Origin: a virus | DNA length: 64,000 bases | IMG/VR virus record: IMGVR_UViG_3300035670_009638 | Span: 1-64,000 of that record | Strand: one strand, 5' to 3' | In this document: one piece after another, positions 1 through 64,000 of the stretch | How the letters are laid out: the number at the start of each line of letters is the position of its first letter | Numbering within the stretch: position 1 is the stretch's first letter | The notes under the pieces: model-generated | Seen by the model: the letters and a program-made list of their open reading frames with translations, nothing else | Told to the model about the DNA's origin: nothing | Database searches by the model: none | Translations under genes and position numbers: made by a program

Positions 1-18
1 TTTTTCTTGTTTACTCAT
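1..18 (-). CDS. Start of a minus-strand gene leaving the window
   Basis: Only the first six codons (M-S-K-Q-E-K) are inside the window. They are preceded by a clear ribosome site (CTGGAGG, minus sense) and a promoter with the same leader layout as other minus-strand operons here. The product cannot be named. Confidence 0.6.
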
Positions 19-64
19 TTTTAATTACCTCCAGTAGTTTGAGTTTTATATCTCTCTAATTATT

Positions 65-93
65 ATATTAACATAATTTGGAAATTCCGTACA
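65..93 (-). promoter_or_regulatory. Sigma-A-like promoter of the gene at the left edge
   Basis: Minus sense TGTACG, 17 bases, TAATAT with a TG one base before the -10. The transcript would start with the AGAGAGATATAAA leader that also follows several other host-type promoters in the window. Confidence 0.55.
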
Positions 94-112
94 TATATAT
101 TTTCAGAATTTT

Positions 113-149
113 GTAAAAAAAAAAAAAATGACTGGATTAACTCCAGTCT
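113..149 (-). terminator. Intrinsic terminator
   Basis: GACTGGA / TCCAGTC stem with a five-base loop followed by a long run of T on the minus strand. It directly follows, and slightly overlaps, the stop of the 50-residue membrane gene. Confidence 0.85.
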
Positions 150-300
150 ATAAAAGTAAGAATGTTGCAGCCAAAGATAAAATTGATGTGATTAGTACAG
201 CTACATAAGAACCTTGTCTTGGGCGATCTCTTTCTCCAACTGAAGCTATACTAAAAAAGAGAATAACAATCATCATTAGAACTTGGTAAGCTATTAACAT
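148..300 (-). CDS. Small two-helix membrane protein (50 aa)
   Basis: Family not recognised. Residues 2-19 (rich in L, I, V, M, F) and about 32-50 form two hydrophobic segments separated by a charged turn, S-V-G-E-R-D-R-P-R-Q-G, so a helical hairpin in the host membrane is likely. A strong GGAGGAAAC ribosome site lies at the right spacing before the ATG, and an intrinsic terminator follows the stop, both of which support a real gene. It sits just downstream of the 92-residue gene and probably shares its transcript. The role is unknown; small membrane proteins of this kind in phages include holin-like and superinfection-exclusion proteins, but nothing here selects one of these. Confidence 0.7.
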   Translation of the reverse strand: MLIAYQVLMMIVILFFSIASVGERDRPRQGSYVAVLITSILSLAATFLLL

Positions 301-312
301 AAGTTTCCTCCT

Positions 313-591
313 TTAAGCTAATGCAGCTCTTTTTTCTATTGCTATTGGATTTCTTTCTCTGTTACGTTTAATAATAGTTTTCAAAATCCATTTTCCATTA
401 TCATTAACAAAGATGAATTCTTTGCTATTAAAAGTAAATACATGACGAGTGTTTCCAACATTTACGATTTGTTTAACCTTAGTAAAGTGTAAATCTTTCT
501 TAATTCGTTTTACAATCTCTTTTTCCGAGGCTCCAATTCTTTGTTTATAGCGTTCTTTGATGTGATTAGTAATAATGAAATCTTCAAACAT
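313..591 (-). CDS. Hypothetical 92-aa basic protein
   Basis: Family not recognised with confidence. The protein begins M-F-E-D-F-I-I-T-N-H-I-K-E-R-Y-K-Q-R-I-G and continues with a basic helix (E-K-E-I-V-K-R-I-K-K) and beta-like stretches; the tail is basic. The pattern helix, H-x-x-E-R-Y-x-x-R, then strands ending in F-I-F-V-N-D-N-G-K-W resembles small BrnT/RelE-type or phage KTSC-like folds, but that is only an impression. A longer ORF begins 18 codons upstream, but the start used here has a GGAGGG site eight bases before it, and a promoter whose start point would fall near base 646 leaves no room for the longer form. Confidence 0.65.
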   Translation of the reverse strand: MFEDFIITNHIKERYKQRIGASEKEIVKRIKKDLHFTKVKQIVNVGNTRHVFTFNSKEFIFVNDNGKWILKTIIKRNRERNPIAIEKRAALA

Positions 592-653
592 GTTACTCCC
601 TCCGATTTTAGATTTTTGTAGTTGAGAATGAGTTCTATTACTCATTTGATATA

Positions 654-681
654 TTTATATCTGATAGATTTAAAACGTAAA
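654..681 (-). promoter_or_regulatory. N16-type phage promoter
   Basis: Minus sense TTTACGTTTT, then CAGA and TATAAA, with exactly 16 bases between the TTTACG and TATAAA hexamers. It sits about 60 bases before the start of the 92-residue gene. Confidence 0.75.
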
Positions 682-689
682 TCATTTTT

Positions 690-1160
690 TAACAAAATAT
701 TCAGAACTTTTATGATAACGAACAACCTGTCGGTTGATTCGTAGTTCGAATTGCTATCGCAATTCTCACTAACTATTAATTTATCTCTATTAATTATATT
801 ATTTAATTTTTTATTTAATTCCTTATTTAATAATTTATTTAAAACTATAAATACCATTGTACAATTCGTAAGTTTCCAAATGGAGATAAATGATAGTATA
901 CTTACGACCTCAACTATCAACCTCTGATTCAGTTCTCCCCCAATGTTGATTAAGATGTTAATTCATCAAGGCTCAAACATTAAAAGCCATGACAACGGAT
1001 AACTTATTAATTGATTGCAAGATAATAATAAGGTTGGTTATTATCGATCAATTAATATATCCATCGATTGAGTTTTATAGCATCGGCATCAATTAACCTT
1101 GGAGTTATTTGATAATGGAGTATAACTCTCAGCTTCTAATATCTCCGATATATTCTCTTT
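690..1160 (-). ncRNA. Candidate structured non-coding RNA
   Basis: No convincing gene is visible in this stretch, yet an N16-type promoter points into it from 1167-1194. It carries many perfect short inverted repeats: AACC/GGTT (about 724-735), ATTCG/CGAAT (about 738-751), a seven-pair GAATTGC/GCAATTC stem with a TATC loop, GGCT/AGCC (about 970-988) and a long two-part hairpin at 1005-1057 with 11 and 8 perfect pairs. An ORF across 642-920 exists, but its only ribosome-site match touches the start and a promoter lies inside it. The RNA call is an inference from promoter plus structure; it could instead be a DNA site such as a centromere or packaging region. Confidence 0.35.
800..843. repeat. 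Four TATTTAAT repeats with 12-bp period
   Basis: TATTTAAT occurs at 800, 812 and 824 and TATTTAAA at 836, each 8-bp unit separated by 4 bp of varying sequence. The strict 12-bp spacing puts all copies on one helical face, as in binding arrays for ribbon-helix-helix proteins or iterons. Confidence 0.6.
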
Positions 1161-1166
1161 GATATA

Positions 1167-1194
1167 TTTATATCTGTTCGTTTGGAAACGTAAA
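1167..1194 (-). promoter_or_regulatory. N16-type phage promoter facing a gene-free stretch
   Basis: Minus sense TTTACGTTTCC...ACAGATATAAATA, 16-base spacer. No start codon with a ribosome site follows for nearly 500 bases, so it would make a non-coding RNA or a very long leader. Confidence 0.7.
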
Positions 1195-1262
1195 TGAGAT
1201 AAGGTAATACCGCCTATACTATATGGAGCTATGCAGAAAATAAGGAGCAGAAAAAAATTGCG

Positions 1263-1303
1263 AACAGTTATAACTGTTATGAGGGAATATATAACTGTTA
1301 TAT
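1263..1303. promoter_or_regulatory. Two palindromes of the AACNGTT-ATAAC type
   Basis: AACAGTTATAACTGTT is a perfect 16-bp palindrome, and ATATAAC-T-GTTATAT (1289-1303) is a second with perfect 7-bp arms. The same GTTATAAC core recurs around the RacA-like gene at 60.5 kb and at 53.7 kb, so they are candidate binding sites for that protein. Confidence 0.5.
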
Positions 1304-1418
1304 CTGAAGATAACTATATGTAAATAAGAGATAAAAAATAAATAATAGACTGATATTTTTTATCAGATGTTTTAATAGATAGGGCGTATATTTATGGCTG
1401 CTATTATTTATGACTAAA

Positions 1419-1443
1419 CAGATTTTTTATCTGCATTTTTTAT
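1419..1443 (+). terminator. Possible short terminator
   Basis: CAGAT-TTTTT-ATCTG followed by CATTTTTTATT on the plus strand. The stem is only five pairs and no plus-strand gene lies upstream, so it may be coincidence in AT-rich DNA. Confidence 0.25.
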
Positions 1444-1961
1444 TGTGATGATCAGCTTATTTATCATCGAGTTTATCAGAAGTTTATGAGTAGATTTATG
1501 CAATGTTTTAAGGCTGTTATTATTCGAATAGCACAGCAGTTTAATCTGATAGTTGTATCTGCTGTTATAGAAGATGTAATAGAAGTTATAAAGCTTTTAT
1601 AAAATAGTTTATATACAGTGTTATAAGGAAGATTAATATGATGTTATAAGAGATTAATAGAGATGAATTGGGGATGATTAATACACAGTACATACAAGAA
1701 GATAGCATCGATGATGTATGAGAAGATGAATGAAGATGTTTAATTAGTTTAGTGTGGATGAACGAGGTGATGATGAAAGGAGTTTGATATCGAGTTGATA
1801 CGAGATTGTAAGAGATTGTTTAATGTGAGTGGGGTAGAATCTTGGTTTGAGTCCAAAGTACCCGCCTACCTTTTAGAACAAAAAGCCTCTCTATACCAAA
1901 ATAACGAGGGGCGGGGCGCTTTTTCTGACGGGACCAAAACTCCAAAACACCGTTGAAATAC

Positions 1962-1990
1962 AAAAGGCACATGCTAGACAGCATGCACCT
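1962..1990 (-). terminator. Intrinsic terminator
   Basis: Minus sense GGTGCATGCT / AGCATGTGCC stem (two wobble pairs) with a short loop, then TTTTG. The arm overlaps the TAG stop of the 111-residue gene. Confidence 0.65.
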
Positions 1991-2324
1991 ATCTTCTTGA
2001 AAATATTCTTTTAATGAAAGACTTCTTCTCAAACTTTTTGTATTGGTTAACAAAGTCTTCTGATGCAGGTTTTCCTTTGTAAAATAATTGGCCATTCTTA
2101 ATCTCTGCTTTCTCAATTATTTTTTTATGGTTGCTGAACATCAGATCTTCTTTTTCATCTTCATCATCTGAGTAACATATAAACTCAACTAGTTGAACTC
2201 CTCTTGAAGAATTAACATATACCAAATCGCCATAGAGTAAATCTGGAACCGTATTTAAGTAAGTATATGATTTTGTATATTTACCATTCTCTTCTTTAAA
2301 CCTTACATATGCGAATTTTTCCAT
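1989..2324 (-). CDS. Hypothetical 111-aa protein
   Basis: Family not recognised. It starts M-E-K-F-A-Y-V-R-F-K-E-E-N-G-K-Y-T-K-S-Y-T-Y, alternates beta-like strands (Y-G-D-L-V-Y-V; V-Q-L-V-E-F-I-C-Y) with an acidic patch (S-D-D-E-D-E-K-E-D), and ends in a very basic tail K-K-S-F-I-K-R-I-F-S-R-R. An ORF continues 21 codons upstream, but a GGAGGTAGTGAA ribosome site marks this start. It is the second gene of a two-gene operon whose first gene (2368-2583) has a paralogue beyond the integrase. A host-takeover role is possible from size and position but is not shown. Confidence 0.7.
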   Translation of the reverse strand: MEKFAYVRFKEENGKYTKSYTYLNTVPDLLYGDLVYVNSSRGVQLVEFICYSDDEDEKEDLMFSNHKKIIEKAEIKNGQLFYKGKPASEDFVNQYKKFEKKSFIKRIFSRR

Positions 2325-2367
2325 TTCACTACCTCCAAACAAAATCCCAGAGCTTATGCTCCAGGAT

Positions 2368-2583
2368 TTAATAACCAAATTTTTCATTTATCTCTTCAAC
2401 GAAATCCCAATCAATATTTCCTTCGTGATTATATTGAATCAATTCATATCCATGTTCATCTCTGAAAAAGTATATTTCTTTTCCTTTATATTCACTCACT
2501 TTTTTCAAAACCATTTTCTCAGTTTCATATTCTCCGTTGTTTAACTCAGCAAAAATTACATCATATTCATTACTAATTTTCAT
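2368..2583 (-). CDS. Small acidic protein with Y-N-H-E-G-x-x-D-W motif
   Basis: 71 residues, function unknown. The C-terminal half carries G-K-E-I-Y-F-F-R-D-E and Y-N-H-E-G-N-I-D-W-D-F. The protein at 30182-30424 has the same features in the same order (G-K-E-I-Y-I-F-E-N-E, then Y-N-H-E-G-S-V-D-W-N-F), so they are clearly paralogues. The start follows CTGGAGGAATTAAA, and a host-type promoter lies about 60 bases upstream, making this the first gene of a short minus-strand operon that diverges from the late region. Aromatic and acidic surface residues fit a small regulator or inhibitor, but this is a guess. Confidence 0.75.
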   Translation of the reverse strand: MKISNEYDVIFAELNNGEYETEKMVLKKVSEYKGKEIYFFRDEHGYELIQYNHEGNIDWDFVEEINEKFGY

Positions 2584-2640
2584 TTTAATTCCTCCAGTAG
2601 TTAAGTTTTGAGAGTTCTCTTTATATATCTCTCTATTAAT

Positions 2641-2669
2641 ATAATATCAAATATGGAAGAAAAAGTAAA
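2641..2669 (-). promoter_or_regulatory. Sigma-A-like promoter
   Basis: Minus sense TTTACT, 17 bases, TATTAT, followed by an AGAGAGATATATAAAG leader and a CTACTGGAGG ribosome site. It diverges from the late promoter only about 40 bp away. Confidence 0.65.
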
Positions 2670-2706
2670 CAGAAATTGCAAAAATTTGTAACTTTTTGTC
2701 GAATTT

Positions 2707-2734
2707 TGTCTAGTAATTGGAAGATACATATATA
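2707..2734 (+). promoter_or_regulatory. Late promoter candidate, copy 1
   Basis: TGTCTA, 16 bases containing AATTGGAAG, then TATATA, with a second TGTC eleven bases upstream. The same arrangement precedes the tail-tip gene at 18139 and is not seen elsewhere in the window. It lies directly before the head operon. Confidence 0.55.
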
Positions 2735-2806
2735 TTAATTAGAGAGCTGTGAGAGGCAGTAGTTCGAGAGATTGAGCTTTCATTACTTTGAAAGAAGGAG
2801 ATTATA

Positions 2807-2971
2807 ATGAAGGACAATCGAACTGGTCAAATCTGCGAAAATTGTTGCTCTCACATTATCACATACCGAGAAGACAATAAGATTATTGTTGAATGCTCTT
2901 ATTGTGGTTTAGTACCGGAAAACATTAATCCTCGGTTTATTGATTTAGAGGATGATGAATATGAGCAGTAA
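2807..2971 (+). CDS. Small zinc-ribbon protein (54 aa)
   Basis: A 54-residue protein with two cysteine pairs, I-C-E-N-C-C near residues 9-14 and E-C-S-Y-C-G near 29-34, spaced as in a zinc ribbon, followed by an acidic tail (L-E-D-D-E-Y-E-Q). It has a good GAAGGAG ribosome site and is the first gene after the late promoter candidate; its end overlaps the HNH gene, so the two are translationally coupled. Zinc-ribbon peptides of this type bind nucleic acid or partner proteins. A role with the HNH nuclease in packaging, or as a late transcription factor, is inferred only from position. Confidence 0.75.
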   Translation: MKDNRTGQICENCCSHIITYREDNKIIVECSYCGLVPENINPRFIDLEDDEYEQ

Positions 2972-3371
2972 AAAGAAAATATGTTCTTGTGGAAGAATGA
3001 TTAGTTTTACTGAAACTTGTTCATGCAAGAAAAACCAAAATAGAAATGCATATCAAAAACAATATTATAAAAAGAATAAAGAAATTTTAAAACCATTATC
3101 ATCTACTAGGTGGAGAAAACTTAGATCTTTAATTATTAAAAGAGACAAAGGTTTATGTCAAAGATGTTTAATCAAGTATGGAATTCTTAATGGTGACAAC
3201 CTGCAAGTTCATCATATTAAACCAAGAATTGAATATCCTGAGCTGATGTTTGAAGAAAGCAATCTTATAACTCTTTGTCAGACATGTAACTTACAGCTTG
3301 GAACCAATGAAAAATTAGACTTCAAACCTAACATAGAATTAGATGATTATGATTTTGATTATAAACTCTAG
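2961..3371 (+). CDS. HNH endonuclease of the packaging module
   Basis: The C-terminal half shows an HNH nuclease: zinc-binding C-Q-R-C, the catalytic strand V-H-H-I-K-P, then N-L-I-T-L-C-Q-T-C-N. The N-terminal part adds another cysteine cluster (C-S-C-G, C-S-C-K-K). HNH proteins encoded beside the small terminase gene, such as HK97 gp74, are known to stimulate terminase cleavage at cohesive ends, so this phage probably cuts DNA at cos-type sites. The start chosen is the third ATG (first residues M-S-S-K-K-K), nine bases after AGAGG; an ATG three codons upstream is the alternative. It overlaps the zinc-ribbon gene. Confidence 0.88.
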   Translation: MSSKKKICSCGRMISFTETCSCKKNQNRNAYQKQYYKKNKEILKPLSSTRWRKLRSLIIKRDKGLCQRCLIKYGILNGDNLQVHHIKPRIEYPELMFEESNLITLCQTCNLQLGTNEKLDFKPNIELDDYDFDYKL

Positions 3372-3383
3372 GAGGTTGAAAAA

Positions 3384-3875
3384 ATGGCTAGACCAAGAAA
3401 ACCTGCTAGTTTAAAAAAAGGTAAATCTGAAACAAAAGCTCAATTGGAAATTAGAGCAGAACAAGAAGAAAAGTTGAAAGGTAACACAGATTTGTTTAAA
3501 GATGTTCCTGAACATCTTGATGAACTAGCTCAAGAGTATTACAAGTTCCTTGTTACCGAACTTGAAATTAGTGATATTCTCTCTAATCTCGACATTCCTC
3601 TTCTCGAACAAACTGCTGATTGTTTAAGTAAAATGAGACAAGCTGATGAAATTATTAATGAAGAAGGTATCATAATCAAACAAATTGACCGTTATGGTCA
3701 TGAAATGACTAAAGAGCACCCAGCTGTTGGGACTAAACAAAAGTATCTTAATCAATTTAGAGCTTTATCAACTCAGCTTGGATTAAGTCCAGCATCTCGT
3801 GCTCAATTGGCTGGTATGCAAATTGAGAAGAAAGAGGAAGAAGAAGATCCATTACTAAAAATTCTTAAAGGATAA
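3384..3875 (+). CDS. terS: Terminase small subunit (P27 family)
   Basis: 163 residues. It begins with the basic proline-rich stretch M-A-R-P-R-K-P typical of P27-type small terminases, has a helical middle (residues about 40-110) and the conserved region H-P-A-V-G-T-K-Q-K-Y-L-N-Q-F-R-A-L, then L-G-L-S-P-A-S-R and an acidic end. The small subunit recognises phage DNA and regulates the ATPase of the large subunit. It follows AGGAGGTTGAAAA and lies between the HNH nuclease and the large subunit, the standard order in HK97-like phages. Unusually, a terminator hairpin and a tRNA separate it from terL. Confidence 0.9.
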   Translation: MARPRKPASLKKGKSETKAQLEIRAEQEEKLKGNTDLFKDVPEHLDELAQEYYKFLVTELEISDILSNLDIPLLEQTADCLSKMRQADEIINEEGIIIKQIDRYGHEMTKEHPAVGTKQKYLNQFRALSTQLGLSPASRAQLAGMQIEKKEEEEDPLLKILKG

Positions 3876-3878
3876 TTT

Positions 3879-3919
3879 GGCTCCTGTCGTTTTCTCCGAT
3901 TGGCGACTTGAGCCTTTTT
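3879..3919 (+). terminator. Terminator hairpin between terS and the tRNA
   Basis: GGCTC...GAGCC with an inner GTCG/CGAC, then TTTTT. Because the tRNA and terL lie immediately downstream with no obvious new promoter, it probably gives partial termination or marks an RNA-processing point. Confidence 0.7.
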
Positions 3920-3924
3920 AATTT

Positions 3925-4002
3925 ATCAGAGTAAAGATAATTGGATAATCGCCTGGTCTCCAAAACCATGGTACGTTGGTTCGATTCCAACCTCTGGTGC
4001 CA
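3925..4002 (+). tRNA. tRNA-Trp, anticodon CCA
   Basis: The seven-pair acceptor stem is ATCAGAG / CTCTGGT (one G-U), with G discriminator and an encoded CCA end. The T-arm GTTGG-TTCGATT-CCAAC is perfect. The anticodon loop C-T-CCA-A-A sits on a CTGGT/ACCAT stem with one mismatch, and the variable loop has five bases. The D-stem is short (GAT/ATC), which is the weakest point. The anticodon reads UGG, not a stop codon. It lies on the coding strand within the packaging operon, so it is probably made with late mRNA. Confidence 0.85.
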
Positions 4003-4027
4003 AATATAAAGTACTGAAGGTGATGAT

Positions 4028-5725
4028 ATGGTTTCTTCTTATGTACAGGAACATGCTGCTTACCAGTATGCTGTGCAGGTAACAGAGAAGCAAATCATCG
4101 CTGGTAAGTATGTTATAAAAGCATGTCAACAATTTTTAGATGAACTTAATAATCCTGATTCTAAATATTTCATCGATGAAGATGAAATGAAAAAAATTAC
4201 TAACCTAACAAAGTTGATTAACATGGCTACTGGTCTTAAAGCTGGTACTCCAACTCATGATGCTTTAGCTCCTTTCCAGTGGTTCTTCTTGGTTAATGCG
4301 CTTTGTTGGAAACATAAAGACATACCTGAAAAGAGACGATTTGAAAAATCAGTCCTTCTAATTGCTCGTAAATCAGGTAAATCATTCTTAGTTGCATTAA
4401 TTTTCATTATTCTACTTTTAATTGAACCTGAATTCTCAGAGTTCTATTCTGTTGCTCCAGACCGTGAGTTATCTTCTATTGTTAAGAAAGAAGTTGAACA
4501 AGCTATTTCAGCATCCCCTCTTATTCAAAAATATTTCCAAGTTACAAGAGGAGAAATTAGATGCTTGCTAACTAAATCCAAGTTTGTACCATTAGCAAAC
4601 TCTGATAACCGTATGGATGGTCGTAAAGCAAACGTGTTTGTTGCCGATGAAGTTGGTGCATTGAGAAACCGTTATCCAATTGACTCGATGCAATCATCTC
4701 AAATGAACATGGTTAACCGTACTGGTATTTTGATTAGTACTGCTTATGAATCTCTTAATAACCCAATGACCGAAGAAGTTGAATATGCTCAGAAAGTTTT
4801 AGATGGAGTTATTGGAGATGATGCTCTATTTGCTTTGCTTTATAAACCAGACGATCCTAAAGATTGGTTATCTGATAGATCTCTATTAGAAGCCAATCCA
4901 TTAGCAATAGATATACCTGATAACCTTGAATATTTAAAGAAACAAAGAGCAACAGCTTTAGAGTTATCTAGTGCTAAAAAGAACTTCTTGACTAAACATA
5001 TGAACATCTTCGTTGATGGAGATGAAGCTGAAGTTTATATTCCAACTGATGAACTTAAAAAATGTATGATTGAAGATTATGATTGGACAGGTCGAGAAGT
5101 TTATGTTGGTGTCGACTTATCTCAAACTACCGACAATACAGCAATTTCAATGGTAACTTATGATATTGAAAAAGATGAATATGTTGCTCAATCATGGGCT
5201 TTTATCCCAGAAGATAATGCAGCTAATAAAAGTAAAATTGAACGTGTTGATTACTTCACTATGAGAGACAATGGTTATTGTTTCTTCTGTGGAGATAAAG
5301 TTATTAGTTATAGTTTCGTTGAAAATTTTGTTTTAAGTCTTGAAGAAAAGTTCGGTGTGAAAATTAAAGGAATTGGTTATGACCGTTATAACGCTATCTC
5401 TTCTGCCAACAGATGGTATGAAGCTGGTTATGACACAATTGAAATTAGACAGCATTCCTCAGTTCTCCACCCTGCTACAAAGCTTGTAAAAGAGAGAGTC
5501 TTAAAACAAAGCTTCAAATATATTAAAAACCAACTATTAGAAATCAACTTTTCCAATGCTAGAGAAGTTAAAGATACAAATCTCAATACCTATGTAAATA
5601 AGAAAAAATCCATAGGGAAAATAGATATGGTCGTTTCTATCCTAAATGCTATGGTCTTATGGAATAAAGATGTTGAAGAAGGTTTAGTTAGTGTTTATGA
5701 AGAACGAGATATCATCATTATTTAA
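4028..5725 (+). CDS. terL: Terminase large subunit
   Basis: 565 residues, normal length for HK97-type large terminases. The ATPase half has a Walker A variant A-R-K-S-G-K-S (113-119) and Walker B V-F-V-A-D-E (203-208) with its catalytic glutamate. The nuclease half begins with Y-V-G-V-D-L-S-Q-T-T-D (about 359-369), whose first aspartate is a metal ligand of the RNase H-like fold; K-I-D-M-V-V-S near the C-terminus probably gives another. The motor pumps DNA into the prohead through the portal and cuts the concatemer. The ATG follows AAGGTGATGAT shortly after the tRNA. Confidence 0.95.
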   Translation: MVSSYVQEHAAYQYAVQVTEKQIIAGKYVIKACQQFLDELNNPDSKYFIDEDEMKKITNLTKLINMATGLKAGTPTHDALAPFQWFFLVNALCWKHKDIPEKRRFEKSVLLIARKSGKSFLVALIFIILLLIEPEFSEFYSVAPDRELSSIVKKEVEQAISASPLIQKYFQVTRGEIRCLLTKSKFVPLANSDNRMDGRKANVFVADEVGALRNRYPIDSMQSSQMNMVNRTGILISTAYESLNNPMTEEVEYAQKVLDGVIGDDALFALLYKPDDPKDWLSDRSLLEANPLAIDIPDNLEYLKKQRATALELSSAKKNFLTKHMNIFVDGDEAEVYIPTDELKKCMIEDYDWTGREVYVGVDLSQTTDNTAISMVTYDIEKDEYVAQSWAFIPEDNAANKSKIERVDYFTMRDNGYCFFCGDKVISYSFVENFVLSLEEKFGVKIKGIGYDRYNAISSANRWYEAGYDTIEIRQHSSVLHPATKLVKERVLKQSFKYIKNQLLEINFSNAREVKDTNLNTYVNKKKSIGKIDMVVSILNAMVLWNKDVEEGLVSVYEERDIIII

Positions 5726-5777
5726 TCAAGTCTGTCATCCATTGGCGGATTTTTATTTTGCTTAAGAAGGAGGATGA

Positions 5778-7139
5778 ATGAACAAAATGGCATTTTTAGA
5801 TCGATTTAAAAAATCATCATCTGAACAACGATCTCAAGAAGACTTTCGATATGGAAGTTTTTCAATCACCTCTTTCTTCGGAGATGGAAGTCAAGTAACT
5901 GAGGAACAAGCAATGAAAATTCCAGCGGTTGTAACTTCAATTGAATTGATTACATCTTCAATTGCTCAATTACCCGTTTATCTTTATAAGGAAAATGAAA
6001 AAGGTGAAGTAACAAAGGTTGATGATCGAAGAGTATTCCTTCTGAATCACGAACCAAATGAATTAGTAAATGGCCATAACTTCAAAAAACAATTAGTAAA
6101 AGACTATTTGTTTTACGGAGCTTCTTATACAAAGATTGAAAGAGTTCGTAATGATGTAATTGCTTTATATCAACTTCCTATCCAAGAAGTTTCAGTTACT
6201 AAATATAAAAAAGATGGATATAAATACGCAGCAAAAATTAATCTTATAAACCAGCAAGGAAATAAAGAGGTTGAGTTTTCACCAGATGAATTGATTATCG
6301 TTCTAAAAGATAGTGAAGATGGAATTACTTCTTCTGGAGTTCTGAAGAACAACAGCGATACATTCATTCTTGCTCTAGACGAACAAAATTACTCTCAGGG
6401 CATTTTGAAAAATGGTGCTTTGCCAATTGGAGTTTTAAAAGCTACTTCTCGATTGACTCAAAATGCAATTGATAGATTAAGAGCAAGCTTTGAAAACTTA
6501 TATGCTGGTTCTAAAAAAGCTGGTAAAACTCTTATTCTCGAAGAAGGCTTAGATTATAAACCTATTTCAATGAAGCCAAATGAAATGGATTTAACGAACT
6601 CTAGAAAACATACTCTTTCAGATATTGCTAGAGTATTCAATATTCCAGAATCAATGATTAATTCTGATGCTAATAAGTATGCATCAAACGAGCAAAATAA
6701 CATTTACTTCCTTCAGTATTGCATCTCCCCTATTGTAACTGCAATTGAAGGAGCTTTAGATAAAACCCTCTTGTTGGAATCAGAAAAAGAGCAAGGATAT
6801 TATTTCCGTTTCGATACTTCTGAAATTCTAAGAACAACTGAAAAAGAGAAGATCGAGACTATTACTAAAGCTATGAAAGAAGGCCTTTTATCTATTAGTG
6901 AGGCCAGATCAAAAATAGATATGCCTGCTCTTGATGTAGATTACTTCACTTGGAGTTTAGGAAGTATTTTCTATAATCCTAAGACTAATGAAATGACTAT
7001 TCCAAATATGGGTATGACTATCGATCCCGACAATCCTATACCTCAAACTAATCAACAACAATCTGTTGATCAGAATGCTCAAAAAGAAACTGAGCAAGAC
7101 GATCAACTTGAAAATAAAGATGATTCTAAGGAGGTGTAG
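5778..7139 (+). CDS. Portal protein (HK97 family)
   Basis: 453 residues, the usual size. It carries the family pattern: an early helix with M-K-I-P-A-V-V-T-S-I-E-L-I (about 43-55), P-V-Y-L-Y, the stretch L-L-N-H-E-P-N-E, and later L-S-D-I-A-R-V-F-N-I-P-E-S-M-I. The portal forms a ring at one capsid vertex through which DNA enters and leaves and to which terminase and connector proteins bind. The C-terminal 50 residues are glutamine- and acid-rich. The first ATG is only four bases from GGAGG, so the ATG three codons later (spacing 13) is a possible alternative. It lies between terL and the protease in standard order. Confidence 0.93.
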   Translation: MNKMAFLDRFKKSSSEQRSQEDFRYGSFSITSFFGDGSQVTEEQAMKIPAVVTSIELITSSIAQLPVYLYKENEKGEVTKVDDRRVFLLNHEPNELVNGHNFKKQLVKDYLFYGASYTKIERVRNDVIALYQLPIQEVSVTKYKKDGYKYAAKINLINQQGNKEVEFSPDELIIVLKDSEDGITSSGVLKNNSDTFILALDEQNYSQGILKNGALPIGVLKATSRLTQNAIDRLRASFENLYAGSKKAGKTLILEEGLDYKPISMKPNEMDLTNSRKHTLSDIARVFNIPESMINSDANKYASNEQNNIYFLQYCISPIVTAIEGALDKTLLLESEKEQGYYFRFDTSEILRTTEKEKIETITKAMKEGLLSISEARSKIDMPALDVDYFTWSLGSIFYNPKTNEMTIPNMGMTIDPDNPIPQTNQQQSVDQNAQKETEQDDQLENKDDSKEV

Positions 7140-7145
7140 TAATCA

Positions 7146-8096
7146 ATGAATATGGAAGTGAGAATGCAAGATACCGAGATTAGAGCTAGTGAAGATGGTT
7201 CATTAACAGTCTCTGGTTATGTAAATAAAACCGAGCAGCTAAGCAATGTCTTAGGTATCACAAAACGATTTGTCGAAAAGATTGCCAAAGGTGCATTCCA
7301 ACGTGCAATTCAAAATGCAAAACAAGACATTGATTTCCTAGTTGAACATAATAACAAACTTATCCTTGCTTCAACTCGAAATGGCTCTTTAGAACTTCGA
7401 GAAGATGAGCAAGGTTTATTTATGTCTGCAACCATTGCTCCAACTTCATGGGGTAAAGACACTTACACATTGATTAAATCTGGTATCTATCAAAATATGT
7501 CTTTTGGTTTCCGTTCAATTAAAGACAGCTGGAAATCTTTAGAAAATGGATTGTATGAAAGAACCATCGAAGAACTTGAGCTATTCGAAGTATCTGTTAT
7601 TAAAGATCCAGCTTATTCTCAATCAACAATTTCAGCTCGTGGAATTGAACTAATTGAAGATATTGAAATTCCAGCTGAATTAGAAAAGGAGAAAAGAGAT
7701 ATGGAAAAAGTTCTTGAAGTCCTCTCTTCTCTTGAAGAACGATTAAATACTTTGACTGAAGAAATCAAAGAGCTTCGTTCAGCTCAAGAGAAAGCACTAG
7801 AAGTTCGAGAAGAACAAAATCCTGAACCTCAAGATGATGAAAAACCTGAGGATAAGTCTGATGAAAAACCAGACGAAAAGGATGAAGAAAAAGAGGAGAA
7901 AGAAGAAAAACCTTCTGATGAACCTCAAGACAAAGAGGAATCTGATGAAAAATCTGAAGATTCTGATGATAAAAAAGAAGATAAAGCAGACGAGGACAAG
8001 GAAGAAGATGAGGAACTTGATGAAGAACAAGAACGTTCTGATAAGTCTACTCCAAACTTCTCTGAATTCCGTAATCGTCTAGCTTCATTAAAATAG
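7146..8096 (+). CDS. Prohead protease fused to a scaffold-like tail
   Basis: Residues about 5-175 match the HK97 prohead protease (peptidase U35): V-S-G-Y-V-N, V-E-H-N-N with the catalytic histidine, M-S-F-G-F with the catalytic serine, and E-L-F-E-V-S-V-I-K-D-P-A-Y. Residues about 180-316 form a coiled coil and then an extremely acidic, low-complexity E/D/K/S tail, as expected of a scaffold. The protease matures the capsid by trimming the N-terminal delta domain of the major capsid protein. At 316 residues it is longer than a bare protease (about 190-220). An internal ATG with its own ribosome site could express the scaffold part alone. Confidence 0.9.
   Translation: MNMEVRMQDTEIRASEDGSLTVSGYVNKTEQLSNVLGITKRFVEKIAKGAFQRAIQNAKQDIDFLVEHNNKLILASTRNGSLELREDEQGLFMSATIAPTSWGKDTYTLIKSGIYQNMSFGFRSIKDSWKSLENGLYERTIEELELFEVSVIKDPAYSQSTISARGIELIEDIEIPAELEKEKRDMEKVLEVLSSLEERLNTLTEEIKELRSAQEKALEVREEQNPEPQDDEKPEDKSDEKPDEKDEEKEEKEEKPSDEPQDKEESDEKSEDSDDKKEDKADEDKEEDEELDEEQERSDKSTPNFSEFRNRLASLK
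7687..7703 (+). promoter_or_regulatory. Internal ribosome site and start for a scaffold-only product
   Basis: AGGAG followed nine bases later by an in-frame ATG at codon 186 of the protease ORF, exactly where the protease domain ends and the coiled coil begins. Translation from here would give a 131-residue scaffold, comparable to lambda Nu3 within C. Confidence 0.5.
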
Positions 8097-8108
8097 GAGG
8101 TTTCAAAA

Positions 8109-9269
8109 ATGAATTTGAAAGCGCTTAAGGAGAAACGAAACGACCTACTTAATCAAGCAGACGAGATTGTTAACGGTGCTGAAAAAGAGGTTCGTTCATT
8201 AACTCCAGAAGAAGAAAACAAGTTCACAGAACTTGAAAATGAAATCCGTGATTTAGATGAACAAATCAAAAAATTAGAAACCCGTCAATTCGACGGAGAA
8301 AAAATTGAAGACAAGATGGAGGAAAGAGACATGGATAAAAAAGAAAAAGAAATTCGTGGTTTGGAGCAATTCCTTCGTAAGCAAGAAGGCGAAGAAGTTC
8401 GTGAACTTCAAAAAACTGATATTGGTGGCGCAGTAATTCCAGAGAATGTTGAAGGTTCCATTGTTAATAAAATGGAAGAAACTTCACCTGTATTTGCTCG
8501 TGCACGTAAGTTCCCTTCTACTTCAGGTGCTTTAAAAATCGCTAAAGAAACTGCAGTAGATATTGCTGGTTTCGTTGGTGAAGGTGTCAATGTTGCAGAA
8601 GGTAAATTAAACCTAGCTGATGTTAAGTTAACTCAAAAACGTGTTGGTGCTGCTATTAGCTTGTCTAACCAATTCATTCACGATTCTGCTGTTAATATTG
8701 TTGATTACTCTGTAGGATTACTTTCTCGTCGTGCTGCGAAAGCTGTTGAGAAATCTATCCTTACTGGTGCTGGTGGAGATGAGTTCGTTGGTATTAAGGG
8801 TGCAGCTGGTATTGCTGAAGTTCCAGTAGAAGGCGCAGTAGCAATCGATCACCTACTTGACCTTTACAATGCAATCCATCCAGAATTCTTAGATGGTTCT
8901 GGTTTCATTATGAGCCGTGCTTTCTTCAACCAAGTTGCCAAGTTGAAAGATGGTAACAACCACTTCTACATGCAAAATGGTGTTGTTAACGGTAAGTTGA
9001 CTTACACTCTATTCGGTGCAGAAGTTATCGTAACTGATGTACTTGATAAAGGTGAAGTTGCTGGTGACGTTCCTGTTATCTTCGGTAACATTGAAGCTGC
9101 ATATGCTGTAATGATTAAGAAAGGATTCTCTTTACAGCATGTATCTGCCGATACTACTCAAGCTTTACGTGGTAGCCAATTACTTGTTCTTGATGGTTAC
9201 ATGGATGGAACTGTTTATAACGAACAAGCTCTTGCTAAATTGGTTATCGCCCCTGCTACTGTTGTTTAA
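8109..9269 (+). CDS. Major capsid protein (HK97 fold)
   Basis: 386 residues. The first about 100 are a charged coiled coil, the delta domain that acts as internal scaffold and is removed by the protease. The mature part begins near T-D-I-G-G-A-V-I-P-E and shows typical family stretches such as S-G-A-L-K-I-A, L-S-N-Q-F-I-H-D-S-A, V-E-K-S-I-L-T-G and F-L-D-G-S-G-F-I-M-S. It builds the icosahedral shell. Codon choice becomes distinctly more biased here (GGT, GCT, CGT), consistent with very high expression. A strong TAGGAGGTTTCAAAA ribosome site precedes the ATG. An in-frame ATG at codon 75 also has a ribosome site. Confidence 0.95.
   Translation: MNLKALKEKRNDLLNQADEIVNGAEKEVRSLTPEEENKFTELENEIRDLDEQIKKLETRQFDGEKIEDKMEERDMDKKEKEIRGLEQFLRKQEGEEVRELQKTDIGGAVIPENVEGSIVNKMEETSPVFARARKFPSTSGALKIAKETAVDIAGFVGEGVNVAEGKLNLADVKLTQKRVGAAISLSNQFIHDSAVNIVDYSVGLLSRRAAKAVEKSILTGAGGDEFVGIKGAAGIAEVPVEGAVAIDHLLDLYNAIHPEFLDGSGFIMSRAFFNQVAKLKDGNNHFYMQNGVVNGKLTYTLFGAEVIVTDVLDKGEVAGDVPVIFGNIEAAYAVMIKKGFSLQHVSADTTQALRGSQLLVLDGYMDGTVYNEQALAKLVIAPATVV
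8318..8333 (+). promoter_or_regulatory. Internal ribosome site within the capsid delta domain
   Basis: GGAGG, eight bases, then an in-frame ATG at codon 75 (M-D-K-K-E-K-E). The local sequence GGAGGAAAGAGACATGGA closely resembles the internal site in the preceding protease gene. Purpose unknown; a shortened capsid chain is one reading. Confidence 0.35.
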
Positions 9270-9300
9270 TTTTAACTAATCATGTGAGGTTATTCACATA

Positions 9301-9336
9301 GGGAGAGGTTATTATACTTCTCCCTTTTATTTTTTA
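9301..9336 (+). terminator. Terminator after the capsid gene
   Basis: GGGAGA / TCTCCC stem followed by TTTTATTTTTT. An ATGTGA/TCACAT hairpin lies just before it (9282-9299). Confidence 0.8.
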
Positions 9337-9384
9337 AAAAGGATTAGTTAATAAAATAACAATTTTATAATTGGGGGTTATCAA

Positions 9385-9762
9385 ATGGCCTCAACTTCAA
9401 AACAAGTTACATTGTATAACTTCACTGATGCTATTGGATCAATTCATACAAGTGAAGACTATTACAGTGTAAATGTTTCAGTCGTTGCTGGTTATACTTG
9501 GCTTCGTCAAAAATGGGATTGGGTAATGGAACTTCAACGTTATGAAGGTGGAACATGGAAGACTATTGGTACTCGTACTGGTTATGTAGCATATCAAGAT
9601 GATTCCCACCGTACCTTCACAAACATTGCTAAAAAGAATGCTTCAATGAGAGTTAAAATTACTTTCCAACCTTACTTCTATTATTACGATACTGATGGTG
9701 GCCAAGGATGGGGCTACAACCGTGGACCATTCGTTCATTACTCAAGAACTTGGACTCGATAA
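9385..9762 (+). CDS. Possible capsid decoration or head-fibre protein (125 aa)
   Basis: Family not recognised. The protein is beta-rich and strongly aromatic: W-L-R-Q-K-W-D-W-V-M-E-L, P-Y-F-Y-Y-Y and a final Y-S-R-T-W-T-R, with N-I-A-K-K-N-A-S-M-R-V-K-I-T-F resembling an edge strand of a small Ig-like or lectin fold. There is no signal peptide. It has its own terminators on both sides, a GGGGG ribosome site, and the same biased codon use as the capsid gene, so high expression as a virion protein is likely. Position between the capsid and connector genes is typical of decoration proteins. This is inference. Confidence 0.6.
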   Translation: MASTSKQVTLYNFTDAIGSIHTSEDYYSVNVSVVAGYTWLRQKWDWVMELQRYEGGTWKTIGTRTGYVAYQDDSHRTFTNIAKKNASMRVKITFQPYFYYYDTDGGQGWGYNRGPFVHYSRTWTR

Positions 9763-9767
9763 TCAAA

Positions 9768-9796
9768 AGACCTCTTCGGAGGTCTCCCCTTTTATT
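9768..9796 (+). terminator. Terminator with UUCG loop
   Basis: AGACCTC-TTCG-GAGGTCT followed by CCCCTTTTATT. The UUCG tetraloop makes this one of the most stable hairpins in the window. Confidence 0.88.
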
Positions 9797-9816
9797 AATG
9801 AAAAGGAGGGAAAATA

Positions 9817-10041
9817 ATGGCTAGAGTTAGATTTTTACAGTCTGTAATTCTTATTTCTCATGGAAAAACGTTTGGATTTAATGACGAACTAGACATTCAA
9901 GATGAGAAATTGGTTGAAAATTTGGTTAAAAGTGGCCTTGTAGATGTTCTAAAAGAAGAGAAAAATGAGCCAAAACCAGCTAAAAAACCTCGAAAAAGAG
10001 CTCCAAAAAAGGCTGAAAATGAGGTAGAAAATGATGCTTAA
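9817..10041 (+). CDS. Small head-module protein (74 aa)
   Basis: Residues 1-45 form a compact domain (M-A-R-V-R-F-L-Q-S-V ... L-V-E-N-L-V-K-S-G-L-V-D-V-L) seen in many siphoviruses between the capsid and the first connector gene; the remaining 30 residues are a basic K/P/A/R-rich tail (P-K-P-A-K-K-P-R-K-R-A-P-K-K). No experimentally fixed function is known to me; DNA contact inside the head or an assembly role is possible. A strong AAAGGAGGG ribosome site precedes the ATG, and its end overlaps the next gene. Confidence 0.7.
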   Translation: MARVRFLQSVILISHGKTFGFNDELDIQDEKLVENLVKSGLVDVLKEEKNEPKPAKKPRKRAPKKAENEVENDA

Positions 10042-10339
10042 TGGAGTAAAAATTACTGAAATTGACTTAGATTTAGTCAAAGAATACCTTCGTATCGATC
10101 ATAATGATGACGATAAAATGTTATCTACAATGCTTATTGCAGCCAAATCTTTCATTCAATCTTATCTAAATAAGAGGTTTGAAGAATTTGATGAACTACC
10201 CGATGAATTTACAATTGCTTGTTTAGCAATAGTTTCTCACTGGTATGAAAAGCGTGAAATTCAAGGAGATAAAAATACTGGTAAGGAACTTTCATATATA
10301 TTTTCTGGCTTATTAGATCTGCACAGAAATTGGAACTAA
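10031..10339 (+). CDS. Head-tail connector, HK97 gp6-like
   Basis: 102 residues, all-helical by composition: V-K-E-Y-L-R-I-D-H-N-D-D-D-K-M-L, then M-L-I-A-A-K-S-F-I-Q-S-Y-L, a hallmark of the gp6/YqbG-type adaptor that forms a ring below the portal. It overlaps the end of the preceding gene and is followed by the other connector proteins in standard order. Either of two tandem ATGs could start it. Confidence 0.85.
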   Translation: MMLNGVKITEIDLDLVKEYLRIDHNDDDKMLSTMLIAAKSFIQSYLNKRFEEFDELPDEFTIACLAIVSHWYEKREIQGDKNTGKELSYIFSGLLDLHRNWN

Positions 10340-10359
10340 GTTAGAACGGAGGTTCCATT

Positions 10360-10677
10360 ATGAACCCAGGCAAATTGAATAAACGAGTAGAAATTATGGA
10401 ACTTGGTCAAGTGCCTGATGGTGGTGGAGGTTACGAAGATGCCTTCATTCCAATCAAAAAAGTTTGGGCCAATATAAGACCTGTTTATGGTAGAGAAAAA
10501 TGGCAAGCCCAACAAGCTCAAGCCGAAATATCTCACAAAGTTATTATTAGATATACCGATGCTATAAATCGTTCGCATATACTTTCTTTCAATGGTAAGA
10601 AATACGATATTCAATACATCATCAATATTGATGAGTCTAATAGATTCTTAGAAATTCAAGTACTGGAGAGACAGTAA
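10360..10677 (+). CDS. Head closure / head-tail joining protein
   Basis: 105 residues with the beta-barrel pattern of SPP1 gp16 and related head-tail adaptors: M-N-P-G-K-L-N-K-R-V-E-I-M, a glycine loop D-G-G-G-G-Y, V-W-A-N-I-R-P-V-Y-G-R-E, and H-K-V-I-I-R-Y. The family forms the stopper that closes the portal channel after packaging. GGAGG lies before the ATG, and the next gene begins one base after its stop. Confidence 0.88.
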   Translation: MNPGKLNKRVEIMELGQVPDGGGGYEDAFIPIKKVWANIRPVYGREKWQAQQAQAEISHKVIIRYTDAINRSHILSFNGKKYDIQYIINIDESNRFLEIQVLERQ

Positions 10678-10678
10678 A

Positions 10679-11116
10679 ATGAGGATTGTTTACCAAATTG
10701 AAGGCGAACGTGAAACCATTAGAAACATCAATATGTTTGATATGGAAAAGAAAAAAGGTGCAATGACCATTGTAAGAAAGCATACAAACGCAGTTAGAAA
10801 AGCTGCCAAACAAAGAGTTCCAGTATCCCCTTCTAATCGAAAAAAATCTGCTGGTTCTCCAGGAGATTTGAAAAAATCTATCAGAGCCAAATATTACTAT
10901 CAAGGACTTGGTTCTATGGTTATGCCCGCAAAACCAAAAGGTTCTCACAGGCATTTAGTCGAGTATGGTACTAGAAATCGTTATCAAAGGAAAACCGGAA
11001 GATTTGTAGGAAGAAACAAACCACAACCATTTATGACCCCTGCTAAAAGATCTCAAGAGGCTTCCTATAATGCTTCTATGAGGCAGCTATTTGAAGGAGA
11101 CGAGACGATAGTATAA
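10679..11116 (+). CDS. HK97 gp10-like tail completion protein
   Basis: 145 residues, basic. The family signature is visible: A-K-Q-R-V-P-V-S, then G-D-L-K-K-S-I-R and the late H-L-V-E-Y-G-T-R-N-R with P-Q-P-F-M-T-P-A. Proteins of this group sit at the head-tail interface or terminate the tail tube. It is tightly packed between the head-closure gene and the DUF3168-type gene, as in many Gram-positive siphoviruses. Confidence 0.87.
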   Translation: MRIVYQIEGERETIRNINMFDMEKKKGAMTIVRKHTNAVRKAAKQRVPVSPSNRKKSAGSPGDLKKSIRAKYYYQGLGSMVMPAKPKGSHRHLVEYGTRNRYQRKTGRFVGRNKPQPFMTPAKRSQEASYNASMRQLFEGDETIV

Positions 11117-11132
11117 GAACTGAGGTGAAATA

Positions 11133-11531
11133 ATGGGTACTAGAATGTATGAGATTCAGCAAAAAGTTTTCTCCCTAATCGACAAAGACGAAAAGATTAA
11201 GAGTGCTACAAATGGTATTTACGATTATGTACCTGAAAAAACAAAAACCCCTTATATTACTTTTGGACCAATCATCTCAGATTCTGACGATACTAAAACC
11301 TCAGACGGTGAAATAGCTACTGTTACTTTGGATATTTGGTCGGAAAGTAAAGGTAGAAAAGAAACAGTAACTATTATAAATGTTATTGAAACTATATTAG
11401 AACAAAATGAAATTGAACTTGATACAGCTACACTTCTTTCCCAAAAAGTAACTCATCGAGAAGTCGAGGAAGAAAATTATGGTCTGTATCATGGTGTAAT
11501 TGATATCCAATTTAGAATTGTTTGGGATTAA
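11133..11531 (+). CDS. Tail terminator-like protein (DUF3168 / SPP1 gp17-like)
   Basis: 132 residues. Y-D-Y-V-P-E-K-T-K-T-P-Y-I-T-F-G-P followed by V-T-L-D-I-W-S-E-S-K-G-R is the characteristic core of this family, whose members cap the tail tube and join it to the head. The ribosome site CTGAGGTGAAATA is good. A terminator directly follows, separating the connector genes from the tail-tube gene. Confidence 0.85.
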   Translation: MGTRMYEIQQKVFSLIDKDEKIKSATNGIYDYVPEKTKTPYITFGPIISDSDDTKTSDGEIATVTLDIWSESKGRKETVTIINVIETILEQNEIELDTATLLSQKVTHREVEEENYGLYHGVIDIQFRIVWD

Positions 11532-11536
11532 CTTTT

Positions 11537-11567
11537 GAAGATCTGTTTTTAGGTCTTCTTTTTTTAT
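11537..11567 (+). terminator. Terminator before the tail-tube gene
   Basis: GAAGATC / GGTCTTC with an eight-base loop, then eight T. Partial read-through would let late transcription continue. Confidence 0.8.
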
Positions 11568-11590
11568 TTCAAATTAGGAGGTTGTATAAC

Positions 11591-12010
11591 ATGGCTGGAA
11601 AAATTTCAGGTATGAAAGTCAAGTTATTTATTAAAGATGCAACAACTGGAAAAGTTCTTGCTGGTCAACGTAACGCTACATTAAACCGGAGTGCAGAAAG
11701 TATTGACGCCACAAGTAAGGATACTGAAGGATTTTGGCAAGAAAGTATTCAAGGTTTTAAGTCTTATTCCATTGATGCAGACGGTGCGTTCGTTCAAGAT
11801 GATGAAGCTTACAAAATCCTTGAAACTGCATTCTTAAATTCTGAAAACGTTGATGTGTATTTAGAGATGCCATCTGGAACTAAATACGAAGGAAACTGCA
11901 CTATCACAGACTTCAGTCTTGAGTTCCCATATGACGATCTCGTTACGTATTCAATTTCGCTCCAGGGGTCAGGCCCTCTTGCCACTATCCCTGCTCCAAC
12001 TGGAGTCTAA
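11591..12010 (+). CDS. Major tail (tube) protein
   Basis: 139 residues beginning M-A-G-K-I-S-G-M-K-V-K-L-F-I-K. Strands and loops match TP901-1-type tube proteins: A-T-L-N-R-S-A-E-S-I-D-A-T-S-K-D, G-F-W-Q-E-S-I-Q-G-F-K-S-Y-S-I-D and the closing S-L-Q-G-S-G-P-L. It polymerises into the tail tube. Codon bias is high, as for the capsid gene. The reading frame is open further upstream, but AGGAGGTTGTATAAC marks this ATG, and the extension would overlap the terminator. Confidence 0.92.
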   Translation: MAGKISGMKVKLFIKDATTGKVLAGQRNATLNRSAESIDATSKDTEGFWQESIQGFKSYSIDADGAFVQDDEAYKILETAFLNSENVDVYLEMPSGTKYEGNCTITDFSLEFPYDDLVTYSISLQGSGPLATIPAPTGV

Positions 12011-12019
12011 TCCATCTTT

Positions 12020-12050
12020 GGAGATTGGTAGTTTACCAGTCTCCCATTTA
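12020..12050 (+). terminator. Long hairpin after the tail-tube gene
   Basis: GGAGA-T-TGGTA / TACCA-G-TCTCC, nearly perfect, but followed only by CATTTATAA. The homing-endonuclease insertion begins just beyond, which may have separated the stem from its original T-run. Confidence 0.6.
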
Positions 12051-12079
12051 TAATATCTCTAAAATAATAATACTTCTAA

Positions 12080-12108
12080 TTTACGGATTTCCATATATTG
12101 GATATAAT
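12080..12108 (+). promoter_or_regulatory. Private promoter of the homing-endonuclease gene
   Basis: TTTACG, 17 bases, TATAAT on the plus strand: a host-type promoter in the middle of the late operon. It fits a selfish gene that brings its own expression. Confidence 0.65.
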
Positions 12109-12128
12109 TATATTAGAGGTGATTTATT

Positions 12129-13174
12129 ATGCTAGAAAAGGAAATAATTGAAATATTAACGAGTGAAAAAGACAAAACTATTATTGTAAATGGAAAACCA
12201 TTAACAGTATATAAATGTGATAGTTTTAAAGAAAACGTTTTATATTGCTGTTATATGCCGTCAAAGAAAATTGCCTATTTTGGAATAACAAATGATTTTC
12301 CTAGAAGAGACTTAAAACTCATCTTACAGAATTAAAGTTTGATGAAAAAAGAAATAAAAAAGGAAAAAGGACATTTTGGCAAAATTGCTATAATAAATAT
12401 GGAGAGCAATCATTTGAGTGGTATATTGTATATCAGAATAATGATTATAAAAAATTAGGTATAATAGAAAAATTTATTATTAATTACTATGATACCTATA
12501 TGAATAAAGGACAAGGATTCAATATCTCTGAAGGTGGATTTGGTGGAAATACTAAAGCTGGCTACACTGAAGAAGAACTAAACTCTTTTAAAGAAAAGTC
12601 ATCAAAACTAAAATCGCCTGAAATTATGGGTATTGAGAATTATAACAAATGGCGGAAGAGAATTTCCAAATCTCAAAAAGGAAAGAAGCTCTCGGATGAA
12701 ATTAAGAAAAAACAGTCTAAAGCCCTTAAAGGGAGAGTATTTTCTTTAGAGCATAGAAGAAAAATAGGAGAAAAAAATAAAGGAAAACAGCATTCAGAAG
12801 AATTTAGACAGAATCTTTCCAAAATAATGAAAGAAAAATATTCTAATGGAAAAGCTCCGTTTACTGGAAAACATCATACAGAAGAAAACAAAAAAAGATT
12901 ATCGGAAATTAGAAAAGAAAAATATACTGGAAAAAATCATCCAAGTTGTATTCCGATAGTTGTTATTAAAGACAATGAAGTTAAAGAGTTTTCCTACATA
13001 AACGAAGCAGCAACCTATTTTTTAGATAAAATTGATTTAAGCTTTGAATCAATTAGAAAAGGATTTGCTAAAATGTGTAAAGGTACATGGTCACCACCTA
13101 AAACAAGTAAACTTTATGGTTATTCTGCTATGTATCTAGAAGATTATAAAAAGTTAAATAAAAGACAAGCTTAA
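12129..13174 (+). pseudogene. Frameshifted GIY-YIG homing endonuclease
   Basis: The first frame gives V-L-Y-C-C-Y-M-P-S-K-K and Y-F-G-I-T-N-D-F-P-R-R, a GIY-YIG core, but ends in a stop at 12333-12335. A second frame continues from about base 12305: K-R-L-K-T-H-L, then the catalytic-glutamate region I-I-E-K-F-I-I-N-Y-Y-D-T, N-K-G-Q-G-F-N-I-S-E-G-G and a string of NUMOD3 DNA-binding repeats (for example G-K-K-L-S-D-E-I-K-K). An extra GA in the run AGAAGAGACTT would explain the break; removing it restores one ORF of about 347 residues. The gene lies between the tail tube and the chaperones with its own promoter and terminator. It is either dead, frameshift-translated or affected by a sequencing error. 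Confidence 0.85.
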
Positions 13175-13178
13175 TCTA

Positions 13179-13203
13179 AAGCCTTTCACAAGGCTTTTTT
13201 TAT
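13179..13203 (+). terminator. Terminator after the homing-endonuclease gene
   Basis: AAGCCTT-TCAC-AAGGCTT running into seven T. It bounds the inserted gene on its right side. Confidence 0.82.
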
Positions 13204-13246
13204 TGGAATTCTTTACAATCTTATTCATCAATTGGAGGAATATAAA

Positions 13247-13558
13247 ATGAAAGCATCTGAAATCATTCGTACGGAGAAAAATTCTTATCGTTTCAAAATT
13301 AAATATTCAACTTTATGTGACCTTCGTGAAATGGGTGTCGATCTAATGAGTGAAAAAGGAAGCAAAGAGCTTCAAAATGACCCAACAAAATTCCGTTTAG
13401 TTTTCTGGAAAGGTTTAGAGGCTGGGGAAATGCGTAAATTCGAAAAAGAGGAAGCATTCGATATCTTTGACGAAGTTATGGAAGAAGTCGGTCCAGAAGA
13501 ATTCGCTGAGATTATTCCAAAGGCTCTTGCTATCAAAACTAAGCCATCAAAAAACTAA
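13247..13558 (+). CDS. Tail assembly chaperone G
   Basis: 103 residues, helical and charged, starting M-K-A-S-E-I-I-R-T-E-K after TTGGAGGAATATAAA. Position between tail tube and tape measure and the frameshift signal at its end identify it as the lambda G analogue: it coats the tape measure during tail assembly and is absent from the finished virion. The zero-frame product ends K-P-S-K-N directly at the slippery heptamer. Confidence 0.88.
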   Translation: MKASEIIRTEKNSYRFKIKYSTLCDLREMGVDLMSEKGSKELQNDPTKFRLVFWKGLEAGEMRKFEKEEAFDIFDEVMEEVGPEEFAEIIPKALAIKTKPSKN

Positions 13559-13890
13559 AAAAGGATAGCGACGAAGAAGAAGTCTTAACTCTTGATGAGT
13601 ATATAGAGAAATGCTTCTGTGTTGCTATCCTAGAACTCAGAATAACAAAAGAAGAATTTTTAGATTTGACTCCTTATGATTTTACCACATTAGTTGAACA
13701 TCACGGTCGAATGAAAAAGGATGAATACCAGGTTCTAAGAAATACAATTTACAATGCTGGTGTCAACCTATTAAGGAAGAAAAACCAGAGGGAAATTCCT
13801 CTGTTTAGTGAGGATCGTGAAAAAGAAGTGGATGAAAAACAAAAATTAATGGAAGAACGTGAATCATTATTTGGTGATATATCCAAGTAA
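13247..13890 (+). CDS. Tail assembly chaperone GT (-1 frameshift product)
   Basis: Ribosomes slipping back one base at the heptamer add 111 codons in the -1 frame, beginning L-K-K-D-S-D-E-E-E-V-L-T-L-D-E-Y and ending E-S-L-F-G-D-I-S-K, for a fusion of about 214 residues. The T part contains L-T-P-Y-D-F-T-T-L-V-E-H, a motif typical of T domains in Gram-positive siphoviruses. No separate ribosome site precedes the T frame, which supports the fusion. A low G/GT to G ratio is what matters for tail assembly in lambda. Confidence 0.85.
13549..13555 (+). promoter_or_regulatory. -1 frameshift slippery site A-AAA-AAC
   Basis: Canonical X-XXY-YYZ heptamer with the zero frame reading AAA AAC and a TAA stop immediately after. 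Both tRNAs can re-pair after slipping. Confidence 0.88.
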
Positions 13891-13927
13891 TGCTTTTTAT
13901 TTTTTCTTTTGGGGGTGAATCAGAGGA

Positions 13928-16654
13928 ATGAGCTTAATAGTCAAGATTGGTGCCGATACTAGAAAATTCGATAAAGAAATGAGAAAACTTACTAAGGATA
14001 TTAACCAAGTAAGCAATAAGCTCGGAGATATCGGTAGGACAATGACTACTACTGTTACTGCCCCATTAGCTGGTGTAGGTGTTATTGCGGCTAAGACTGG
14101 TATGGAATTTGAGGCTGGAATGTCTAAGGTTGCAGCGACTTTAGGAACCACAACGGACAAGATTTCTGACCTTGAAGACTTAGCAAAAGAGATGGGTAGT
14201 ACTACTCGATTCTCTGCAACTGAAGCTGCAGAAGGTATTAACTACATGGCAATGGCTGGTTGGAAATCTGAACAAATCATGAAAGGTTTGCCAGCTGTAT
14301 TAAACTTAGCTGCTGCAGGTGGAATGGAACTAGGTGAAGCTTCAGATATCGTAACAGATGCTATGACTGGTATGGGTATTGGTGCTGATGGAGCTGAAGC
14401 ATTCGTTGATTTAATGGCCAAAACAGCTTCCAATGCCAACACTTCTGTACGAGATATGGGTTCCGCAATGATTCTTACTGCTGGTCAAGCCAACTCATTG
14501 GCAATTGAACAAAAAGACTTAGCTCTTGCAATTGGTCTTATGGCGAACGCTGGTTTCAAAGGTGAAATTGCTGGTCAGCATTTATCTTCTGGTATTCGAC
14601 AACTTGTTAACCCTACCAAGAAACAAAAAGAATACATGGAAAAATACGGTATCGCGATGCAAAAGAATGCTGATGGTGGATTAGATCTTGGTGCTACAAT
14701 GGAACACCTTCGTGATAAATTAACTGGTCTTGATAGAGTTACTCAAGCTCAAGTTATGTCTGTATTGCTTGGTGCAGATGCTCAAAAATCATGGTCTGCA
14801 ATTATTAATTCTTCTGAAACAGACTTCAATAACTTAAAAGATGCAATTTCTAACTCCGAGGGCGCAGGTAAACAAATGGCGGAAACAATGGGAAACAACC
14901 TTTCTGGTAGAATTACCGAGATGAAATCTGCTCTAGAAGGCGTCGCAATTCAAATATACGATTATTTGAAACCAGCACTTGAACAAATTGTTTCTTGGAT
15001 AACTAAAGCTGCTCAAGCCTTTGGAAATCTAAGTCCTAAAACTCAAGCATTTATTGTTTCTTTAGCAGCACTTCTTGCATCAGTGGGTCCACTGTTGGTT
15101 GCTTTTTCAACCATCTTAAAAATGATCGGATTTGTTAAAGGTGCATTTACTGCATTAGGTGTAGCATCCATGGGTGCTGTCGGAATATGGGTAGCTGTCG
15201 GTGTAGCTGTTGCTGCATTAGTTATGGCAATTATTTTCTATTGGGATGAAATAGTTGCTGCTACAAAAGCTGCTTGGGAATGGATTAAAGACTTCTTATC
15301 AGCATTATGGGATGGAATAGTTAGTGTTGCAAAAGCAGTTTGGGAACCAATATCCGAATTCTTCTCTGGATTATGGGAAGGTATTAAGTCTGTAACTGAA
15401 ACTGTCTGGAACGGAATCAAAGACTTCTTCTCTGAATGGGGATTAACAATATTAGCAGTAATCACCGGTCCTATTGGCTGGTTAGTAGGACTAATTGTTA
15501 AGTACTGGGATGAAATTAAAGCTGTAACAACCATTGTTTGGGTAGCTATTAAATCATTCTTAGGTTCAATTTGGAATGGAATAGTAGCAATCTTCTCCCC
15601 TATTTTCAACGGAATTGTAACTGTAATTCAAACAGTTTGGAACACTGTAAAGACAGTAACATCAGCAGTATGGAACTTTATTAAGCAATACTTGATTGCT
15701 TTATGGAATGCATTGATGTATTTCGTAAAACCAGTTTTTGATTCTATGATGAACAGCATTAAATCTGCGTGGGAAACTGTTAAAAATGTTTCCTCAAATA
15801 TTTGGAACGGAATTAAGAATTTCTTAAGTTCCATCTGGAACGGAATTAAGTCTGTTGCAACAACTGTATGGAATGCTATTAAATCGTTCTTTACATCTTG
15901 GTTAAATCAGACTAAATCAAATATGAGTTCAGTATGGAACACAATCAAAAGTGTAGTTTCAAATGTTTGGAACTCTATTAAATCCGTTGCTACTACTGTA
16001 TGGAATGCAATTAAAAACGCTGTCATGGGTCCTATCAATACTCTTAAATCAATGGCTACAAATGCATTTAATAGCTTGAAATCTTCAGTTTCTTCAATCT
16101 TCAATTCTATTAAATCGGTTGCCCTATCAATCTGGAATTCTGTTTATTCTTCAGTGACAAGTAAAGTGAATGCTCTTGTTAATGGAGTTAAGGGTGCTTT
16201 CAATGGATTGAAGTCAGCTGTTGTTGGTATTTGGAACGGTATTAAATCAGCTATTAAATCTGTTGTTAACGGAATTATTTCAATGATTAACAAATTCATT
16301 GGAGGATTTAACAAGCCTGCAGAGTTGTTAAACAAGATTCCTGGTGTTAATGCTCCTAAGATTCCGAAGATCCCTATGCTTGCAACTGGTGGTACTATCT
16401 TTGGTTCAGGTGCTGCAATCGTCGGTGAAGCTGGCCCAGAGTTAATCTCTAAATCTGGTTCACAAGTTAAGGTTACTCCTTTATCTGCACAAGAAAAAGC
16501 ACGTGGAATTTCTGGTGCTATTGGTGGTGGAGGTACATCGATTACTATCCAATCACTTGTTGTTCGTGAAGAAGCAGATATTGAGAAGATTGCTAGGGAA
16601 CTTAATAGAGTACAAGAAAGAGCTCAAAGAGCTTCAGGGAGGTTATCATTCTAA
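13928..16654 (+). CDS. Tail tape measure protein
   Basis: 908 residues. Residues about 60-330 form the TP901-type core (A-A-K-T-G-M-E-F-E-A-G-M-S-K-V, M-A-M-A-G-W, L-G-A-D-A-Q-K-S-W). Hydrophobic segments lie around 375-395 and 405-440. From about 440 to 760 the chain is made of repeats with W-N-x-I-K recurring every 11 residues, a known feature of tape measure proteins. It sets tail length (very roughly 0.15 nm per residue in other phages, so about 135 nm), guides tube assembly, and may take part in DNA entry. Its stop overlaps the ATG of the next gene. Confidence 0.94.
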   Translation: MSLIVKIGADTRKFDKEMRKLTKDINQVSNKLGDIGRTMTTTVTAPLAGVGVIAAKTGMEFEAGMSKVAATLGTTTDKISDLEDLAKEMGSTTRFSATEAAEGINYMAMAGWKSEQIMKGLPAVLNLAAAGGMELGEASDIVTDAMTGMGIGADGAEAFVDLMAKTASNANTSVRDMGSAMILTAGQANSLAIEQKDLALAIGLMANAGFKGEIAGQHLSSGIRQLVNPTKKQKEYMEKYGIAMQKNADGGLDLGATMEHLRDKLTGLDRVTQAQVMSVLLGADAQKSWSAIINSSETDFNNLKDAISNSEGAGKQMAETMGNNLSGRITEMKSALEGVAIQIYDYLKPALEQIVSWITKAAQAFGNLSPKTQAFIVSLAALLASVGPLLVAFSTILKMIGFVKGAFTALGVASMGAVGIWVAVGVAVAALVMAIIFYWDEIVAATKAAWEWIKDFLSALWDGIVSVAKAVWEPISEFFSGLWEGIKSVTETVWNGIKDFFSEWGLTILAVITGPIGWLVGLIVKYWDEIKAVTTIVWVAIKSFLGSIWNGIVAIFSPIFNGIVTVIQTVWNTVKTVTSAVWNFIKQYLIALWNALMYFVKPVFDSMMNSIKSAWETVKNVSSNIWNGIKNFLSSIWNGIKSVATTVWNAIKSFFTSWLNQTKSNMSSVWNTIKSVVSNVWNSIKSVATTVWNAIKNAVMGPINTLKSMATNAFNSLKSSVSSIFNSIKSVALSIWNSVYSSVTSKVNALVNGVKGAFNGLKSAVVGIWNGIKSAIKSVVNGIISMINKFIGGFNKPAELLNKIPGVNAPKIPKIPMLATGGTIFGSGAAIVGEAGPELISKSGSQVKVTPLSAQEKARGISGAIGGGGTSITIQSLVVREEADIEKIARELNRVQERAQRASGRLSF

Positions 16655-18114
16655 TGGCTAAGTTTGGAGCAACAACTTTTGACGGAGTTCCTATCCCGAA
16701 CTTCGTCAAAATTAGAAATATTAGTCACACAATTCTTCCCCCAGTTCAACAAACATTGTTAACTATCAACGGAAGACCAGGTGCTTATGATTTTGGAAAT
16801 CAAATTGGCACCAGAGAAATAGAGATTGACATTATGATTATCGCTTCTGAGAAAAACATAATGCCATCTTTATTAAGTGAACTTTCAAGTTGGTTATATC
16901 ATGACGAACCAAAAGAATTAGTTCTTGGAGATAATCCAACAAAATATTATCTTGCCAAATTTACTGGTGACTCGCAAATTGGTGAAGAACTAAATTTAGG
17001 TCGAGGTACATTAAGGTTTATTTGTACTGATCCTTATATTTATCATCCAACTCGTTCGCTCTTAATTCCATATCCTTATGGTGGAGAAGAATTAGAATTA
17101 GTTAATACCGGAAACACAGACACATTTCCAACAATGAAGTTTGAGTTTACAAAAAACGTAAGCGCTTTCTCAGTTGTGTCTGGTGATGAATTTATTGATT
17201 TAGGCTCACCTTATGACATTTCTTCTCAAACCCCAGTTGATGCAAGTCCATATATTTTAAGAGACCAACTTACTACAACTACTGGTTGGACTACTGCCCC
17301 ATCTGTAACTTCTGGTTCAGTGTATGGAAGCTTTGAAGTTTACGGCTCTCATTGTTTTAGACAAGCTAACTTAGACTATGGAACTGCCACTGGTTGGAAA
17401 GGTGCTTCAACAATAAAAGCTTTATCTAATGCAGCTAAAGAATTTGAAGCAAAATTTTTCTTTAGATTAGACTCTAAGATTGCTTCTATGGGAAGGGTCC
17501 AATTCTATTTACAAGATGTTAATGGCTCAAATATTTTCTTACTTCAAATGCACGATGCTTGGGCTGGAAGTAAAAAAATAGACCATGTTGCTTATGCTAT
17601 CAATTCAAGTGGAGCTTCAACTAAAATCTCTAGCAAATCATTTGGTTCAAATATCTCTAGCTTCATCGGAATGATGAGATTAAGAAGAATTAAAAATGTG
17701 TTATACATTGATGTTTATTTAAGAGACTCAAATAAGAAATACAAACTCGTTCATTCAACTAAATACGGAGTTAAAAACAGCGATTGGCTAAGGGATATTA
17801 AACAAGTTCAGATTGCTGTTGGTGCTTATAGTTCGTATGAACCAGCATATATGGAACTTTGGGATGTTGTAGTTGTTAAAAAAGATGCAACTGTAAACGA
17901 AGAGACTGAAGTACCATATATCTTCCAAGCTGGTGATACTCTTGAAATTAATAATAAAACTGGTGCAATCTTAAAAAACGGTCTACCATTCTATGAATAT
18001 CTTAATCCTAATAGCACATTTATTAAATTAGGAAAAGGTAGTAATGGAATTGTAATTTCACCAAATGATTGTTTCCAAAATGGAGAAATAATCTATCAAG
18101 AAAGAACTCTATAA
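16654..18114 (+). CDS. Distal tail protein (Dit) with an inserted domain
   Basis: 486 residues, much longer than a minimal Dit (about 250). The N-terminal part (to about 165) is Dit-like: I-R-N-I-S-H-T-I-L-P-P, I-G-T-R-E-I-E-I-D-I-M-I and G-T-L-R-F-I-C-T-D-P-Y. Residues about 210-410 form an extra beta-rich module (F-E-A-K-F-F-F-R-L-D; V-L-Y-I-D-V-Y-L-R-D) resembling carbohydrate-binding insertions in evolved Dits, and the Dit fold resumes near 425 (F-Q-A-G-D-T-L-E-I-N-N-K-T-G-A-I). It forms the hub linking tube and tip and probably helps bind the cell wall. Confidence 0.85.
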   Translation: MAKFGATTFDGVPIPNFVKIRNISHTILPPVQQTLLTINGRPGAYDFGNQIGTREIEIDIMIIASEKNIMPSLLSELSSWLYHDEPKELVLGDNPTKYYLAKFTGDSQIGEELNLGRGTLRFICTDPYIYHPTRSLLIPYPYGGEELELVNTGNTDTFPTMKFEFTKNVSAFSVVSGDEFIDLGSPYDISSQTPVDASPYILRDQLTTTTGWTTAPSVTSGSVYGSFEVYGSHCFRQANLDYGTATGWKGASTIKALSNAAKEFEAKFFFRLDSKIASMGRVQFYLQDVNGSNIFLLQMHDAWAGSKKIDHVAYAINSSGASTKISSKSFGSNISSFIGMMRLRRIKNVLYIDVYLRDSNKKYKLVHSTKYGVKNSDWLRDIKQVQIAVGAYSSYEPAYMELWDVVVVKKDATVNEETEVPYIFQAGDTLEINNKTGAILKNGLPFYEYLNPNSTFIKLGKGSNGIVISPNDCFQNGEIIYQERTL

Positions 18115-18138
18115 TAATTGCAAAAAACTGTCAAAATC

Positions 18139-18166
18139 TGTCTAGAAATTGGGAGTTGTGTATATT
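18139..18166 (+). promoter_or_regulatory. Late promoter candidate, copy 2
   Basis: TGTCTA, 16 bases containing AATTGGGAG, TATATT; a second TGTC stands nine bases upstream. It shares TGTCTAG-N-AATTGG and the following AGAGA with the copy at 2707 and serves the tail-tip, fibre and lysis genes. Confidence 0.55.
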
Positions 18167-18196
18167 TATTTATAGAGATATAAAACTATTACTAAT

Positions 18197-18302
18197 AGAA
18201 GGAGGCATTCGGTAAATGACTGATAGCAGGCATCAAAACCTATATGTCTTGGATTATATGAAGGAAACTATCGGCATTCTGTCTAACAGGATGCCTTCTT
18301 CT
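18197..18302 (+). promoter_or_regulatory. Possible long-range stem covering the tail-tip ribosome site
   Basis: AGAAGGAGGCATTC (18197-18210), which contains the ribosome site, can pair over all 14 bases (two wobbles) with GGATGCCTTCTTCT (18289-18302) inside the coding sequence. This could limit initiation. It may be chance. Confidence 0.35.
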
Positions 18303-21300
18303 TTACCTTTTTATAATGACTTACATCAAAGAAGTCTAGATGATTTTACCGATTACATTACATTTTCTGTCCCTTCAAATCATGAAGGTGCAGAGAAAAT
18401 TACAGCCGATCGATACATCTTATATCCGGTTTTTAACGAAGGTTATAAACTTTATAAGATAAAAGAAGTAAAAGAAATTCGTGAGTCAGGGGAAAGAAGA
18501 AAAGAAGTTTATGCTGAAATCTCTGCCCAAGACGATTTAATTAAAGATGTAGTAAGACCAGCAACACATACATCTGCTTCTCTTGAAACAGTCATTACAA
18601 CTATCCTTTCTAATTCAGATTGGAAAGTTGGTCATGTTGATGATTTTGGAATTAAAGATTATAACATTGACGACTATCCAAATAAACTTGAAGCTTTAGT
18701 TGATGCAGTAAAAGCTTACGGTGGAGAATTAGAATTTGAATATATTGTTCGTGGGACAAAAATTATCTCTCAAATTGTTAATGTATATGAGCAAGTAGGT
18801 GAAAGAACTGGTAAAACTTTCACTTATGGAAAAGACTTAGTGGGAATTGAGAGAATTGAAGATACAACTAAATTAGTAACAGCTTTAATTGGTGTTGGGC
18901 CAGAAAAAGATGGTATAAAATTATCATTTTATAATCAGTCTGCCACTCAATTGGGCGCACCAGAAGGTTTTGAAAAACCAACAAATGCTGATTGGGTTGG
19001 TTCTTTAGAAGCTTTCCAAAAATATAGCACAAACGGTAAGCATATTTTTGGTGTTTTCAAAGATGATAAAGCTCAATCTTCATATGAGTTATTTAATAAT
19101 ACTCTTGAAGCATTAAAGAAATATTCCAAACCTTTAATGACTTATAAAGCTAAGGTTGCTCTTTTAGAAAGAATTGCTGGATACGAACATGAAGTAGTTC
19201 GTCTAGGTGATACTGTCATGATTATTGACAAAGAAATGGGTATCACAGTAAAGGCAAGAATTCGTAAATTACAACGATCTATTACTAATCCAGAAAGCGG
19301 CGGAGTAGAACTAGGAGATTATATTCCAGTTGTTCCTCCGATAAATGATAGAATTTCTGCAATTCAGAGTAAAATTAGAGATCGCGAAGATATTTGGAAT
19401 AAAGCTCAAGAAGTTCCTCAGATCCAACAAGAGCTTGCTCAAAAAGCCGACAAAGGCGATTTATTTTCAGTACCTTCTCAACGTATGAAGATTCGATATG
19501 TTCGTGATTATATTAATGGTAACACTGTAAATAGTCACAACCATTGGGTTGAGTTACAAGTTTGGAGAAAAGGTATTAACTTAGCTAAAGGCATAATACC
19601 AACCGGAACTGAAACAATCACTAATGCTTCTTACATCACAGATGGAATTATTGACTCATTGAGTTATGCTTCAATGGGAACTGGATTACAATATATCGAA
19701 CTAGACTTAGGTCAAGTTTATGATGATGTTGAATATATCCATACATGGCATTATTACAGTGATGGAAGAACATACAATGACCACAGAGTTGATGTTTCAG
19801 AAGATGGGTTAACATGGGTTCATTTATATTCCTCAGAATTAAATGGTTCTCATATAGAAACTTCTGAAGGTTTAATTGTTCCAGTTAACAGTTCAGCAAT
19901 TATTTCTACTCAAAAGAAAGAACAAAATCAAGTTGTTATAAGAGTAGGAGATTTGGAGGACTTTAAACTTTCAACTGAAGAAATCCTTCCTCAGAAAGTT
20001 AACCTTGTAGACTACAACAATAAAGTAACTCAACTAGAGAATGATATTGCTGCTAAAGCTGGTCTTGATTATGTTGACGGTCAACTGTTATTGAAAGCAG
20101 ATAACACAAGAGTTGATACTCTTGCAAACGATGTCGCGAATAAGGCTGATAAGTTATATGTTGACGATAATCTAATTTTAAAAGCTGATAAGTCTACAAC
20201 TTACACAAAGACAGAAGTAGATAATGCTCTTAACAGTAAAGTAAGTACAACTACTTACGATACTGATATTAATGGCATTGTTTCTCGCTTAGATAGCGCA
20301 GAAACTCGAATAACCCAAACTGAAAATGAAATTACTCTTAAAGCTTCAAAAACAGAAGTTGAGCAAGCAAAAGATTTAGCTACTGCTTCCACTGTTAAAC
20401 CAGTATTTTCTGGTAATAGCTCAAATATTTCTGTAAATCAAGGAACATTTGAAACTACTCCAGAAGGAAATATAAGAATTACTGGAACAGGTTCAGATGT
20501 AATGCTTTACCTAAATCCATCTTCACCTTTTAGTGGTGGAAAAAATGAACGGATCGCAATTAGAGTAAGATATATCGCAGACAATGGAACACCTTCATGG
20601 CAAGGACAAATATATTACCAAACTGCGACTCATACAGATAGCGAAAGTTACACCAAAAAGGGAATTCCTCAGCCAGCCAAAGATGGTAAGTGGCATACAA
20701 TTTCTGTTGATATGCATGATTTAACAACTGGTGGAACAGATTGGAAAGATAACAATATTATAAAAGTTAGATTAGACTTCTGGAATTACGCTATTTGGGA
20801 AGTTCAATTCGTTGTCATTGGTACAGTTTCAACTGACTTTGCTACTCCTGAGTCTGTAGATGCTTTAGAGCAAAGAATATCAACAGCAGAAACATCTATC
20901 ACTCAAAACTCTAATGAGATTTCATTAAGAGCTAAATCAAGTGATGTATATACAAAAACTGAAACTGATACAAAAGTTAATGCAAAGGCTGACCAAACAA
21001 CAGTTGATAATTTAACAACAAGAGTTTCTAACGCAGAAGCTCAATTAACTGTTCATTCGAATGAGATTGCAGCAAGAGTAAAAACAGTTGATTATGACGC
21101 AGACATGAGTGGTGTTGTTACAAGATTAGATACTGCTGAAGCTAATATTACAGCCAATGCTAATGAAATTAGTTTAAAAGCTTCTCAGTCTTCTGTTGAC
21201 ACTTTAAATACTAGAATGTCGGATGCAGAAGCTCAATTAACTGTTCATTCGAACGAAATTTCAACTAAAGTAACTTTAGATGAAGTTAAAGACGAAGCTA

Positions 21301-23453
21301 GAAGATCTGGAAATGAAGTTGTAAAAGCTCGTTATGTTCGTATTTATTCTAATGGAAACACAGTAAATACTAGCAACCATTTAGTTGAAGTTAAGGTTAT
21401 GAAAGATGATGTTAACCTTGCAAAAGGTTTAATTGCCACAAGTTCAACTACAATGAGTTATCCTGAAAGAATGACTGACGAAGTTATTGACACTTATCAA
21501 TATTCATCTTTCGGAAGTGGAAGACAATGGGTTCAATTCGATTTAGGCCAAATTTATGATGATATAGATTATATTCAAGTTTGGTTTTATTGGGCAGATG
21601 GAAGAAGTTACAACTATGAAGTTGAAGTTTCAGAAGACTCAATAAACTGGATGAACCTATTTGATACTAGCCGAAGTGGAAGACCTAAAGCAACTAGCTC
21701 GGGATTTGTTATTTTAGTTAACAAACAAGCTTCAATTAGTTCTTTAGCAAGTTCTATTAAACAAACTGCAAATAGCATCAACCTTAGAGTTGATAATGTC
21801 GAAGGAACTGCAAATACAGCAAAATCTTCTGCCGATACTGCTAATAATAAAATAGATAATCTAAAAGTTGGTGGTCGAAATCTTCTTTATAACTCCACCG
21901 GTGAAATAACTAACGAAAATGGAGAAGCTGATGGATGGGCAGCAGGAACGGTTGTTGAGCATGTTGAAAATAAAACTTGTTTAACAATTCATACCGCATC
22001 AACTACAGAAGTAACAAAAGCTTCTGAAAGATTTAGAGTGAAACCTAATACAAAATATGCGGTTAGAGCTTTAGTTAAAGGTACTACTAATGCTAAAGGT
22101 TTTGACATTTTCTTTTTAGGTAGACCATTAAGTTCAGCTAACAACTATGATTTTATTCATAATATGAATGCTGTCTTGCCTACTGATAAATTAACTGAAA
22201 AGTTTTGGACCTTTACTACAGAATCAACTGAGGAAGAAGGCTACATCAGAATTGATAACAATGGCTCTTCTGATGGATTAAATGCAACTGTTTGGTTCTC
22301 CGAAATTCAAATTGAAGAAGGAGATAAACATACAACTTGGAAACCTTCATTGGATGATACAGAGCAACGAATGGCTTCAGTTGAGCAAAGATTGTCAAAT
22401 GCTGAAATTGCAATTTCTGATAGTTCTATTATAAGTACAGTTATGAACTCTACAGAATATCAAGTTGCAATGGAAGGAAAAGCAAATTCAGACGATCTTG
22501 CTGGTTATGCAACAACTGGTCAGTTATCAGAAATGGAAACGTCTCTAAATAATAGTATAGATGATAAAATTTCTGCACTTGATATTGGGTCATATGTAAA
22601 AAGCTCTGAACTGAGTCAAACTTCTAGCGATTTAACTGCCAAATTCTCTAGAGCTGGTGGAGTCAACTTAATAAAGAACTCTGTTGGTTTTGCTGGATTT
22701 GAGTTTTGGAATGCCCCGACTCCAGATAGGTATAGTGTTGTAAGTCACTCAGCATTAGACTATCTTGGATTTGGTAGTGGTTTCTATTTCCCTTACCACG
22801 GAACATCTCCCAGATATATTACTCAAGAAGTTAATGTTGTATCGGGCAATCCATATACATTATCTTGGTTTGTGAATAAAACAAATAGTGATCCGGCAAC
22901 AAATAATGCAGGAGCTTTTTATGTTCAAGTATTAGAATATGATGCTTCTGGAAATACCCTTTACACTATGAGTTATAGATATGGTAGCGAAGTAACTACT
23001 AATGGTTATGAAGAGCATTTTGAAACATTTACTCCAGTGACCAATAAAATCACAGTGAGATTGTATGCTTATCAAAATGTTGATGCTACTGCAACTGGTC
23101 TAATGCTAAATGTTGGTGATGTTCCATTACAATGGACAATGGCACCAGGGGAAATCTATAACACAAATGTACGAATGGATATGAAAGGTTTAAAAGTATC
23201 TAAGTTTGAAGGGGAAAAAGAAACAAAATTCACCGTTATGACACCAGAACGTTTTGCAGGTTTTTATGATGTAAATGGTGACGGTGTAATTGAGGACTAT
23301 GATGGTTCTCCTGACGAAGTATTCAAAATGGACGAAGACTCGTTTATCATGAAGAAAGCCGTTATTAAGGAAGAACAATCTATGGGTCCGATGAAAATAA
23401 TTAAAATTGAAAGCGCTTCAAATACTGGATGGGCTTTTGTTCCTTCAGAATAA
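18216..23453 (+). CDS. Tail-tip / tail-associated lysin-like protein with sugar-binding modules
   Basis: 1745 residues. The first about 375 match the prophage tail endopeptidase (Tal) hub domain. Coiled-coil-like segments follow with repeated T-R-x-x-x-A-E-x-x-I-x-x-x-x-N-E-I-x-x-K-A patterns. Two homologous discoidin-like modules (about 430-560 and 1035-1165) share R-Y-V-R, G-N-T-V-N, L-D-L-G-Q or F-D-L-G-Q, Y-D-D and V-S-E-D. Two more beta modules begin G-G-R-N-L-L-Y-N-S and G-G-V-N-L-I-K-N-S. Near the end, D-V-N-G-D-G-V-I-E-D-Y-D resembles a calcium loop. It is probably a trimeric spike touching surface polysaccharide. I see no clear catalytic endopeptidase motif. Confidence 0.85.
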   Translation: MTDSRHQNLYVLDYMKETIGILSNRMPSSLPFYNDLHQRSLDDFTDYITFSVPSNHEGAEKITADRYILYPVFNEGYKLYKIKEVKEIRESGERRKEVYAEISAQDDLIKDVVRPATHTSASLETVITTILSNSDWKVGHVDDFGIKDYNIDDYPNKLEALVDAVKAYGGELEFEYIVRGTKIISQIVNVYEQVGERTGKTFTYGKDLVGIERIEDTTKLVTALIGVGPEKDGIKLSFYNQSATQLGAPEGFEKPTNADWVGSLEAFQKYSTNGKHIFGVFKDDKAQSSYELFNNTLEALKKYSKPLMTYKAKVALLERIAGYEHEVVRLGDTVMIIDKEMGITVKARIRKLQRSITNPESGGVELGDYIPVVPPINDRISAIQSKIRDREDIWNKAQEVPQIQQELAQKADKGDLFSVPSQRMKIRYVRDYINGNTVNSHNHWVELQVWRKGINLAKGIIPTGTETITNASYITDGIIDSLSYASMGTGLQYIELDLGQVYDDVEYIHTWHYYSDGRTYNDHRVDVSEDGLTWVHLYSSELNGSHIETSEGLIVPVNSSAIISTQKKEQNQVVIRVGDLEDFKLSTEEILPQKVNLVDYNNKVTQLENDIAAKAGLDYVDGQLLLKADNTRVDTLANDVANKADKLYVDDNLILKADKSTTYTKTEVDNALNSKVSTTTYDTDINGIVSRLDSAETRITQTENEITLKASKTEVEQAKDLATASTVKPVFSGNSSNISVNQGTFETTPEGNIRITGTGSDVMLYLNPSSPFSGGKNERIAIRVRYIADNGTPSWQGQIYYQTATHTDSESYTKKGIPQPAKDGKWHTISVDMHDLTTGGTDWKDNNIIKVRLDFWNYAIWEVQFVVIGTVSTDFATPESVDALEQRISTAETSITQNSNEISLRAKSSDVYTKTETDTKVNAKADQTTVDNLTTRVSNAEAQLTVHSNEIAARVKTVDYDADMSGVVTRLDTAEANITANANEISLKASQSSVDTLNTRMSDAEAQLTVHSNEISTKVTLDEVKDEARRSGNEVVKARYVRIYSNGNTVNTSNHLVEVKVMKDDVNLAKGLIATSSTTMSYPERMTDEVIDTYQYSSFGSGRQWVQFDLGQIYDDIDYIQVWFYWADGRSYNYEVEVSEDSINWMNLFDTSRSGRPKATSSGFVILVNKQASISSLASSIKQTANSINLRVDNVEGTANTAKSSADTANNKIDNLKVGGRNLLYNSTGEITNENGEADGWAAGTVVEHVENKTCLTIHTASTTEVTKASERFRVKPNTKYAVRALVKGTTNAKGFDIFFLGRPLSSANNYDFIHNMNAVLPTDKLTEKFWTFTTESTEEEGYIRIDNNGSSDGLNATVWFSEIQIEEGDKHTTWKPSLDDTEQRMASVEQRLSNAEIAISDSSIISTVMNSTEYQVAMEGKANSDDLAGYATTGQLSEMETSLNNSIDDKISALDIGSYVKSSELSQTSSDLTAKFSRAGGVNLIKNSVGFAGFEFWNAPTPDRYSVVSHSALDYLGFGSGFYFPYHGTSPRYITQEVNVVSGNPYTLSWFVNKTNSDPATNNAGAFYVQVLEYDASGNTLYTMSYRYGSEVTTNGYEEHFETFTPVTNKITVRLYAYQNVDATATGLMLNVGDVPLQWTMAPGEIYNTNVRMDMKGLKVSKFEGEKETKFTVMTPERFAGFYDVNGDGVIEDYDGSPDEVFKMDEDSFIMKKAVIKEEQSMGPMKIIKIESASNTGWAFVPSE

Positions 23454-23471
23454 TAGAGAGGTGAAACCTTA

Positions 23472-26400
23472 ATGGCTTTATCTGGTTCTTTTTATACCAA
23501 CGTTGGTAGCCATTGGAGATTACAGTTGGAGTGGTCTGGGACACAAAGTGTCTCAGGCAACTACACTGATGTAACTGCGAAATTATACTGGATTGCGCTA
23601 GACAGTTATGGAGCAATATACTCAAGTGCTACTAAAGATGGTGGTATTTATATAAGTGGTTCTTGGAGTTATTTCAGTGGTGCTGGATTAGCTGCACTTT
23701 CAGCCAACCAAAAAAAATTACTCCATACTTACACAAAAAGGATTAACCATAATTCAGACGGTACAGGTTCTGTAACACTAGATGGCTTCTTTGATGCTGA
23801 AGTTACTCTTTCTGGTACTTATTATGGAAGAATAAACTTACCTTCAAAAACTTATACTCTGAATACAATTCCTCGTGCTTCAAGTTTAACTTCAAGCGCA
23901 AGTTGGACAGCACCAAATAATTTAAGTATCTCTATTTCAAGAGCTTCTACAAGTTTTACACATACAGTGAAAATCTATGCTGGCTCGACATTAATTAAAA
24001 CTTTAACTGGTATTAGAACAAGTGCAACTGCTTCGTTTACCACTTCTGAAAATACGAGCATTTTCAATGTGATTAATACTGGTTCAAGTACAAGCTCAAA
24101 AATTGAACTATTAACGTATTCTGGTTCAACATATATTGGAATGAAAACCTATACTGGAACAATTTCTGCTCCATCGGCAAGTTCTGTTTCAAGTAGTACA
24201 GATCGTTATCGTTATGTCGATGAAAACTTCCCAGTATCTTTAAGTGTTGGCCATAGTTCATTTACTCATACTTTAAAATGGACTTTTGGTTCATTCACTA
24301 AAACAATTTCTGGTGTTGGTTCAAGCTATACTTGGGACCCAACTTCCACTGAAGAACAATCAATCTATGCCCAAATTCCAAATGCAAAATATGGTAGTGG
24401 AACATTACAAGTTACAACTTACTATAATGGAGAACAAGTTAGAACCCCGACTTCAGTAAGTATTCAATGGCATGTACGAAACAGTGAACCTACATTTGGA
24501 ACTGGCTACACTTATAAAGATACAAATACAACAACAACTGGTATCACCGGGGATGCTACTAAGATTATTCAAAATAAATCTAGTGTTCTAGTAGAAATTC
24601 CAACAACAGCAAAAGCGACAGCTAGAAACAGTGCGACAATGGTTGAATACGTAGCAACGTTGAACGGTGTATCAATAACTCAACCATATTCTGATACAGC
24701 AACAGTATCATTTAACTTTGGTGCTGTTAATGCAAATGTTGATTTATCTTTAACAATTAAAGCAGTAGACAGTCGTGGTTTCTCGACTTCAACTTCAAAA
24801 ACTGTAACAATTATTCCTTATTCAAATCCGACTGTAACAACAAGTGCTTCTCGTGCAAATAACTTTGAAAACTCTACGACAGTAAAAATGAGTGGTGGAT
24901 TTTCTCCATTAACTATTGGTGGAGTAGATAAAAATACTGTTTCTTCTGTTCAATATCGATATAAAACAAGCACTTCAACTACTTGGGGAGCCTGGACAGA
25001 CTTCGTGTTTTCAATTAGTGGTTCAAGCTATTTTGCAACAGATGTTGTGCTTGACCTAGATAATATGCAATCTTGGAATATTGAAGTCCGAGCAGTTGAT
25101 AAATTAGGGAGTACAGTTGTAGCAAGATTAGTTGGCACCGGACAACCAATTTTCTTTATTGATACTACTAAAAAGGCTTTAGGAGTAAATAAATTTCCAA
25201 CTTTTAATAGAGATTTAGAAGTTGGTGGAACTGGAGCTATTAGTGCTAAAGGTCTGTTTGGTCAATATATGAATGATTATATGATATATGACCACGGAAA
25301 TGGAAACGTGACTCTCAATGCTTTAGGTGGAGATTTATATTTAGGATATAGAAATTCAGCTAAAGTGAGGTTGTCTTCAGACCTTTATACTTATGATGGT
25401 GTAAAACTAATTATTGATAAGTATGGGAATCTTAAAGCTGCTAGTGGAACACTTTCAGTTTCTAAGAATGGAACAGACTCATATATCAGATTTGATGCAC
25501 AAACAAATGACCCTGCCTACATCAGACACTACGAAAGTAGTAATACTGGTATTATGTATTTTTCTGCATCTGACGATAGAACGAGTGGAGATTACTTCTC
25601 ATTCGGTTCTACTCCTGGTGGAACTTATTCCGAAGCAGTAAGAATTCAAACAGATGGACATATACTTGCTGATGGAAACCTTTATTTAAGAGGTTCAGAT
25701 GCAAAAGTGTATATGAGTACAACATCTGGATCGCAATCATGGTACGGTCAAAACGGTGGAAACCTTGCAGTTGGTACGGATGATATTTTCGAAATTATTG
25801 AGACTGATGCAAGTGCTTCTAAATTCAAGTTTAGTGCCAATAATGGTACTTTCCAGATTAATAATGGTGTTGTATTGTCCAATCAAAGTGGAAATACTAT
25901 TAGAATACAAACTGCTTACGGGTATACGCAAATTGGGCCAAAAAACTCATCTTGGGCGCACTTTTATACTGATAGACCAAGTTGGTATTTTGATAAAGAA
26001 GTTGCAATCAATAATACTTTGAAGGGATATGGAACATATTTAAATATTAATACAACAACTCCTTCTGATAGTGGGTCATACCTTCGTGTTGCTGATTATA
26101 TCAGTGGTTCATATGGAACAGAGGTAACACTTACTTCTGAAGGTAGAACTGACTTGTATGGTGCAATCGGTACTTCTGGTAACCGTTTCTATCGTATGTA
26201 TTCTGGTGCTTTCTCAACATCTTCTTCTATGCATATCAAGAAAAATATTAAGAATGCTAGATCGAGAAGATACAAGATGAGAAGTGGAATTGAACTAAGT
26301 GCATTAGAAGCAGTTAGAAGCTTAACTCCATATCGATATAACTTCTACAACAGACCGGATAAAGTCGAAGAAGAACAAATTGGTATTTTAACAGAAGAAG

Positions 26401-26684
26401 CTCCAATTGATATTCTTGATGAAGATTTACAGAACGTTGATTTATACTCTTTATCAATGCTTTTAATGCAAGCTCTCCAAGAAGCAGATGAAAGATTAGA
26501 CTTCTTAGAAAGAAAGCTCAATATGAAAAAGGTTAGTGAAAGAGGTAATAAATCATATTACGGTCCAGAAGTTGAAGTTGATAACCCTTATAAAACTTGG
26601 GTTGGTAAAGGTATTCCTGAAGATGTACGTAAGAAATTAAATATGAAAGCCGGAAGGGAAAAGGAGAATTTCTATGTACTTTAA
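23472..26684 (+). CDS. Tail fibre with C-terminal S74 self-cleaving chaperone
   Basis: 1070 residues. The N-terminal half resembles DUF859-type minor structural proteins of Gram-positive phages, with serial beta modules rich in S, T, Y and W. After residue about 560 a fibre region follows (G-L-F-G-Q-Y-M-N-D-Y; repeated short beta motifs). The end carries the intramolecular chaperone of peptidase S74: S-S-S-M-H-I-K-K-N-I-K near residue 920, then L-E-A-V-R-S-L-T-P-Y-R-Y and a coiled coil. In this family the chaperone trimerises the fibre and cuts itself off at the serine. It is likely a receptor-binding protein. Its end overlaps the next gene by 11 bases. Confidence 0.88.
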   Translation: MALSGSFYTNVGSHWRLQLEWSGTQSVSGNYTDVTAKLYWIALDSYGAIYSSATKDGGIYISGSWSYFSGAGLAALSANQKKLLHTYTKRINHNSDGTGSVTLDGFFDAEVTLSGTYYGRINLPSKTYTLNTIPRASSLTSSASWTAPNNLSISISRASTSFTHTVKIYAGSTLIKTLTGIRTSATASFTTSENTSIFNVINTGSSTSSKIELLTYSGSTYIGMKTYTGTISAPSASSVSSSTDRYRYVDENFPVSLSVGHSSFTHTLKWTFGSFTKTISGVGSSYTWDPTSTEEQSIYAQIPNAKYGSGTLQVTTYYNGEQVRTPTSVSIQWHVRNSEPTFGTGYTYKDTNTTTTGITGDATKIIQNKSSVLVEIPTTAKATARNSATMVEYVATLNGVSITQPYSDTATVSFNFGAVNANVDLSLTIKAVDSRGFSTSTSKTVTIIPYSNPTVTTSASRANNFENSTTVKMSGGFSPLTIGGVDKNTVSSVQYRYKTSTSTTWGAWTDFVFSISGSSYFATDVVLDLDNMQSWNIEVRAVDKLGSTVVARLVGTGQPIFFIDTTKKALGVNKFPTFNRDLEVGGTGAISAKGLFGQYMNDYMIYDHGNGNVTLNALGGDLYLGYRNSAKVRLSSDLYTYDGVKLIIDKYGNLKAASGTLSVSKNGTDSYIRFDAQTNDPAYIRHYESSNTGIMYFSASDDRTSGDYFSFGSTPGGTYSEAVRIQTDGHILADGNLYLRGSDAKVYMSTTSGSQSWYGQNGGNLAVGTDDIFEIIETDASASKFKFSANNGTFQINNGVVLSNQSGNTIRIQTAYGYTQIGPKNSSWAHFYTDRPSWYFDKEVAINNTLKGYGTYLNINTTTPSDSGSYLRVADYISGSYGTEVTLTSEGRTDLYGAIGTSGNRFYRMYSGAFSTSSSMHIKKNIKNARSRRYKMRSGIELSALEAVRSLTPYRYNFYNRPDKVEEEQIGILTEEAPIDILDEDLQNVDLYSLSMLLMQALQEADERLDFLERKLNMKKVSERGNKSYYGPEVEVDNPYKTWVGKGIPEDVRKKLNMKAGREKENFYVL

Positions 26685-27162
26685 TTCTGAATTAGAAATT
26701 AAATTGGTCAAAGAAGGATGGGCAGCATTTAGCCTTGGCGAAAAAAATGCTTTAATACTAAGTCTTGCCACAAAGGACCAAGTTGAATACTCAAAAATTA
26801 CTGATGAATATATTTTAGACCATCACAAGTTCTTGAAGAAAGAACTTCTAAAAGAGAAATGTGAATTAGTTATTGAAGAAGGGTTTGTTTACTCTGTCAA
26901 TGGTCACAAATATAGAACAAATCGTGACGATCAAATTAATATGATAGGTCAAAAAGATGAACTTCTTGCTGATGAAACGATTACTATTGTTCAGTGGAAG
27001 ACTGAGGATGCTGGTTATATTAGCCACACAAGGGATGAATGGTTAGATATTTATAATCAAGCATTTGTTCATAAGAAAGAAACACTTTTAAAATATGATA
27101 CTTTGAAAAAAGCTGTTCAAGATGCTTTAACTCATGAAGAAATACTTTCTATCACTTGGTAA
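26674..27162 (+). CDS. DUF4376-like fibre-associated protein
   Basis: 162 residues. The middle carries V-N-G-H-K-Y-R-T-N-R-D-D-Q-I-N-M-I-G, matching the core of the DUF4376 domain common in proteins encoded after tail fibres, and E-E-I-L-S-I-T-W ends the chain. Such proteins are thought to assist fibre assembly or sit at its tip. Translation is probably coupled to the fibre gene, whose last codons contain the ribosome site AAGGAGAA. Confidence 0.75.
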   Translation: MYFNSELEIKLVKEGWAAFSLGEKNALILSLATKDQVEYSKITDEYILDHHKFLKKELLKEKCELVIEEGFVYSVNGHKYRTNRDDQINMIGQKDELLADETITIVQWKTEDAGYISHTRDEWLDIYNQAFVHKKETLLKYDTLKKAVQDALTHEEILSITW

Positions 27163-27170
27163 AAATATTT

Positions 27171-27200
27171 AAGACTCTCATTAGTGGGAGTCTTTTTAAT
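27171..27200 (+). terminator. Terminator after the fibre genes
   Basis: AAGACTC / GAGTCTT with a ten-base loop and TTTTTAATTT. Confidence 0.82.
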
Positions 27201-27215
27201 TTGGAGGAAATTAGA

Positions 27216-27395
27216 ATGGAACAACAACAAATCAACCCTCAAGAAGAAATGGTTAATGAAATCATTAATGATTTATCAAATAAAATTGCAGCACTCACCA
27301 AAGAGAATTCAATCCTGGTGGCAAACTTAAAAATGCTGCAAAAACAATTACAAGAAAAAGAACAAAATAACCAAGAACCACCTCAAGGAAAATAA
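27216..27395 (+). CDS. Short coiled-coil protein (59 aa)
   Basis: 59 residues, hydrophilic: M-E-Q-Q-Q-I-N-P-Q-E-E-M, then a heptad-like helix I-I-N-D-L-S-N-K-I-A-A-L-T-K-E-N-S-I-L and a Q/E/P-rich end. The start follows TTGGAGGAAATTAGA; an upstream in-frame extension has no ribosome site and runs into a terminator. Small coiled-coil genes at this place, just before holin genes, are common in Gram-positive phages and are sometimes called XkdX-like or hydrolase-associated, but I cannot assign a function. Confidence 0.7.
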   Translation: MEQQQINPQEEMVNEIINDLSNKIAALTKENSILVANLKMLQKQLQEKEQNNQEPPQGK

Positions 27396-27412
27396 TCCCT
27401 TGGGGTTTTTCT
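27381..27412 (+). terminator. Terminator overlapping the preceding stop codon
   Basis: CCTCAAGG / CCTTGGGG with the TAA stop in the loop, then TTTTTCTT. Confidence 0.8.
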
Positions 27413-27431
27413 TGTAAGAGGGGAGGATGCC

Positions 27432-27665
27432 GTGTTGGAGCAACTACTTTTGGAATTCGGACTAAAAGATGGGGTTTTTGTAGGTTTATTCATTTGGCTA
27501 CTAATCTATGTATTAAACACATCAAAAGAACGTGAGACGAAATTAACTAACTTCTTAGATGGAATGAAAGTTGAATTCGCAAAATTAACTGGTAGTTATG
27601 AAAGCCTATCAAAAGATGTTAAAGAAATCCGTGAAGAGCTTACTGAAATGAAAAGCAACAAATAA
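27432..27665 (+). CDS. BhlA/UviB-like holin candidate
   Basis: 77 residues: one membrane helix (V-F-V-G-L-F-I-W-L-L-I-Y-V-L) at about 15-28, then a charged helix L-S-K-D-V-K-E-I-R-E-E-L-T-E-M-K. This layout matches the BhlA/UviB family of small holin-like proteins of Bacillus phages. It starts with GTG (or the adjacent TTG), preceded by GGGAGG. Placed directly before the amidase gene, it probably contributes to membrane permeabilisation at lysis. A second holin-like gene follows the amidase. Confidence 0.8.
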   Translation: MLEQLLLEFGLKDGVFVGLFIWLLIYVLNTSKERETKLTNFLDGMKVEFAKLTGSYESLSKDVKEIREELTEMKSNK

Positions 27666-27666
27666 C

Positions 27667-27701
27667 AACCTGAGATTTTTATAATCTCAGGTTATTTTTT
27701 T
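27667..27701 (+). terminator. Terminator before the endolysin
   Basis: AACCTGAGAT / ATCTCAGGTT perfect ten-pair stem, then TATTTTTTT. Confidence 0.88.
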
Positions 27702-27715
27702 AAGGAGGAATTCTA

Positions 27716-28813
27716 ATGGCATTTAAAGTTGGCGTATGTGCTGGTCATGGTGGTTCCAATTCTACTCCTGGTAAAAGAACTCCAGACGGTGAATATGAAT
27801 GGACTTTTAATGACAAAGTTGTAAGGGCTTTCATTAATGAAATTAACACCTATCAAAACGTTTCTGTTCTTAGAACTGACGATGCTTCAGGTAAGACAGA
27901 TGTTCCTCTAAAAACTAGAACAGATAAAGCTAACTCTTGGGGTGCTGATATTTATATCTCATTCCATCATAATGCTTTTGCTGGTAAATGGGGAACTCAT
28001 ACTGGAGTTGAAACTCATGTATACCAATCTCGTCCAGCAAATTCAGTTAAACTAGCTAAGGCTGTTCACCCTGCTTTAGTTAAAGCTTATGGTTTACGAG
28101 ATCGTGGAATCAAATACACTAATTTTCATATCACAAGAGAAACTAAAATGGCAGCTGTTCTAATCGAAGGTGGATTTATGGATTCCACAATTGATATTAA
28201 AAAATTAAGAGACGATAAAGTCTTAGCAAATGTTGGTAAAGAAATTTCAATTGCTGTAGCTAAACTTTATGGACTTAAGAAGAAGCCTGTTTCAAAACCT
28301 TCTACACCTTCTACCCCAACTTCTGGAACGTACAAACTTTATAACGATGTTGCTGGTTACGTTACAGCAACTAACGCTAAAAGTGGTACTAACAGAAAAA
28401 CAACAGTCAAAAAAGGTGACTATTTCATTTTCAATGAATCTCAAGGAATGTTAAACCTTACTAAGAAAAAAGGTGTACCAGGTTCTTGGATTAACCCTTC
28501 TCATAACAAAATTCCAAAACCATCTAGCTCAGCTAAAACTTATACAGTTAAAAGTGGAGATACTTTATGGGGAATATCTCGATCAACTGGAGTGTCAGTG
28601 AACACTCTTAAGTCTATCAATAATCTAAAATCTGATTTAATTCGTCCAGGACAAGTTCTCTATTTAGAAAAGACAACTATTCACACAGTTGTTAAGGGAG
28701 AAACTTTATGGGCGATTTCTAGAAAATATAATACAACTGTAAATGCAATTAAGTCAGCTAACAGCTTATCATCCGATACTATTCATGTTGGAGATAAGCT
28801 AGTAATTAAATAA
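27716..28813 (+). CDS. Endolysin: N-acetylmuramoyl-L-alanine amidase with two LysM
   Basis: 365 residues. Residues 1-187 are an amidase_3 domain with likely zinc ligands H11 (A-G-H-G-G), E26 and H84 (S-F-H-H-N) and the catalytic glutamate E151 (I-E-G-G-F-M-D). A small SH3-like module (about 204-262) is followed by two LysM repeats (about 275-318 and 321-365), each with the G-D/E-T-L-W-x-I-S core. The enzyme cuts the amide bond between muramic acid and the stem peptide, and LysM binds peptidoglycan. No signal peptide is present, so release depends on holins. AAGGAGGAATTCTA precedes the ATG. Confidence 0.94.
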   Translation: MAFKVGVCAGHGGSNSTPGKRTPDGEYEWTFNDKVVRAFINEINTYQNVSVLRTDDASGKTDVPLKTRTDKANSWGADIYISFHHNAFAGKWGTHTGVETHVYQSRPANSVKLAKAVHPALVKAYGLRDRGIKYTNFHITRETKMAAVLIEGGFMDSTIDIKKLRDDKVLANVGKEISIAVAKLYGLKKKPVSKPSTPSTPTSGTYKLYNDVAGYVTATNAKSGTNRKTTVKKGDYFIFNESQGMLNLTKKKGVPGSWINPSHNKIPKPSSSAKTYTVKSGDTLWGISRSTGVSVNTLKSINNLKSDLIRPGQVLYLEKTTIHTVVKGETLWAISRKYNTTVNAIKSANSLSSDTIHVGDKLVIK

Positions 28814-28825
28814 GGAGGAATTCTT

Positions 28826-29071
28826 ATGCTTCAAAAAATCAAGAAAAGAATTCGTAATCCTAAAGTAATTCTTGGTATTGTGTCTGGTGTTTTAATGATT
28901 CTAGTAAACTTAGGAATCATTGATGCAGTAATGTCGGACCAAGTTATCGAGATTACTAACATGATTCTTGGGGTCGGTGTGGCAATTGGTATTTTCTCAA
29001 ATCCTGAAAGTCATGTAAAACCAGAAGAACTTGAAGTTCCAGAAGAAGTTGAAGAAGAAAAAGCTGAGTAA
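28826..29071 (+). CDS. Phi-LC3-like holin candidate
   Basis: 81 residues. A basic start (K-K-R-I-R-N-P-K) leads into a membrane helix (V-I-L-G-I-V-S-G-V-L-M-I-L-V), a turn, and a second helix (I-L-G-V-G-V-A-I-G-I-F), ending in a strongly acidic tail. The N-P-K-V-I-L-G...I-G-I-F-S-N-P pattern matches small phage holins of the LC3 group. It lies 12 bases after the endolysin gene with AAGGAGGAATTCTT. With the BhlA-like protein this gives a two-component holin set. Confidence 0.82.
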   Translation: MLQKIKKRIRNPKVILGIVSGVLMILVNLGIIDAVMSDQVIEITNMILGVGVAIGIFSNPESHVKPEELEVPEEVEEEKAE

Positions 29072-29143
29072 TTCATTTACGTCCTAAGCATGACGTTAAA
29101 CTGCTTTCTTTTTATCATAAAATTACTATTTTATAAATTATTT

Positions 29144-29171
29144 AGGCTCATTCGAGTCTTTATTTTTTTTA
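29144..29171 (+). terminator. Terminator at the end of the late region
   Basis: AGGCTC-ATTC-GAGTCT (one wobble) followed by TTTATTTTTTTTA. It lies just before the recombinase gene. Confidence 0.65.
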
Positions 29172-29190
29172 TAAAGGAGGCCGATATGCA

Positions 29191-30168
29191 ATGGCTAAAA
29201 GGAATTATATTTATACTAATGAACTTTATGAAAAAGTAAATAGTGAAAATAAAATACTTCTTGATGACTATATTCTTGAAATGAAATCAAATGGCAGAAG
29301 CGATAAAACAATCTACCAATATACTGCCGACATTAAAATGTTTTACTGTTGGGCTGTAAAGGGTGTTAAAAACAAATCTATCTTAGAATTAAAGAAACGT
29401 GACTTCAGAAGATTCTTCCTACAACTTCAAGACAATGGAACCTCAGCTGCACGTATAAACAGAGTACAATGTTCTCTTCGAAATATGCTTGAGTTTGCCT
29501 CTCAAGATGAAGATGAATATGATTATCCGATCAATATAATGAAAGGAATCAGAGGGCTACAGAAAGAAGAAGTTCGAGAGATTTGCTTCCTAACTAATGA
29601 ACAAATTGAGATGATATTAGATTATCTGATTTCTAAAAAACAATATCAGAAGGCTCTTTATCTGTCATTATCTTATGAGAGCGCTGGTAGACGTAACGAA
29701 GTATTCCAGGTGATGAAAGAAGGTTTCTTAGAAAATAATAGGACGAACGAGGTCACAGGTAAACGTGGGAAAAAATTTAGACTACTTTATTTTAATCGTT
29801 CCAAAGAAATTGCAAAGTTGTATTTTGAACAGCGTGGAGAAGATGATATTTCAGAACTTTGGATTGTCGGCAAAGGTGAAAATAAACGTACTGCAAAATA
29901 TGAAACTTTATATAACTGGACAGTAAGCTTCAGAAAGATTCTTGAAAAATTAACTGGAGATCACATTGAATTCAACCCTCACTCATATCGTCATTCAGCA
30001 CTCGAGAACTATTCAAACGGGACCCATTATGTCCTAAAAGAATTAGGAAAAGATAAACTTGATTTAAAAGTTTTGAAAGTTTTAGCGAATCACAATTCAA
30101 TCGAAACCACGGAAGGTTATTTGAAAGATCGGGATCAAGAATTATTAAACGAAGCATTTGGATTATAA
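29191..30168 (+). CDS. Tyrosine recombinase / integrase
   Basis: 325 residues with all catalytic positions visible: arginine in A-G-R-R-N-E-V (about 167-168), H264-x-x-R267 in H-S-Y-R-H, a second histidine in N-H-N-S (H301), and the tyrosine nucleophile Y310 in T-E-G-Y. Residues about 15-110 form a SAM-like DNA-binding domain. There is no AP2-like arm-binding domain, so it looks closer to XerC/D-type enzymes than to lambda Int. It could integrate the phage or resolve genome dimers. It follows the lysis genes on the same strand with AAAGGAGGCCGATATGCA as leader. No att site could be recognised. Confidence 0.9.
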   Translation: MAKRNYIYTNELYEKVNSENKILLDDYILEMKSNGRSDKTIYQYTADIKMFYCWAVKGVKNKSILELKKRDFRRFFLQLQDNGTSAARINRVQCSLRNMLEFASQDEDEYDYPINIMKGIRGLQKEEVREICFLTNEQIEMILDYLISKKQYQKALYLSLSYESAGRRNEVFQVMKEGFLENNRTNEVTGKRGKKFRLLYFNRSKEIAKLYFEQRGEDDISELWIVGKGENKRTAKYETLYNWTVSFRKILEKLTGDHIEFNPHSYRHSALENYSNGTHYVLKELGKDKLDLKVLKVLANHNSIETTEGYLKDRDQELLNEAFGL

Positions 30169-30188
30169 AAAGGGTGATTTCTCACCCT
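30166..30188 (-). terminator. Convergent terminator between recombinase and minus-strand genes
   Basis: AGGGTGA-TTTC-TCACCCT. The minus side is followed by TTTTTATAA and the minus-strand gene's TGA stop is in the stem; the plus side lacks a good T-run. Confidence 0.75.
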
Positions 30189-30424
30189 ACTTTATAACCA
30201 CCATATAAATCATTTATTACTTTTTGAATAAAATTCCAATCTACAGAACCTTCGTGGTTATACATCATATACTCTTCTGAGAATTCATTTTCAAAAATAT
30301 AAATTTCTTTACCTTCATAAAAATTAATACTTTTTAATTTTAAATCTTCATACTCATAAGATTTGTTTTGGTTCTCACCTACAATTACTGAATAAATTTC
30401 TCCAATTATCATTTTTTCTTTCAT
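30182..30424 (-). CDS. Paralogue of the 71-aa Y-N-H-E-G protein
   Basis: 80 residues from M-K-E-K-M-I-I-G-E-I-Y-S-V-I. It contains Y-E-G-K-E-I-Y-I-F-E and Y-N-H-E-G-S-V-D-W-N-F, aligning along its length with the protein at 2368-2583. The function is unknown. The start is the second of two nearby ATGs: AGGAG lies nine bases before it, whereas the upstream ATG touches the ribosome site. A good host-type promoter precedes it. The two copies flank the late region on the minus strand, one at each end. Confidence 0.75.
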   Translation of the reverse strand: MKEKMIIGEIYSVIVGENQNKSYEYEDLKLKSINFYEGKEIYIFENEFSEEYMMYNHEGSVDWNFIQKVINDLYGGYKVG

Positions 30425-30480
30425 GTTACTCATCTCCTGGTTGTTATTTATAAGGATTTATTTCTTTACCTTATATATAT

Positions 30481-30509
30481 ATTATATACCATTTTCTTCC
30501 ATCTGTACA
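30481..30509 (-). promoter_or_regulatory. Sigma-A-like promoter
   Basis: Minus sense TGTACA, 17 bases, TATAAT. It drives the Y-N-H-E-G paralogue. Confidence 0.7.
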
Positions 30510-30733
30510 CCCTTATTTACTTAATTTTTCAAAAAATTTGAATTTTATTACATAATTATTAACAGTCTTATAGAGCTATACTCTACGAGTCATCTAGTCG
30601 GCATTTAAAATCCACCGCGATGAACAACTTGTCTTTTTAAACTTGTTCTGACGCAATCGATCTTTTAATACTTGGTTCTCTTATTCTAAATTTCATTTTC
30701 ATCTACTCCGATTTATATCTCTGAAACTGAACA
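30510..30733. other. Gene-free interval
   Basis: No ORF with a ribosome site. A TAGAG/CTCTA hairpin (about 30572-30587) and loosely repeated AACTTGT / AACTTGTT words (about 30630-30650) are visible. It may be the untranslated tail of the minus-strand operon. Confidence 0.4.
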
Positions 30734-30757
30734 AGCACGCTGATTATTCAGCGTACT
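30734..30757 (-). terminator. Hairpin overlapping a stop codon
   Basis: AGTACGCTG / CAGCGTGCT (minus sense, one wobble) includes the TAA of the Rho_N-like gene. No T-run follows, so it may stabilise the 3' end and not terminate. Confidence 0.4.
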
Positions 30758-31139
30758 TGAACAGATAGCCGCCAGTTTTAAATTTTCGACCCGCAACAGT
30801 TTCTTTTCCAGTTTTAAGTGAATGCTTCACCCAACCAACATTACAGATATTGTTTTCTGTTGCCCACTTGAAAGTTTCTAATAATCCATTAATTGTATTT
30901 ACTAGTTGACCATCTTTATATACTTCAATAACTCTTCTACGCCCTCTTCGTGGTTGAGGTTTTTCTACTTCTTCTTGTTGAGATTGTTCAGATTGCTCTT
31001 CAGCAATTCTAGCTTCTTCTTCAAGGATTGGAGTTAAAGCATCGATTAATTGTTGTTTATTCATATCCCAACGACCAGTAATATTTTTTTCTCCTGCTAG
31101 ATTTCTAAGTTCTTTTACTTTCATTTCTTGTAAATTCAT
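30744..31139 (-). CDS. Rho_N/SAP-like domain joined to a NUMOD1-like DNA-binding module
   Basis: 131 residues. The N-terminus (M-K-V-K-E-L-R-N-L-A-G-E-K-N-I-T-G ... K-Q-Q-L-I-D-A-L) resembles the Rho_N/SAP-type fold that binds nucleic acid. An acidic Q/E linker and a basic patch R-R-G-R-R-R follow. The C-terminal 60 residues (I-E-V-Y-K-D-G-Q-L-V-N-T ... F-K-W-A-T-E-N-N ... G-G-Y-L-F-K-Y) recall the NUMOD1/IENR1 modules of homing endonucleases, but there is no nuclease domain. A DNA-binding regulator is the likeliest role. The start chosen follows GGAGGTAAGAAAA; the longer frame begins inside the ribosome site. Confidence 0.65.
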   Translation of the reverse strand: MNLQEMKVKELRNLAGEKNITGRWDMNKQQLIDALTPILEEEARIAEEQSEQSQQEEVEKPQPRRGRRRVIEVYKDGQLVNTINGLLETFKWATENNICNVGWVKHSLKTGKETVAGRKFKTGGYLFKYAE

Positions 31140-31192
31140 TTTTCTTACCTCCAATTTAGTAGTTGAATTTTTTTTATATCTCTCTAATTATT

Positions 31193-31221
31193 ATTATATA
31201 CAGATTCTACCAACTCGTAAA
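31193..31221 (-). promoter_or_regulatory. Sigma-A-like promoter
   Basis: Minus sense TTTACG, 17 bases, TATAAT, then AGAGAGATATAAAA and a CAACTACTAAATTGGAGG leader shared with other operons. Confidence 0.75.
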
Positions 31222-31263
31222 CACTTTTTTTGCAATATTTTGAAAGTTCTTGCAACTTTTTGT

Positions 31264-31291
31264 CAAAAAAAGAGAGGCTTTAGGCCCCTCT
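31264..31291 (-). terminator. Intrinsic terminator
   Basis: Minus sense AGAGGGGC-CTAAA-GCCTCTCT followed by TTTTTTTGAC, closing the radC and membrane-protein operon. Confidence 0.85.
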
Positions 31292-31321
31292 AAAATCACT
31301 CAACTAAATAAATCAGAAATA

Positions 31322-31552
31322 TTAATTAATAGGAATGTTAAAAATGATTAGAACAATCAATATAGCAGTAATAAAAAATCCATAGAATCCATAGAACAAT
31401 ATACGATCGCTAACATGACCATCAATTCCAAAGTATTCATTTACTTTCCAATAAATCGTAGATAGAACTTCCAATGTCATTAAAATTAAGATGCTAATCT
31501 TTTGGCGAAGTGTCAGTTTTTTTCGACTAGGAAGTTGAACAATTCTTTCCAT
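31322..31552 (-). CDS. Two-helix membrane protein (76 aa)
   Basis: Family not recognised. A basic N-terminus (S-R-K-K-L-T-L-R-Q-K) precedes a hydrophobic segment I-S-I-L-I-L-M-T-L-E-V-L (about 19-33); a second, stronger one lies at about 51-73 (I-L-F-Y-G-F-Y-G-F-F-I-T-A-I-L-I-V-L-I-I-F). The middle loop is polar. The ribosome site AGGAG lies 11 bases before the ATG. It follows radC and precedes a strong terminator, so it is the last gene of that operon. It could be a holin-like or exclusion protein; no direct evidence. Confidence 0.65.
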   Translation of the reverse strand: MERIVQLPSRKKLTLRQKISILILMTLEVLSTIYWKVNEYFGIDGHVSDRILFYGFYGFFITAILIVLIIFNIPIN

Positions 31553-31593
31553 TTTGATATACTCTCCTTAGAAATAGTTTTTGTTTGGTTACT

Positions 31594-31615
31594 GGTTCGT
31601 GTTGCAGCACGAACC
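31594..31615. other. Strong eight-pair hairpin after radC
   Basis: GGTTCGTG-TTGCAG-CACGAACC directly beyond the radC stop. It lacks a T-run on either strand; an mRNA-stabilising or processing element is plausible. Confidence 0.45.
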
Positions 31616-32260
31616 TCAAACGTAACCTTTTTCTTTCAAAGAAACATGTTTTCCTTGACCGATTATAATATGATCGAGCAGTTCAATTCCAACCATTTTT
31701 CCAACTTCTGAAAGTCTCTTAGTTACTTCAACATCTTGTCTGCTGGGATCAGGATTCCCAGAAGGATGATTATGACAAACAATAACTGAGGCTGCACTTA
31801 ATCGAATTCCTTCTCGAAAAACCTCTCTCGGATGAACAATACTAGAATTTAGTGAACCTTTGAAAACCATTTTTCTTGAAATGATAATATTCTTTGTGTT
31901 CAAGTAAATTGCTTCAAAATGTTCTTGATTCTGTAAAGTTAAATCTTCGAAATACTTAGCTACATCTTCCGGGCTTCTTACAATATAGCTATCTTCTTTT
32001 TTGAATTTTCTTATATAGTTTGCTAGTCCAAATGAAGAAACAATTCTTCTCGCCGAAACTTCACCGATCCCTTCGAATTTTTTAAGTTCATCGATACTCA
32101 TATCTACTAGTCTACTAATTCCAAGACTCGCCAATTTACCAGTTGATTCTGGATTTGCTTTAGGACCAATTAGAATTGCCAACATATTTTGTAATGAGGT
32201 TCCATCTGGACCATAAAAACTTAATTCTTCTTTTGCTACCTGAAAATGATTATTTTCCAT
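31616..32260 (-). CDS. radC: RadC-like JAMM-domain protein
   Basis: 214 residues. Residues about 60-75 (F-E-G-I-G-E-V-S-A-R-R-I) form a helix-hairpin-helix DNA-binding motif. The JAB/MPN domain carries the JAMM zinc signature H163-x-H165-P-S-G with D176. The family is common in phages, plasmids and islands; despite its name its biochemical role in repair is unsettled, and a function in recombination or anti-defence is suspected. Start at GGAGGTATTTAA-ATG. It lies downstream of the ArdC-like and zinc-ribbon genes, a neighbourhood typical of mobile elements. Confidence 0.92.
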   Translation of the reverse strand: MENNHFQVAKEELSFYGPDGTSLQNMLAILIGPKANPESTGKLASLGISRLVDMSIDELKKFEGIGEVSARRIVSSFGLANYIRKFKKEDSYIVRSPEDVAKYFEDLTLQNQEHFEAIYLNTKNIIISRKMVFKGSLNSSIVHPREVFREGIRLSAASVIVCHNHPSGNPDPSRQDVEVTKRLSEVGKMVGIELLDHIIIGQGKHVSLKEKGYV

Positions 32261-32411
32261 TTAAATACCTCCTAATTAAAATAAAATATTTAATATATTT
32301 TTGCACTCATTGATAATAAATCATCATAGAAGGCTACAGGATGTCCTGTATTTCATTTTGTTTTCCGTTTAATATAAAACATTAGACTGGATTTCGAAAA
32401 GGCCATACGGG
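32261..32411. other. Short gene-free gap with TACAGG-ATGT-CCTGTA palindrome
   Basis: The palindrome (32335-32350) lies between the zinc-ribbon gene and radC. No T-run follows on the minus strand. It may be a protein-binding site or processing hairpin. Confidence 0.35.
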
Positions 32412-32906
32412 TCAAATATGAGCCTCGTTTCCGGTCAAAGGGCAATTTCCACAGTCTTGTGTTAAACATTGAGCACAAGGAAGAATTTTAATTCTACAAT
32501 TTGGACAAGACTGACTTTCGAATCTTTGTTCCAATTCAACTTCATTTTCACAATGAGGACACCATTCAGAAACTGTTTGGTTTTTTTGATATTCTTCAAG
32601 ACTAGATTGTGACCAGTATTTCTCAATTCCTTTATGTTCAGAATGACAAGGTCCGCAAAGAACCATATCAAGGAGTTCCAGCCAAATATCTTCGTTCTTT
32701 CTCATATCTAAAATTTTTCCACATTTATCGCATATTTCAAAACCAACATCCATTTCATCAATATCATTCAATAAATCTACTTTTCTTTGAAGTCTTTCTT
32801 TAAACTCTGGACCAGACAAGTTCTCGAATGTTTCCATTAAACTGACCGCATCATCTAGTTCTCTAAATAATTTTCGGGCCAAATCATATTGCAATAAGTT
32901 CCTCAT
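32412..32906 (-). CDS. Multi-zinc-ribbon protein
   Basis: 164 residues. After a helical N-terminus (about 1-50) come several cysteine pairs: C-D-K-C-G near 59-63, C-G-P-C-H near 84-88, C-P-H-C near 115-118, C-P-N-C near 133-136 and a final C-A-Q-C with D-C-G-N-C near 143-153. The last motif occurs in many phage and plasmid proteins of unknown role. It probably binds two or three zinc ions and nucleic acid or protein. Its start (AGGAGGTTAAAA-ATG) lies within the end of the ArdC-like gene, so the two are coupled. Confidence 0.75.
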   Translation of the reverse strand: MRNLLQYDLARKLFRELDDAVSLMETFENLSGPEFKERLQRKVDLLNDIDEMDVGFEICDKCGKILDMRKNEDIWLELLDMVLCGPCHSEHKGIEKYWSQSSLEEYQKNQTVSEWCPHCENEVELEQRFESQSCPNCRIKILPCAQCLTQDCGNCPLTGNEAHI

Positions 32907-33756
32907 TTTTAACCTCCTGGAATTCTAAAATATAATCTGCTGCTTTTTGTGCATGTTGTGCCGCATAAATTATCAACTTGGGATCTTTCTTGATTTCAGA
33001 TAACCAACCGTATAAATAAGAAATTGAATTTTGATGTTGTTTTTCATTTTCAATTCCTAAGACTGAAAGAATCATGTTACTACCGATTTCAGCAACTAGC
33101 TCTTCTTTTGAGTAACTTTCTGAACCAAAAACTGACTGATCATCATTAGTAAATCGATTGAGTCTAATATTATGTCCAGTTGAATGAACCATTTCATGGA
33201 ATATCGTAGAGTAATATTCTTCAACTTCTCTAAACTGGCTTAGGTCTGGCATCGTAATGATGTCTAAGGTTGGTGTGTAATAAGCTCGGTTTGAGCCTTT
33301 ATGAATTCGAATTTTCACTTCAGACTTATATGATTGAATCAAGTTCTCTGCTTGTTCGTTGGGGTTATGATGGAAATTCATTTGTTCTTCTTCAATACCT
33401 TCAACATCAGCAGCAGAAAAGACCCTGTAATAACGGAACACTGGATAACTTTCTTCTTCTCCATCTTCATTCTTCTTCTCAACAAATTTCCAAAATGCTA
33501 CCATATGAGACTTACTTCCTTTTTTCAATTTGACCTCTGGATTTTTCTTGTTTAAATCTTGTATTTGGTTAAAGGTTAAATAATTTCCACCATCCAAAAG
33601 CAAAAGATTAATTCCTCGATAAGGCTTCTTGGTTACGTAGTTCTTTGGAATGCCACCTTTCCAAGGTTTTCTCCAAGGAGTAGTTCTACCATTTTGGATG
33701 GCATCTTCAATTTCCTTAATAATTTTCTCCTGAACAATTTGGTAGACTTTTGACAT
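32884..33756 (-). CDS. ArdC-like antirestriction protein (zincin)
   Basis: 290 residues. The N-terminal domain (about 5-120; T-P-W-R-K-P-W, Y-R-G-I-N-L-L-L-L, L-K-K-G-S-K-S) matches the ssDNA-binding ArdC N-terminal domain; the C-terminal metallopeptidase-like domain has H187-E-M-V-H191 with a third ligand expected in E-E-L-V-A-E. ArdC proteins of plasmids protect incoming DNA from restriction, probably by coating ssDNA. Normal length. Start at AGGAGGATAAAG-ATG. It belongs to the block with radC, consistent with defence evasion at entry. Confidence 0.88.
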   Translation of the reverse strand: MSKVYQIVQEKIIKEIEDAIQNGRTTPWRKPWKGGIPKNYVTKKPYRGINLLLLDGGNYLTFNQIQDLNKKNPEVKLKKGSKSHMVAFWKFVEKKNEDGEEESYPVFRYYRVFSAADVEGIEEEQMNFHHNPNEQAENLIQSYKSEVKIRIHKGSNRAYYTPTLDIITMPDLSQFREVEEYYSTIFHEMVHSTGHNIRLNRFTNDDQSVFGSESYSKEELVAEIGSNMILSVLGIENEKQHQNSISYLYGWLSEIKKDPKLIIYAAQHAQKAADYILEFQEVKNEELIAI

Positions 33757-33766
33757 CTTTATCCTC

Positions 33767-33964
33767 CTAACGAATAAAAGTTGAAAATGAAATCAATCTT
33801 GGTCGTTGATTATATTTTTTAGCAATCTCTTTTGACTTCTTGTTAAACAAGGTTATATAAGGCTCAATTTCGTCCTTTGCTTGTTCTCTATTGATTTTAC
33901 CAATGTTATACAAGGCTCTTGCTTCTTGAGCTCTTAGAAGTAGCGTACGGGATTCGTGTGTCAT
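33767..33964 (-). CDS. Hypothetical helical protein (65 aa)
   Basis: Family not recognised. M-T-H-E-S-R-T-L-L-L-R-A-Q-E-A-R-A-L-Y-N-I-G-K-I-N-R-E-Q begins a helical hairpin with regular charged faces, and the tail is basic (K-K-Y-N-Q-R-P-R-L). AAGGAGGACTTTAAA marks the start. It is the gene immediately upstream of the ArdC-like protein and likely co-transcribed with it. Confidence 0.65.
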   Translation of the reverse strand: MTHESRTLLLRAQEARALYNIGKINREQAKDEIEPYITLFNKKSKEIAKKYNQRPRLISFSTFIR

Positions 33965-33985
33965 TTTAAAGTCCTCCTTATATAA

Positions 33986-34063
33986 TTAAATTAAATCATC
34001 TTCACCATAACCCAAGAAAATTACTGATAACACTACTAATACAGAAGATAATACTTTTTTCAT
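33986..34063 (-). CDS. Tiny hydrophobic peptide (25 aa)
   Basis: M-K-K-V-L-S-S-V-L-V-V-L-S-V-I-F-L-G-Y-G-E-D-D-L-I: a basic start, one hydrophobic stretch and an acidic end, like a signal peptide or single-helix membrane peptide. It has one of the best ribosome sites of the region (AAAGGAGGTATCAGA). The strength of this site is the only evidence that it is translated; function unknown. Confidence 0.5.
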   Translation of the reverse strand: MKKVLSSVLVVLSVIFLGYGEDDLI

Positions 34064-34099
34064 TCTGATACCTCCTTTATTAATTGTTAGTTGCTTCTA

Positions 34100-34133
34100 G
34101 CTAAAACAACTCCGAGACTTATGTCTCAGAGCT
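34100..34133 (-). terminator. Intrinsic terminator
   Basis: Minus sense AGCTC-T-GAGAC-ATAA-GTCTC-G-GAGTT followed by GTTTTAG; it lies just after the small zinc-ribbon gene. Confidence 0.6.
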
Positions 34134-34143
34134 GCTTATTATT

Positions 34144-34428
34144 TTATTTATAGATAATTATTAAACTTTCTAATGCTTCTCTAGTTCCACAAGAATCGCA
34201 AATCATTGTCTTATTATCTTTTCTTGAAAGAGCTAATAATCTTTCAAAAGTTTGTTTACAACTAGGACAGATTTCAATAAATTCTACATCCAGGTTTTCT
34301 TTCTTAAATTTTCTAAACTCATTTAAATTTTCAAAATTGTAAAAGAAAGATTCAATTCTTTTCTTTTTAACTTGGACTTCAACTAAAATTTCTCCAGATT
34401 TCAATGTTTCTACGTAAGCTTGTTTCAT
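34144..34428 (-). CDS. Small zinc-ribbon protein (94 aa)
   Basis: The first 50 residues are basic and mixed alpha/beta (K-Q-A-Y-V-E-T-L-K-S-G-E-I-L-V-E-V). C-P-S-C near 54-57 and C-D-S-C-G near 76-80 make one zinc ribbon. C-D-S-C-G-T-R-E-A-L resembles ends of several phage early proteins. GGAGTGAAGAAAA precedes the ATG; two host-type promoters lie upstream. It probably binds nucleic acid or a host enzyme; no more can be said. Confidence 0.65.
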   Translation of the reverse strand: MKQAYVETLKSGEILVEVQVKKKRIESFFYNFENLNEFRKFKKENLDVEFIEICPSCKQTFERLLALSRKDNKTMICDSCGTREALESLIIIYK

Positions 34429-34474
34429 TTTTCTTCACTCCTAGTAGTTGGTTATTTATATTTCTCTATAATTA

Positions 34475-34503
34475 ATTATATCAAACGTTTGTTCGCTTGT
34501 ACA
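34475..34503 (-). promoter_or_regulatory. Sigma-A-like promoter
   Basis: Minus sense TGTACA, 17 bases, TATAAT. It is the nearer of two promoters before the 94-residue zinc-ribbon gene. Confidence 0.7.
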
Positions 34504-34552
34504 TAATTATTTGCAATTTTCAGAAAATTTATTTTAACTTTTATTATAATTA

Positions 34553-34576
34553 GATCAAGAGATAAAGGCCTTGATC
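34553..34576. other. Hairpin between tandem promoters
   Basis: GATCAAG / CTTGATC with a ten-base loop. On the minus strand it would lie about 30 bases into the transcript of the farther promoter; on the plus strand it is followed by ATTTTTTTATTT. Confidence 0.4.
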
Positions 34577-34610
34577 AATTGATTTTTTTATTTATATCTC
34601 TGTAATTATT

Positions 34611-34639
34611 ATTATAAATAGATTACTGCCAAACGTAAA
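34611..34639 (-). promoter_or_regulatory. Sigma-A-like promoter, distal copy
   Basis: Minus sense TTTACG, 17 bases, TATAAT, about 60 bp after the gyrA stop. No gene starts between it and the nearer promoter. Confidence 0.65.
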
Positions 34640-34710
34640 CGATTTTTCAAATTTTACAATATTTTTAATTTTATTACAAACAATTAAATATAAGAAGAAG
34701 TAGCCTGTGA

Positions 34711-36711
34711 TTAGACTACTTCTACTTTTTTAAGTTCACCCCGTCTTGTAGCATAAGTTCCAGGTGTTGCTCGACTTTTAATTGCAGTCAAGTCTTTTGT
34801 ATTTACTTCCACTTCAGTACGAGTTGTTTTTAGTTTTAAAGTTACTTCCTTATCAAGGGTAATCATATCAACAACTTCTTGACCTTCTTTGTAACCATAT
34901 TTCAGAACTTTTCTTCTACTAGAGAAAACTTTCATATCGACTTTAGCAATTCGATTATTCTTGTAAGCAATAATCAAGAATTTTCTTTTGCCATCATAGA
35001 TCGTATAATTAACAACATTTTCATTTTCAATTTCGAAGATGTTCATCAAGTAAGTTCCTAGAGAATTATTCTTCGTATCTTCAATCCTGCTTAATTCAAT
35101 TTTGTATGCCATACAAGCATCAGTTATCATAACAACTTCAGACTTATTAGTAGCCTCGAAGACTTGAATAATTTCGTCACCTGGTTTCAATGCTGGTTCT
35201 TGTTCGAAATTCTTGAGTTTATAAACGTATCCTTCTTTAGTCAAATGAACTTTAACTGGATAATCAGGAATTGTTTGTTCTTGAATAAGACTTATTGGTT
35301 TTACATTCGTAAGCTCAATAATCTCAGATTGTCTTGGCTTACCATATTTTTCTTTCGTTTCTTCTAAATCGTTGATGATCAACTCGTTCAATCTTTTTTC
35401 ATTTCCAACAATGTCTTTATAATCCTTAATTTTCTTTTCAAGGTTTTCAATGTCCTTGATTTTCTTGACAATGTAATCTTTATTGATGTTTCGAAGTTTC
35501 ATGTCAGCTACTTCTTTTGCTTGCTCTTTGTCGATTCCAAAATGTTTTTGAAGATTCTTTTCAATCATATCTTCTTTAGATTTTCTAATGATATCGATTG
35601 CTTTATCAATATCAAGCAATACTTTTTCCAAACCTCTTAAAATATGAAGCTTCTCACTCATTCTTTTAATATCATAAGTTAAGCTTCTTTGAAGACTTGT
35701 TCTTCTCCATTTTAGCCATTCTTCGATAATGTTCCACACTCCCAGAACTCTTGGTAAATCATTAACAAGAATGTTCATATTGGAACTGTATGTTGATTGG
35801 AGTGGTGTAAATCGATATAACTTTTCAAGGAGCAATTTCATATCTGTTCCACGTCTTGCTGTAACTGTTATAAGCATTCCTCGAAGACCTGTTAAATCTT
35901 TAACATCTGTTACTTCTTTTAATTTCCCAGTTTTAGCGAGCTCAACGATCTTTTCAATTATTGCCTCTCTTGTCGTTGAATATGGAACTTCAGTTATAAG
36001 AATTTCATTTCCTTCGATTTCAGCTTTTCCACGAATCTTCACTGTTCCAGTTCCTTCAGTATTGATTTGCTTAAATACTTCTAGCTCTTTTACAATGAAT
36101 CCTCCAGTAGCAAAATCTGGAACCAAAGTGGTTTTCTTTTTTGTTTTTAGATATTTAATAACTGAGTCACAAAGTTCAATTAAGTTAAATGATGGGGTTG
36201 ATGAGCTAAATCCAACACCAATTCCAGATTGAGCATAAGTTAGTATTGCCGGGAATTTTACCGGAAGAACTTCTGGGATTTTAATTGTTCCATCATAATT
36301 GTCTACAAAATCTACAATATTCTTTTCAAAATCTTTCATCATATCAATAGAGATATCAGATAGTTTAACTTCAGAATATCGGCTTGCTGCTGGAGCTAAG
36401 TCTCTTGATGTATAGTTACCAAAGTTTCCTTTACCGATCAACCATGGATGAGAATGTCTGTCTTTTTGAACCATTCCAACCATCGTTCCATAAGTCGAAC
36501 CATGTGGGTGGTACTTGAAAACTTCTCCTTCAGCATTTGCACTTTTTGTAAACTTAATTGCATTCATTTGTTTCATTGCCCATAAAATTCTTCGATGGGC
36601 TGGTTTCAATCCATCTCTCAAATCTGGCAAAGCTCTGTCAAGAAGAACGTACGCGCTGTAGTTCATCATGTTATCTTGTACGATATTTTCAATTTGTTTA
36701 GTAGTAGTCAA
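34711..36711 (-). CDS. gyrA: Type II topoisomerase subunit A
   Basis: 666 residues, about 150 shorter than host GyrA or ParC. The breakage-reunion domain is complete: L-P-D-L-R-D-G-L-K-P-A-H-R-R (28-41), Y-H-P-H-G (67-71) and the catalytic tyrosine Y112 in A-S-R-Y-S-E-V. A coiled coil runs about 330-450. The C-terminal pinwheel is short, and I see no clear GyrA box, so a decatenating (topo IV-like) activity is as likely as supercoiling. With the B subunit it forms an A2B2 enzyme that removes tangles during phage replication. It starts with TTG nine bases after AGGAGG, and both promoter families precede it. Confidence 0.92.
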   Translation of the reverse strand: MTTTKQIENIVQDNMMNYSAYVLLDRALPDLRDGLKPAHRRILWAMKQMNAIKFTKSANAEGEVFKYHPHGSTYGTMVGMVQKDRHSHPWLIGKGNFGNYTSRDLAPAASRYSEVKLSDISIDMMKDFEKNIVDFVDNYDGTIKIPEVLPVKFPAILTYAQSGIGVGFSSSTPSFNLIELCDSVIKYLKTKKKTTLVPDFATGGFIVKELEVFKQINTEGTGTVKIRGKAEIEGNEILITEVPYSTTREAIIEKIVELAKTGKLKEVTDVKDLTGLRGMLITVTARRGTDMKLLLEKLYRFTPLQSTYSSNMNILVNDLPRVLGVWNIIEEWLKWRRTSLQRSLTYDIKRMSEKLHILRGLEKVLLDIDKAIDIIRKSKEDMIEKNLQKHFGIDKEQAKEVADMKLRNINKDYIVKKIKDIENLEKKIKDYKDIVGNEKRLNELIINDLEETKEKYGKPRQSEIIELTNVKPISLIQEQTIPDYPVKVHLTKEGYVYKLKNFEQEPALKPGDEIIQVFEATNKSEVVMITDACMAYKIELSRIEDTKNNSLGTYLMNIFEIENENVVNYTIYDGKRKFLIIAYKNNRIAKVDMKVFSSRRKVLKYGYKEGQEVVDMITLDKEVTLKLKTTRTEVEVNTKDLTAIKSRATPGTYATRRGELKKVEVV

Positions 36712-36745
36712 GTTAAGTAACCTCCTTGTTAATCTCTCTCATATA

Positions 36746-36773
36746 TTTATATCTGTCTGAGAGAAAATGTAAA
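36746..36773 (-). promoter_or_regulatory. N16-type phage promoter of gyrA
   Basis: Minus sense TTTACATTTTC...ACAGATATAAATA. It stands in tandem with a host-type promoter, so gyrA could be read in two phases. Confidence 0.7.
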
Positions 36774-36789
36774 TTATATTTCTATAATT

Positions 36790-36818
36790 ATTATATAAAA
36801 GATATTGTAATTCGTACA
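36790..36818 (-). promoter_or_regulatory. Sigma-A-like promoter of gyrA
   Basis: Minus sense TGTACG, 17 bases, TATAAT, directly upstream of the N16-type promoter. Confidence 0.65.
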
Positions 36819-36850
36819 TATATTTTTGCAATTTTCAGATAATTTATAAA

Positions 36851-36883
36851 TAAAAACTAGACTGGATAATTCCAGCCTAGTTT
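36851..36883 (-). terminator. Intrinsic terminator
   Basis: Minus sense ACTAGGCTGGA-ATTA-TCCAGTCTAGT, then TTTTATTTATAA. The stop codon of the 135-residue gene lies within the stem. Confidence 0.88.
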
Positions 36884-37284
36884 CGTGTTCCAGTATATAT
36901 TTTTCCTTCTTCTATCAAGCTATTGATTAAATCACAAACACGATCAAGAGTATTTAAGTCATTTACAATTATTCTATTCGAAATAAAGTTTTTATTCTCT
37001 TTGCTTACAATACCAAATATTTCTTCGTTAAGTGGATTTTTTAGGTTTGTGTCTATATAAAAGGTTCCAATTGAGTTTTTATTAAGTCTTACTCCACCGA
37101 GAGTTTTTAGTGTATCAGAATCTTTAAGATATAACCAAGGCCTATTAACACTTTTCTTTGTTACAATATTGCACTTCAATTCTAGAAATTCAGAAAGCTT
37201 TTTAGGATCTTTTATATTTTCAGAAGTAACGGTAATTGTCTCAACGTGCTTTTTTTCAAATGTCAATGTTTCAATTTGAGTCAT
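36877..37284 (-). CDS. Hypothetical protein between the topoisomerase genes (135 aa)
   Basis: Family not recognised. A mixed alpha/beta protein with no cysteine pairs beyond C54 and C121 region residues, beginning M-T-Q-I-E-T-L-T-F-E-K-K-H-V-E-T-I-T-V and containing W-L-Y-L-K-D-S-D-T-L-K-T-L-G-G-V-R-L. Near the end, L-N-T-L-D-R-V-C-D-L-I-N-S-L-I-E-E-G is a clear helix. AAAGGGGGTG serves as ribosome site. It lies between gyrB and gyrA but has its own terminator, and a partner role with the topoisomerase is only a guess from position. Confidence 0.65.
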   Translation of the reverse strand: MTQIETLTFEKKHVETITVTSENIKDPKKLSEFLELKCNIVTKKSVNRPWLYLKDSDTLKTLGGVRLNKNSIGTFYIDTNLKNPLNEEIFGIVSKENKNFISNRIIVNDLNTLDRVCDLINSLIEEGKIYTGTRN

Positions 37285-37363
37285 TTTAAAAACACCCCCT
37301 TTTGAGTTCTTATTATTATATTACTTGAATTTATTCAATAAAACAATTTTTTCATTTTTTTAT

Positions 37364-37401
37364 TAAAAAACAAGTAGAAAGCATCAATCGATGCTCTCTA
37401 C
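37364..37401 (-). terminator. Intrinsic terminator after gyrB
   Basis: Minus sense GTAGAGAGCATC-GATT-GATGCTTTCTAC (wobble inside) then TTGTTTTTT. The gyrB stop is in the stem. Confidence 0.88.
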
Positions 37402-39297
37402 ATAGTTATGGAGATTTTCTGAAATATACTGTCTTCTGTTGGATGAATCAATTCCCATCCACGTTTCGAGGGAATCAATCATTGATTTTGCATCCTCGAC
37501 AGTTACTTTTATCAAGTCTCTTGTTTCAGGATTCATTGCTGTTTCTGCCATAGTTTCAGCATCCAATTCCCCAAGTCCTTTACAACGGGCAACTGTTTTT
37601 ACATTTTGTAATGTATGAAGTTTTTCTTCCTTTTCTTTTTCAGAATAGAAGTAAATCATATTATCATCTTTTAACTTCACTTCGTACAATGGAGTTTGAG
37701 CAATATAAACATATCCTTGTTTAATTAATTCTGGCATTAGTCTGTAGAACATAGTAATAATTAAGCAGGCAATTTGATGACCATCTGGGTCAGCATCTGT
37801 ACTTATGATTATCTTCCCGAATCTCAACTTTTTAATATCAAAATTTTCGAGGTCTTTATTTTTCTTGTCTGTCTGAATACCACAACCTAGAACCTTAACT
37901 AAGTCAGTTATGACTTGGTTTTTAAAGATTGTTGTATAATCTGATTTCAGACAGTTTAAGATTTTTCCTCGAAGTGGATATGCTGCCTGATACATTGCAT
38001 CTCTGGCCAAAACAATAGAACCTAAAGCTGAGTTACCTTCCGCAATAAACAATTCTGAATCTGGTCCGTGTTTTTTACAATCAACAAGTTTTTCAACTTT
38101 GTTCCCAATACCATCCACTTTTTCTGTGAGTTTTTTCTTTAAAGCTTTTTTAGCTTTAAGAGACTGAGCATTATGTTTTTGTACTGCCAATAAATGATTG
38201 ATCAGCTTTTTTAATCCTTTTTCATTTTCAACTTTAAGAACTTCTAATAATTGAACTGCATGCTTTTGTGCAATTTTTTTATATAGCTTCTTATTGGTTG
38301 AAAGTTTAGTCTGGTTTTGGAATTCTCCCTTATTTGATAATGCTACCAATACAAAGCTTACTGAAGATTCAACATCAGACATTGTAAATGAGGTTACTCC
38401 TTTAGGAAATAACTTATTATCTTTACAATACTTATTTGCAAATTGACGTATTCCAGAAATAACTCCATCGTTGAAACTTCCACCTTCAGCTAGGTAGGTT
38501 AGGTTTAAGTAAGATTCTTGGATTGGCTCAGCTGTGGTAGAAAATATAAGCTCGATACTGTTCTTTTCATCTTCATCATCATATAAAGTTACTGGAGAAG
38601 TTATGATTGGTGAAGTTGATGAATTTCCAATAATTTCACCATAATAATCTTGAATGCTTCCATAATGGAATTCATGTGATTCTTCTTTATGCTTAAAGAA
38701 AAGTTTAACTTTTGGAGATCCAACAGCAAACCTTTTTACAATATCTTTAACTTCATCTTTATCATAAGTCGTAATAGGATAAACTTCTGGGTCCAACTTA
38801 AAAGTAATTGATGTTCCATGTAAGTTCTTATCACATTTTTCTTTCTTTAAGTCTTGAACAAGTTCTCCACCATTTTCAAATTTCAATGAATGTTTATATC
38901 CATTGTAATATGCTTCAACATAGAAAATGGAAGATGTATAACATAAAACTGTATTACCAACACCATTAGTTCCGGTTGTAGTTGAATCAGTAGTTTCATA
39001 TTTTGTACCGGCGAACAGGGTTCTGAATAGAAGTTCGTAATTCTTGACTCCATCTGTTTTACCATCAATAGGAATTCCACGACCTGTATCTTTTACAGTT
39101 ATTGTCTGTAAATCATCATGGAGTTCAACTGTTACAACTCCTTCATCAAAGTTATTAATTACTTCATCAGTTCCATTTGCAATAACTTCTTTTAAACCAT
39201 GATAGTAGTTGTCTCTTGAACCATACCAAACAGAAATTTTTTCTCTAGCTTTCTCTCTGTCATTCAATACTCGGATTCTGTCATTATTAGTAGTCAT
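37384..39297 (-). CDS. gyrB: Type II topoisomerase subunit B
   Basis: 637 residues, normal for GyrB/ParE. The GHKL ATPase domain shows I-A-N-G-T-D-E-V (about 39-46), D-T-G-R-G-I-P (70-76) and G-T-N-G-V-G-N (109-115). The TOPRIM domain shows F-I-A-E-G-N-S-A and D-A-D-P-D-G-H-Q-I, the metal-binding motifs. N-G-T-D-E replaces the more usual N-x-x-D-E-x spacing only slightly. It supplies ATP-driven strand passage. The frame is open ten codons further up, but AGGAGGAATTGCTTA marks this ATG. The gene order B then A on one strand matches bacterial operons, although a gene and terminators separate them here. Confidence 0.94.
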   Translation of the reverse strand: MTTNNDRIRVLNDREKAREKISVWYGSRDNYYHGLKEVIANGTDEVINNFDEGVVTVELHDDLQTITVKDTGRGIPIDGKTDGVKNYELLFRTLFAGTKYETTDSTTTGTNGVGNTVLCYTSSIFYVEAYYNGYKHSLKFENGGELVQDLKKEKCDKNLHGTSITFKLDPEVYPITTYDKDEVKDIVKRFAVGSPKVKLFFKHKEESHEFHYGSIQDYYGEIIGNSSTSPIITSPVTLYDDEDEKNSIELIFSTTAEPIQESYLNLTYLAEGGSFNDGVISGIRQFANKYCKDNKLFPKGVTSFTMSDVESSVSFVLVALSNKGEFQNQTKLSTNKKLYKKIAQKHAVQLLEVLKVENEKGLKKLINHLLAVQKHNAQSLKAKKALKKKLTEKVDGIGNKVEKLVDCKKHGPDSELFIAEGNSALGSIVLARDAMYQAAYPLRGKILNCLKSDYTTIFKNQVITDLVKVLGCGIQTDKKNKDLENFDIKKLRFGKIIISTDADPDGHQIACLIITMFYRLMPELIKQGYVYIAQTPLYEVKLKDDNMIYFYSEKEKEEKLHTLQNVKTVARCKGLGELDAETMAETAMNPETRDLIKVTVEDAKSMIDSLETWMGIDSSNRRQYISENLHNYVESID

Positions 39298-39353
39298 TAA
39301 GCAATTCCTCCTAAAAAGTTTTTCCAATATTTGGAAATATCTCTCTAATAATT

Positions 39354-39381
39354 ATTATATCAAGTTCCGTAAAAACGTAAA
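39354..39381 (-). promoter_or_regulatory. Promoter of gyrB
   Basis: Minus sense TTTACG, 16 bases, TATAAT, with the AGAGAGATAT leader. The spacer is one base shorter than in most host-type copies here. Confidence 0.65.
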
Positions 39382-39405
39382 CACTTTTTAGGAGGGTTTT
39401 TTCTT

Positions 39406-40350
39406 TTATTTGTCATCATTTAACCAATCGTATAATACACTCTTACCAGTAGAAGAATAATCAAAAACATAAAACTGTTCTTTCTTGTAAGTGAAAGCTT
39501 GCTCTACCCATTCTTTAATTAGACCTCTCATATTCTTTATGTCTTTAACTCTAGTAAGCATCTTAACTACCGTATTACTAAACTCGTAATCATTTAAAGC
39601 TTCAGGATCTTCCATAGAGCAATCAGGAATTATAAATCCTTTAGAAATTTGGTATTTATAAGCATCTTCAATTTCTAGTATTTGAGAAGCATTTAAATAG
39701 ATTTGTTTATTAACAATCATAACCTTAATCCTATTCTTTAATTCTTGAGGTAAATTACAATCCCATAGTATTTCATATATATCTACTAGATTAGGATTAG
39801 GATTAAGATTTTTATTTATATTTATTTCTTTTATATCTGTTTTATTTATATCTATTTTATTTAATAGGTGCTCGTTTTCAACAGTTGAAAATGAACTGTT
39901 GATGTTCAATTGTTGATTTTCAGCACTTGAAGAAACCTTGATTTGACGCGATTCTTTCAATTGTTGATTTTCGTCAATTGAAAGTAAATGACCAAAAGTG
40001 CTGCTAATTTCCATAATCTTGAAGTCTACTTGTACTTCCTCAATTAGCTCAACTACTTCTTCATCAGAAAAAGGAACGTCTGAAATATGATAGATATGTT
40101 CATTCTTTTTTCCATTTCTGTACTTTATATCAATCCAAAATTTCTTTTCTTCCAATTCTTTAATTGCATGAGAAATAGCAGCTCTACCAAACTTTGAATA
40201 TAGCTGCATTTTTCTAATCTCCCAAGTTTCTGGTAAAGACATTAAATGAGCTATCAAACCGATAGATCTAATATCTTCCAAATTTTGAAGAGGATTATTA
40301 TGGATTTGCGCATACTTGACTGTCTTCCTACGTTTAATGATATTTGACAT
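39406..40350 (-). CDS. Replication-initiator-like protein
   Basis: 314 residues. Residues about 20-90 look like a winged helix (L-I-A-H-L-M-S-L-P-E-T-W-E-I-R-K-M-Q-L, then R-A-A-I-S-H-A-I-K-E-L-E-E-K-K-F-W), the layout of phage and plasmid initiators and DnaD-like proteins. The middle is low complexity with repeated E-N-Q-Q-L; the C-terminal 120 residues form a helical domain. The DNA coding for the middle carries direct and inverted repeats, as in origins embedded in initiator genes (lambda O, SPP1). The start at AAGGAG(N9)ATG is preferred over an ORF start 21 codons upstream. The leader is highly structured. Assignment rests on fold pattern and context. Confidence 0.65.
   Translation of the reverse strand: MSNIIKRRKTVKYAQIHNNPLQNLEDIRSIGLIAHLMSLPETWEIRKMQLYSKFGRAAISHAIKELEEKKFWIDIKYRNGKKNEHIYHISDVPFSDEEVVELIEEVQVDFKIMEISSTFGHLLSIDENQQLKESRQIKVSSSAENQQLNINSSFSTVENEHLLNKIDINKTDIKEININKNLNPNPNLVDIYEILWDCNLPQELKNRIKVMIVNKQIYLNASQILEIEDAYKYQISKGFIIPDCSMEDPEALNDYEFSNTVVKMLTRVKDIKNMRGLIKEWVEQAFTYKKEQFYVFDYSSTGKSVLYDWLNDDK
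39795..39984. other. Candidate replication origin inside the initiator gene
   Basis: TTCAATTGTTGATTTTC occurs at 39905 and again at 39956, a perfect 17-bp repeat; TTTTCAAC-A-GTTGAAAA (39875-39891) is a perfect palindrome with related core; CAATTGAAAG follows at 39975. Beside them is a very AT-rich strip (39810-39865) suited to melting. The repeats also encode E-N-Q-Q-L, so coding constraint could explain part of the match. Confidence 0.5.
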
Positions 40351-40384
40351 AATTTGTCGCTCCTTTTCTTCTTGATTTTTAGGA

Positions 40385-40455
40385 GCAACACCTGATATAA
40401 TAAAGTAAACCAAATTAAATGCACTTGTGAACTTTGGTCGGGGATCAGGTGTTGC
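40385..40455. repeat. 12-bp inverted repeat in the initiator leader
   Basis: GCAACACCTGAT (40385-40396) and its perfect complement ATCAGGTGTTGC (40444-40455). On the minus-strand mRNA this makes a 12-pair stem with a 47-base loop shortly before the initiator start. Confidence 0.7.
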
Positions 40456-40485
40456 AGTAGACGAGTTGGCGCTCGTCTATTTTTA
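40408..40485 (+). ncRNA. Candidate antisense RNA to the initiator leader
   Basis: A plus-strand promoter (TTGATT at 40372, 18 bases, TGATATAAT ending 40401) would start RNA near 40408, and AGACGAG-TTGGCG-CTCGTCT followed by ATTTTTATT would end it near 40485. The product, about 78 nt, is fully complementary to the first part of the initiator mRNA. The arrangement recalls plasmid copy-number control RNAs. Inference from promoter and terminator only. Confidence 0.4.
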
Positions 40486-40513
40486 TTATAATCTTAATTA
40501 TTGATACCGTAAA
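40485..40513 (-). promoter_or_regulatory. Sigma-A-like promoter of the initiator gene
   Basis: Minus sense TTTACG, 17 bases, TATAAT. Its predicted start (about 40478) falls exactly on the first base of the AGACGAG hairpin, so the mRNA would begin with a stem-loop. Confidence 0.7.
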
Positions 40514-40518
40514 TTGAA

Positions 40519-40547
40519 TTGACGATATAACCTCAACATGGTAAAAT
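40519..40547 (+). promoter_or_regulatory. Plus-strand promoter of a small RNA
   Basis: TTGACG, 17 bases, TAAAAT with a TG extension (ATGGTAAAAT). It is one of the best matches to the host consensus in the window, and no plus-strand gene follows. Confidence 0.65.
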
Positions 40548-40554
40548 ATAAGTA

Positions 40555-40619
40555 GTAGTTGAGTTAAGCAATTAACTTGTTGTCCTGAATCTTTCCTCCG
40601 ATTGGTTCAGGACCTTTTT
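40555..40619 (+). ncRNA. Candidate small RNA with anti-ribosome-site loop
   Basis: About 65 nt between a good promoter and an intrinsic terminator. First hairpin: AGTTAA-GCAA-TTAACT (GNRA-type loop). Second: GTCCTGAA...TTCAGGAC followed by CTTTTTA, whose 16-base loop contains CCTCCGATT. That word is the exact complement of AATCGGAGG, the ribosome-site block in front of at least nine minus-strand genes. It could regulate them in trans; alternatively the loop is a relic ribosome site read on the other strand. Confidence 0.5.
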
Positions 40620-40974
40620 ATGTATATTCATCAAAGAATGGCTCTAAGTATTCTGATTTTCCACAGGTGGGACAGACCTCTACAGAATTGGAAACTTTAT
40701 TACATAATTCGCAATATGCTTTTCCTTTTCTCTCATCATCAATTACTTCCTCAACATATTCTTCCATAATTCTTATTCCTTTTTTAGTTATTCCAGGTAT
40801 AGGCTTAGTATTAAATTCATGCTTAAATAACATTTCAGTATCTACTTCAATAATTTTTCCAGCTAATTTTTTTAATGCTCTTTCCCATTTATCTTTTCCG
40901 TTGTATGTACCATTCCAGTCTGTATGTTCTTGTATGTATAGTTCGGCAGCATCTTTTCTGATTCTAATCTTCAC
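40618..40974 (-). CDS. Hypothetical zinc-ribbon protein (118 aa)
   Basis: Starts with GTG (V-K-I-R-I-R-K-D-A-A-E-L-Y-I-Q-E-H-T-D-W) seven bases after GGGAGG; an upstream ATG overlaps that site. The middle is mixed alpha/beta with W-E-R-A-L-K-K-L-A-G-K. The end has C-E-L-C and C-P-T-C-G, a zinc ribbon, then an acidic tail. It lies between thymidine kinase and the initiator gene. No function can be assigned. Confidence 0.65.
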   Translation of the reverse strand: MKIRIRKDAAELYIQEHTDWNGTYNGKDKWERALKKLAGKIIEVDTEMLFKHEFNTKPIPGITKKGIRIMEEYVEEVIDDERKGKAYCELCNKVSNSVEVCPTCGKSEYLEPFFDEYT

Positions 40975-41042
40975 GTTCTCACCTCCCCACAAATATAATT
41001 ATAAATCATTTCTACAAAAAAGAAAATATAAGTAAAAAAACA

Positions 41043-41074
41043 AATAAAAAAATAAGCTCAGAAAAGAGCTTATT
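41043..41074 (-). terminator. Intrinsic terminator after thymidine kinase
   Basis: Minus sense AATAAGCTC / GAGCTTATT, then TTTTTTATTTG. Confidence 0.88.
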
Positions 41075-41082
41075 TCAAGTTT

Positions 41083-41655
41083 TTAGCTAAAATAATGTTT
41101 TTTACAATAAGCAAGATATTTACTCTTCTCTTCTACGAATGTATCACCATTTCTTGCTACTTTTCCATTAACAATTCTAGCGTTGTATTCTGCTATAGAT
41201 TCGCAGTTATCATGCTGACAATTCATAGGAATGTTGGAAATGTTCATTGGCTCTATTTCACTTAATAGGTAACTCGAACCTTCAAAGTAGTCACCAGTGA
41301 ATGTAGTTGATAATCCGTAGAAATGAATATCAATTCCATTTTCAATTGCCCCGTTCAAAATTTTTGATAAAGTCATTTTATTTAAAAATTGAACTTCATC
41401 AATATAAACTGTTTCAAGTTCTGGAACTGAAAAAAATAAATTAACAAATCTTATGACCTTTTCATGTTCATTAGCATTTATATTGATCGAGAAAATAAAT
41501 TGTCCATTTCTACTTTCAATTGTACCAATGGTTCCTGTTTCTTCTTCTAATTTTGCAGAAAGAGTAATACATAAAGTATTATCTTTTTTAATTTTTTCAA
41601 TTAAAGATTTTGATTTCCCTGAACCCATAAGTCCAGTAGTAAAAGTTGCAACCAT
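41083..41655 (-). CDS. tdk: Thymidine kinase
   Basis: 190 residues, the normal length of the type II (bacterial/poxvirus) enzyme. Walker A G-L-M-G-S-G-K-S (8-15), the metal-binding D-E-V-Q-F (86-90) and the lasso G-D-Y-F-E-G-S-S-Y-L-L region (121-131) are all visible; C146, C151, C184 and H187 can bind structural zinc. It phosphorylates thymidine with ATP, salvaging precursor for phage DNA. Start at AGGAGGAAAATA-ATG, with an N16-type promoter directly upstream. It works with the dUTPase, ThyX and kinases of the same half. Confidence 0.95.
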   Translation of the reverse strand: MVATFTTGLMGSGKSKSLIEKIKKDNTLCITLSAKLEEETGTIGTIESRNGQFIFSININANEHEKVIRFVNLFFSVPELETVYIDEVQFLNKMTLSKILNGAIENGIDIHFYGLSTTFTGDYFEGSSYLLSEIEPMNISNIPMNCQHDNCESIAEYNARIVNGKVARNGDTFVEEKSKYLAYCKKHYFS

Positions 41656-41694
41656 ATTATTTTCCTCCTGGTATAGTAGTTGAATTACATTGTA

Positions 41695-41722
41695 ATTATA
41701 TCTGCACCAGGGAAAACGTAAA
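41695..41722 (-). promoter_or_regulatory. N16-type phage promoter of tdk
   Basis: Minus sense TTTACGTTTTC...GCAGATATAATTA; the only copy with a consensus TATAAT instead of TATAAA. Confidence 0.7.
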
Positions 41723-41737
41723 TTTCAATTCTCATAA

Positions 41738-41962
41738 TTATACTGGTCTTTTTATACTGGGCTTATCATCCTCATCTTCATCATCCAATATGCCTTTTTC
41801 TTCAAGTTTCATAACTATATAATCGTAGTCTTTTATTGGAAGAATTTCTCCGTAGATTCTAGAATACCTTTTACATAGATCGGACACAAACTGGTCAAAA
41901 GATTGACCAGCTGTGAAGATCCCTTCATTTTTTATTTTCATCAATTTTTCTTTTGAGTCCAT
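41738..41962 (-). CDS. Hypothetical acidic protein (74 aa)
   Basis: Family not recognised. Helical with A-G-Q-S-F-D-Q-F-V-S-D-L-C-K-R-Y and Y-D-Y-I-V-M-K-L-E-E-K-G-I-L, then D-D-E-D-E-D-D and a basic end. It starts one base beyond the stop of the GGCT-like gene with GAGGTGG as ribosome site, so it is the third gene of the amidoligase operon. Whether it is a substrate or partner of that pair is unknown, but its small size and position make it worth noting. Confidence 0.6.
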   Translation of the reverse strand: MDSKEKLMKIKNEGIFTAGQSFDQFVSDLCKRYSRIYGEILPIKDYDYIVMKLEEKGILDDEDEDDKPSIKRPV

Positions 41963-41963
41963 A

Positions 41964-42377
41964 TTAAACCACCTCTACCATATGTTTTCTAAAATCACCG
42001 TCATTTATAGGCTCACCGAGGCCTTCTCTTTTGGTGTTATATAAATACATATAGCACTCAATCAAAGAGCCATCTGAGGCCTTACAGTGACCTAAAATAC
42101 GATGATAAAGGTTCATATCGTTATTTGGTCCATAGTAACCTTCTAGTCTGTCCAAAAGTTTCATGCTAATATTCAAGTATTCAGGTTTGATTGTAATAAT
42201 CTCACCAGACACTTTTCCTGTTCCTTTTAGCATGCAAGGAAATCTTCCACATTCATGCATGTATAAATCTTTGTCATCAGCTACAGCAGATTCAATGCTT
42301 TCAATTGCCTCTTGGATTAAAATTTTATGATTGCTCATTCCACTCATTAAAGTACCATATACAAAAAATTTATTCAT
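41964..42377 (-). CDS. Gamma-glutamylcyclotransferase-like protein
   Basis: 137 residues with the AIG2/GGCT fold signature V-Y-G-T-L-M-S-G (6-13), then G-K-V-S-G-E-I (about 54-60) and L-L-D-R-L-E-G-Y-Y-G-P. The binding loop Y-G-T-L and a glutamate are conserved, so it may cleave gamma-glutamyl amides to 5-oxoproline. The neighbouring gene encodes an amidoligase, and genes of these two types are known to sit together in phages and bacteria (reported in the amidoligase survey of Iyer, Aravind and colleagues). The pair could add and remove amino acids on a peptide or protein. The substrate is not known. Confidence 0.82.
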   Translation of the reverse strand: MNKFFVYGTLMSGMSNHKILIQEAIESIESAVADDKDLYMHECGRFPCMLKGTGKVSGEIITIKPEYLNISMKLLDRLEGYYGPNNDMNLYHRILGHCKASDGSLIECYMYLYNTKREGLGEPINDGDFRKHMVEVV

Positions 42378-42413
42378 TATTTTTCCTCCTCTTATTTTAA
42401 TCTTAAGATTAAG

Positions 42414-42440
42414 AACTCCCCTTCTGGGGAGCTCTCTTTT
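42414..42440. terminator. Hairpin between amidoligase and GGCT-like genes
   Basis: AACTCCCC-TTCT-GGGGAGCT; the T-rich side (CTCTTTTTATT) is on the plus strand, the minus side has only TTCTTAATCTT. Direction uncertain; on the minus strand it would allow read-through. Confidence 0.5.
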
Positions 42441-42442
42441 TA

Positions 42443-43198
42443 TTAAGCTAGCTTAGCGATGTATCGTTGGGCTCTTTTGAATTGTTTTACTACCGGTTTA
42501 TTATCTGAAAGACCAACTTCTTCTAGCATTTCATCAAGAGCTTCTTCGTTGTTGCTTGACTGTAATGGAGTCATCTCTTGAATATTTGCTGCTGTTTCAA
42601 CTAACTTGTGTGTGAATTCGATCCATGCAAGAATTTCATTAATATTTGTTGTTCCTTGATGATGTCTGAACTCAATTGTTCCATACTTAACGTATGCTCT
42701 GTTGTTTAAATTGTAATATCTTGAACGGATTGAGTTTTTAAATTCTTCGATATTGGAAGCGCTTTCAACATTTTCCATAATTGGAGCAATTGGACTGCAA
42801 TAAGAACTTATTCTTCTTGATGGATTAATGATTGAGTAAATTGCATTTCTTTCATATTTATTATAAAGTCTGTATAAGTTTTTGATTTGGTTTATGTTGA
42901 AATCGTTGATATCATGATGAACATGTAAACCAGTTTTCTTATTACAACGAACTTTCAACTCTTTTCTTAAAACATGAACTACAGTTTTTAATTCTTCTGT
43001 GTCAGTAAGTGGTGGGCTAACAATCTCCCATCCATTGATTGAAGCATCTGGTTGAACTTTCCATGCATTGTGATTTACTGGGCTTCCGTAACGATCACCT
43101 TCAACATTAATTCCAGCATTTTGTAATGCTTCAATTACCTCATAACGAGATTTACTTGTTGCTACTTCTAATTCTGCTCCAAATTTCATTTGTCTCAT
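42443..43198 (-). CDS. Amidoligase-family enzyme (glutamine-synthetase-like fold)
   Basis: 251 residues. Family motifs: F-G-A-E-L-E-V (6-12) at the start, W-K-V-Q-P-D-A-S and W-E-I-V-S-P-P-L around residues 46-64, C-N-K-K-T-G-L-H-V-H-H-D (about 85-97) and Y-G-T-I-E-F-R-H-H-Q-G-T (about 171-182). These give the metal and ATP sites of the amidoligase_2 group, which forms amide bonds between a carboxylate and an amine. The C-terminal helix region is basic. With the downstream GGCT-like gene it forms a candidate conjugation and deconjugation system. Start at CGGAGGTAATTAAA-ATG; host-type promoter upstream. Confidence 0.85.
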   Translation of the reverse strand: MRQMKFGAELEVATSKSRYEVIEALQNAGINVEGDRYGSPVNHNAWKVQPDASINGWEIVSPPLTDTEELKTVVHVLRKELKVRCNKKTGLHVHHDINDFNINQIKNLYRLYNKYERNAIYSIINPSRRISSYCSPIAPIMENVESASNIEEFKNSIRSRYYNLNNRAYVKYGTIEFRHHQGTTNINEILAWIEFTHKLVETAANIQEMTPLQSSNNEEALDEMLEEVGLSDNKPVVKQFKRAQRYIAKLA

Positions 43199-43260
43199 TT
43201 TAATTACCTCCGATTTTTTTATTTTAGTTGAGTGATTATTTATATCTCTCTCTATTTATT

Positions 43261-43289
43261 ATTATATCATGCAAACATATGTTCGTACA
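43261..43289 (-). promoter_or_regulatory. Sigma-A-like promoter of the amidoligase operon
   Basis: Minus sense TGTACG, 17 bases, TATAAT with TG extension, followed by the AGAGAGAGATATAAA leader. Confidence 0.75.
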
Positions 43290-43330
43290 CTATTATTTTC
43301 ATTATTTTGCAACTTTTTTGCATTTTTTAA

Positions 43331-43362
43331 GAAAAAATAAAAAAGACAGCAATTAAGCTGCC
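43331..43362 (-). terminator. Intrinsic terminator of the par operon
   Basis: Minus sense GGCAGC-TTAATT-GCTGTC followed by TTTTTTATTTTTTC, just after the parR stop. Confidence 0.85.
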
Positions 43363-43364
43363 TT

Positions 43365-43637
43365 TTATACGAAACCTCCAGAATCATCTGGAAGTTCGTT
43401 ATCATCATTATCAATATTTTTATCAATTTTTATAGAAGAAGTATTATCGTTATTAACTGGTTTATGTTCAACATATATAGTTTTATTATTAGAATATATA
43501 TCGTTCATTATCAGTTTTCTTAAATAGAATGCAATTCCATTATCTTCTTTTTCACGTTCTAAAGCTTCACAAATCTCAGGATACTTCTTTCTATTGAAGT
43601 TGATCTGGTACAAGAAGTTGTCCTGGTTTTTGTTCAT
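43365..43637 (-). CDS. parR: ParR-like DNA-binding partner
   Basis: 90 residues. N-F-N-R-K-K-Y-P-E-I-C-E-A-L-E-R-E-K-E-D-N-G-I-A-F-Y-L-R-K-L-I (written by single residues; about positions 14-44) has the strand-helix-helix pattern of ribbon-helix-helix ParR proteins; the C-terminal half is polar and acidic, as expected of the segment that contacts the filament. It overlaps the end of the ParM gene by four bases. ParR binds repeats at the centromere and caps the ParM filament. Assigned largely from context. Confidence 0.7.
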   Translation of the reverse strand: MNKNQDNFLYQINFNRKKYPEICEALEREKEDNGIAFYLRKLIMNDIYSNNKTIYVEHKPVNNDNTSSIKIDKNIDNDDNELPDDSGGFV

Positions 43638-44458
43638 GTAAACATCGCCTCAAACTTCTTGCTATACTTTAGAAGTAATCCAACTGCATTAACGTAATAA
43701 GTTGGATAACCATCAAGTTCAGCAGCAGAAACTTTTTCATATCCTAACTGTTCAAGAGATTTTTGTATATCAAAAGCTTTGCCTCCAGTTGTTATGATCG
43801 GATAATCGTACTCAATTTGTGGACAAGACTTTAGAACGTTGTTCGCAATTTGGAAAGGGCTATTATTGATAGTTCCTCCATTCAATGTTGCGCTATCTTC
43901 TTTACTTATTGCTCCATTTATTAAATATAGAACATTTGTAGTCATAGAGCCTGCATCGATGATTACAAAGTTTTTCTCTTTAGAGAAATGAGCTGCGCCA
44001 AATCCTTCAGCTGCACATATAATTCTATTAACTTCAAAATCAAAAGGATTTTCATCAATCCAAGATGTTCTTTTTCCTTGGAAGTTTTTTACGAAATAAT
44101 CTTTATCGCTGACCATGCTTTTATAAGGACTTGTAAGTATTAGATTAAATTCTCTTTCTCCAGTTTCTTTATATATATTATGTAGAGCTGCAACAAGTCT
44201 TACTTGAGCTTCATGATGGCCTTTCTTTGTATTTCCAAAATACATTCTTTCTTCTTTTCCACTGTAGAAATTTTTTACAGCTTCACCAACATAGTAGTCT
44301 AAGTTATTGTAGACATACCTTGTCATTCCCTCTGTTTCTTCCAATGGTTTATAAGGATGAATTACGGAAGAGAAAGATCCCATCTTTGTTTCATTTTTCC
44401 ATTCGTACACGTATTTGGTACTAAAATTCCCAACATCAATTACAGTAGTTAGTGTCAA
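43634..44458 (-). CDS. parM: ParM/Alp-like actin homologue
   Basis: 274 residues. Actin-fold signatures: phosphate-1 loop V-I-D-V-G-N-F-S-T-K-Y near the start, phosphate-2 V-I-I-D-A-G-S-M-T-T-N-V (about 165-176), a central A-A-E-G-F-G, and T-T-G-G-K-A for the adenosine site. It polymerises with ATP to push DNA copies apart. The start is TTG, nine bases after AGGAGG; a longer frame exists, but the ribosome site would then be inside it. With parR immediately downstream and AT-rich repeats upstream, this is a type II partition operon, normal for plasmids and rare in phages. Confidence 0.88.
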   Translation of the reverse strand: MTLTTVIDVGNFSTKYVYEWKNETKMGSFSSVIHPYKPLEETEGMTRYVYNNLDYYVGEAVKNFYSGKEERMYFGNTKKGHHEAQVRLVAALHNIYKETGEREFNLILTSPYKSMVSDKDYFVKNFQGKRTSWIDENPFDFEVNRIICAAEGFGAAHFSKEKNFVIIDAGSMTTNVLYLINGAISKEDSATLNGGTINNSPFQIANNVLKSCPQIEYDYPIITTGGKAFDIQKSLEQLGYEKVSAAELDGYPTYYVNAVGLLLKYSKKFEAMFT

Positions 44459-44501
44459 ACTAAGCAACCTCCTAAATTTATTTATAGTACTCTCATAATC
44501 T

Positions 44502-44530
44502 ATTATAGGACAAAAACCTAACAAAGTAAA
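44502..44530 (-). promoter_or_regulatory. Sigma-A-like promoter of parMR
   Basis: Minus sense TTTACT, 17 bases, TATAAT. Confidence 0.65.
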
Positions 44531-44546
44531 GGGTTTATGTATTTTT

Positions 44547-44592
44547 TTAAATAACTAATTATTTAAGTTGTTATGTAATAAATTAAATAACT
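44547..44592. repeat. Candidate parC repeats
   Basis: TTAAATAACT at 44547 and 44583, with the inverted near-copy AATTATTTAA between. They lie just upstream of the parM promoter, where centromeres of ParMR systems usually are. Similar TTAAATAA words also occur near promoters at 48.8 and 55.2 kb. Confidence 0.4.
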
Positions 44593-44661
44593 GAATATTA
44601 AGAAATTATATCTTAAATAGGTAGAAAAAAACCCGTATAAATGTTATAATTAGATAAGAAA

Positions 44662-44697
44662 ATAAAAAGACTTACCCTTTTTTAGGATAAGTCTTTC
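44662..44697 (-). terminator. Intrinsic terminator after the sigma gene
   Basis: Minus sense AAAGACTTA-TCC...GGG-TAAGTCTTT followed by TTATTTTC. Confidence 0.88.
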
Positions 44698-44709
44698 TTC
44701 TGTTGGAGA

Positions 44710-45306
44710 TTAGGCGATCTCTAGATATTGTTCGGCAACTACTTTTTGTAATTTCTTCTTAAGTTTATTCACTCTTTGGTTGGCAGCCTGACGAGTGATA
44801 CCATATTTATCAGCGTAATTTTGAACTGAGAAGGATTTTTTGTCGAGGATAACTTTTAGGAGATCTTCTTCTCCAGGTTCAATGCTTTCTTGAATGATGG
44901 CAGTCAATTCTTTGAAAGCAAGGTTGTCCATTGAGTTGTCATCTGTTGCGAACATATCTTCAAGTTTGAGATCGTCGTCTCCAACAGGAGCGTTCATTGA
45001 AACTGTAACACCTTGATTTTTCAAGGAGTATTTATGGTAAGTGGCGTTTCTTACACCTTTTTGAAGTTTGTAATATAGATAAGTTGTGAAGCAATTTCCC
45101 TGAGTTGGTTCATATTGCTCATATGCTCTCCATAATTCTAAATCAAGTTCTTGTCTAAAATCTTCTTCTTCTACTGCGTTGAAGATAAACTTGTTGTTTG
45201 CTCTCTTCATAGCTTTAATGACCATTGGAGTAAATTGTTCTCTTACTTCTTCAAAAGTCATTTCCTTGCTAGTGTTATCAGAAAATAAGATTGTCTTTGT
45301 CATCAT
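44710..45306 (-). CDS. RNA polymerase sigma factor (sigma-70 family, group 3/4-like)
   Basis: 198 residues. Residues about 45-95 (E-E-E-D-F-R-Q-E-L-D-L-E-L-W-R-A-Y-E-Q-Y ... C-F-T-T-Y-L-Y-Y-K-L) match sigma region 2, which binds core polymerase and the -10 element. An acidic linker follows, and residues about 155-190 (V-Q-N-Y-A-D-K-Y-G-I-T-R-Q-A-A-N-Q-R-V-N-K-L) form the region-4 helix-turn-helix for the -35. It probably directs phage transcription; either the N16-type or the late promoter family could be its target. Its own promoter is N16-type, so it may amplify itself. GAGGAG lies nine bases before the ATG. Confidence 0.88.
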   Translation of the reverse strand: MMTKTILFSDNTSKEMTFEEVREQFTPMVIKAMKRANNKFIFNAVEEEDFRQELDLELWRAYEQYEPTQGNCFTTYLYYKLQKGVRNATYHKYSLKNQGVTVSMNAPVGDDDLKLEDMFATDDNSMDNLAFKELTAIIQESIEPGEEDLLKVILDKKSFSVQNYADKYGITRQAANQRVNKLKKKLQKVVAEQYLEIA

Positions 45307-45352
45307 AATAAAGTTCTCCTCCGATTCATTAATTTTTATATCTCACATTTTA

Positions 45353-45380
45353 TTTATATCTGTCTTTTATAAAACGTAAA
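45353..45380 (-). promoter_or_regulatory. N16-type phage promoter of the sigma gene
   Basis: Minus sense TTTACGTTTT...ACAGATATAAATA followed by AAATGTGAGATATAAAA. Three GAAC/GTTC boxes lie 37-127 bp upstream. Confidence 0.72.
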
Positions 45381-45416
45381 TTAAAAATTAAATAAATTTA
45401 AAAGAATTTTAAAATA

Positions 45417-45507
45417 AGAACTGATGTTCTACAAAAAAGAGTATGAAGTTTTAGATAGAACGTATGTTCTATGAAAAAGTATAAGGTAGTATAGAACAAA
45501 TTGTTAT
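45417..45507. promoter_or_regulatory. GAAC-N4-GTTC boxes (LexA/DinR-like)
   Basis: AGAAC-TGAT-GTTCT (45417-45430) and TAGAAC-GTAT-GTTCTA (45456-45471) are perfect inverted repeats fitting the Bacillus LexA core GAAC-N4-GTTC; TAGAACAAATTGTTAT (45492-45507) is imperfect. Their centres lie 40 and 36 bp apart, upstream of the sigma-gene promoter. Confidence 0.55.
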
Positions 45508-45591
45508 GTAAAAGCAATTCCTCCCCTCTAAAAGTGGATTAGACCAAATATTCAGTTTTCGTTTAACTAAAAAAATAATGGTGAACCAAAT
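45508..45591. other. Gene-free stretch with an orphan ribosome site
   Basis: Minus sense GAGGGGAGGAATTGC is a strong ribosome-site match, but no ATG, GTG or TTG follows at usable distance with a good frame. No other feature seen. Confidence 0.3.
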
Positions 45592-45776
45592 AACCAACGG
45601 ATGAAGATTGTTGGTTAAAATACTTGCATATAAAGCCAACTGGTGGAGATTGTTGGCTTTACTCCGATGCAAATCAACTTCTGTGAAGATAGAAGTTAAG
45701 CGATGTTGCAGGGGAAACATGATGTAATTATAAATTTGAAAGATATAATAAATTGAGAATCTATATCTCTCTCACA
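45592..45776 (-). ncRNA. Candidate RNA with three look-alike stem-loops
   Basis: Three perfect hairpins in a row: AACCAAC/GTTGGTT (45592-45616), AAAGCCAAC/GTTGGCTTT (45632-45660) and AACTTC/GAAGTT (45676-45697). Minus-sense loops are AATCTTCATCC, AATCTCCACCA and TATCTTCACA: nearly the same C/U-rich motif each time. A TGATATAAT promoter-like element upstream points this way. The loops would also read as GAWGATT on the plus strand, so the transcribed strand is not certain. Confidence 0.45.
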
Positions 45777-45782
45777 TTTATA

Positions 45783-45811
45783 ATTATATCACAAATTCTT
45801 CCATTCGAGAA
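45783..45811 (-). promoter_or_regulatory. Weak promoter candidate
   Basis: Minus sense TTCTCG, 17 bases, TATAAT with TG extension; the poor -35 lowers confidence. It would start RNA near 45776. Confidence 0.4.
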
Positions 45812-45958
45812 TATTTTTTTACAACTTTCTTAATAATTTTTTGTTACTACAATTTTAAGAAGCTACATTCACTATTGTGAAACACTAAACAAAATAATAC
45901 AACAACATGGACAAATTGTCTACTTGTAATCATAAAATACTCATTTTATAATAAATAA

Positions 45959-46005
45959 CGTCAATATATAGTGCGTATTGGCGAATATAACACTACATAT
46001 TGACG
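45959..46005 (-). terminator. Terminator or operator after rusA
   Basis: CGTCAATAT-N-TAGTG and CACTA-N-ATATTGACG arms (14 pairs, one mismatch) around 17 bases, then minus-sense TTATTTATTATAA. Confidence 0.6.
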
Positions 46006-46016
46006 GTTAATTTTCG

Positions 46017-46568
46017 TTATTTCTTCTTGCTGCAAACCCCTTTTTCTACTTCTGGAATAATTCTATTATCTAGTAATCTTTTCATTATTCCGCACTTGTT
46101 TACATCTTTTTTGCAAAGTTTGCAGTTATTTTTCATAAACGTTTCAAGCTCTTCTTGGCTATCAAAAACCCCGATAGCTTCACTTTCGAATATTTCAATT
46201 TCAATTCTTGGGTTAGCAGCATCAATATAAATTCTATCTGCAACCGGTAAAGCTATATCATCATCAAGATAGACTCCAGCCTCAGTTAATGCATCCAATG
46301 GAACTTTAAGAAGATTGTTTGCATCCTTTCTTTTTCTGTCCAAGAAGAATGTCATTCGAACATAAACTTGTTTACCTTTTTCAGGTCTACTCCATTTTTG
46401 TTCTCTTATCTGATCCTTTACATAATCAACAAAGAAAGTCTTGTAAGCAACTGTTTCTTCAGTTGGGTAAGCTTGAACATATCTTCTGTTTCCTCTTCTA
46501 GCAATTCTATAGTTCAAATAACTATTCACTGATGGAGGTAAAGGTGAAGTTAGGAATAGTTTTTTCAA
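46017..46568 (-). CDS. rusA: RusA-like Holliday junction resolvase
   Basis: 183 residues. P-L-P-P-S-V-N-S-Y-L near the start and K-R-K-D-A-N-N-L-L-K-V-P-L-D-A-L-T-E-A-G-V-Y-L-D-D-D (single residues, about 80-105) hold the aspartates that bind metal in RusA. About 50 residues are added at the C-terminus with four cysteines (C-K-L-C, C-G and a final C) that may bind zinc. It cuts branched DNA formed in replication and recombination before packaging. It starts with TTG nine bases after AGGAGG and overlaps the preceding guanylate kinase stop (TTGA). Confidence 0.88.
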   Translation of the reverse strand: MKKLFLTSPLPPSVNSYLNYRIARRGNRRYVQAYPTEETVAYKTFFVDYVKDQIREQKWSRPEKGKQVYVRMTFFLDRKRKDANNLLKVPLDALTEAGVYLDDDIALPVADRIYIDAANPRIEIEIFESEAIGVFDSQEELETFMKNNCKLCKKDVNKCGIMKRLLDNRIIPEVEKGVCSKKK

Positions 46569-47116
46569 GATTGTTTACCTCCTTGGATTATTTTTAGTAT
46601 TTCATTAAGTACTCCAGATTTGGTAGTTTTATTTATTACATAGTCAACTTCTTTTTCGAAGTCTTTAAAGTCTTCTTCGTCTGCCATTAATCTTCTAAGA
46701 AGTTCGTTCACCCGGTCTTTCCGATTCAGTCCTCGAAGCAATCTGATCTCAAGATCTACCATTAGATAAATTCCAGTTACATTTTCTTTGCCAAGATTTT
46801 TAACTAAATCTCTGTAACCTTTTGGTTCAGTTACAACCACAAGATCTTTAGTTAAATCAATATCCTGGCGATTGATAGCATAATGCCATTCTGTTCCGAA
46901 AGCATTTTTAAATGTGTTCTTAGCAATCAATAGGTTGAATTCGTCAAGATGGTTATATTGTTGATCAGAAATAAAGTAATAATCTTTTCCACTAACTTCA
47001 TTTTTTCTTTTTGGTCGAGTTGTGTAAGTTATGATGGTTTCATATCCAATGTTAATGAGTTGCTTTAAAGTCGTGGTTTTACCAGAACAAGTTGGTCCCA
47101 ATAAAACATAAATCAT
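46565..47116 (-). CDS. gmk: Guanylate kinase
   Basis: 183 residues. P-loop G-P-T-C-S-G-K-T (7-14), the GMP-binding T-T-R-P-K-R-K-N-E-V-S-G-K-D-Y-Y-F region (about 34-50) and R-L-L-R-G-L-N-R-K-D-R lid residues are visible, all typical of guanylate kinases. It converts (d)GMP to (d)GDP for DNA synthesis. The ATG used here follows AGGGTGG; two extra codons from an upstream TTG are possible. The gene overlaps its neighbours on both sides, forming a tight operon with the thioredoxin-like gene and rusA. Confidence 0.88.
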   Translation of the reverse strand: MIYVLLGPTCSGKTTTLKQLINIGYETIITYTTRPKRKNEVSGKDYYFISDQQYNHLDEFNLLIAKNTFKNAFGTEWHYAINRQDIDLTKDLVVVTEPKGYRDLVKNLGKENVTGIYLMVDLEIRLLRGLNRKDRVNELLRRLMADEEDFKDFEKEVDYVINKTTKSGVLNEILKIIQGGKQS

Positions 47117-47400
47117 AAGCAACCACCCTTTATTCTATTGGCCAAAGTTCCTTTAGCTTCGTATAGCAAAGCTTCTAAAGTCTTTGAATCAAAAACACCA
47201 TCATGTCTTACTAGCTCATTTCCTCGTTTATCTGAAAAAATAATTGTATGCCATTTTTCAGGATGATATTTTTCTACGACTTCGTTATCAAGTTTTATTC
47301 TTTCAAGCTTGTACCCTTCTAATTTAGCTTCATCAATCTGACGATCTAAGAACGGAACAATCAAGCTGTCTTCTTCGTAAAGATAAATAATTTTTATCAT
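47113..47400 (-). CDS. Hypothetical thioredoxin-like protein without CxxC (95 aa)
   Basis: I-K-I-I-Y-L-Y-E-E-D-S-L-I-V-P-F-L-D-R at the start and F-S-D-K-R-G-N-E-L-V-R-H-D-G-V-F at about 55-70 give the strand and turn order of a thioredoxin fold, but the positions of the two active cysteines are D and S. The only cysteine is near the C-terminus. It could be a degenerate thioredoxin used as a structural adaptor. The assignment is from pattern only. GGAGGAACGATT precedes the ATG, and it overlaps gmk. Confidence 0.55.
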   Translation of the reverse strand: MIKIIYLYEEDSLIVPFLDRQIDEAKLEGYKLERIKLDNEVVEKYHPEKWHTIIFSDKRGNELVRHDGVFDSKTLEALLYEAKGTLANRIKGGCL

Positions 47401-47452
47401 AATCGTTCCTCCGATATTTAGTAGTTAAGTAACCAGAGAGAAATCTCTCTGA

Positions 47453-48067
47453 TTACAAAATATCAATAGCGATCTTCGACCAGTTTTCTAATCTGTCATA
47501 GAATTGCTTCAGCTTTAATTTTTCGATTGAGAAGAATTGTCCTTGAAGTTCTTCAGTTTCACGAACCTGAACATCTGTATCTTCTGGAACTTCAATTGCA
47601 ACTAATACTCCAATATGAACTCGACCAACTTCATCTTCATCATCATTTATAAGTCCAATAGGAGTTACTTTGAAGTTCTTATTATCAATAACTAGTTCTT
47701 CTTCAATTTCTCGTAGAAGGTTTTCATCCAGGACTTTATTAAAATCTTTTTCATCTGGAACTTCATTCATATGGCCACCAACACCTATTGAAAGTTTATT
47801 GTGCAATCTTGTTTCTCCTGCACCTTTCAATCGTTCATAAACAAAAACTTCATTTCCACGTTTTATAACTGCATATGGAATTGGTTGTTTGAAGTTTTCA
47901 TCTTCTTCTGCATTTCCACGTCTCATCACTTCATAAGTGTTGCTGATATTTTTTACGATTTTATTTACTATCTTTTTATCTTGAAAAGTTCCTTGGAATA
48001 CAAGCTTTTCATTTTCAAAGACTTCAGAACGTGGAGCAACAATAATCATTTCATCCATTTTTCCCAT
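47453..48067 (-). CDS. Nudix-like hydrolase
   Basis: 204 residues. The Nudix box is recognisable around residues 93-122: G-V-G-G-H-M-N-E, then L-L-R-E-I-E-E-E-L; the usual catalytic R-E-x-x-E-E is intact. A beta-rich N-terminal domain (about 1-60) precedes it. Such proteins hydrolyse nucleoside diphosphate derivatives, for example oxidised dNTPs, NAD-related compounds or capped RNA; the substrate cannot be told. The ribosome site ATCGGAGGTTTTTAA lies within the last codons of the upstream 40-residue ORF, so translation is coupled. Confidence 0.8.
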   Translation of the reverse strand: MGKMDEMIIVAPRSEVFENEKLVFQGTFQDKKIVNKIVKNISNTYEVMRRGNAEEDENFKQPIPYAVIKRGNEVFVYERLKGAGETRLHNKLSIGVGGHMNEVPDEKDFNKVLDENLLREIEEELVIDNKNFKVTPIGLINDDEDEVGRVHIGVLVAIEVPEDTDVQVRETEELQGQFFSIEKLKLKQFYDRLENWSKIAIDIL

Positions 48068-48069
48068 AT

Positions 48070-48192
48070 TTAAAAACCTCCGATTAATAAGAATTGAAAG
48101 AATTTATATCCGAAATATGAATAAATAACAGTTGCAGATAATGAAACAAAGAAATGAATAACAAGAATAGTGTTGTATAGTTTGTTACTCAT
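48070..48192 (-). CDS. Small membrane peptide (40 aa)
   Basis: M-S-N-K-L-Y-N-T-I-L-V-I-H-F-F-V-S-L-S-A and onward is strongly hydrophobic with aromatic residues; one membrane helix spans about 8-25 and a second short hydrophobic stretch ends the chain (F-F-Q-F-L-L-I). CGGAGTGATCAGTTT serves as ribosome site. Its last codons form the ribosome site of the Nudix gene, which suggests that its translation opens that site. Its function may be mainly this coupling. Confidence 0.55.
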   Translation of the reverse strand: MSNKLYNTILVIHFFVSLSATVIYSYFGYKFFQFLLIGGF

Positions 48193-48199
48193 AAACTGA

Positions 48200-48406
48200 T
48201 CACTCCGTAACTACCAAGTCGGCAGCTCGATAATATTCAACAACGACAGTAACAATGAAATATTCGATCTCTTTTCTTTGTCGTTTAGCAATTGTATAAT
48301 CTTTTAAATTACTTCCATGTTCTTCTTTCATTTGTTGAACCATAGATTCGGCTTCTAAAAGAGTGTCAGCGAAAAAAGTTTCTTTTTTACCCATCAAAGT
48401 TTTCAT
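48200..48406 (-). CDS. Hypothetical protein (68 aa)
   Basis: Family not recognised. A helix rich in E, Q and M (T-L-L-E-A-E-S-M-V-Q-Q-M-K-E-E-H-G) is followed by strands (I-E-Y-F-I-V-T-V-V-V-E-Y). The pattern (F-A-D-T-L-L-E-A-E-S-M-V and then E-Y-F-I-V-T-V) recalls small proteins seen in phage early operons. CGGAGGTAAATAAACT precedes the ATG. It lies between the dUTPase and the Nudix gene. Confidence 0.6.
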   Translation of the reverse strand: MKTLMGKKETFFADTLLEAESMVQQMKEEHGSNLKDYTIAKRQRKEIEYFIVTVVVEYYRAADLVVTE

Positions 48407-48426
48407 AGTTTATTTACCTCCGATTT

Positions 48427-48792
48427 TTAATATCCATTTTCTTGTCTTTCGTAGTTGACTTTGTTTTTAGCAATATACATGCTGATAATTTCTTCTTCAT
48501 TTCTAAAACCAAGAGCTAAACCAACATTTATAGCAAAATGAAGGAAATCAATATATTCTTCTTTAGATAATTTATTTTGGATCTCAAGTTTTTCTGGTCC
48601 CCATTTCAAATACTTTGAAGACCAATCTTTAGCAAACGGTACTTCATGAAGCATTTCATGTAGTTCATCTGTAGCCCATAGCATGTGTTCTTTTATATAT
48701 TTAGCTCGTTCTTGCAAGTCCATAGAATCCAAGTCATAACCCATACGTTTTTGAAATTTAAGTTGGGAATCAAGTAAAAATTGAAGTGTCAT
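48427..48792 (-). CDS. dUTPase, all-alpha (dUTPase_2/MazG superfamily)
   Basis: 121 residues. E-H-M-L-W-A-T-D-E-L-H-E-M-L-H-E (about 37-52) supplies the acidic metal-binding helix, W-S-S-K-Y-L-K-W follows, and E-E-Y-I-D-F-L-H-F-A-I-N-V (about 79-91) the second acidic helix; this is the layout of dimeric all-alpha dUTPases common in Gram-positive phages. It hydrolyses dUTP to dUMP, keeping uracil out of DNA and feeding ThyX. The chosen ATG follows GGAGG by 12 bases; eight upstream codons include the ribosome site itself. Confidence 0.85.
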   Translation of the reverse strand: MTLQFLLDSQLKFQKRMGYDLDSMDLQERAKYIKEHMLWATDELHEMLHEVPFAKDWSSKYLKWGPEKLEIQNKLSKEEYIDFLHFAINVGLALGFRNEEEIISMYIAKNKVNYERQENGY

Positions 48793-48854
48793 AGTAGTTG
48801 AGTTCCTCCTATTCAATAATTTTTTAAATAACTTTTTATTTAACTCACATTGTA

Positions 48855-48882
48855 TTTATATCTGTTTAAATAAAAACGTAAA
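48855..48882 (-). promoter_or_regulatory. N16-type phage promoter of the dUTPase operon
   Basis: Minus sense TTTACGTTTTT...ACAGATATAAATACAATGTGAG. TTAAATAA words lie on both sides. Confidence 0.75.
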
Positions 48883-48910
48883 TAATTTATTACATAATTT
48901 TTTAAATAAA

Positions 48911-48940
48911 AAGTTGGAGATATTACTCCCCAACTTTTTC
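48911..48940 (-). terminator. Intrinsic terminator after the polymerase gene
   Basis: Minus sense AAAAGTTGG...CCAACTTTT, then TATTTAAAAAA. Confidence 0.8.
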
Positions 48941-51900
48941 CATTTGTAAGTAAAGGTTATCTGAGTTATAACCGTTCACTTTCATGCAAGTATGATTAAA
49001 TTGGGTTCCAGTTTTTCTTAATACAAATTCTTCTCCCTTTCTAAATCCTACAAGAACTAAGATTGTTCCTCGTTCGAACCAGCTTGGGTCCAATACCTGC
49101 TTCTCTTTTCCATTCACTCGAACAACTTTCTTGTCATAATGAGCAAATTGTCCCTTAGTGAATCGAACAGTTACAACACCAGAAGGAGTGAGAACATAAA
49201 CCAAAGACTTTCCTTTTGCTTTATCAACAACTGTTCCAGCAATAACATCGATTTTGAATTGAGGAATTTTTCTTCCTCTATAACTCTTGTAACCAGTTAC
49301 AACCGGCTCTTTTGGCAGTTCTTCAAAATCTACTACATTGAAATACTTGTCAATTGGCATATAGTCTAGTTCATGCTTATCAGAATAGAATAAATTTGTT
49401 TCCATCTCCCAGGACTCAACTGCTCCTCTACAGTTCTTTTTCCAGAATTCTTGCATCTTTACTTTATTGAAAAGAGTTGCAGCTTCTGGGGAAGTGACCC
49501 AGTCTTTTAATTTTTCAATTGCTTTTCCATAGAACTTGTTCCAACTCTTCTCATCGATTTTAAGTTGGCCATCAACAAAATCATAATTAACTTGGCTAGA
49601 ATAATTTTTGATAAAGTCTGACTCAATCTCTTTGTTCATTGGAACTTTGTTTCTTCCTTGAATTTTGTGTCTAAATTCATAGATCTCAAGTTCTTTAGCA
49701 AACTTCTCTTTATCTACTAAATGTGCAATCACAGGGAATTGAACCATTGTGAGCTTTTCTCGTTTTGGTGTTACTAATCTGACATAATCGATCATTAGCT
49801 GTCTTCTATCAGGATTCAACTTATCGAAGCAACCAGATTTGATTAAAGTAACACCTTTTGCATCAGAAATAAGTTTTGTTTTGATGACTCTTTCATAGAA
49901 GTCTACAAAACTTTCATATGGTCTGTTTTGGATAATAGCTTCAATAGCATCAACACCTAAACCAGAGATTGGCTTTAGACCAAACAATATTTTTCCTTCA
50001 GATTCTAGTGGAGTGAATCCCATATTTGACAAGTTAATATCTGGAGGAAGTATATCACCTTTCATATCTCCAATAGCTTTAGCGATTGCTCCGTAGTTTG
50101 TTCCAGCTGCACTATCACCAAGTAGACCAGCATTTACCGATAAGCATGCAGTCTTCCACCAAACTGGACCAAATCGATAACAAATGTTCATTTCAATCAT
50201 CAAAATTAATGTATATCCAGCAATATGAGGAAGAGAGAAAGAATAACCAAACTGAGGCTTTAGTTCTTTTTCCCATACATAATCAAGGAACTCTTTTCTT
50301 GTGCCATTCTTTTCTCCGCCTTCATAGAATAGAATTCTTTGTTCTTCAATTAATTTTTGATTCTGTTTAGCCACAGCTTTACGAAATTTGTTTGCTTGAG
50401 TTAAACTAAATCCAGCAATTTTCGGGTCCATAGAGAGCAACATAAGACCTTCTTGAGTATCACAAATTCCATATCGATCTAATAAGTGTTTCTCAAGTAC
50501 TTTAATTTCATCTTGTGTCAATCCATATTCGTTCATTTCTTCATACCATTGGTTAATATCATTTTTAAAACGAACGAATTTATCAAGAGGTTGTTCTCCG
50601 TCTGTTGAAAGTCTCATTAAAGAGTTGCCAGCACACAACTCTTCAAAGTTTCTTGGATTGATTTTAGTTAGAGCTTGAATTCCTACTGCAGTCTCAAATT
50701 GGAAAGCATTTAGAACATGACCTTCGAATAACATATCCCACATTTCTGGCGCTTCCATTTCAAGTACGTCAGGATGGAAATATTTGTTGTAAGTTTCTCG
50801 TAGAGTTCCTTGCCATTCAATTTTTCCATGTTCAAGAAGCAAATCCATTGCAGCTCTAATTCTGTCCAATGCGTTGATTGAAAGATAATCAAGTTTAAGG
50901 GCTCCCATATAAACAGAATCATTCATATCAAATTGAGTAACAGGCAAGCCAGATGTTGTTTTCATCATTGCATTTTGAGCAACATATCCATCTGGGAAGA
51001 TAATAACTCCTGAAGCATGTTGTCCACGTCCTGAAATTAGACCCTCAATTGATAACATTGCTTCTTTTAAACCATCATATTTTTCTACTTCAGCAATAAA
51101 ATCTTTAGCTGGTTTTTTACCTTTGGCTGGGTTTCCATTAAAGCATTCATCTAAATTCCAAATTCCACCTTTTTCAGTAGGAATTAAGTTTGCAATATTA
51201 TGAGCAATATCTTTATCAATTCCTAAGCCACGACAAGCAGTTAAAACTGTTGATCGAGTGCCCTCAGTTGTGAATGTTCCCATGTTTAAAACATTTTCTT
51301 CTCCATAAGCTTCCTTAGTTAAAGAAATTATTTCTGCTCGTTTTGACCCTTCTGAGTCTAAATCAATATCAGGAAGTTCAACACGTTCTTTGGATAAGAA
51401 ACGCCAATGAGGAAGATTGTGTTTTAATGGATTAATTTGAACGATGTCTAAAAGATAATTTAGATAGAAACAGCTTGCAGAACCACGAGAAACACCAACT
51501 AATGATACTTGCCACATTAGGTCAACTACTTCTTTTGTTAGAACAAAGTAAGATGACATTGGCTGATTAAGTTTTTCAGTGATGTGATATAACTCATTTA
51601 ATTCTGTATCAATACGACTTAAGTTTGTTTCGTTTAACTCTTCATTTTTTGAAATCATTCCTTCAGCAATCAAATGAAGATAGTAACGATCAACTTCATA
51701 TTTCGATTCTGAGTATTTTTTGATATATTCATATTTGTCATAGAACTGTTCAAATAAAGGATTGAGTTCAAATTTTGGAATATGAGCTTTCGGAATTTTA
51801 ACTTCTTGTTCGAATTTTATAGGCTGAATTTTTTTCATGATCAGATGAGTGTTTCTAATCAGTTCATCTAAAAGCTGTTCATCGAAGTATTCAAGCAGTT

Positions 51901-52714
51901 CTTCTCGATTCATTACATAAGTTGTTGCGTAGAAAGCTTCAACTTCTCTTTCACCTTGAGACGATTGCAAATAGATTTTGTGTGCTGTTGCTTGGTCTTT
52001 ATTTAGATAATGAGCATCTGTTGAAACAACACAAGTAACACCATATGCTTGACCAATTTTATAAAGCATTTTGTTAGCAATTTGTTGGTCTCTGTTATGG
52101 CTTGGCTGTAGCTCAAAATACAAGTCATCACCAAAAACACCTTTAAGCCAAACAACAAGATTATGAACATTTCTTTTGTTCTCTTCTGTTGGTTCATCAT
52201 GATATTTAATTAAAAGTTGTGGTACCTCTCCACCAACACAAGCTGTTGTAGCAATGATATGTCCTCGGTATTCTTCCATAAGAGCCATTAATTCATCTTT
52301 ATATGTTGGTACTCGTTCCATTCCTCGATAGAAAAACGAATTATACCAAGCTCGTGATGATAATTTTCTGAGGCCTTCATATCCTTTATCGTCTTTGGCA
52401 ATTAAGATAAAGTGATGGAATGAAACCCTTTCATTAATTTCTCTTTTCTCTTGAACTTCATCTTTATCAACTAGATATATCTCGTTTCCGAATGCAAGGA
52501 CAAACTTTCCAAATCTATCTCTATTACTCTCAACATACTGGTGTGCTTTCACGTGAGAAGACAAAGTCTCATGATCGGTTATTGCGATTCCTGGCAATCC
52601 AAGTTCTAGTGCATAGTCTAATAACTCTTCTGGCTTGTTAATAGCATCTCGTAACCGAAAATTCGACGCGTGCGTGTGGTTATGGACTGAAAAAGGTTGT
52701 AGTAGTTGAGTCAT
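48923..52714 (-). CDS. dnaE: DNA polymerase III alpha subunit (DnaE type)
   Basis: 1263 residues. The PHP domain opens with H-N-H-T-H (11-15) and I-T-D-H-E-T (45-50). The palm domain has G-V-S-R-G-S-A-S (407-414) and the catalytic P-D-I-D-L-D (448-453, aspartates 449 and 451); S-G-R-G-Q-H-A-S-G follows about 100 residues later. No separate exonuclease domain is inserted, so it is DnaE- rather than PolC-like. It would replicate the phage genome, presumably with host clamp and loader, since neither is in this window. An N16-type promoter lies 40 bp upstream, with ATGAGGTAAAAAT as ribosome site. Confidence 0.94.
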   Translation of the reverse strand: MTQLLQPFSVHNHTHASNFRLRDAINKPEELLDYALELGLPGIAITDHETLSSHVKAHQYVESNRDRFGKFVLAFGNEIYLVDKDEVQEKREINERVSFHHFILIAKDDKGYEGLRKLSSRAWYNSFFYRGMERVPTYKDELMALMEEYRGHIIATTACVGGEVPQLLIKYHDEPTEENKRNVHNLVVWLKGVFGDDLYFELQPSHNRDQQIANKMLYKIGQAYGVTCVVSTDAHYLNKDQATAHKIYLQSSQGEREVEAFYATTYVMNREELLEYFDEQLLDELIRNTHLIMKKIQPIKFEQEVKIPKAHIPKFELNPLFEQFYDKYEYIKKYSESKYEVDRYYLHLIAEGMISKNEELNETNLSRIDTELNELYHITEKLNQPMSSYFVLTKEVVDLMWQVSLVGVSRGSASCFYLNYLLDIVQINPLKHNLPHWRFLSKERVELPDIDLDSEGSKRAEIISLTKEAYGEENVLNMGTFTTEGTRSTVLTACRGLGIDKDIAHNIANLIPTEKGGIWNLDECFNGNPAKGKKPAKDFIAEVEKYDGLKEAMLSIEGLISGRGQHASGVIIFPDGYVAQNAMMKTTSGLPVTQFDMNDSVYMGALKLDYLSINALDRIRAAMDLLLEHGKIEWQGTLRETYNKYFHPDVLEMEAPEMWDMLFEGHVLNAFQFETAVGIQALTKINPRNFEELCAGNSLMRLSTDGEQPLDKFVRFKNDINQWYEEMNEYGLTQDEIKVLEKHLLDRYGICDTQEGLMLLSMDPKIAGFSLTQANKFRKAVAKQNQKLIEEQRILFYEGGEKNGTRKEFLDYVWEKELKPQFGYSFSLPHIAGYTLILMIEMNICYRFGPVWWKTACLSVNAGLLGDSAAGTNYGAIAKAIGDMKGDILPPDINLSNMGFTPLESEGKILFGLKPISGLGVDAIEAIIQNRPYESFVDFYERVIKTKLISDAKGVTLIKSGCFDKLNPDRRQLMIDYVRLVTPKREKLTMVQFPVIAHLVDKEKFAKELEIYEFRHKIQGRNKVPMNKEIESDFIKNYSSQVNYDFVDGQLKIDEKSWNKFYGKAIEKLKDWVTSPEAATLFNKVKMQEFWKKNCRGAVESWEMETNLFYSDKHELDYMPIDKYFNVVDFEELPKEPVVTGYKSYRGRKIPQFKIDVIAGTVVDKAKGKSLVYVLTPSGVVTVRFTKGQFAHYDKKVVRVNGKEKQVLDPSWFERGTILVLVGFRKGEEFVLRKTGTQFNHTCMKVNGYNSDNLYLQMEKVGE

Positions 52715-52750
52715 ATTTTTACCTCATTTCTTTTTATTTCTCACATTGTT

Positions 52751-52778
52751 TTTATATCCGTCCGATTGGAAACGTAAA
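52751..52778 (-). promoter_or_regulatory. N16-type phage promoter of dnaE
   Basis: Minus sense TTTACGTTTCC...GACGGATATAAAAACAATGTGAGA; one base differs from the CAGA preceding the -10 in other copies. Confidence 0.72.
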
Positions 52779-52789
52779 AAGAAATAGGC

Positions 52790-52814
52790 AAAAAAAATAG
52801 AGCACTAGGCTCTA
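52790..52814 (-). terminator. Intrinsic terminator after the GIY-YIG gene
   Basis: Minus sense TAGAGC-CTAGT-GCTCTA, then TTTTTTTT. The stop codon of the upstream gene lies in the loop, and the dnaE promoter begins just beyond. Confidence 0.88.
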
Positions 52815-53596
52815 TAAGAAAACAATTTTCCTTTAAATGGTTTATCATTTGTGGCACTAAACTTAATACCTTGATGACCAATACCAGTCGCCTCAACTGC
52901 GTGCTTAACAGATGGAAATTCATCTATAACTTCTTTTGTGACTGGGTCTAATAATTGAACTACCTTTCTTCTTGGTGAAGGCTTTCCGAACATTCCATTT
53001 CCTTTCCCAGAATTCACTTTTGAAATTCGTTCTTTGGCTTCTTCAGAATGGTTCTTACCAAGGAATGCTAGTTTAGTTTTAGCTCTAGCTTCATCTGATA
53101 ATTTTCTTCCAGTAAGTTTTCTTCTCATCTTTTCTTTTGCTGCTGGAGGCATCGGAACTCCTTTGTTTGCTGGTTGAACCCCAATACGAGCCTTACTCAT
53201 CTTTAACCTTGACTGTTTAGAATGAGTCTTACCAAACATTGGAGCGTTCTCTCCTACTCTTATTTCTCTCATTACTTTAGCAAGCTTTTCTCTTGTTTCT
53301 TCTGTGTGATGGTAACCAGTAATCCCTTCTCCACCATCAGTCATATTCGAAAGTTTAAATCCAAATTCATCTTTATATACAGCAATATAGTAAACTTCGT
53401 ATTCAAGAGCTTCTTCCTCAGTAAGACCTTCATGAAGAATAACAACAGCAACATTCTCGAATCCAAGTTTCTTAATTATATTGTTGAAGTACCTGTTTCT
53501 GCAAGGATAGTATGCTCTTCCTCCCTGACCTTTACCAACATAGAAAGGTTCGTTTGTATCTAATCTAATCCATTCATAAACATAAAAATCATTCAT
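52805..53596 (-). CDS. GIY-YIG homing endonuclease with NUMOD3 and NUMOD1 modules
   Basis: 263 residues, apparently intact. GIY core: F-Y-V-Y-E-W (4-9) and P-F-Y-V-G-K-G (17-23) with a following arginine; E-Y-E-V-Y-Y-I-A-V-Y likely holds the catalytic glutamate. From about 95 to 200 come NUMOD3 repeats (G-R-K-L-S-D-E-A-R-A-K, G-K-N-H-S-E-E-A-K-E-R), and the end (V-V-Q-L-L-D-P-V-T-K-E-V-I-D-E-F-P-S-V) is an IENR1/NUMOD1 helix. It would cut an allele lacking the insertion and spread by repair. It sits upstream of dnaE, with its own promoter and terminator. Confidence 0.9.
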   Translation of the reverse strand: MNDFYVYEWIRLDTNEPFYVGKGQGGRAYYPCRNRYFNNIIKKLGFENVAVVILHEGLTEEEALEYEVYYIAVYKDEFGFKLSNMTDGGEGITGYHHTEETREKLAKVMREIRVGENAPMFGKTHSKQSRLKMSKARIGVQPANKGVPMPPAAKEKMRRKLTGRKLSDEARAKTKLAFLGKNHSEEAKERISKVNSGKGNGMFGKPSPRRKVVQLLDPVTKEVIDEFPSVKHAVEATGIGHQGIKFSATNDKPFKGKLFSYRA

Positions 53597-53633
53597 GATT
53601 GAGTCACCTCTTGGAAATAATTGGTATATATTT

Positions 53634-53662
53634 ATTATATAATATAAACATTGAACCGTACA
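53634..53662 (-). promoter_or_regulatory. Sigma-A-like promoter of the GIY-YIG gene
   Basis: Minus sense TGTACG, 17 bases, TATAAT, reading into the endonuclease gene. Confidence 0.65.
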
Positions 53663-53679
53663 TATGTTCTTATAATAAC

Positions 53680-53748
53680 TTTTATAACTTCTATAACGGT
53701 TATAACTAAAAAAGATAGCCGAAAGGCTATCTTCATAACAGTTATAAC
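53680..53748. promoter_or_regulatory. Cluster of ATAAC/GTTATAAC words around a terminator
   Basis: ATAACTTTTATAACTTCTATAAC and GGTTATAAC (about 53674-53706) precede, and CATAACAGTTATAAC (53734-53748) follows, the hairpin. They share the core of the palindromes at 1263 and 60518. Confidence 0.45.
53709..53733 (-). terminator. Intrinsic terminator
   Basis: Minus sense AAGATAGCC-TTTC-GGCTATCTT followed by TTTTAG. It ends the ThyX and TS-like operon. Confidence 0.88.
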
Positions 53749-53751
53749 CCC

Positions 53752-54207
53752 TTAATCTTCAATCTTTTTCTTTTTTCCTTTGAAAATATGAGGCATGCTA
53801 ACAAAAATATTTATATCAACTTTTGAACCAGGAAGATATTTGTTAACAAAATAATTAAAGAATTGAACATCATCTTCAAGATTCAAAAGGTTAGAAGATC
53901 TTTGGAATGCATTGATTTGCTTAACTTTATTGTTTTCATCAAATATGAAATGAATTGTTGAAATACATTCTTCTGAATGATACATAACTTGTCTTTCTGA
54001 AGTTATCCATCCATGTTCATACTTGAATAACAAATGTCTTAGCTGCATTTCAAGTGAAGTATAATATGGTTCATCAGAAGGTGGAAAATCAGTTTTTGTA
54101 ACTGGATTAATCAAGAGGAATGGCTCAAATAGAACCATATCCTCAGTCTCTTTTGAAACTAATAATTCATCAACAACTGGTAGTTCATATTGAAAACTTG
54201 TGAGCAT
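53752..54207 (-). CDS. Hypothetical, perhaps thymidylate-synthase-like (151 aa)
   Basis: Family uncertain. The C-terminal half reads I-N-A-F-Q-R-S-S-N-L-L ... F-N-Y-F-V-N-K-Y-L ... I-F-V-S-M-P-H-I-F, which resembles the Q-R-S-x-D and H-I-Y regions of thymidylate synthase and dUMP/dCMP hydroxymethylase, but the catalytic cysteine motif (P-C-H) is not present and the chain is half the usual size. It overlaps the ThyX stop (TAATG) and is thus co-translated. It could be a degenerate TS used as an accessory protein. The tail is very basic (K-G-K-K-K-K-I-E-D). Confidence 0.5.
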   Translation of the reverse strand: MLTSFQYELPVVDELLVSKETEDMVLFEPFLLINPVTKTDFPPSDEPYYTSLEMQLRHLLFKYEHGWITSERQVMYHSEECISTIHFIFDENNKVKQINAFQRSSNLLNLEDDVQFFNYFVNKYLPGSKVDINIFVSMPHIFKGKKKKIED

Positions 54208-55175
54208 TAAAGATTACCTCCACGAAGTTCTTCCATGTATTTTTTAGATTGAGCAGCAAGTAATTCAAGCTCTTTCTTATACTCAGCAAACATCTTCTGG
54301 AAGATTGTTGGACCTTCTGGAGGATTTGTTCCATTAACTTCCTCACGATATGCTTGATAGATAAAGTCTTTCTCGTTCCATTCGAATTTGTCTGAGTTTT
54401 CTTCAGGGAAGTATAAGTTTGTTGCATGTCCATTACGAGCATTTTTAATGTAATGGAATGATGGCATTTCAAAATCAATAATGTTCAAGTGAGCAATTGG
54501 ATATGCTTTACATACTGCTAACCACATTTGATATGCAATGATGTTATCTGATTTTGGTTGAATTTGTCGGTCAATACGTTGCTTAACAAATCCAAGTAAA
54601 TCTTTAAAGTTACAACTTGCATAATAGAAATTGTCATGGTTTTTATTAAGAATTAATCGAGCATCCATAATTGAAATTTGTTTAGAATCAATCATGTCTT
54701 GATATAACTTTCTGCATTCATAAGTTAATTGTTTATATCGTTCATAGAATTCTGGAGAGTTTTGAATAGCTTCTGGAACTACTGCTGTATGATGGGTTAA
54801 CCAGCGATCTCCAGTACACTGAGCTGAGAATGAGAAAGTTCGATGGCGAATTAAATGAGTTACGTCCTGAACTGAAATACCTTCAATTCGGAAAGTTAAA
54901 CGAATTGTTTCAAGAATAGAAGGTAAAGTTTTGAAAGTGAAAGCTTTCTCGATATCTTCAACTACTTGTTCCATAGAATATTCTTGTCCAGGCTCATCTG
55001 CCCAAGTTGCATTTACATAACCAGGAAGGTAATTAACAATGTTTTGCCATGGAGTATGATCGACTAGGGTAACATTAATATTCTCTAAGTCATTAACAAA
55101 CTCAAAATCTGGTTCTTCACCGAAACGTAATTCCATTGGTAATTTTACAGGTTCAAGATTGTTATTTTTTGGCAT
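54207..55175 (-). CDS. thyX: Flavin-dependent thymidylate synthase ThyX-like
   Basis: 322 residues, at the long end for ThyX. The signature R-H-R-x-x-S-x-x-x-x-S/T-x-x-R is present as R-H-R-T-F-S-F-S-A-Q-C-T-G-D-R (about 110-124), with Q-C-T where the usual enzyme has E-Q-S-x-R, so it is a divergent member. It would methylate dUMP to dTMP using FADH2 and methylene-tetrahydrofolate; a modified activity is conceivable given the altered motif. The ATG follows CGGAGG(N8). An ORF extends 26 codons further up, past the promoter start, and is rejected. Confidence 0.85.
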   Translation of the reverse strand: MPKNNNLEPVKLPMELRFGEEPDFEFVNDLENINVTLVDHTPWQNIVNYLPGYVNATWADEPGQEYSMEQVVEDIEKAFTFKTLPSILETIRLTFRIEGISVQDVTHLIRHRTFSFSAQCTGDRWLTHHTAVVPEAIQNSPEFYERYKQLTYECRKLYQDMIDSKQISIMDARLILNKNHDNFYYASCNFKDLLGFVKQRIDRQIQPKSDNIIAYQMWLAVCKAYPIAHLNIIDFEMPSFHYIKNARNGHATNLYFPEENSDKFEWNEKDFIYQAYREEVNGTNPPEGPTIFQKMFAEYKKELELLAAQSKKYMEELRGGNL

Positions 55176-55238
55176 AATAGAAAACCTCCGATTGATTAAA
55201 TAATTTTTTAAATAAGTTATTAAATAACTCACATTGTA

Positions 55239-55266
55239 TTTATATCTGATCAAATAAAAATGTAAA
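55239..55266 (-). promoter_or_regulatory. N16-type phage promoter of thyX
   Basis: Minus sense TTTACATTTTT...TCAGATATAAATACAATGTGAG; TTAAATAA words lie on both sides. Confidence 0.75.
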
Positions 55267-55289
55267 TCATTTTTTAAATAATTTTTTAT

Positions 55290-55889
55290 TTAAAACCAAA
55301 TTGTTGTTTTATCTAGGCTAAATCTTTCGCTGTAGTAAGGCTCCTCTGACTTCTTGCCAATTGGAATAAACATGATGGGAACTAGATTTTCTGGAACATC
55401 AAATGAACCTTCAAATTGTTCTCTGTCAAATCCACCAATAATTCCAGTGTTGTAGCCTTTAGATTCGGCTGCATAAACTAATGTCATTGCTGCCAACGGA
55501 GCATTAACAAAAGCATGTTCTAAAGCATCATAGTAATCTTCATAAGCTTTTTCTACTTGTTTCTTTAATTTCGCCTTAACAAAATCATTCATATAACCTT
55601 TTTCGACCAAAGGATTATAAACTTCGTCAAAATTTAGATCAGCATCAATGTCCGCAAGAACTGCCACAACAGCACTAGAATTAATAATTTGATTTTGATA
55701 GTAGGCAATTGGTAGAAGTTGTTCTTTTGATTCTTTACTTTCAAAAACAAAGAACTTCCAATGTTGTAGGTTCCAAGCCGAAGGAGACTTACCTGATAAA
55801 GTTAAAATCTCCTCCAGATCCTCCCTAGGAATCTTAAAATTTGGGTCGAATGAAGTTGTGTTTTTACGATTCAAAATTATCTCTTTCAT
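55290..55889 (-). CDS. Nitroreductase-family protein
   Basis: 199 residues. R-K-N-T-T-S-F-D near the start, the S-P-S-A-W-N-L-Q-H-W-K-F motif (about 35-46) for FMN binding, and G-Y-N-T-G-I-I-G-G-F near 144-153 define the nitroreductase fold. Members reduce nitro or quinone compounds with NAD(P)H; some use the flavin for other chemistry. No obvious need in a phage is known to me. Start codon overlaps the RNase H stop (ATGA). It is co-transcribed with RNase H and the kinase fusion. Confidence 0.86.
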   Translation of the reverse strand: MKEIILNRKNTTSFDPNFKIPREDLEEILTLSGKSPSAWNLQHWKFFVFESKESKEQLLPIAYYQNQIINSSAVVAVLADIDADLNFDEVYNPLVEKGYMNDFVKAKLKKQVEKAYEDYYDALEHAFVNAPLAAMTLVYAAESKGYNTGIIGGFDREQFEGSFDVPENLVPIMFIPIGKKSEEPYYSERFSLDKTTIWF

Positions 55890-56338
55890 ATCATCTCATC
55901 CATTGCTTTATTTGCTAATTCATCTGCTCTCTCATTTCCAGGTTCACCGGAATGGCCTTTGACTTTAGTGAATTGGATAAATGCAAACTTATTAATCAAA
56001 TCAATAAGTTCAATCCACAATTCTCTGTTTTCAACTGGAGTTTTAGCTGATGTAACCCATCCATTATTCATCCATTTGACATACCATTTTTGGTTGATGC
56101 AATTACATACATAAGCTGAATCAGTTCGTACTTCAACAGGGATATTAAACTTTTTCATAGCTCTGAGGCCTTCAATAGCAGCTTTTAATTCCATTTGATT
56201 ATTAGTTACATTTCTAAAACCTTGATACAATTCTTTGGTGTGTTCTCCGTATTGAAGAACAACACCATAACCTCCAATTGAATTAGTTTTACTATTACCT
56301 CTCGAACCGCCATCAACGTAAATTACAACTCTACTCAT
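55886..56338 (-). CDS. rnhA: Ribonuclease HI
   Basis: 150 residues, normal length. Catalytic carboxylates: D9 (V-D-G-G-S-R-G-N), E50 (Q-M-E-L), D73 (R-T-D-S-A-Y-V) and D139 (R-A-D-E-L-A-N), with the K-G-H-S loop histidine H129. It degrades RNA in RNA-DNA hybrids, removing primers made by the phage primase. Its start overlaps the stop of the GIY-YIG/kinase gene (TAATG), preceded by AAGGAGGAATTCTTTA. Confidence 0.95.
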   Translation of the reverse strand: MSRVVIYVDGGSRGNSKTNSIGGYGVVLQYGEHTKELYQGFRNVTNNQMELKAAIEGLRAMKKFNIPVEVRTDSAYVCNCINQKWYVKWMNNGWVTSAKTPVENRELWIELIDLINKFAFIQFTKVKGHSGEPGNERADELANKAMDEMI

Positions 56339-57366
56339 TAAAGAATTCCTCCTTCAATAAGTTCTTTAACAATTTCTGAAACGTGTTTCTCGGTTGTATC
56401 AATTTTGATTTTGTTTTTATATGCAGAATTATCAAAGTAAAATTCCATAACTGCTTTATGATAATCAAAATCTAGTATTTCATGGTTTGTTTCAATACAT
56501 CTTCTTTCTAATTCTTCTGTCGAGCAATCAATATAAATTGCTAAAACACAATCTGATTTTGCAAGTTGGATTTCCATTTCCTTATAAGTTTCTTTTAGAT
56601 CGTCGCTTTTTTCAAAAATATCACAATATGCTTGGAAAGATTCGGGTCCTCTATCCATTGTCATATGTTTATATTTTGTTTGTTTATCAATTTCATTGAT
56701 TAATGTATCTTTACCAGCTCGATCTACAGCAGAAATAACAATTATTTTTGGAGAAGACTCAAGAATATATTCCATTCTAATTCCTTCCAAATGTTTATAT
56801 TTTGAATAAGGAGTTTTATAAGGTTCTCCAGTTCTTAATAGTTCTTTTACTTTTCCTGAACTTAGTCCAAAATTTTCTTTAAAGTATTTGTAAGCTTCTC
56901 CAACAAAATTAAAGAAAATTTGTTTCCCATCAGGCATTATAAGTTTGCATTTCCTTCTTGATGGAGAGGGTTTGCCATACATTCCATTGTTTTTTCCTAA
57001 AACTCTTTCTTTCTGTTCATCTGACCATTTATTTCCGTAATTTGGATTATCTTGTCCCTTATACATTTCAGAGAATTCAATTCTTGTTTTCTCTGAAATT
57101 CTTTCTCCTTCTTTTTTATTAAATCTGGCTTCACCTAAATTATGGTATCTTTTTGTAAGTATTTCTTCGTATTTAAAAGCTATCATCTTATCATCAAATT
57201 CTTTTACAATTTCAATATCAACACTTTCTTTAAGGTAAGGTCGTTGGTGCCAATCGCCATATGCTCTACCACCAGAACCTTTACCAACATAAAGAACTTC
57301 TCCAGTTTCTTTATCTTTGTGGATATAAACATAATGTTTAGTAGTAATTGAGATTTGTTTAGTCAT
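56338..57366 (-). CDS. GIY-YIG endonuclease fused to a nucleotide kinase
   Basis: 342 residues in one frame. Residues 10-80 are GIY-YIG (H-Y-V-Y-I-H; V-L-Y-V-G-K-G; glutamate in F-K-Y-E-E-I-L). Residues about 100-195 have NUMOD3-like G-K-N-N-G-M-Y-G-K-P and a NUMOD1-like helix. From about 206 a P-loop kinase follows: I-I-V-I-S-A-V-D-R-A-G-K-D-T with Walker A at 212-221, M-D-R-G-P-E-S and a lid E-L-E-R-R-C, resembling thymidylate or other dNMP kinases. M198 has AAGGA six bases before it, so the kinase (145 aa) may also be made alone. It looks like a homing gene that landed at the kinase start. N16-type promoter upstream. Confidence 0.85.
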   Translation of the reverse strand: MTKQISITTKHYVYIHKDKETGEVLYVGKGSGGRAYGDWHQRPYLKESVDIEIVKEFDDKMIAFKYEEILTKRYHNLGEARFNKKEGERISEKTRIEFSEMYKGQDNPNYGNKWSDEQKERVLGKNNGMYGKPSPSRRKCKLIMPDGKQIFFNFVGEAYKYFKENFGLSSGKVKELLRTGEPYKTPYSKYKHLEGIRMEYILESSPKIIVISAVDRAGKDTLINEIDKQTKYKHMTMDRGPESFQAYCDIFEKSDDLKETYKEMEIQLAKSDCVLAIYIDCSTEELERRCIETNHEILDFDYHKAVMEFYFDNSAYKNKIKIDTTEKHVSEIVKELIEGGIL

Positions 57367-57405
57367 AACTCTTATAACCTCCGATTTATTTATTTCTCAT
57401 AACTT

Positions 57406-57433
57406 TTATATCTGTTATGACTGAAACGTAAAT
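57406..57433 (-). promoter_or_regulatory. N16-type phage promoter flanked by CATAAC/GTTATG
   Basis: Minus sense TTTACGTTTC...ACAGATATAAAA. CATAAC before and GTTATGAC inside the spacer form an inverted repeat across the -10, matching the words around the RacA-like gene; regulation by that protein is possible. Confidence 0.7.
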
Positions 57434-57564
57434 CGAATAGGTTAATAAAATTTCAATTTTATAATAAAAAATGAGCTCAGTTTTCATCAAACTCACTACG
57501 TTAAGACTATTAAGTTGGTTTATATGTAATAAAATTTGGGCATGATATAATATATCCTAAATAG

Positions 57565-57594
57565 CAAAAAATAAAGCAGAGACAAACTCTGCTT
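57565..57594 (-). terminator. Intrinsic terminator after the glycosyltransferase gene
   Basis: Minus sense AAGCAGAG-TTTGT-CTCTGCTT, then TATTTTTTGC. Confidence 0.88.
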
Positions 57595-58972
57595 ATATAA
57601 CTTCTCTAATTGCTTTACCAGATTTACCAGTAAAAATAGATATTTTATTTTCTTCAATAGCTCCAGGAACCATAGGAATTAAATTGCCTTCTTCATACAG
57701 CTCCACAAACTTTTCTGCTTTTGAAATAGATTTTGTAAGATACTCAACAAGTTCAAAATCGCTTTCGAACTTATAAGGATCTTTTGTAATGTTGAATAGT
57801 TGGGACATAAGCTTAGGTAGAACAACAGAATTATCATATTCATTCATTAATACATTGAATGCTGTGTCTCGATATAACTGTTGTAACTCTGGATTTTCAG
57901 CAACTCGTTTCATTTCTTGAATCGCATCATGAGGATTATCTTCATCCATATAAATAGCAAAATTCGGAATATCGATATATCTTACTTCATCTACAGTTTT
58001 ACATTCTTCTGCCCATTCTTTGTCTACAACTAAAATAGCTCCCGCACAAATGGCTTCTTGCATTGTATATTCTAATCGATCACCATAGAAGGACTTATCA
58101 ATTCCTGTTTTGAACTTGAAAAGAGTACAAGCGAATAAGCTTTGATTAAATTTGTTCAGGACTTCTTCTCGTTCAATTCTTCCGTATGTTGGAACAATAG
58201 GATTTTCATTCTTAGGAAGAGTAGGCTGCAATAAATTATCGCAGTTTGGATGACTTAGGATTTGTTGCTTACAACCAATTCCTGTGTCCATTCCATAAAT
58301 AACCGGCTGTATTCCAGCTTCGTAAACTGCCTCTGAAATATCTAAAAGTCGTCTTGGACCCTTATACAATACAAATCTACCAATATAGGTTAGATTGTTT
58401 TCACGTTTAGAATTCTTATAGAAGTGCTGAAATCTTTTTACGTCAGTCCATAAATGCATTGGGAAAGCTCTGTCTCTTTTAGATGGAAGTTTCTTCACTA
58501 AAGAATTCATATAGTAACTTTCCGAAGAATGGTTATAAACCGCATCAGACTCGTTTATATAAGACCAACAGAATGGAGTTTCTTTTATTGCTTTGACAAA
58601 AGATGTATGTTGCATTTGAACTTTAACTGGAGTAATTTTTTTATACATCTTATGAAACTCAAGAACATCTTCTTTTTTAAGGCCACTATGAGGTTTCGCT
58701 GGGTTGATCAGAATTACTAAATCATACTTTTCGTTGATTTCATTAGTAATTTCATCGATATTCTCTCTTGAGAAAATTGTGTGTTCATGGATATATCCAT
58801 CTTTATATTCTGGCTTTTTCCTTTTCCATGGAGCATGGTAGTAGTAAGTATGGAATTCTACATCATTTTTTAATCCCCAACGAAACATTTCCTCGACTGA
58901 GGTTGATTCACCATCAATCAGCCGAGGGTAACCACGAAGTATAGCGACTTTTTTACCAGAATAATTGTTCAT
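57593..58972 (-). CDS. Glycosyltransferase (GT-B, GT4-like)
   Basis: 459 residues. The N-terminal half is a Rossmann-like domain (V-A-I-L-R-G-Y-P; L-V-I-L-I-N-P-A-K-P-H). The C-terminal half shows L-T-Y-I-G-R-F-V-L-Y-K-G-P-R-R-L-L-D, the nucleotide-sugar binding entry of GT4 enzymes, and E-Y-T-M-Q-E-A-I-C-A-G-A-I, in the place of the E-x7-E motif. It could glucosylate phage DNA, a virion protein or a host surface polymer; no base-modifying partner is certain here. The ATG used follows GGAGGAATTAAAT; an earlier ATG lies on the ribosome site itself. Confidence 0.82.
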   Translation of the reverse strand: MNNYSGKKVAILRGYPRLIDGESTSVEEMFRWGLKNDVEFHTYYYHAPWKRKKPEYKDGYIHEHTIFSRENIDEITNEINEKYDLVILINPAKPHSGLKKEDVLEFHKMYKKITPVKVQMQHTSFVKAIKETPFCWSYINESDAVYNHSSESYYMNSLVKKLPSKRDRAFPMHLWTDVKRFQHFYKNSKRENNLTYIGRFVLYKGPRRLLDISEAVYEAGIQPVIYGMDTGIGCKQQILSHPNCDNLLQPTLPKNENPIVPTYGRIEREEVLNKFNQSLFACTLFKFKTGIDKSFYGDRLEYTMQEAICAGAILVVDKEWAEECKTVDEVRYIDIPNFAIYMDEDNPHDAIQEMKRVAENPELQQLYRDTAFNVLMNEYDNSVVLPKLMSQLFNITKDPYKFESDFELVEYLTKSISKAEKFVELYEEGNLIPMVPGAIEENKISIFTGKSGKAIREVI

Positions 58973-58986
58973 ATTTAATTCCTCCA

Positions 58987-59547
58987 TTATTTAGATTCCT
59001 CAGTAATTTTATCTTCAAGTTTTTGAATTAAACGAGCAACTCTTTCTTGAGCCCCTTCATTAATATCTCTCATTTGGGGTGTTTGATTGCCTAAACTAAT
59101 TTCACGATTAGAGTATTGAAGGACTGAAACTGTATCAGCTAATTTAGTGACCAAGTAAGGAATTGTCTCTTGCTTTTCTTCTTCAATGAATTTCTTGTAT
59201 GAATCCAAGTATTCTGGCATATTTTGTTCCAAAGCAATTACTTCAGCTTGCTCACAAGCTTCTCTTAATGCAGGATTATTTACTTTTGTGTCATATGGAA
59301 TATCTCCAACCATTAGTTCTGGAATATCATGAACTGTTGCAAATTCTAAAGCTTTATATTTAATTTCATCACTTAAGTTGAACATTTTAACAATTTTTAA
59401 GACAGTTGTAATTACATAAAACGAATGTTCGGCAACATTTTCATGTTTAATCTTTGGTCTGTTATTGTATCGAATAATCTCACCAAGACCTAAAATTGTA
59501 GTATCACCTAACGTACGAACTTTACCACGATTGAAATATCCTGACAT
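58987..59547 (-). CDS. HD-domain 5'-deoxynucleotidase (YfbR-like)
   Basis: 186 residues. HD-domain ligands: H in N-V-A-E-H-S (about 40-43), H-D in A-T-V-H-D-I-P-E-L (about 72-78) with M-V-G-D-I-P-Y-D-T-K following, and D in K-L-A-D-T-V-S-V-L-Q-Y (about 134-144). R near residue 26 fits the substrate arginine of YfbR. Enzymes of this kind remove phosphate from dNMPs, which balances pools or clears host-type nucleotides. CGGAGGAATGCTAT precedes the ATG. Forms an operon with the glycosyltransferase downstream. Confidence 0.86.
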   Translation of the reverse strand: MSGYFNRGKVRTLGDTTILGLGEIIRYNNRPKIKHENVAEHSFYVITTVLKIVKMFNLSDEIKYKALEFATVHDIPELMVGDIPYDTKVNNPALREACEQAEVIALEQNMPEYLDSYKKFIEEEKQETIPYLVTKLADTVSVLQYSNREISLGNQTPQMRDINEGAQERVARLIQKLEDKITEESK

Positions 59548-59580
59548 ATAGCATTCCTCCGATTGATTTAGTAATTGGGT

Positions 59581-59600
59581 GGAAGGGATTAAACCCTTCC
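59581..59600 (-). terminator. Hairpin after the thioredoxin-like gene
   Basis: GGAAGGG-ATTAAA-CCCTTCC, seven perfect pairs, without a clear T-run on the minus strand. Confidence 0.5.
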
Positions 59601-59602
59601 GT

Positions 59603-59869
59603 TTAAACTAATCCTCTCTTTTCAAAAATTGAACGAAGTTTTGTTTGGCCAACACCACGAACTTTTTCGATTTCATTACCTTCATCATCAACAAGAACAA
59701 ATGTTGGAGATTACATAACTCCGTATTTTACAGCCAATTCATTAGCTCGATCATCGTCATTAAATAGAATAAGAGTTTCATCTGGTTGAGTCTTTAATTC
59801 TTCTTTTATAAATGAATCTGCCATTTTACAAGGTGTGCAGTTATTTTGTTTAAACATTAGTAATTTCAT
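59603..59869 (-). pseudogene. Thioredoxin-like gene interrupted by a TAA codon
   Basis: Reading from an ATG with GGAGGAACTTCT before it gives M-K-L-L-M-F-K-Q-N-N-C-T-P-C-K-M, a thioredoxin/glutaredoxin active site (C11-T-P-C14). The frame continues through A-N-E-L-A-V-K-Y-G-V-M, meets TAA at codon 53 (59711-59713), and goes on in the same frame with S-P-T-F-V-L-V-D-D-E-G-N-E-I, the cis-proline loop and last strands, to a normal stop at codon 89. A single-base change (for example TCA or CAA to TAA) explains it. The gene is dead, read through, or carries a sequence error. The upstream half alone could not fold as thioredoxin. Confidence 0.85.
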
Positions 59870-59923
59870 AGAAGTTCCTCCAATAAAATATTAAATAAAG
59901 TATTATTTAATTTATTATTGAAA

Positions 59924-60382
59924 TTATTCAATAAGACCTTCATAATAAATTTCTTCACCAAGAATTGCTGCTTCAAGTTCTTCGACTGTTCGACAGGCTG
60001 CAACTCCAGACTCAGCTAACATCAAGTTAAACATGCCATCTTTTCCAAGAGTAAAAGCAACATAAATTACTGGAATTTTTGAAGCAAAAGCATGACCAGC
60101 TTCAAAAATAGTTCCCATATCTTTTCCATCTGTAATAGCAATTAGGAACTCAGCTCCTTCAATTCCTTTAACATTCATTTCGAAAGATTTCTTACGAACT
60201 TCTGGAGAAGAAATAGGACCGATAGCTGACTGTTTTCGTGGTGAAAAATATGTGAATCCATGTTTTTCTAGTAATGTTTCTACTAAAGCAACACGAGTGA
60301 TTTGATCTGGATTAAAGAACGGTGCTGCAATATAAACATGATGTTTCTTTCCTTCTTTTAATGAACGAGTAGTTTGAGTCAT
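59924..60382 (-). CDS. Nucleoside 2-deoxyribosyltransferase-like protein
   Basis: 152 residues. V-Y-I-A-A-P-F-F-N-P-D-Q near the start, F-E-M-N-V-K-G-I-E-G-A-E-F-L-I-A-I-T-D-G-K-D-M-G-T-I-F-E-A-G-H-A (single residues, about 67-98) carry the conserved D and E of the family, with glutamate E94 the likely nucleophile. It would exchange bases on deoxynucleosides or hydrolyse (d)NMP glycosidic bonds. Normal length. CGGAGGAAATAAATC precedes the ATG, and an N16-type promoter lies 60 bp upstream. Part of the nucleotide-metabolism block. Confidence 0.87.
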   Translation of the reverse strand: MTQTTRSLKEGKKHHVYIAAPFFNPDQITRVALVETLLEKHGFTYFSPRKQSAIGPISSPEVRKKSFEMNVKGIEGAEFLIAITDGKDMGTIFEAGHAFASKIPVIYVAFTLGKDGMFNLMLAESGVAACRTVEELEAAILGEEIYYEGLIE

Positions 60383-60442
60383 GATTTATTTCCTCCGATT
60401 TCATATTTTTATTTCGTGAGTATTTATATCTCTCACATTGTA

Positions 60443-60470
60443 TTTATATCTGCTACTTGAAAAATGTAAA
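60443..60470 (-). promoter_or_regulatory. N16-type phage promoter
   Basis: Minus sense TTTACATTTTT...GCAGATATAAATACAATGTGAGA, before the deoxyribosyltransferase gene and back-to-back with the RacA-like gene promoter. Confidence 0.75.
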
Positions 60471-60489
60471 TTAAAAAACAAAAATTAAA

Positions 60490-60530
60490 TTTAATATATT
60501 TTTCAATTCTGTTATAATAGTTATAACTAC
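60490..60530 (+). promoter_or_regulatory. Promoter and operator of the RacA-like gene
   Basis: Plus-strand TGTTATAAT (extended -10, 60510-60518) with a weak TTTAAT at -35; AGTTATAACT, a perfect palindrome, overlaps the predicted start point (60519-60528). Autoregulation is likely. Confidence 0.55.
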
Positions 60531-60551
60531 TATAATCGGGGGAATTGAATA

Positions 60552-61082
60552 ATGGGAGTCTACATTAAAATTGACGATGTCGCCAAAGCTATAGGTTTAT
60601 CTCCTTCTACTATTAAAAAATATTACTTGATGGTAGAAGATTATGGTTATAGGTTTGCAAGGAATAACCAAGGACAATTAATCTTCTCAGATCAAGATAT
60701 AAATATGTTCAGAAAAATAATTCAACTCAAGAATGAGCCTAATATGAGTGTACAAAAAGCAGTAGAAAAAGTTGTATCAAGCATAACTTCTATAACTGTC
60801 TACAACGAAAGCTCCAACAGTTCAAACAGTTATAACATTGATTTGTTGTCAGATGATATAAACGAAATTAAAGAGTTTATAAAAGTTCAAGCTGAAGTGA
60901 ATAAATCTCTTTTAACTGAGTTACAAGATACAAAGAAATATATAGCAAACAGGCTAGAAGAAAGAGATCAGACTCTTATGCTTGCTTTAAAAGAAACAAT
61001 GGAGACTAAAAAGCTGATCTCTGACAGGCAGAATAAAAAGTGGTGGCAGATATTCAAGAAAAGTCATAACAATCATGACTAA
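60552..61082 (+). CDS. RacA-like MerR-HTH / coiled-coil protein
   Basis: 176 residues, the only plus-strand gene of this half. Residues 4-72 form a MerR-type winged helix (I-D-D-V-A-K-A-I-G-L-S-P-S-T-I-K-K-Y-Y). A serine/asparagine-rich linker leads to a coiled coil (about 105-160). The end, N-K-K-W-W-Q-I-F-K-K-S, is basic and aromatic and could insert into membrane. This order matches Bacillus RacA, which tethers the chromosome origin to the pole, and similar plasmid proteins. Words of the type GTTATAAC or GTTATGAC occur before, inside and after the gene. A role in anchoring, segregating or regulating phage DNA is likely. GGGGGAATTGAATA precedes the ATG. Confidence 0.7.
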   Translation: MGVYIKIDDVAKAIGLSPSTIKKYYLMVEDYGYRFARNNQGQLIFSDQDINMFRKIIQLKNEPNMSVQKAVEKVVSSITSITVYNESSNSSNSYNIDLLSDDINEIKEFIKVQAEVNKSLLTELQDTKKYIANRLEERDQTLMLALKETMETKKLISDRQNKKWWQIFKKSHNNHD

Positions 61083-61112
61083 TAGACATGACCGTTATGA
61101 CTGATATAATCG
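61067..61112. repeat. GTTATGACT repeats after the RacA-like gene
   Basis: GTCATAAC, CATGACT, CATGACC, then GTTATGACT twice (61092 and 61107), within 46 bp that include the gene's stop. Likely binding sites for its product. Confidence 0.5.
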
Positions 61113-61118
61113 TTATGA

Positions 61119-62873
61119 CTAGAAGACTATGTTTTCAACTGTAATTTCTTCTTCAACATCGCCAGACTCATTTCTCTGACAGTCTTCTAATATAATTCTA
61201 GGAGTTTTTCGACCACTCCAGTTGTTTTCTCCTGGTATTCCTACGAAATCCATTGTTATATATTGATCGAAATTATGAGTCAAACTTTCGAATAATCCAT
61301 GGGGCGCTGAGAACATTACAAATTCAACCCCATTTTCGAAGAAGGTGAGCATTGAGCCTCGTTGTCTAATGAAATCTTTTCTCACCTTAATTCCAGTAAA
61401 GGCGAAAAGGGGATCATGAACCTTTCCACCAAATAGGTGTTTATTTTCATTTACTTCGATAATAGGTTGCTTATCAACTTTTCCTTTTACATGCAAATCC
61501 ACTTCATATACAAACTTGGGAGGCTCCACTTCATGCGCTTTATTTTTGAAATCTTCAAAATTCTCTTCAAAGATTGATATACCAAAAGCATTAGCATGTC
61601 CTTGTGCAAACTCTACTAATTCTGTTTCTTGGCACCAATCTTTGAGAGAAGGTAAGACTTTTTCATATCCTCGTCCAGAACCAACGTATTTACCGTTTTT
61701 ATCTTCATCATTCTTAATATAATGAACTAGAATAACAGGCTTTTGAAGTTTTCTTGCAAGTTTATTAGCAACTAAACCAGTTATTGAACCTTCATCAGAG
61801 TTAGGAACAATTCCAATTGCAATTCCACCAGTTGAATCAATTGTCTTTTCAATTTCTGCGTTTATTTTCTTTACCAAAGATGCTTGTCTATTTTTTACTC
61901 GTTTACAAGCATCGTGAGCATATTCATAAAGATTTTGATTAACTGTGATTTTATCAAACTTTCCAGTTTTCTTGTTTTTCTTTCTCTTTTCAACCACCCA
62001 TACTTCATCTGAACCAATTCCATTTAATGCTCTAAAAAGTAATTCTTTCTCTTCCACCGTTCCAACTCGAACAACAGCATTAATTAAAGGAATTATAGAG
62101 AATGACAAATCTTTGGGGGCAACGCTTTCAATATCATCAAAAGAATCTTCAAGAACTAACTTTATAAATGGATTATTGATATTTCTCAATCCTTTAAAAA
62201 CTAAGTTCCTTACTTCATTTTCACTAATATCTGAGGCATCTCCAACTTGTCCGATTGCTACTAAATCATAAAGATCTTCAGTGTTAGCAGTTTTTAAGAA
62301 GGTGTCCATAGCTTGGCAAAATTTAAAAGCCATACCAGCACCAACTAAGTTTCTATTTGTTTCTTCATTATGGGAAAGTTGGTTGTTTATTAGAATTCCA
62401 AAACGAGGCTCTTTTTCAACTTCGTGATGGTCAACAATTACAATATCAATACCCATATGATAAATTCTTTCAATTCCTAAAGAATCGTTGGATGCCGCAT
62501 CTGGAATAATGACTAAATCTATACTAGAATCAGCAATCTGCTCTAGAATTTTTTCTGTTAATCCATGAGCTTTGCTATCATGAAGGAAGTAAGAAATTTT
62601 ACTTTCAGGATTTAACTTTTTAAGATATTGATAGATTATAGTGGCTGAAGAAAAACCATCAGCATCTGGGTCAACCAATATTCCAATATGATTTTCAACC
62701 ACCATATGAGCTAGAGTTATTTCTGCGCCTTCTTTCATGTTGGTCAATTTCATTGCATCCAAATCATCTTTATCGTTAGGATTAAAGAATAAATCAATAT
62801 CTTCAATATTCCTATTTCTGAGGATTGTCGAGATTATATCTCCGTCATACTTACCAATTTGTTTAATTTTCAT
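61119..62873 (-). CDS. recJ: RecJ-like single-strand exonuclease
   Basis: 584 residues. DHH-family motifs: V-D-P-D-A-D-G-F-S-S (67-76; D68, D70, D72) and V-D-H-H (147-150), with P-D-A-A-S-N-D between. A DHHA1 module follows (G-S-G-R-G-Y-E and A-Q-G-H-A-N-A-F-G around 390-430). RecJ digests 5' ends of single strands in recombination and repair; DHH relatives can also act on short oligonucleotides. Length is normal. GAGGAGGAAACATA precedes the ATG, with an N16-type promoter just upstream. Confidence 0.9.
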   Translation of the reverse strand: MKIKQIGKYDGDIISTILRNRNIEDIDLFFNPNDKDDLDAMKLTNMKEGAEITLAHMVVENHIGILVDPDADGFSSATIIYQYLKKLNPESKISYFLHDSKAHGLTEKILEQIADSSIDLVIIPDAASNDSLGIERIYHMGIDIVIVDHHEVEKEPRFGILINNQLSHNEETNRNLVGAGMAFKFCQAMDTFLKTANTEDLYDLVAIGQVGDASDISENEVRNLVFKGLRNINNPFIKLVLEDSFDDIESVAPKDLSFSIIPLINAVVRVGTVEEKELLFRALNGIGSDEVWVVEKRKKNKKTGKFDKITVNQNLYEYAHDACKRVKNRQASLVKKINAEIEKTIDSTGGIAIGIVPNSDEGSITGLVANKLARKLQKPVILVHYIKNDEDKNGKYVGSGRGYEKVLPSLKDWCQETELVEFAQGHANAFGISIFEENFEDFKNKAHEVEPPKFVYEVDLHVKGKVDKQPIIEVNENKHLFGGKVHDPLFAFTGIKVRKDFIRQRGSMLTFFENGVEFVMFSAPHGLFESLTHNFDQYITMDFVGIPGENNWSGRKTPRIILEDCQRNESGDVEEEITVENIVF

Positions 62874-62908
62874 TATGTTTCCTCCTCATAAGTTTTCGCT
62901 TCTTTGTA

Positions 62909-62936
62909 TTTATATCTGCTTTAGAGGAAACGTAAA
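62909..62936 (-). promoter_or_regulatory. N16-type phage promoter of recJ
   Basis: Minus sense TTTACGTTTCC...GCAGATATAAATACAAAG. Its -35 begins on the base right after the primase stop codon. Confidence 0.75.
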
Positions 62937-63977
62937 TCAAACTACTATTCTTTGTTCGAATAGTTTTGAGAACACTTTTAAGCCTTTATCAGTAGGTGAA
63001 TCCTTTAAATCTAGAAGTCCTTCGGTGTCCCGGATAACTGAAGTTCTGTAATAAGGAGATAACTTGTCGATAAAGACATTCGTTATTTTTTGTGCATAGA
63101 ATTTTTCTTCAGGAGATCCAACTTCTTCAAACTCTTTATCAAGAGCTATAATAACCTCATCAACGTTCAAAGTTTTTAATATATCTAGTTGATGATAAGT
63201 CATGTTACTTCCACTTAAACAAACACCAATAGACATATCTGGAAGCATTGTGTCTAATTGAAGAACAGATTTTTCAGACTCGAATAATATTACTGTTTTG
63301 CATTGTTCTATGCTTTCTTTGGTGACATTTAGGCCGTATAATGCTGCCCCTGTGGGGTGTTTTAATACTTCTTTCTTCCAATAAACAGGCATATACTTCT
63401 TTCCATCTTCAACTAATTCTGGATTAAGATTTCTTGCTCGAACTCCAATTAAATTACCATCAATATCATAATGAGGAATAATAATTTGATTATCCGAAAT
63501 TGAGAACTTAATACCAAACTTTTTCATTGAAGAAACGCTTATTCCATCGTCAATCCAAGATTGATGGTATAAATTCCAATAAGAATTCAAAATATTTTTG
63601 TTCAATTTCTTTAAATTAATTTTTTCTTTTTGCTTCTTAAATTTCTGAAAGAACGAAGTATCTATTCTATCACTTTCAGCAAATCCACCTTGATAAGAAA
63701 TGCCAAACTTCATACACACATATTTAAAAGAATTATAGAAATCTAAGTCCATAACTCTGCCTACTAAGCCATAAATATCCATGGACCCACAGCTATCTGT
63801 GAAGCATCTAAACATTCTTGAGTCTCCAAAGTATATAAGTTTATGTTTATGGCCACTATGGCAAATCGTTTTACAATGTATGTTGTTTCCCATTCTTTGA
63901 GGTTCGGCACCAAGATCATTAAGAAGACTAATGAGATCGTTATCACTTAGTATTTGTTTTACTTCATTAGCATCCAA
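62937..63977 (-). CDS. dnaG: DnaG-type DNA primase
   Basis: 346 residues, shorter than host DnaG (about 600) because the C-terminal helicase-binding domain is missing. Zinc finger of the CHC2 type: C35/C39, H40/H43, C58, C63. The TOPRIM part shows V-I-L-F-E-S-E-K-S-V (glutamate) and V-I-I-A-L-D-K-E-F (aspartate). It makes RNA primers for the phage DnaE-type polymerase, which RNase H later removes. It starts with TTG, preceded by GAGGTGACTAGGG; the frame has a stop just upstream, so no longer form is possible. Confidence 0.9.
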   Translation of the reverse strand: MDANEVKQILSDNDLISLLNDLGAEPQRMGNNIHCKTICHSGHKHKLIYFGDSRMFRCFTDSCGSMDIYGLVGRVMDLDFYNSFKYVCMKFGISYQGGFAESDRIDTSFFQKFKKQKEKINLKKLNKNILNSYWNLYHQSWIDDGISVSSMKKFGIKFSISDNQIIIPHYDIDGNLIGVRARNLNPELVEDGKKYMPVYWKKEVLKHPTGAALYGLNVTKESIEQCKTVILFESEKSVLQLDTMLPDMSIGVCLSGSNMTYHQLDILKTLNVDEVIIALDKEFEEVGSPEEKFYAQKITNVFIDKLSPYYRTSVIRDTEGLLDLKDSPTDKGLKVFSKLFEQRIVV

Positions 63978-63979
63978 CC

Positions 63980-64000
63980 CTAGTCACCTCGTTCAATTTT
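63980..64000 (-). CDS. Possible end of an upstream gene
   Basis: One frame reads K-I-E-R-G-D then TAG immediately before the primase ribosome site. A helicase gene would be expected here, but only seven codons are visible. Confidence 0.3.
   Translation of the reverse strand, partial: KIERGD

Follow-up and report, generated by a model that had tools for sequence, protein, structure and literature searches.

A conserved, structured phage RNA matching no Rfam family, encoded behind a SigN-type promoter and shared with the Bacillus subtilis plasmid pBS32

What is encoded in a 1.4-kb interval that contains no gene, in a phage genome otherwise packed with them? The interval (592-1988) lies in the window analyzed here, a 64,000-nt stretch (positions 1 to 64,000) of the 82.5-kb virus record IMGVR_UViG_3300035670_009638. 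The closest GenBank relative is Geobacillus phage GR1 (OK896991.1), on which no paper was found. The terminase/portal block runs rightward from about 3.4 kb, and a replication block (primase-like protein, DNA polymerase, topoisomerase, actin-like protein) runs leftward. An earlier note, made from the sequence alone, proposed that the interval may encode a large structured RNA or be a centromere, origin or packaging region.

The absence of genes was confirmed. The flanking genes start at 591 (-) and end at 1989 (-), the ORFs between them are short and none is credible, and GR1 has none annotated there. The stem-loops (including the largest, at 1005-1057), the 12-bp period array and the GC-rich spot at 1880-1920 described in the note are present. 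The note's promoters, however, were wrong, as sigma-A type sites are not above chance (19 found, 22 expected in 1-4200). Folding exceeds chance for 718-1152 (z -3.7 on the minus strand) and, in single-sequence folding, for the minus strand of 1205-1850 (z -3.5, 20 shuffles), but this second part is conserved only in GR1 (as is the stretch 1205-1500). We identified a structured RNA on the minus strand in the left half of the interval. The note's RNA interpretation is supported, although its boundaries were too wide. The features are listed in Table 1.

Table 1. Features of the intergenic interval and the sigma factor gene, in window coordinates.
Position	Strand	Feature	Basis
718..1161	-	Structured noncoding RNA, about 444 nt	Conserved in phages, plasmids and islands; 5' end inferred by alignment with the Rend-seq-mapped PzpbP start site of pBS32 (PMC6751061, Table 2); 3' end inferred from the last conserved hairpin
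1168..1195	-	SigN-type promoter of the RNA (ATTTACGTTTCCAAACGAACAGATATAA)	Matches SigN promoters of pBS32
1298..1325	-	Second, upstream SigN-type promoter; could give a longer 5' leader	Pattern scan; similar site in L011
655..682	-	SigN-type promoter of the next gene (313-591), separate from the RNA	Same position as the predicted PzpbQ of pBS32
1102..1128	-	Helix P2, between the near-invariant GAAGCUGAG and CCAAGG	Two double changes in L024
1067..1093	-	Helix P3	All 5 pairs show double changes
994..1065	-	Helix P4 (P4a, P4b, P4c); its core is the largest stem-loop
942..991	-	P6 helix with P5 hairpin (loop AAUURA in all but L024); possible extra helix (GGC/GCC) that would make another pseudoknot and competes with P1
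866..938	-	3' pseudoknot: P9 and P8 crossed by P7	All three helices carry double changes
856..865	-	Palindrome AUUGUACAAU followed by GG; candidate dimerisation site	Palindromic with a different sequence in each of 7 lineages
766..855	-	A/T-rich linker (contains the 12-bp period array, 790-842)
718..765	-	Two 3' hairpins with 4-nt loops	Sequence varies, hairpins stay (different 3' part in the islands)
1850..1960		Separate GC-rich conserved DNA element next to the HNH/terminase block, not part of the RNA; candidate packaging (cos) site	Conserved in the window, GR1, L011, L027 and pBS32; not found in L014, L024 or the islands
44710..45306	-	SigN-like sigma factor gene that probably reads these promoters	63% identical to the pBS32 sigma factor, 94% to that of GR1 (197-aa protein, 44710-45303); sigma factor PHROG

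The stretch below the 1195 promoter is conserved in GR1, in several IMG/VR phage contigs and, unexpectedly, in 36 plasmids of B. subtilis (pBS32 type; 78% identity over 89% of the RNA). One IMG/VR contig (L031) is itself of pBS32 type, as it carries the published zpbP and zpbQ promoters letter for letter. A covariance model (R1) scores the window at 340.8 bits and pBS32 at 269.4 bits, although both (pBS32 as L031) are in the model's own alignment. Using this model, we identified homologues that are not in the alignment: a distant phage homologue (L024, E about 1e-10), in which the RNA is turned round relative to terminase, and homologues of 144-149 bits in 3 of 38 genomes of one Bacilli order. 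A further such homologue was found in IMG/VR (L120, 143.8 bits).

The homologues in the Bacilli order and L120 are in island-like elements of about 13 kb (such as L108, L109, L110 and L120). In these, the RNA sits between a RepA_N-type replication gene and genes for portal, protease-capsid fusion and tail protein, with an integrase at one end and varied, partly defence-related genes (type IIG restriction enzyme, AbiJ, methyltransferase) at the other. No terminase or sigma factor gene was seen in the stretches read. The islands look like satellites of SigN phages, although this is inferred.

Searches beyond these relatives yielded little. Rfam covariance searches at gathering and relaxed thresholds gave only chance hits, with no match to GOLLD or ROOL at the gathering threshold or at E up to 10, and none for the relatives. 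In DNA pattern scans of viral contigs the real hits were the known relatives plus L120. The remaining hits lie in other, mostly coding, sequence, and those put to the model fail it (one, L059, was rejected by eye and by its ORF). A phylum-wide genome search gave one weak hit (L113, 23 bits), rejected as coding sequence. None was found in the order of Kurthia. The RNA was also not found in Enterococcus and Staphylococcus phages with more distant SigN homologues, so it is not needed by every SigN phage.

On a sequence-based alignment of seven relatives, a structure of 11 helices, including a pseudoknot, has 95.2% of cells paired and 30 of 71 pairs with changes on both sides, and 0 of 500 shuffles are as high. 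Sliding the partner strands drops pairing to 33-52%. The structure was partly derived from these sequences, so the slide control flatters it. However, the distant sequences, which were not used to draw it, keep helices P2 to P6 with new double changes (strands matched by hand). The number of independent lineages is small (about 8). The consensus folds at -101 kcal/mol, against -58 (sd 6) for shuffled columns. G-U cells outnumber A-C cells 30 to 6, as expected if the minus strand is the RNA. The 5' part (GAAGCUGAG...CCAAGG) is nearly invariant, whereas details of the center are unsettled, as P1 and the alternative GGC/GCC helix share bases. The 3' pseudoknot is clear in the phages and pBS32 and partly remodelled in the islands.

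Intriguingly, right after P7 (in the islands, further downstream) and just before a conserved (U)GG, each lineage carries a different but perfect palindrome of 8-10 nt: AUUGUACAAU, AAUGCAUU, AGUAUAUACU, AGUAAUUACU, AUAGCUAU, UUGUAUACAA and CUAGCUAG. A shuffle test over six lineages gives a joint chance of about 1.6e-9, although the palindromes were noticed by eye before they were tested. A hairpin would not need a palindromic loop, but pairing between two copies would, and the same argument was used for symmetric kissing loops in OLE and GOLLD (PMC12286853). The main alternative is that the palindrome serves a dimeric DNA-binding protein, but such a protein would have to change its site sequence in every lineage. 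In the absence of biochemical evidence of dimers, we infer that the RNA probably self-associates.

A pattern based on published SigN promoters (ATTTACGTTT...CAGATATAAAT; PMC6751061, Table 2) finds 13 sites in the window, 12 on the minus strand, against 0.2 expected from shuffled sequence, and three of these lie in the interval. A SigN-type promoter is directly upstream of the RNA in the window, GR1, L011, L027, pBS32 and the islands, but the site is weaker in L014 and none was found in L024. By the strict pattern, the islands' only SigN promoters drive the RNA. However, a near-match (TTTACG...TGATATAA) precedes the next island gene (seen in L106), so we do not claim this. In pBS32, the 41-nt promoter reported as zpbP (CTACCAATTTACGTTTCACCATTCTCAGATATAAATATATT), mapped by Rend-seq from -40 to +1 and raised 158-fold by SigN (PMC6751061), lies directly upstream of the homologous RNA, with its +1 about 29 nt before GAAGC. 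The predicted zpbQ promoter lies just after the RNA. Thus, transcription is shown for the pBS32 homologue, where zpbP is listed as an unknown gene, whereas dependence on SigN in the window rests on the promoter match. No ORF within the RNA is shared by relatives, so zpbP is better read as an RNA gene.

We conclude, with good confidence, that the locus encodes a noncoding, structured RNA of about 440 nt on the minus strand, probably expressed at lytic induction when the phage's SigN-type sigma factor is made. The SigN regulon (nucleotide synthesis, DNA polymerase, exonuclease; PMC6751061) places the RNA in the replication and takeover phase. Self-association through the palindrome, as a homodimer or larger oligomer, is probable, and action in trans, on an unknown target, is somewhat more likely than not. 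More tentatively, the RNA may form homo-oligomeric particles needed in the lytic program, and satellite islands may have copied it with its promoter so that a helper phage's SigN switches it on.

The most serious alternative, although we consider it unlikely, is a lytic origin RNA. SigN-driven transcription would open or prime a second replication origin, in the manner of ColE1 RNA II, with the A/T-rich linker as the unwinding element. SigN triggers pBS32 hyperreplication by an unknown route that does not raise repN (PMC6751061), the RNA lies between leftward and rightward gene blocks (in the islands, next to the RepA_N gene), and the islands keep their own copy, as a cis element would require. 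However, similar A/T-rich 12-bp repeats follow SigN promoters of ordinary genes, a primer does not need a variable palindrome or a pseudoknot, and the GC skew follows gene strand and so does not point to an origin. A cis-acting leader (riboswitch or attenuator) of gene 313-591 is improbable. The RNA is on the same strand and directly upstream of that gene in the phages and pBS32, but the gene has its own SigN-type promoter, the mapped pBS32 transcript is listed as zpbP alone, and the downstream genes differ in L024 and in the islands while the RNA is kept.

It is also very doubtful that the locus is a DNA-level element (centromere, origin or packaging site) that merely looks like RNA structure. 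Palindromes, A/T repeats, the nearby terminase and the separate GC-rich element in the same gap could suggest this, but the G-U bias, the crossing helices, the promoter and the mapped transcript of the homologue argue against it, as do the flipped orientation relative to terminase in L024 and the lack of a terminase gene in the island stretches read. Least likely is a small protein gene. The published promoter table names the transcript after a gene zpbP, but, besides the lack of a shared ORF, the longest pBS32 ORF found inside is 34 aa and current plasmid records annotate none.

Large structured phage RNAs are rare and their functions unknown. The closest known system is the zpbP transcript of pBS32 (B. 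subtilis NCIB 3610), which is homologous, with the same promoter type, RNA fold, neighbor gene and nearby terminase block. It has been described only as a transcript of an unknown gene, and its RNA nature, fold and relatives are not reported in the parts of the two SigN papers that we consulted. This plasmid provides a tractable setting, as the promoter, inducer and public Rend-seq data already exist, and the RNA is a candidate for the unexplained SigN-dependent hyperreplication. GOLLD and ROOL are also large structured phage RNAs, with self-complementary contact sites (only inferred for the RNA described here) and, in ROOL, a variable linker, and GOLLD rises during lysis (PMC12286853), but the RNA described here is shorter and has a different fold. 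In OLE RNA, palindromic tetranucleotide covariation supports a dimer (PMC12286853), but there is no Rfam match. There is likewise no Rfam match to phi29 pRNA, from which the RNA also differs in its SigN (early/replication) timing and its presence in islands without a terminase gene in view.

The note's alternative of a packaging region may apply to the separate GC-rich element (CCGCCTAC, an A-run, AATAAC, a G-rich run, CCAAAA, GTTGAAA), which is a candidate only. pBS32 shares the terminase block arrangement, the sigma factor and this RNA with the isolated phage GR1 (window 3-8 kb and 44.7 kb; L111; OK896991.1), which supports the idea that pBS32 is a plasmid prophage. The start of the circular GR1 record falls inside the interval, at window 1306/1307, but this may be arbitrary. 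A repeated palindromic motif, TATAACTGTTAT, at 1269-1310 just by the upstream SigN-type promoter, with similar copies in L011, is a possible operator. Between the small and large terminase genes, an Rfam tRNA match at 3927-3996 is just above threshold (29.7 bits), but ARAGORN finds no tRNA. Several ORFs that look homing-endonuclease-like by sequence (12500-13174, 52805-53596 and 56338-57366) sit among the phage genes.

Follow-up and report, generated by a model that had tools for sequence, protein, structure and literature searches.

A putative homing endonuclease cassette lies in frame within a phage kinase gene and ends in a translational restart signal for the kinase

Sequence comparison of a thermophile phage and its relatives places a homing endonuclease gene (HEG) inside a P-loop kinase gene, as a cassette between kinase codons 8 and 9. 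The cassette is in frame, begins without a start codon, ends without a stop codon and closes with a ribosome-binding site and ATG at which translation of the kinase could begin again. We read it as a splicing-free homing cassette with a built-in translational restart, and give this reading, in which cleavage and homing are themselves predicted, a probability of about three in four.

The 64,000-nucleotide stretch analysed here (the window) comes from a virus record that measures 82.5 kb and has Geobacillus phage GR1 as a relative; the hosts of the virus are heat-loving bacteria. Over 14 kb around the gene, 86% aligns to GR1 with an identity of 87%. A single ORF of 342 codons with no internal stops occupies 57366-56338 on the minus strand of the window, and its 342-aa product is homing-endonuclease-like over residues 1-200 and a P-loop kinase over the final 138-145, so that the original prediction of a stop-free, in-frame fusion of a GIY-YIG endonuclease to a kinase holds. 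The known alleles comprise two fused records, the window and contig L005, and three free ones, namely GR1 and the mutually identical L019 and L020, which were found by profile search as identical stretches in contigs from two metagenomes (IMG/VR). All five records have one kinase gene each, and the cassette is missing from L019 and L020. Since the fused ORF recurs, together with its internal start, in the independent contig L005 (79% amino acid identity), it is not a sequencing error, and the presence of the same fusion in that contig likewise ruled out an assembly error as its source.

At the same locus GR1, whose flanking genes share 88-96% of their amino acids with those of the window, has a free 145-codon kinase, preceded by a glycosyltransferase gene and followed by RNase HI. 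The first codons are MTKQISTAAPKFIIL in the GR1 kinase and MTKQISITTKHYVYI in the fusion, and the N-terminal residues read MTKQISTA in the GR1 free kinase, MTKEISTT in the L019 free kinase and MTKQISIT in the fusion. As the leader and first codons of the fusion match those of the GR1 free kinase, the fusion start is the kinase's own start. Codons 1-8 of the kinase (57343..57366, minus strand), which form the same start in GR1 and L019, have thus become the translation start of the endonuclease, preceded by the GGAGG ribosome-binding site of the kinase leader (57382-57378, minus strand).

The exact junction was located by comparing L005 with L019, in line with the comparison to free-kinase phages proposed in the original prediction. 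Upstream the two are 99.3% identical, with 20 differences over 3,012 bp, and this identity stops at kinase codon 8 (...TCA ACT ACT), from where L005 has 588 bp (196 codons) extra; after the cassette both resume with TCC CCT AAA (S-P-K). The inserted cassette therefore spans 56755..57342 of the window (minus strand; residues 9-204), and its site and 588-bp length are equal in the window and L005. The HEG had been thought to be attached to the 5' end of the kinase gene, which was wrong, as it is inserted within the gene after codon 8, the gene being uninterrupted in GR1 and L019/L020. These same free kinases mean that the two domains are not always fused among relatives; constant fusion had been named as the outcome that would speak against a mobile insert. 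Beyond the junction the kinase bodies of L005 and L019 differ strongly, with identity returning in the last ~13 codons and staying mostly at 90-99.5% for ~1 kb downstream of the kinase. Upstream, four of the 20 differences lie within the final 30 bp before the junction, a clustering of the kind expected if a short upstream stretch had been exchanged along with the cassette. At about 600 to 1,200 bp beyond the kinase, from the nitroreductase gene onward, identity between L005 and L019 falls; the nitroreductases share 93.5% of their amino acids and the neighbouring proteins 99%, which suggests a further recombination tract. The interval that separates the glycosyltransferase gene from the kinase gene contains a 103-aa ORF of unknown function in GR1 (L001 7547-7858) and, in the window, a terminator-like stretch instead.

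The leader of the gene is 92% identical between the window and GR1 over 131 bp. This leader, which the fused and free alleles have in common, contains in the window a CATAAC-N10-GTTATG element (57398..57419, minus strand). The original prediction had taken this element as flanking a promoter that serves both proteins. While the CATAAC/GTTATG pair is indeed present at 57419-57398, its palindromic form is not conserved (ATTATG in GR1, ATGAC in L005/L019) and sigma-70-type sites did not exceed the chance level. On the coding strand of the insert no promoter-like site was found. Similar AT-rich leaders recur upstream of several genes, including that of DNA polymerase III alpha (window ~57350-57450; L001 11305-11400 and 15191-15291), and possibly represent a dispersed family of early promoters that is not of the plain sigma-70 type.

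The nuclease domain of the cassette, at about residues 11-90 (57097..57336, minus strand), was recognised from alignments with five other phage GIY-YIG proteins, with which it shares motif residues Y12/Y14, Y26-V-G28, R34, E67 and N83; the GIY half of the motif reads as a 'YVY' variant. Pfam PF01541 (GIY-YIG) gave no match on this protein, and the best database match of the N-terminal part is an annotated homing endonuclease of a Proteus phage. An AF2 model of the whole fusion had low overall confidence (62.7), so only its better-scored parts were used. In these the nuclease domain (11-76) adopts a b-b-(a)-b-a topology with moderate confidence, and an IENR1-like DNA-binding domain follows at residues 138-201 (56764..56955, minus strand; pLDDT ~84). 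Between them lies a NUMOD3 motif (residues 89-120; 57007..57102, minus strand), which scores 17.3 bits against PF07460 in the window, under the cut-off of 20.4, and 26.7 bits in L005. The top Foldseek match, for the IENR1-like domain, is I-HmuI (1u3e), at a weak E of 5.7e-3; a restriction enzyme specific for 5hmC ranks below it among the fold matches, as do nucleotide kinases. The C-terminal stretch of the domain resembles a protein of Staphylococcus phage PT1-1. A search of phages with the IENR1 part only returned weak matches, and a PDB sequence search yielded nothing useful for the nuclease half or the kinase half. From its motifs and modelled folds the N-terminal part is thus a complete GIY-YIG HEG with a NUMOD3 and an IENR1-like domain, and is predicted to cleave DNA. 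The suggestion that it might be a DNA-binding remnant is opposed by this completeness, by the retained motif residues and by purifying selection.

A second HEG is present in the window at 52805-53596 (minus strand). It encodes a free-standing GIY-YIG protein of 263 aa (TIGR01453, 82 bits; three NUMOD3 motifs) and lies just upstream of the gene for DNA polymerase III alpha (PHP), where GR1 has only a short annotated hypothetical ORF. Further GIY-YIG/NUMOD-like proteins are encoded in the L005 record (G001:C1:534-1097 and 4234-4350) and in GR1 (14970-15311), and judging by these matches the phage group seems rich in HEGs.

The internal restart (56773..56788, minus strand) consists of GGAAGGA (56788-56782), six nucleotides and the ATG of M198 (56775-56773), in agreement with the earlier statement that AAGGA stands at a good spacing before M198. 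Its anti-SD pairing is predicted at -9.1 kcal/mol, against -10.2 for the GR1 kinase's own start, and falls in the range of true GR1 starts. The 108 internal ATGs of GR1 genes that served as controls were all weaker, which ruled out a chance internal start. L005 keeps the position of the start with a weaker SD of -6.6, a value reached by 2.8% of controls. A local hairpin could tie up the SD of the window copy by base pairing, but its stability does not exceed that of shuffled sequences. The next in-frame ATG of the insert, M61, has a weak SD, and the 5' part of the insert holds no start. M198 belongs to the closing beta-strand of the IENR1-like domain (residues 197-200, AF2). The restart codon is therefore part of the HEG's terminal sequence, and a new RBS-ATG is provided for the kinase by the last seven cassette codons (M198-S204), which begin in this strand. 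A kinase made from M198 would have 145 aa, as the free kinases do, and we infer that two products, the 342-aa fusion and the 145-aa kinase, are made from the one gene. Of the strategy first proposed, the HEG-kinase fusion with a restart signal that lets the kinase survive has stood, but attachment at the 5' end as the means has not.

The C-terminal part matches PHROG 761 (E=9.5e-10) and scores far under the cut-offs of TIGR00041 and PF02223. Its model aligns well, by TM-score, with B. subtilis YorR and with Aquifex thymidylate kinase, so that on modelling the part appears to be a dNMP-kinase-like P-loop kinase, with a predicted function like that of thymidylate/dNMP kinases. ThyX, dUTPase and deoxyribosyltransferase are encoded in the neighbourhood. 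In the L005 kinase model, which is confident (pLDDT 88.9), the first residues from M198 have low confidence and lie outside the kinase fold; swapping these N-terminal residues should therefore not harm the core. The distantly related L016 is also a free kinase. The kinase scan found no relatives in bacterial genomes, and 43 bacterial loci returned by a short DNA pattern were discarded as chance matches, none of which encodes a relative.

The kinase body of the fused allele (residues 205-342; 56338..56754, minus strand) is diverged from that of the free allele. Amino acid identity is 76.6% within the fused pair (window, L005) and 73.5% within the free pair (GR1, L019), as against 55-56% between fused and free, whereas the flanking proteins pair L005 with L019 (93-99.5%) and the window with GR1 (88-95%). 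The kinase tree ((window,L005),(GR1,L019)) thus conflicts with the flank tree ((window,GR1),(L005,L019)), and in AU tests the flank topology was rejected on the kinase data (p 4e-5), as was the kinase topology on data from two flanking genes (p 3e-4 and 2e-3). GC3 in the window is 0.16 for the insert and 0.15 for the fused kinase body, compared with 0.23-0.27 for the neighbours. Between the window and L005, dS is 0.91 for the insert, 1.02 for the fused kinase and 0.8-1.07 for the flanks. Since the insert dS is about that of the flanks, the fused allele has the same age as the lineages of the window and L005, and a recent jump between them was rejected. Both the nuclease and kinase domains are under purifying selection, with omega at 0.118 (0.063-0.194) for the insert between the window and L005. 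The one recent event seen is a swap of alleles in the near-identical background of L005 and L019, which ordinary recombination could produce too. The picture that these comparisons suggest is one of two old alleles, with and without the HEG, replacing each other in near-identical backgrounds.

Under the homing reading, the cassette would rely on the kinase leader for its transcription, and its translation would begin at the RBS and first eight codons that belong to the kinase. As the cassette has no stop, the product from M1 is the 342-aa nuclease-kinase fusion, and the RBS and ATG of M198 would give a 145-aa kinase with an intact core. In a co-infection the free kinase allele would be cleaved by the nuclease close to the junction at codon 8, and repair from the fused allele would copy in the cassette together with the linked, diverged kinase body, the latter because homology is poor there. 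The converted allele would no longer be cleavable. Phage HEGs are known to co-convert the sequences that flank them (PMC2988022). With L005 and L019 as a natural pair that defines the junction to single-base precision, cleavage can be tested directly in a small phage gene, as can inheritance and dual translation.

Ordinary phage recombination might instead be swapping two old, balanced alleles with no active homing, the nuclease being a passenger or kept for another reason. The agreement of the dS values of insert and fused kinase with those of the flanks makes the fused allele equally old and suits this explanation, as do swap boundaries that sit where homology returns, as in any recombination. 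Long purifying selection on the nuclease domain (omega 0.12) with its motif residues kept, however, demands a reason, and the left boundary falls at the insertion site, or ~30-120 bp from it if the clustered upstream differences are counted; we consider balanced alleles without homing unlikely. The same selection, acting on both domains, could instead reflect a domesticated bifunctional enzyme, in which the fusion itself was selected, for instance to combine DNA breakdown with nucleotide recycling, and two lineages lack an inter-domain stop that would be easily gained. Against such an enzyme speak the NUMOD3/IENR1 architecture typical of homing nucleases, the presence or absence of the insert among near-identical phages, and a strong, conserved internal start that restores the free kinase, and we regard it as improbable.

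The data are compatible with either direction of change, both alleles being old, and the free allele could be the derived one if GR1 and L019 had lost the cassette from a fused ancestor. That history is very improbable given a kinase core that is complete without the insert, a free kinase in the distant relative L016 and an HEG that has no start of its own; for the last swap alone, it may hold. Removal of the insert after transcription or translation, as an intron or intein, is scarcely credible, even though the HEG interrupts the gene in frame as inteins do, because the insert carries its own restart codon and all 196 of its codons are used by the HEG. Rfam gave no match at E<=5 in 55800-57900, which with the entirely coding insert excluded a group I intron HEG, and Pfam detected no intein (Hint) splicing domain, which with the full assignment of codons excluded an intein.

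The usual explanation for homing genes within protein genes is either splicing, as in introns and inteins, or division of the host protein. If the homing reading is true, the host gene survives through translational restart and not splicing, and the locus would illustrate another way to be harmless: entry just before the folded core, use of the host start and a new start encoded at the exit. The WHO elements of yeasts (PMC7282813) are alike in linking a homing gene, without splicing, to a diverged piece of host gene that gives resistance, in host-gene trees that conflict with flank trees and in alleles that are near-identical outside and diverged inside. WHO elements, however, lie downstream of FBA1, have their own transcription, replace the 3' end and are intein-derived, whereas the phage cassette is of the GIY-YIG kind, lies inside the gene near its 5' end, in frame, depends on the host start and provides a restart. 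Thus the phage locus has the diverged, linked host-gene piece and conflicting phylogeny of WHO elements, and has neither a location outside the host gene nor independent transcription.

Some mobile ORFs of fungal mitochondria (Allomyces/Glomus atp6, atp9, cox2 and nad3; PMC3630166) are similarly in phase with the host gene and carry a foreign piece of it, and in LAGLIDADG-rps3 fusions (PMC12308204, PMC7902536) an endonuclease ORF is fused to a host gene. Both replace or extend the C-terminal side, in contrast to the phage cassette, which replaces the N-terminal leader and has a bacterial RBS-ATG restart. mobE in nrdA of Aeromonas phage Aeh1 and mobA in T4 gene 39/60 (PMC2988022, PMC3014915) are likewise HEGs inside phage genes of nucleotide or DNA metabolism whose function is kept, but each is a gene of its own that divides the host protein into two subunits, whereas the cassette lacks start and stop and leaves the kinase core undivided. 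Free-standing GIY-YIG HEGs, such as the T4 seg genes and that at 52805-53596 of the window, share the combination of nuclease and NUMOD3/IENR1-type DNA-binding parts, but are separate genes with their own start and stop, where the cassette uses the kinase's start and has no stop before the kinase. In the open-access literature we found no description of a start-less and stop-less in-frame phage HEG that restarts its host gene. We lean, somewhat, towards a further class of homing gene beside the intron, intein and free-standing kinds, namely a start-less, stop-less in-frame cassette that would borrow the host start, provide a terminal RBS-ATG restart and travel with a cleavage-proof body of the host gene.
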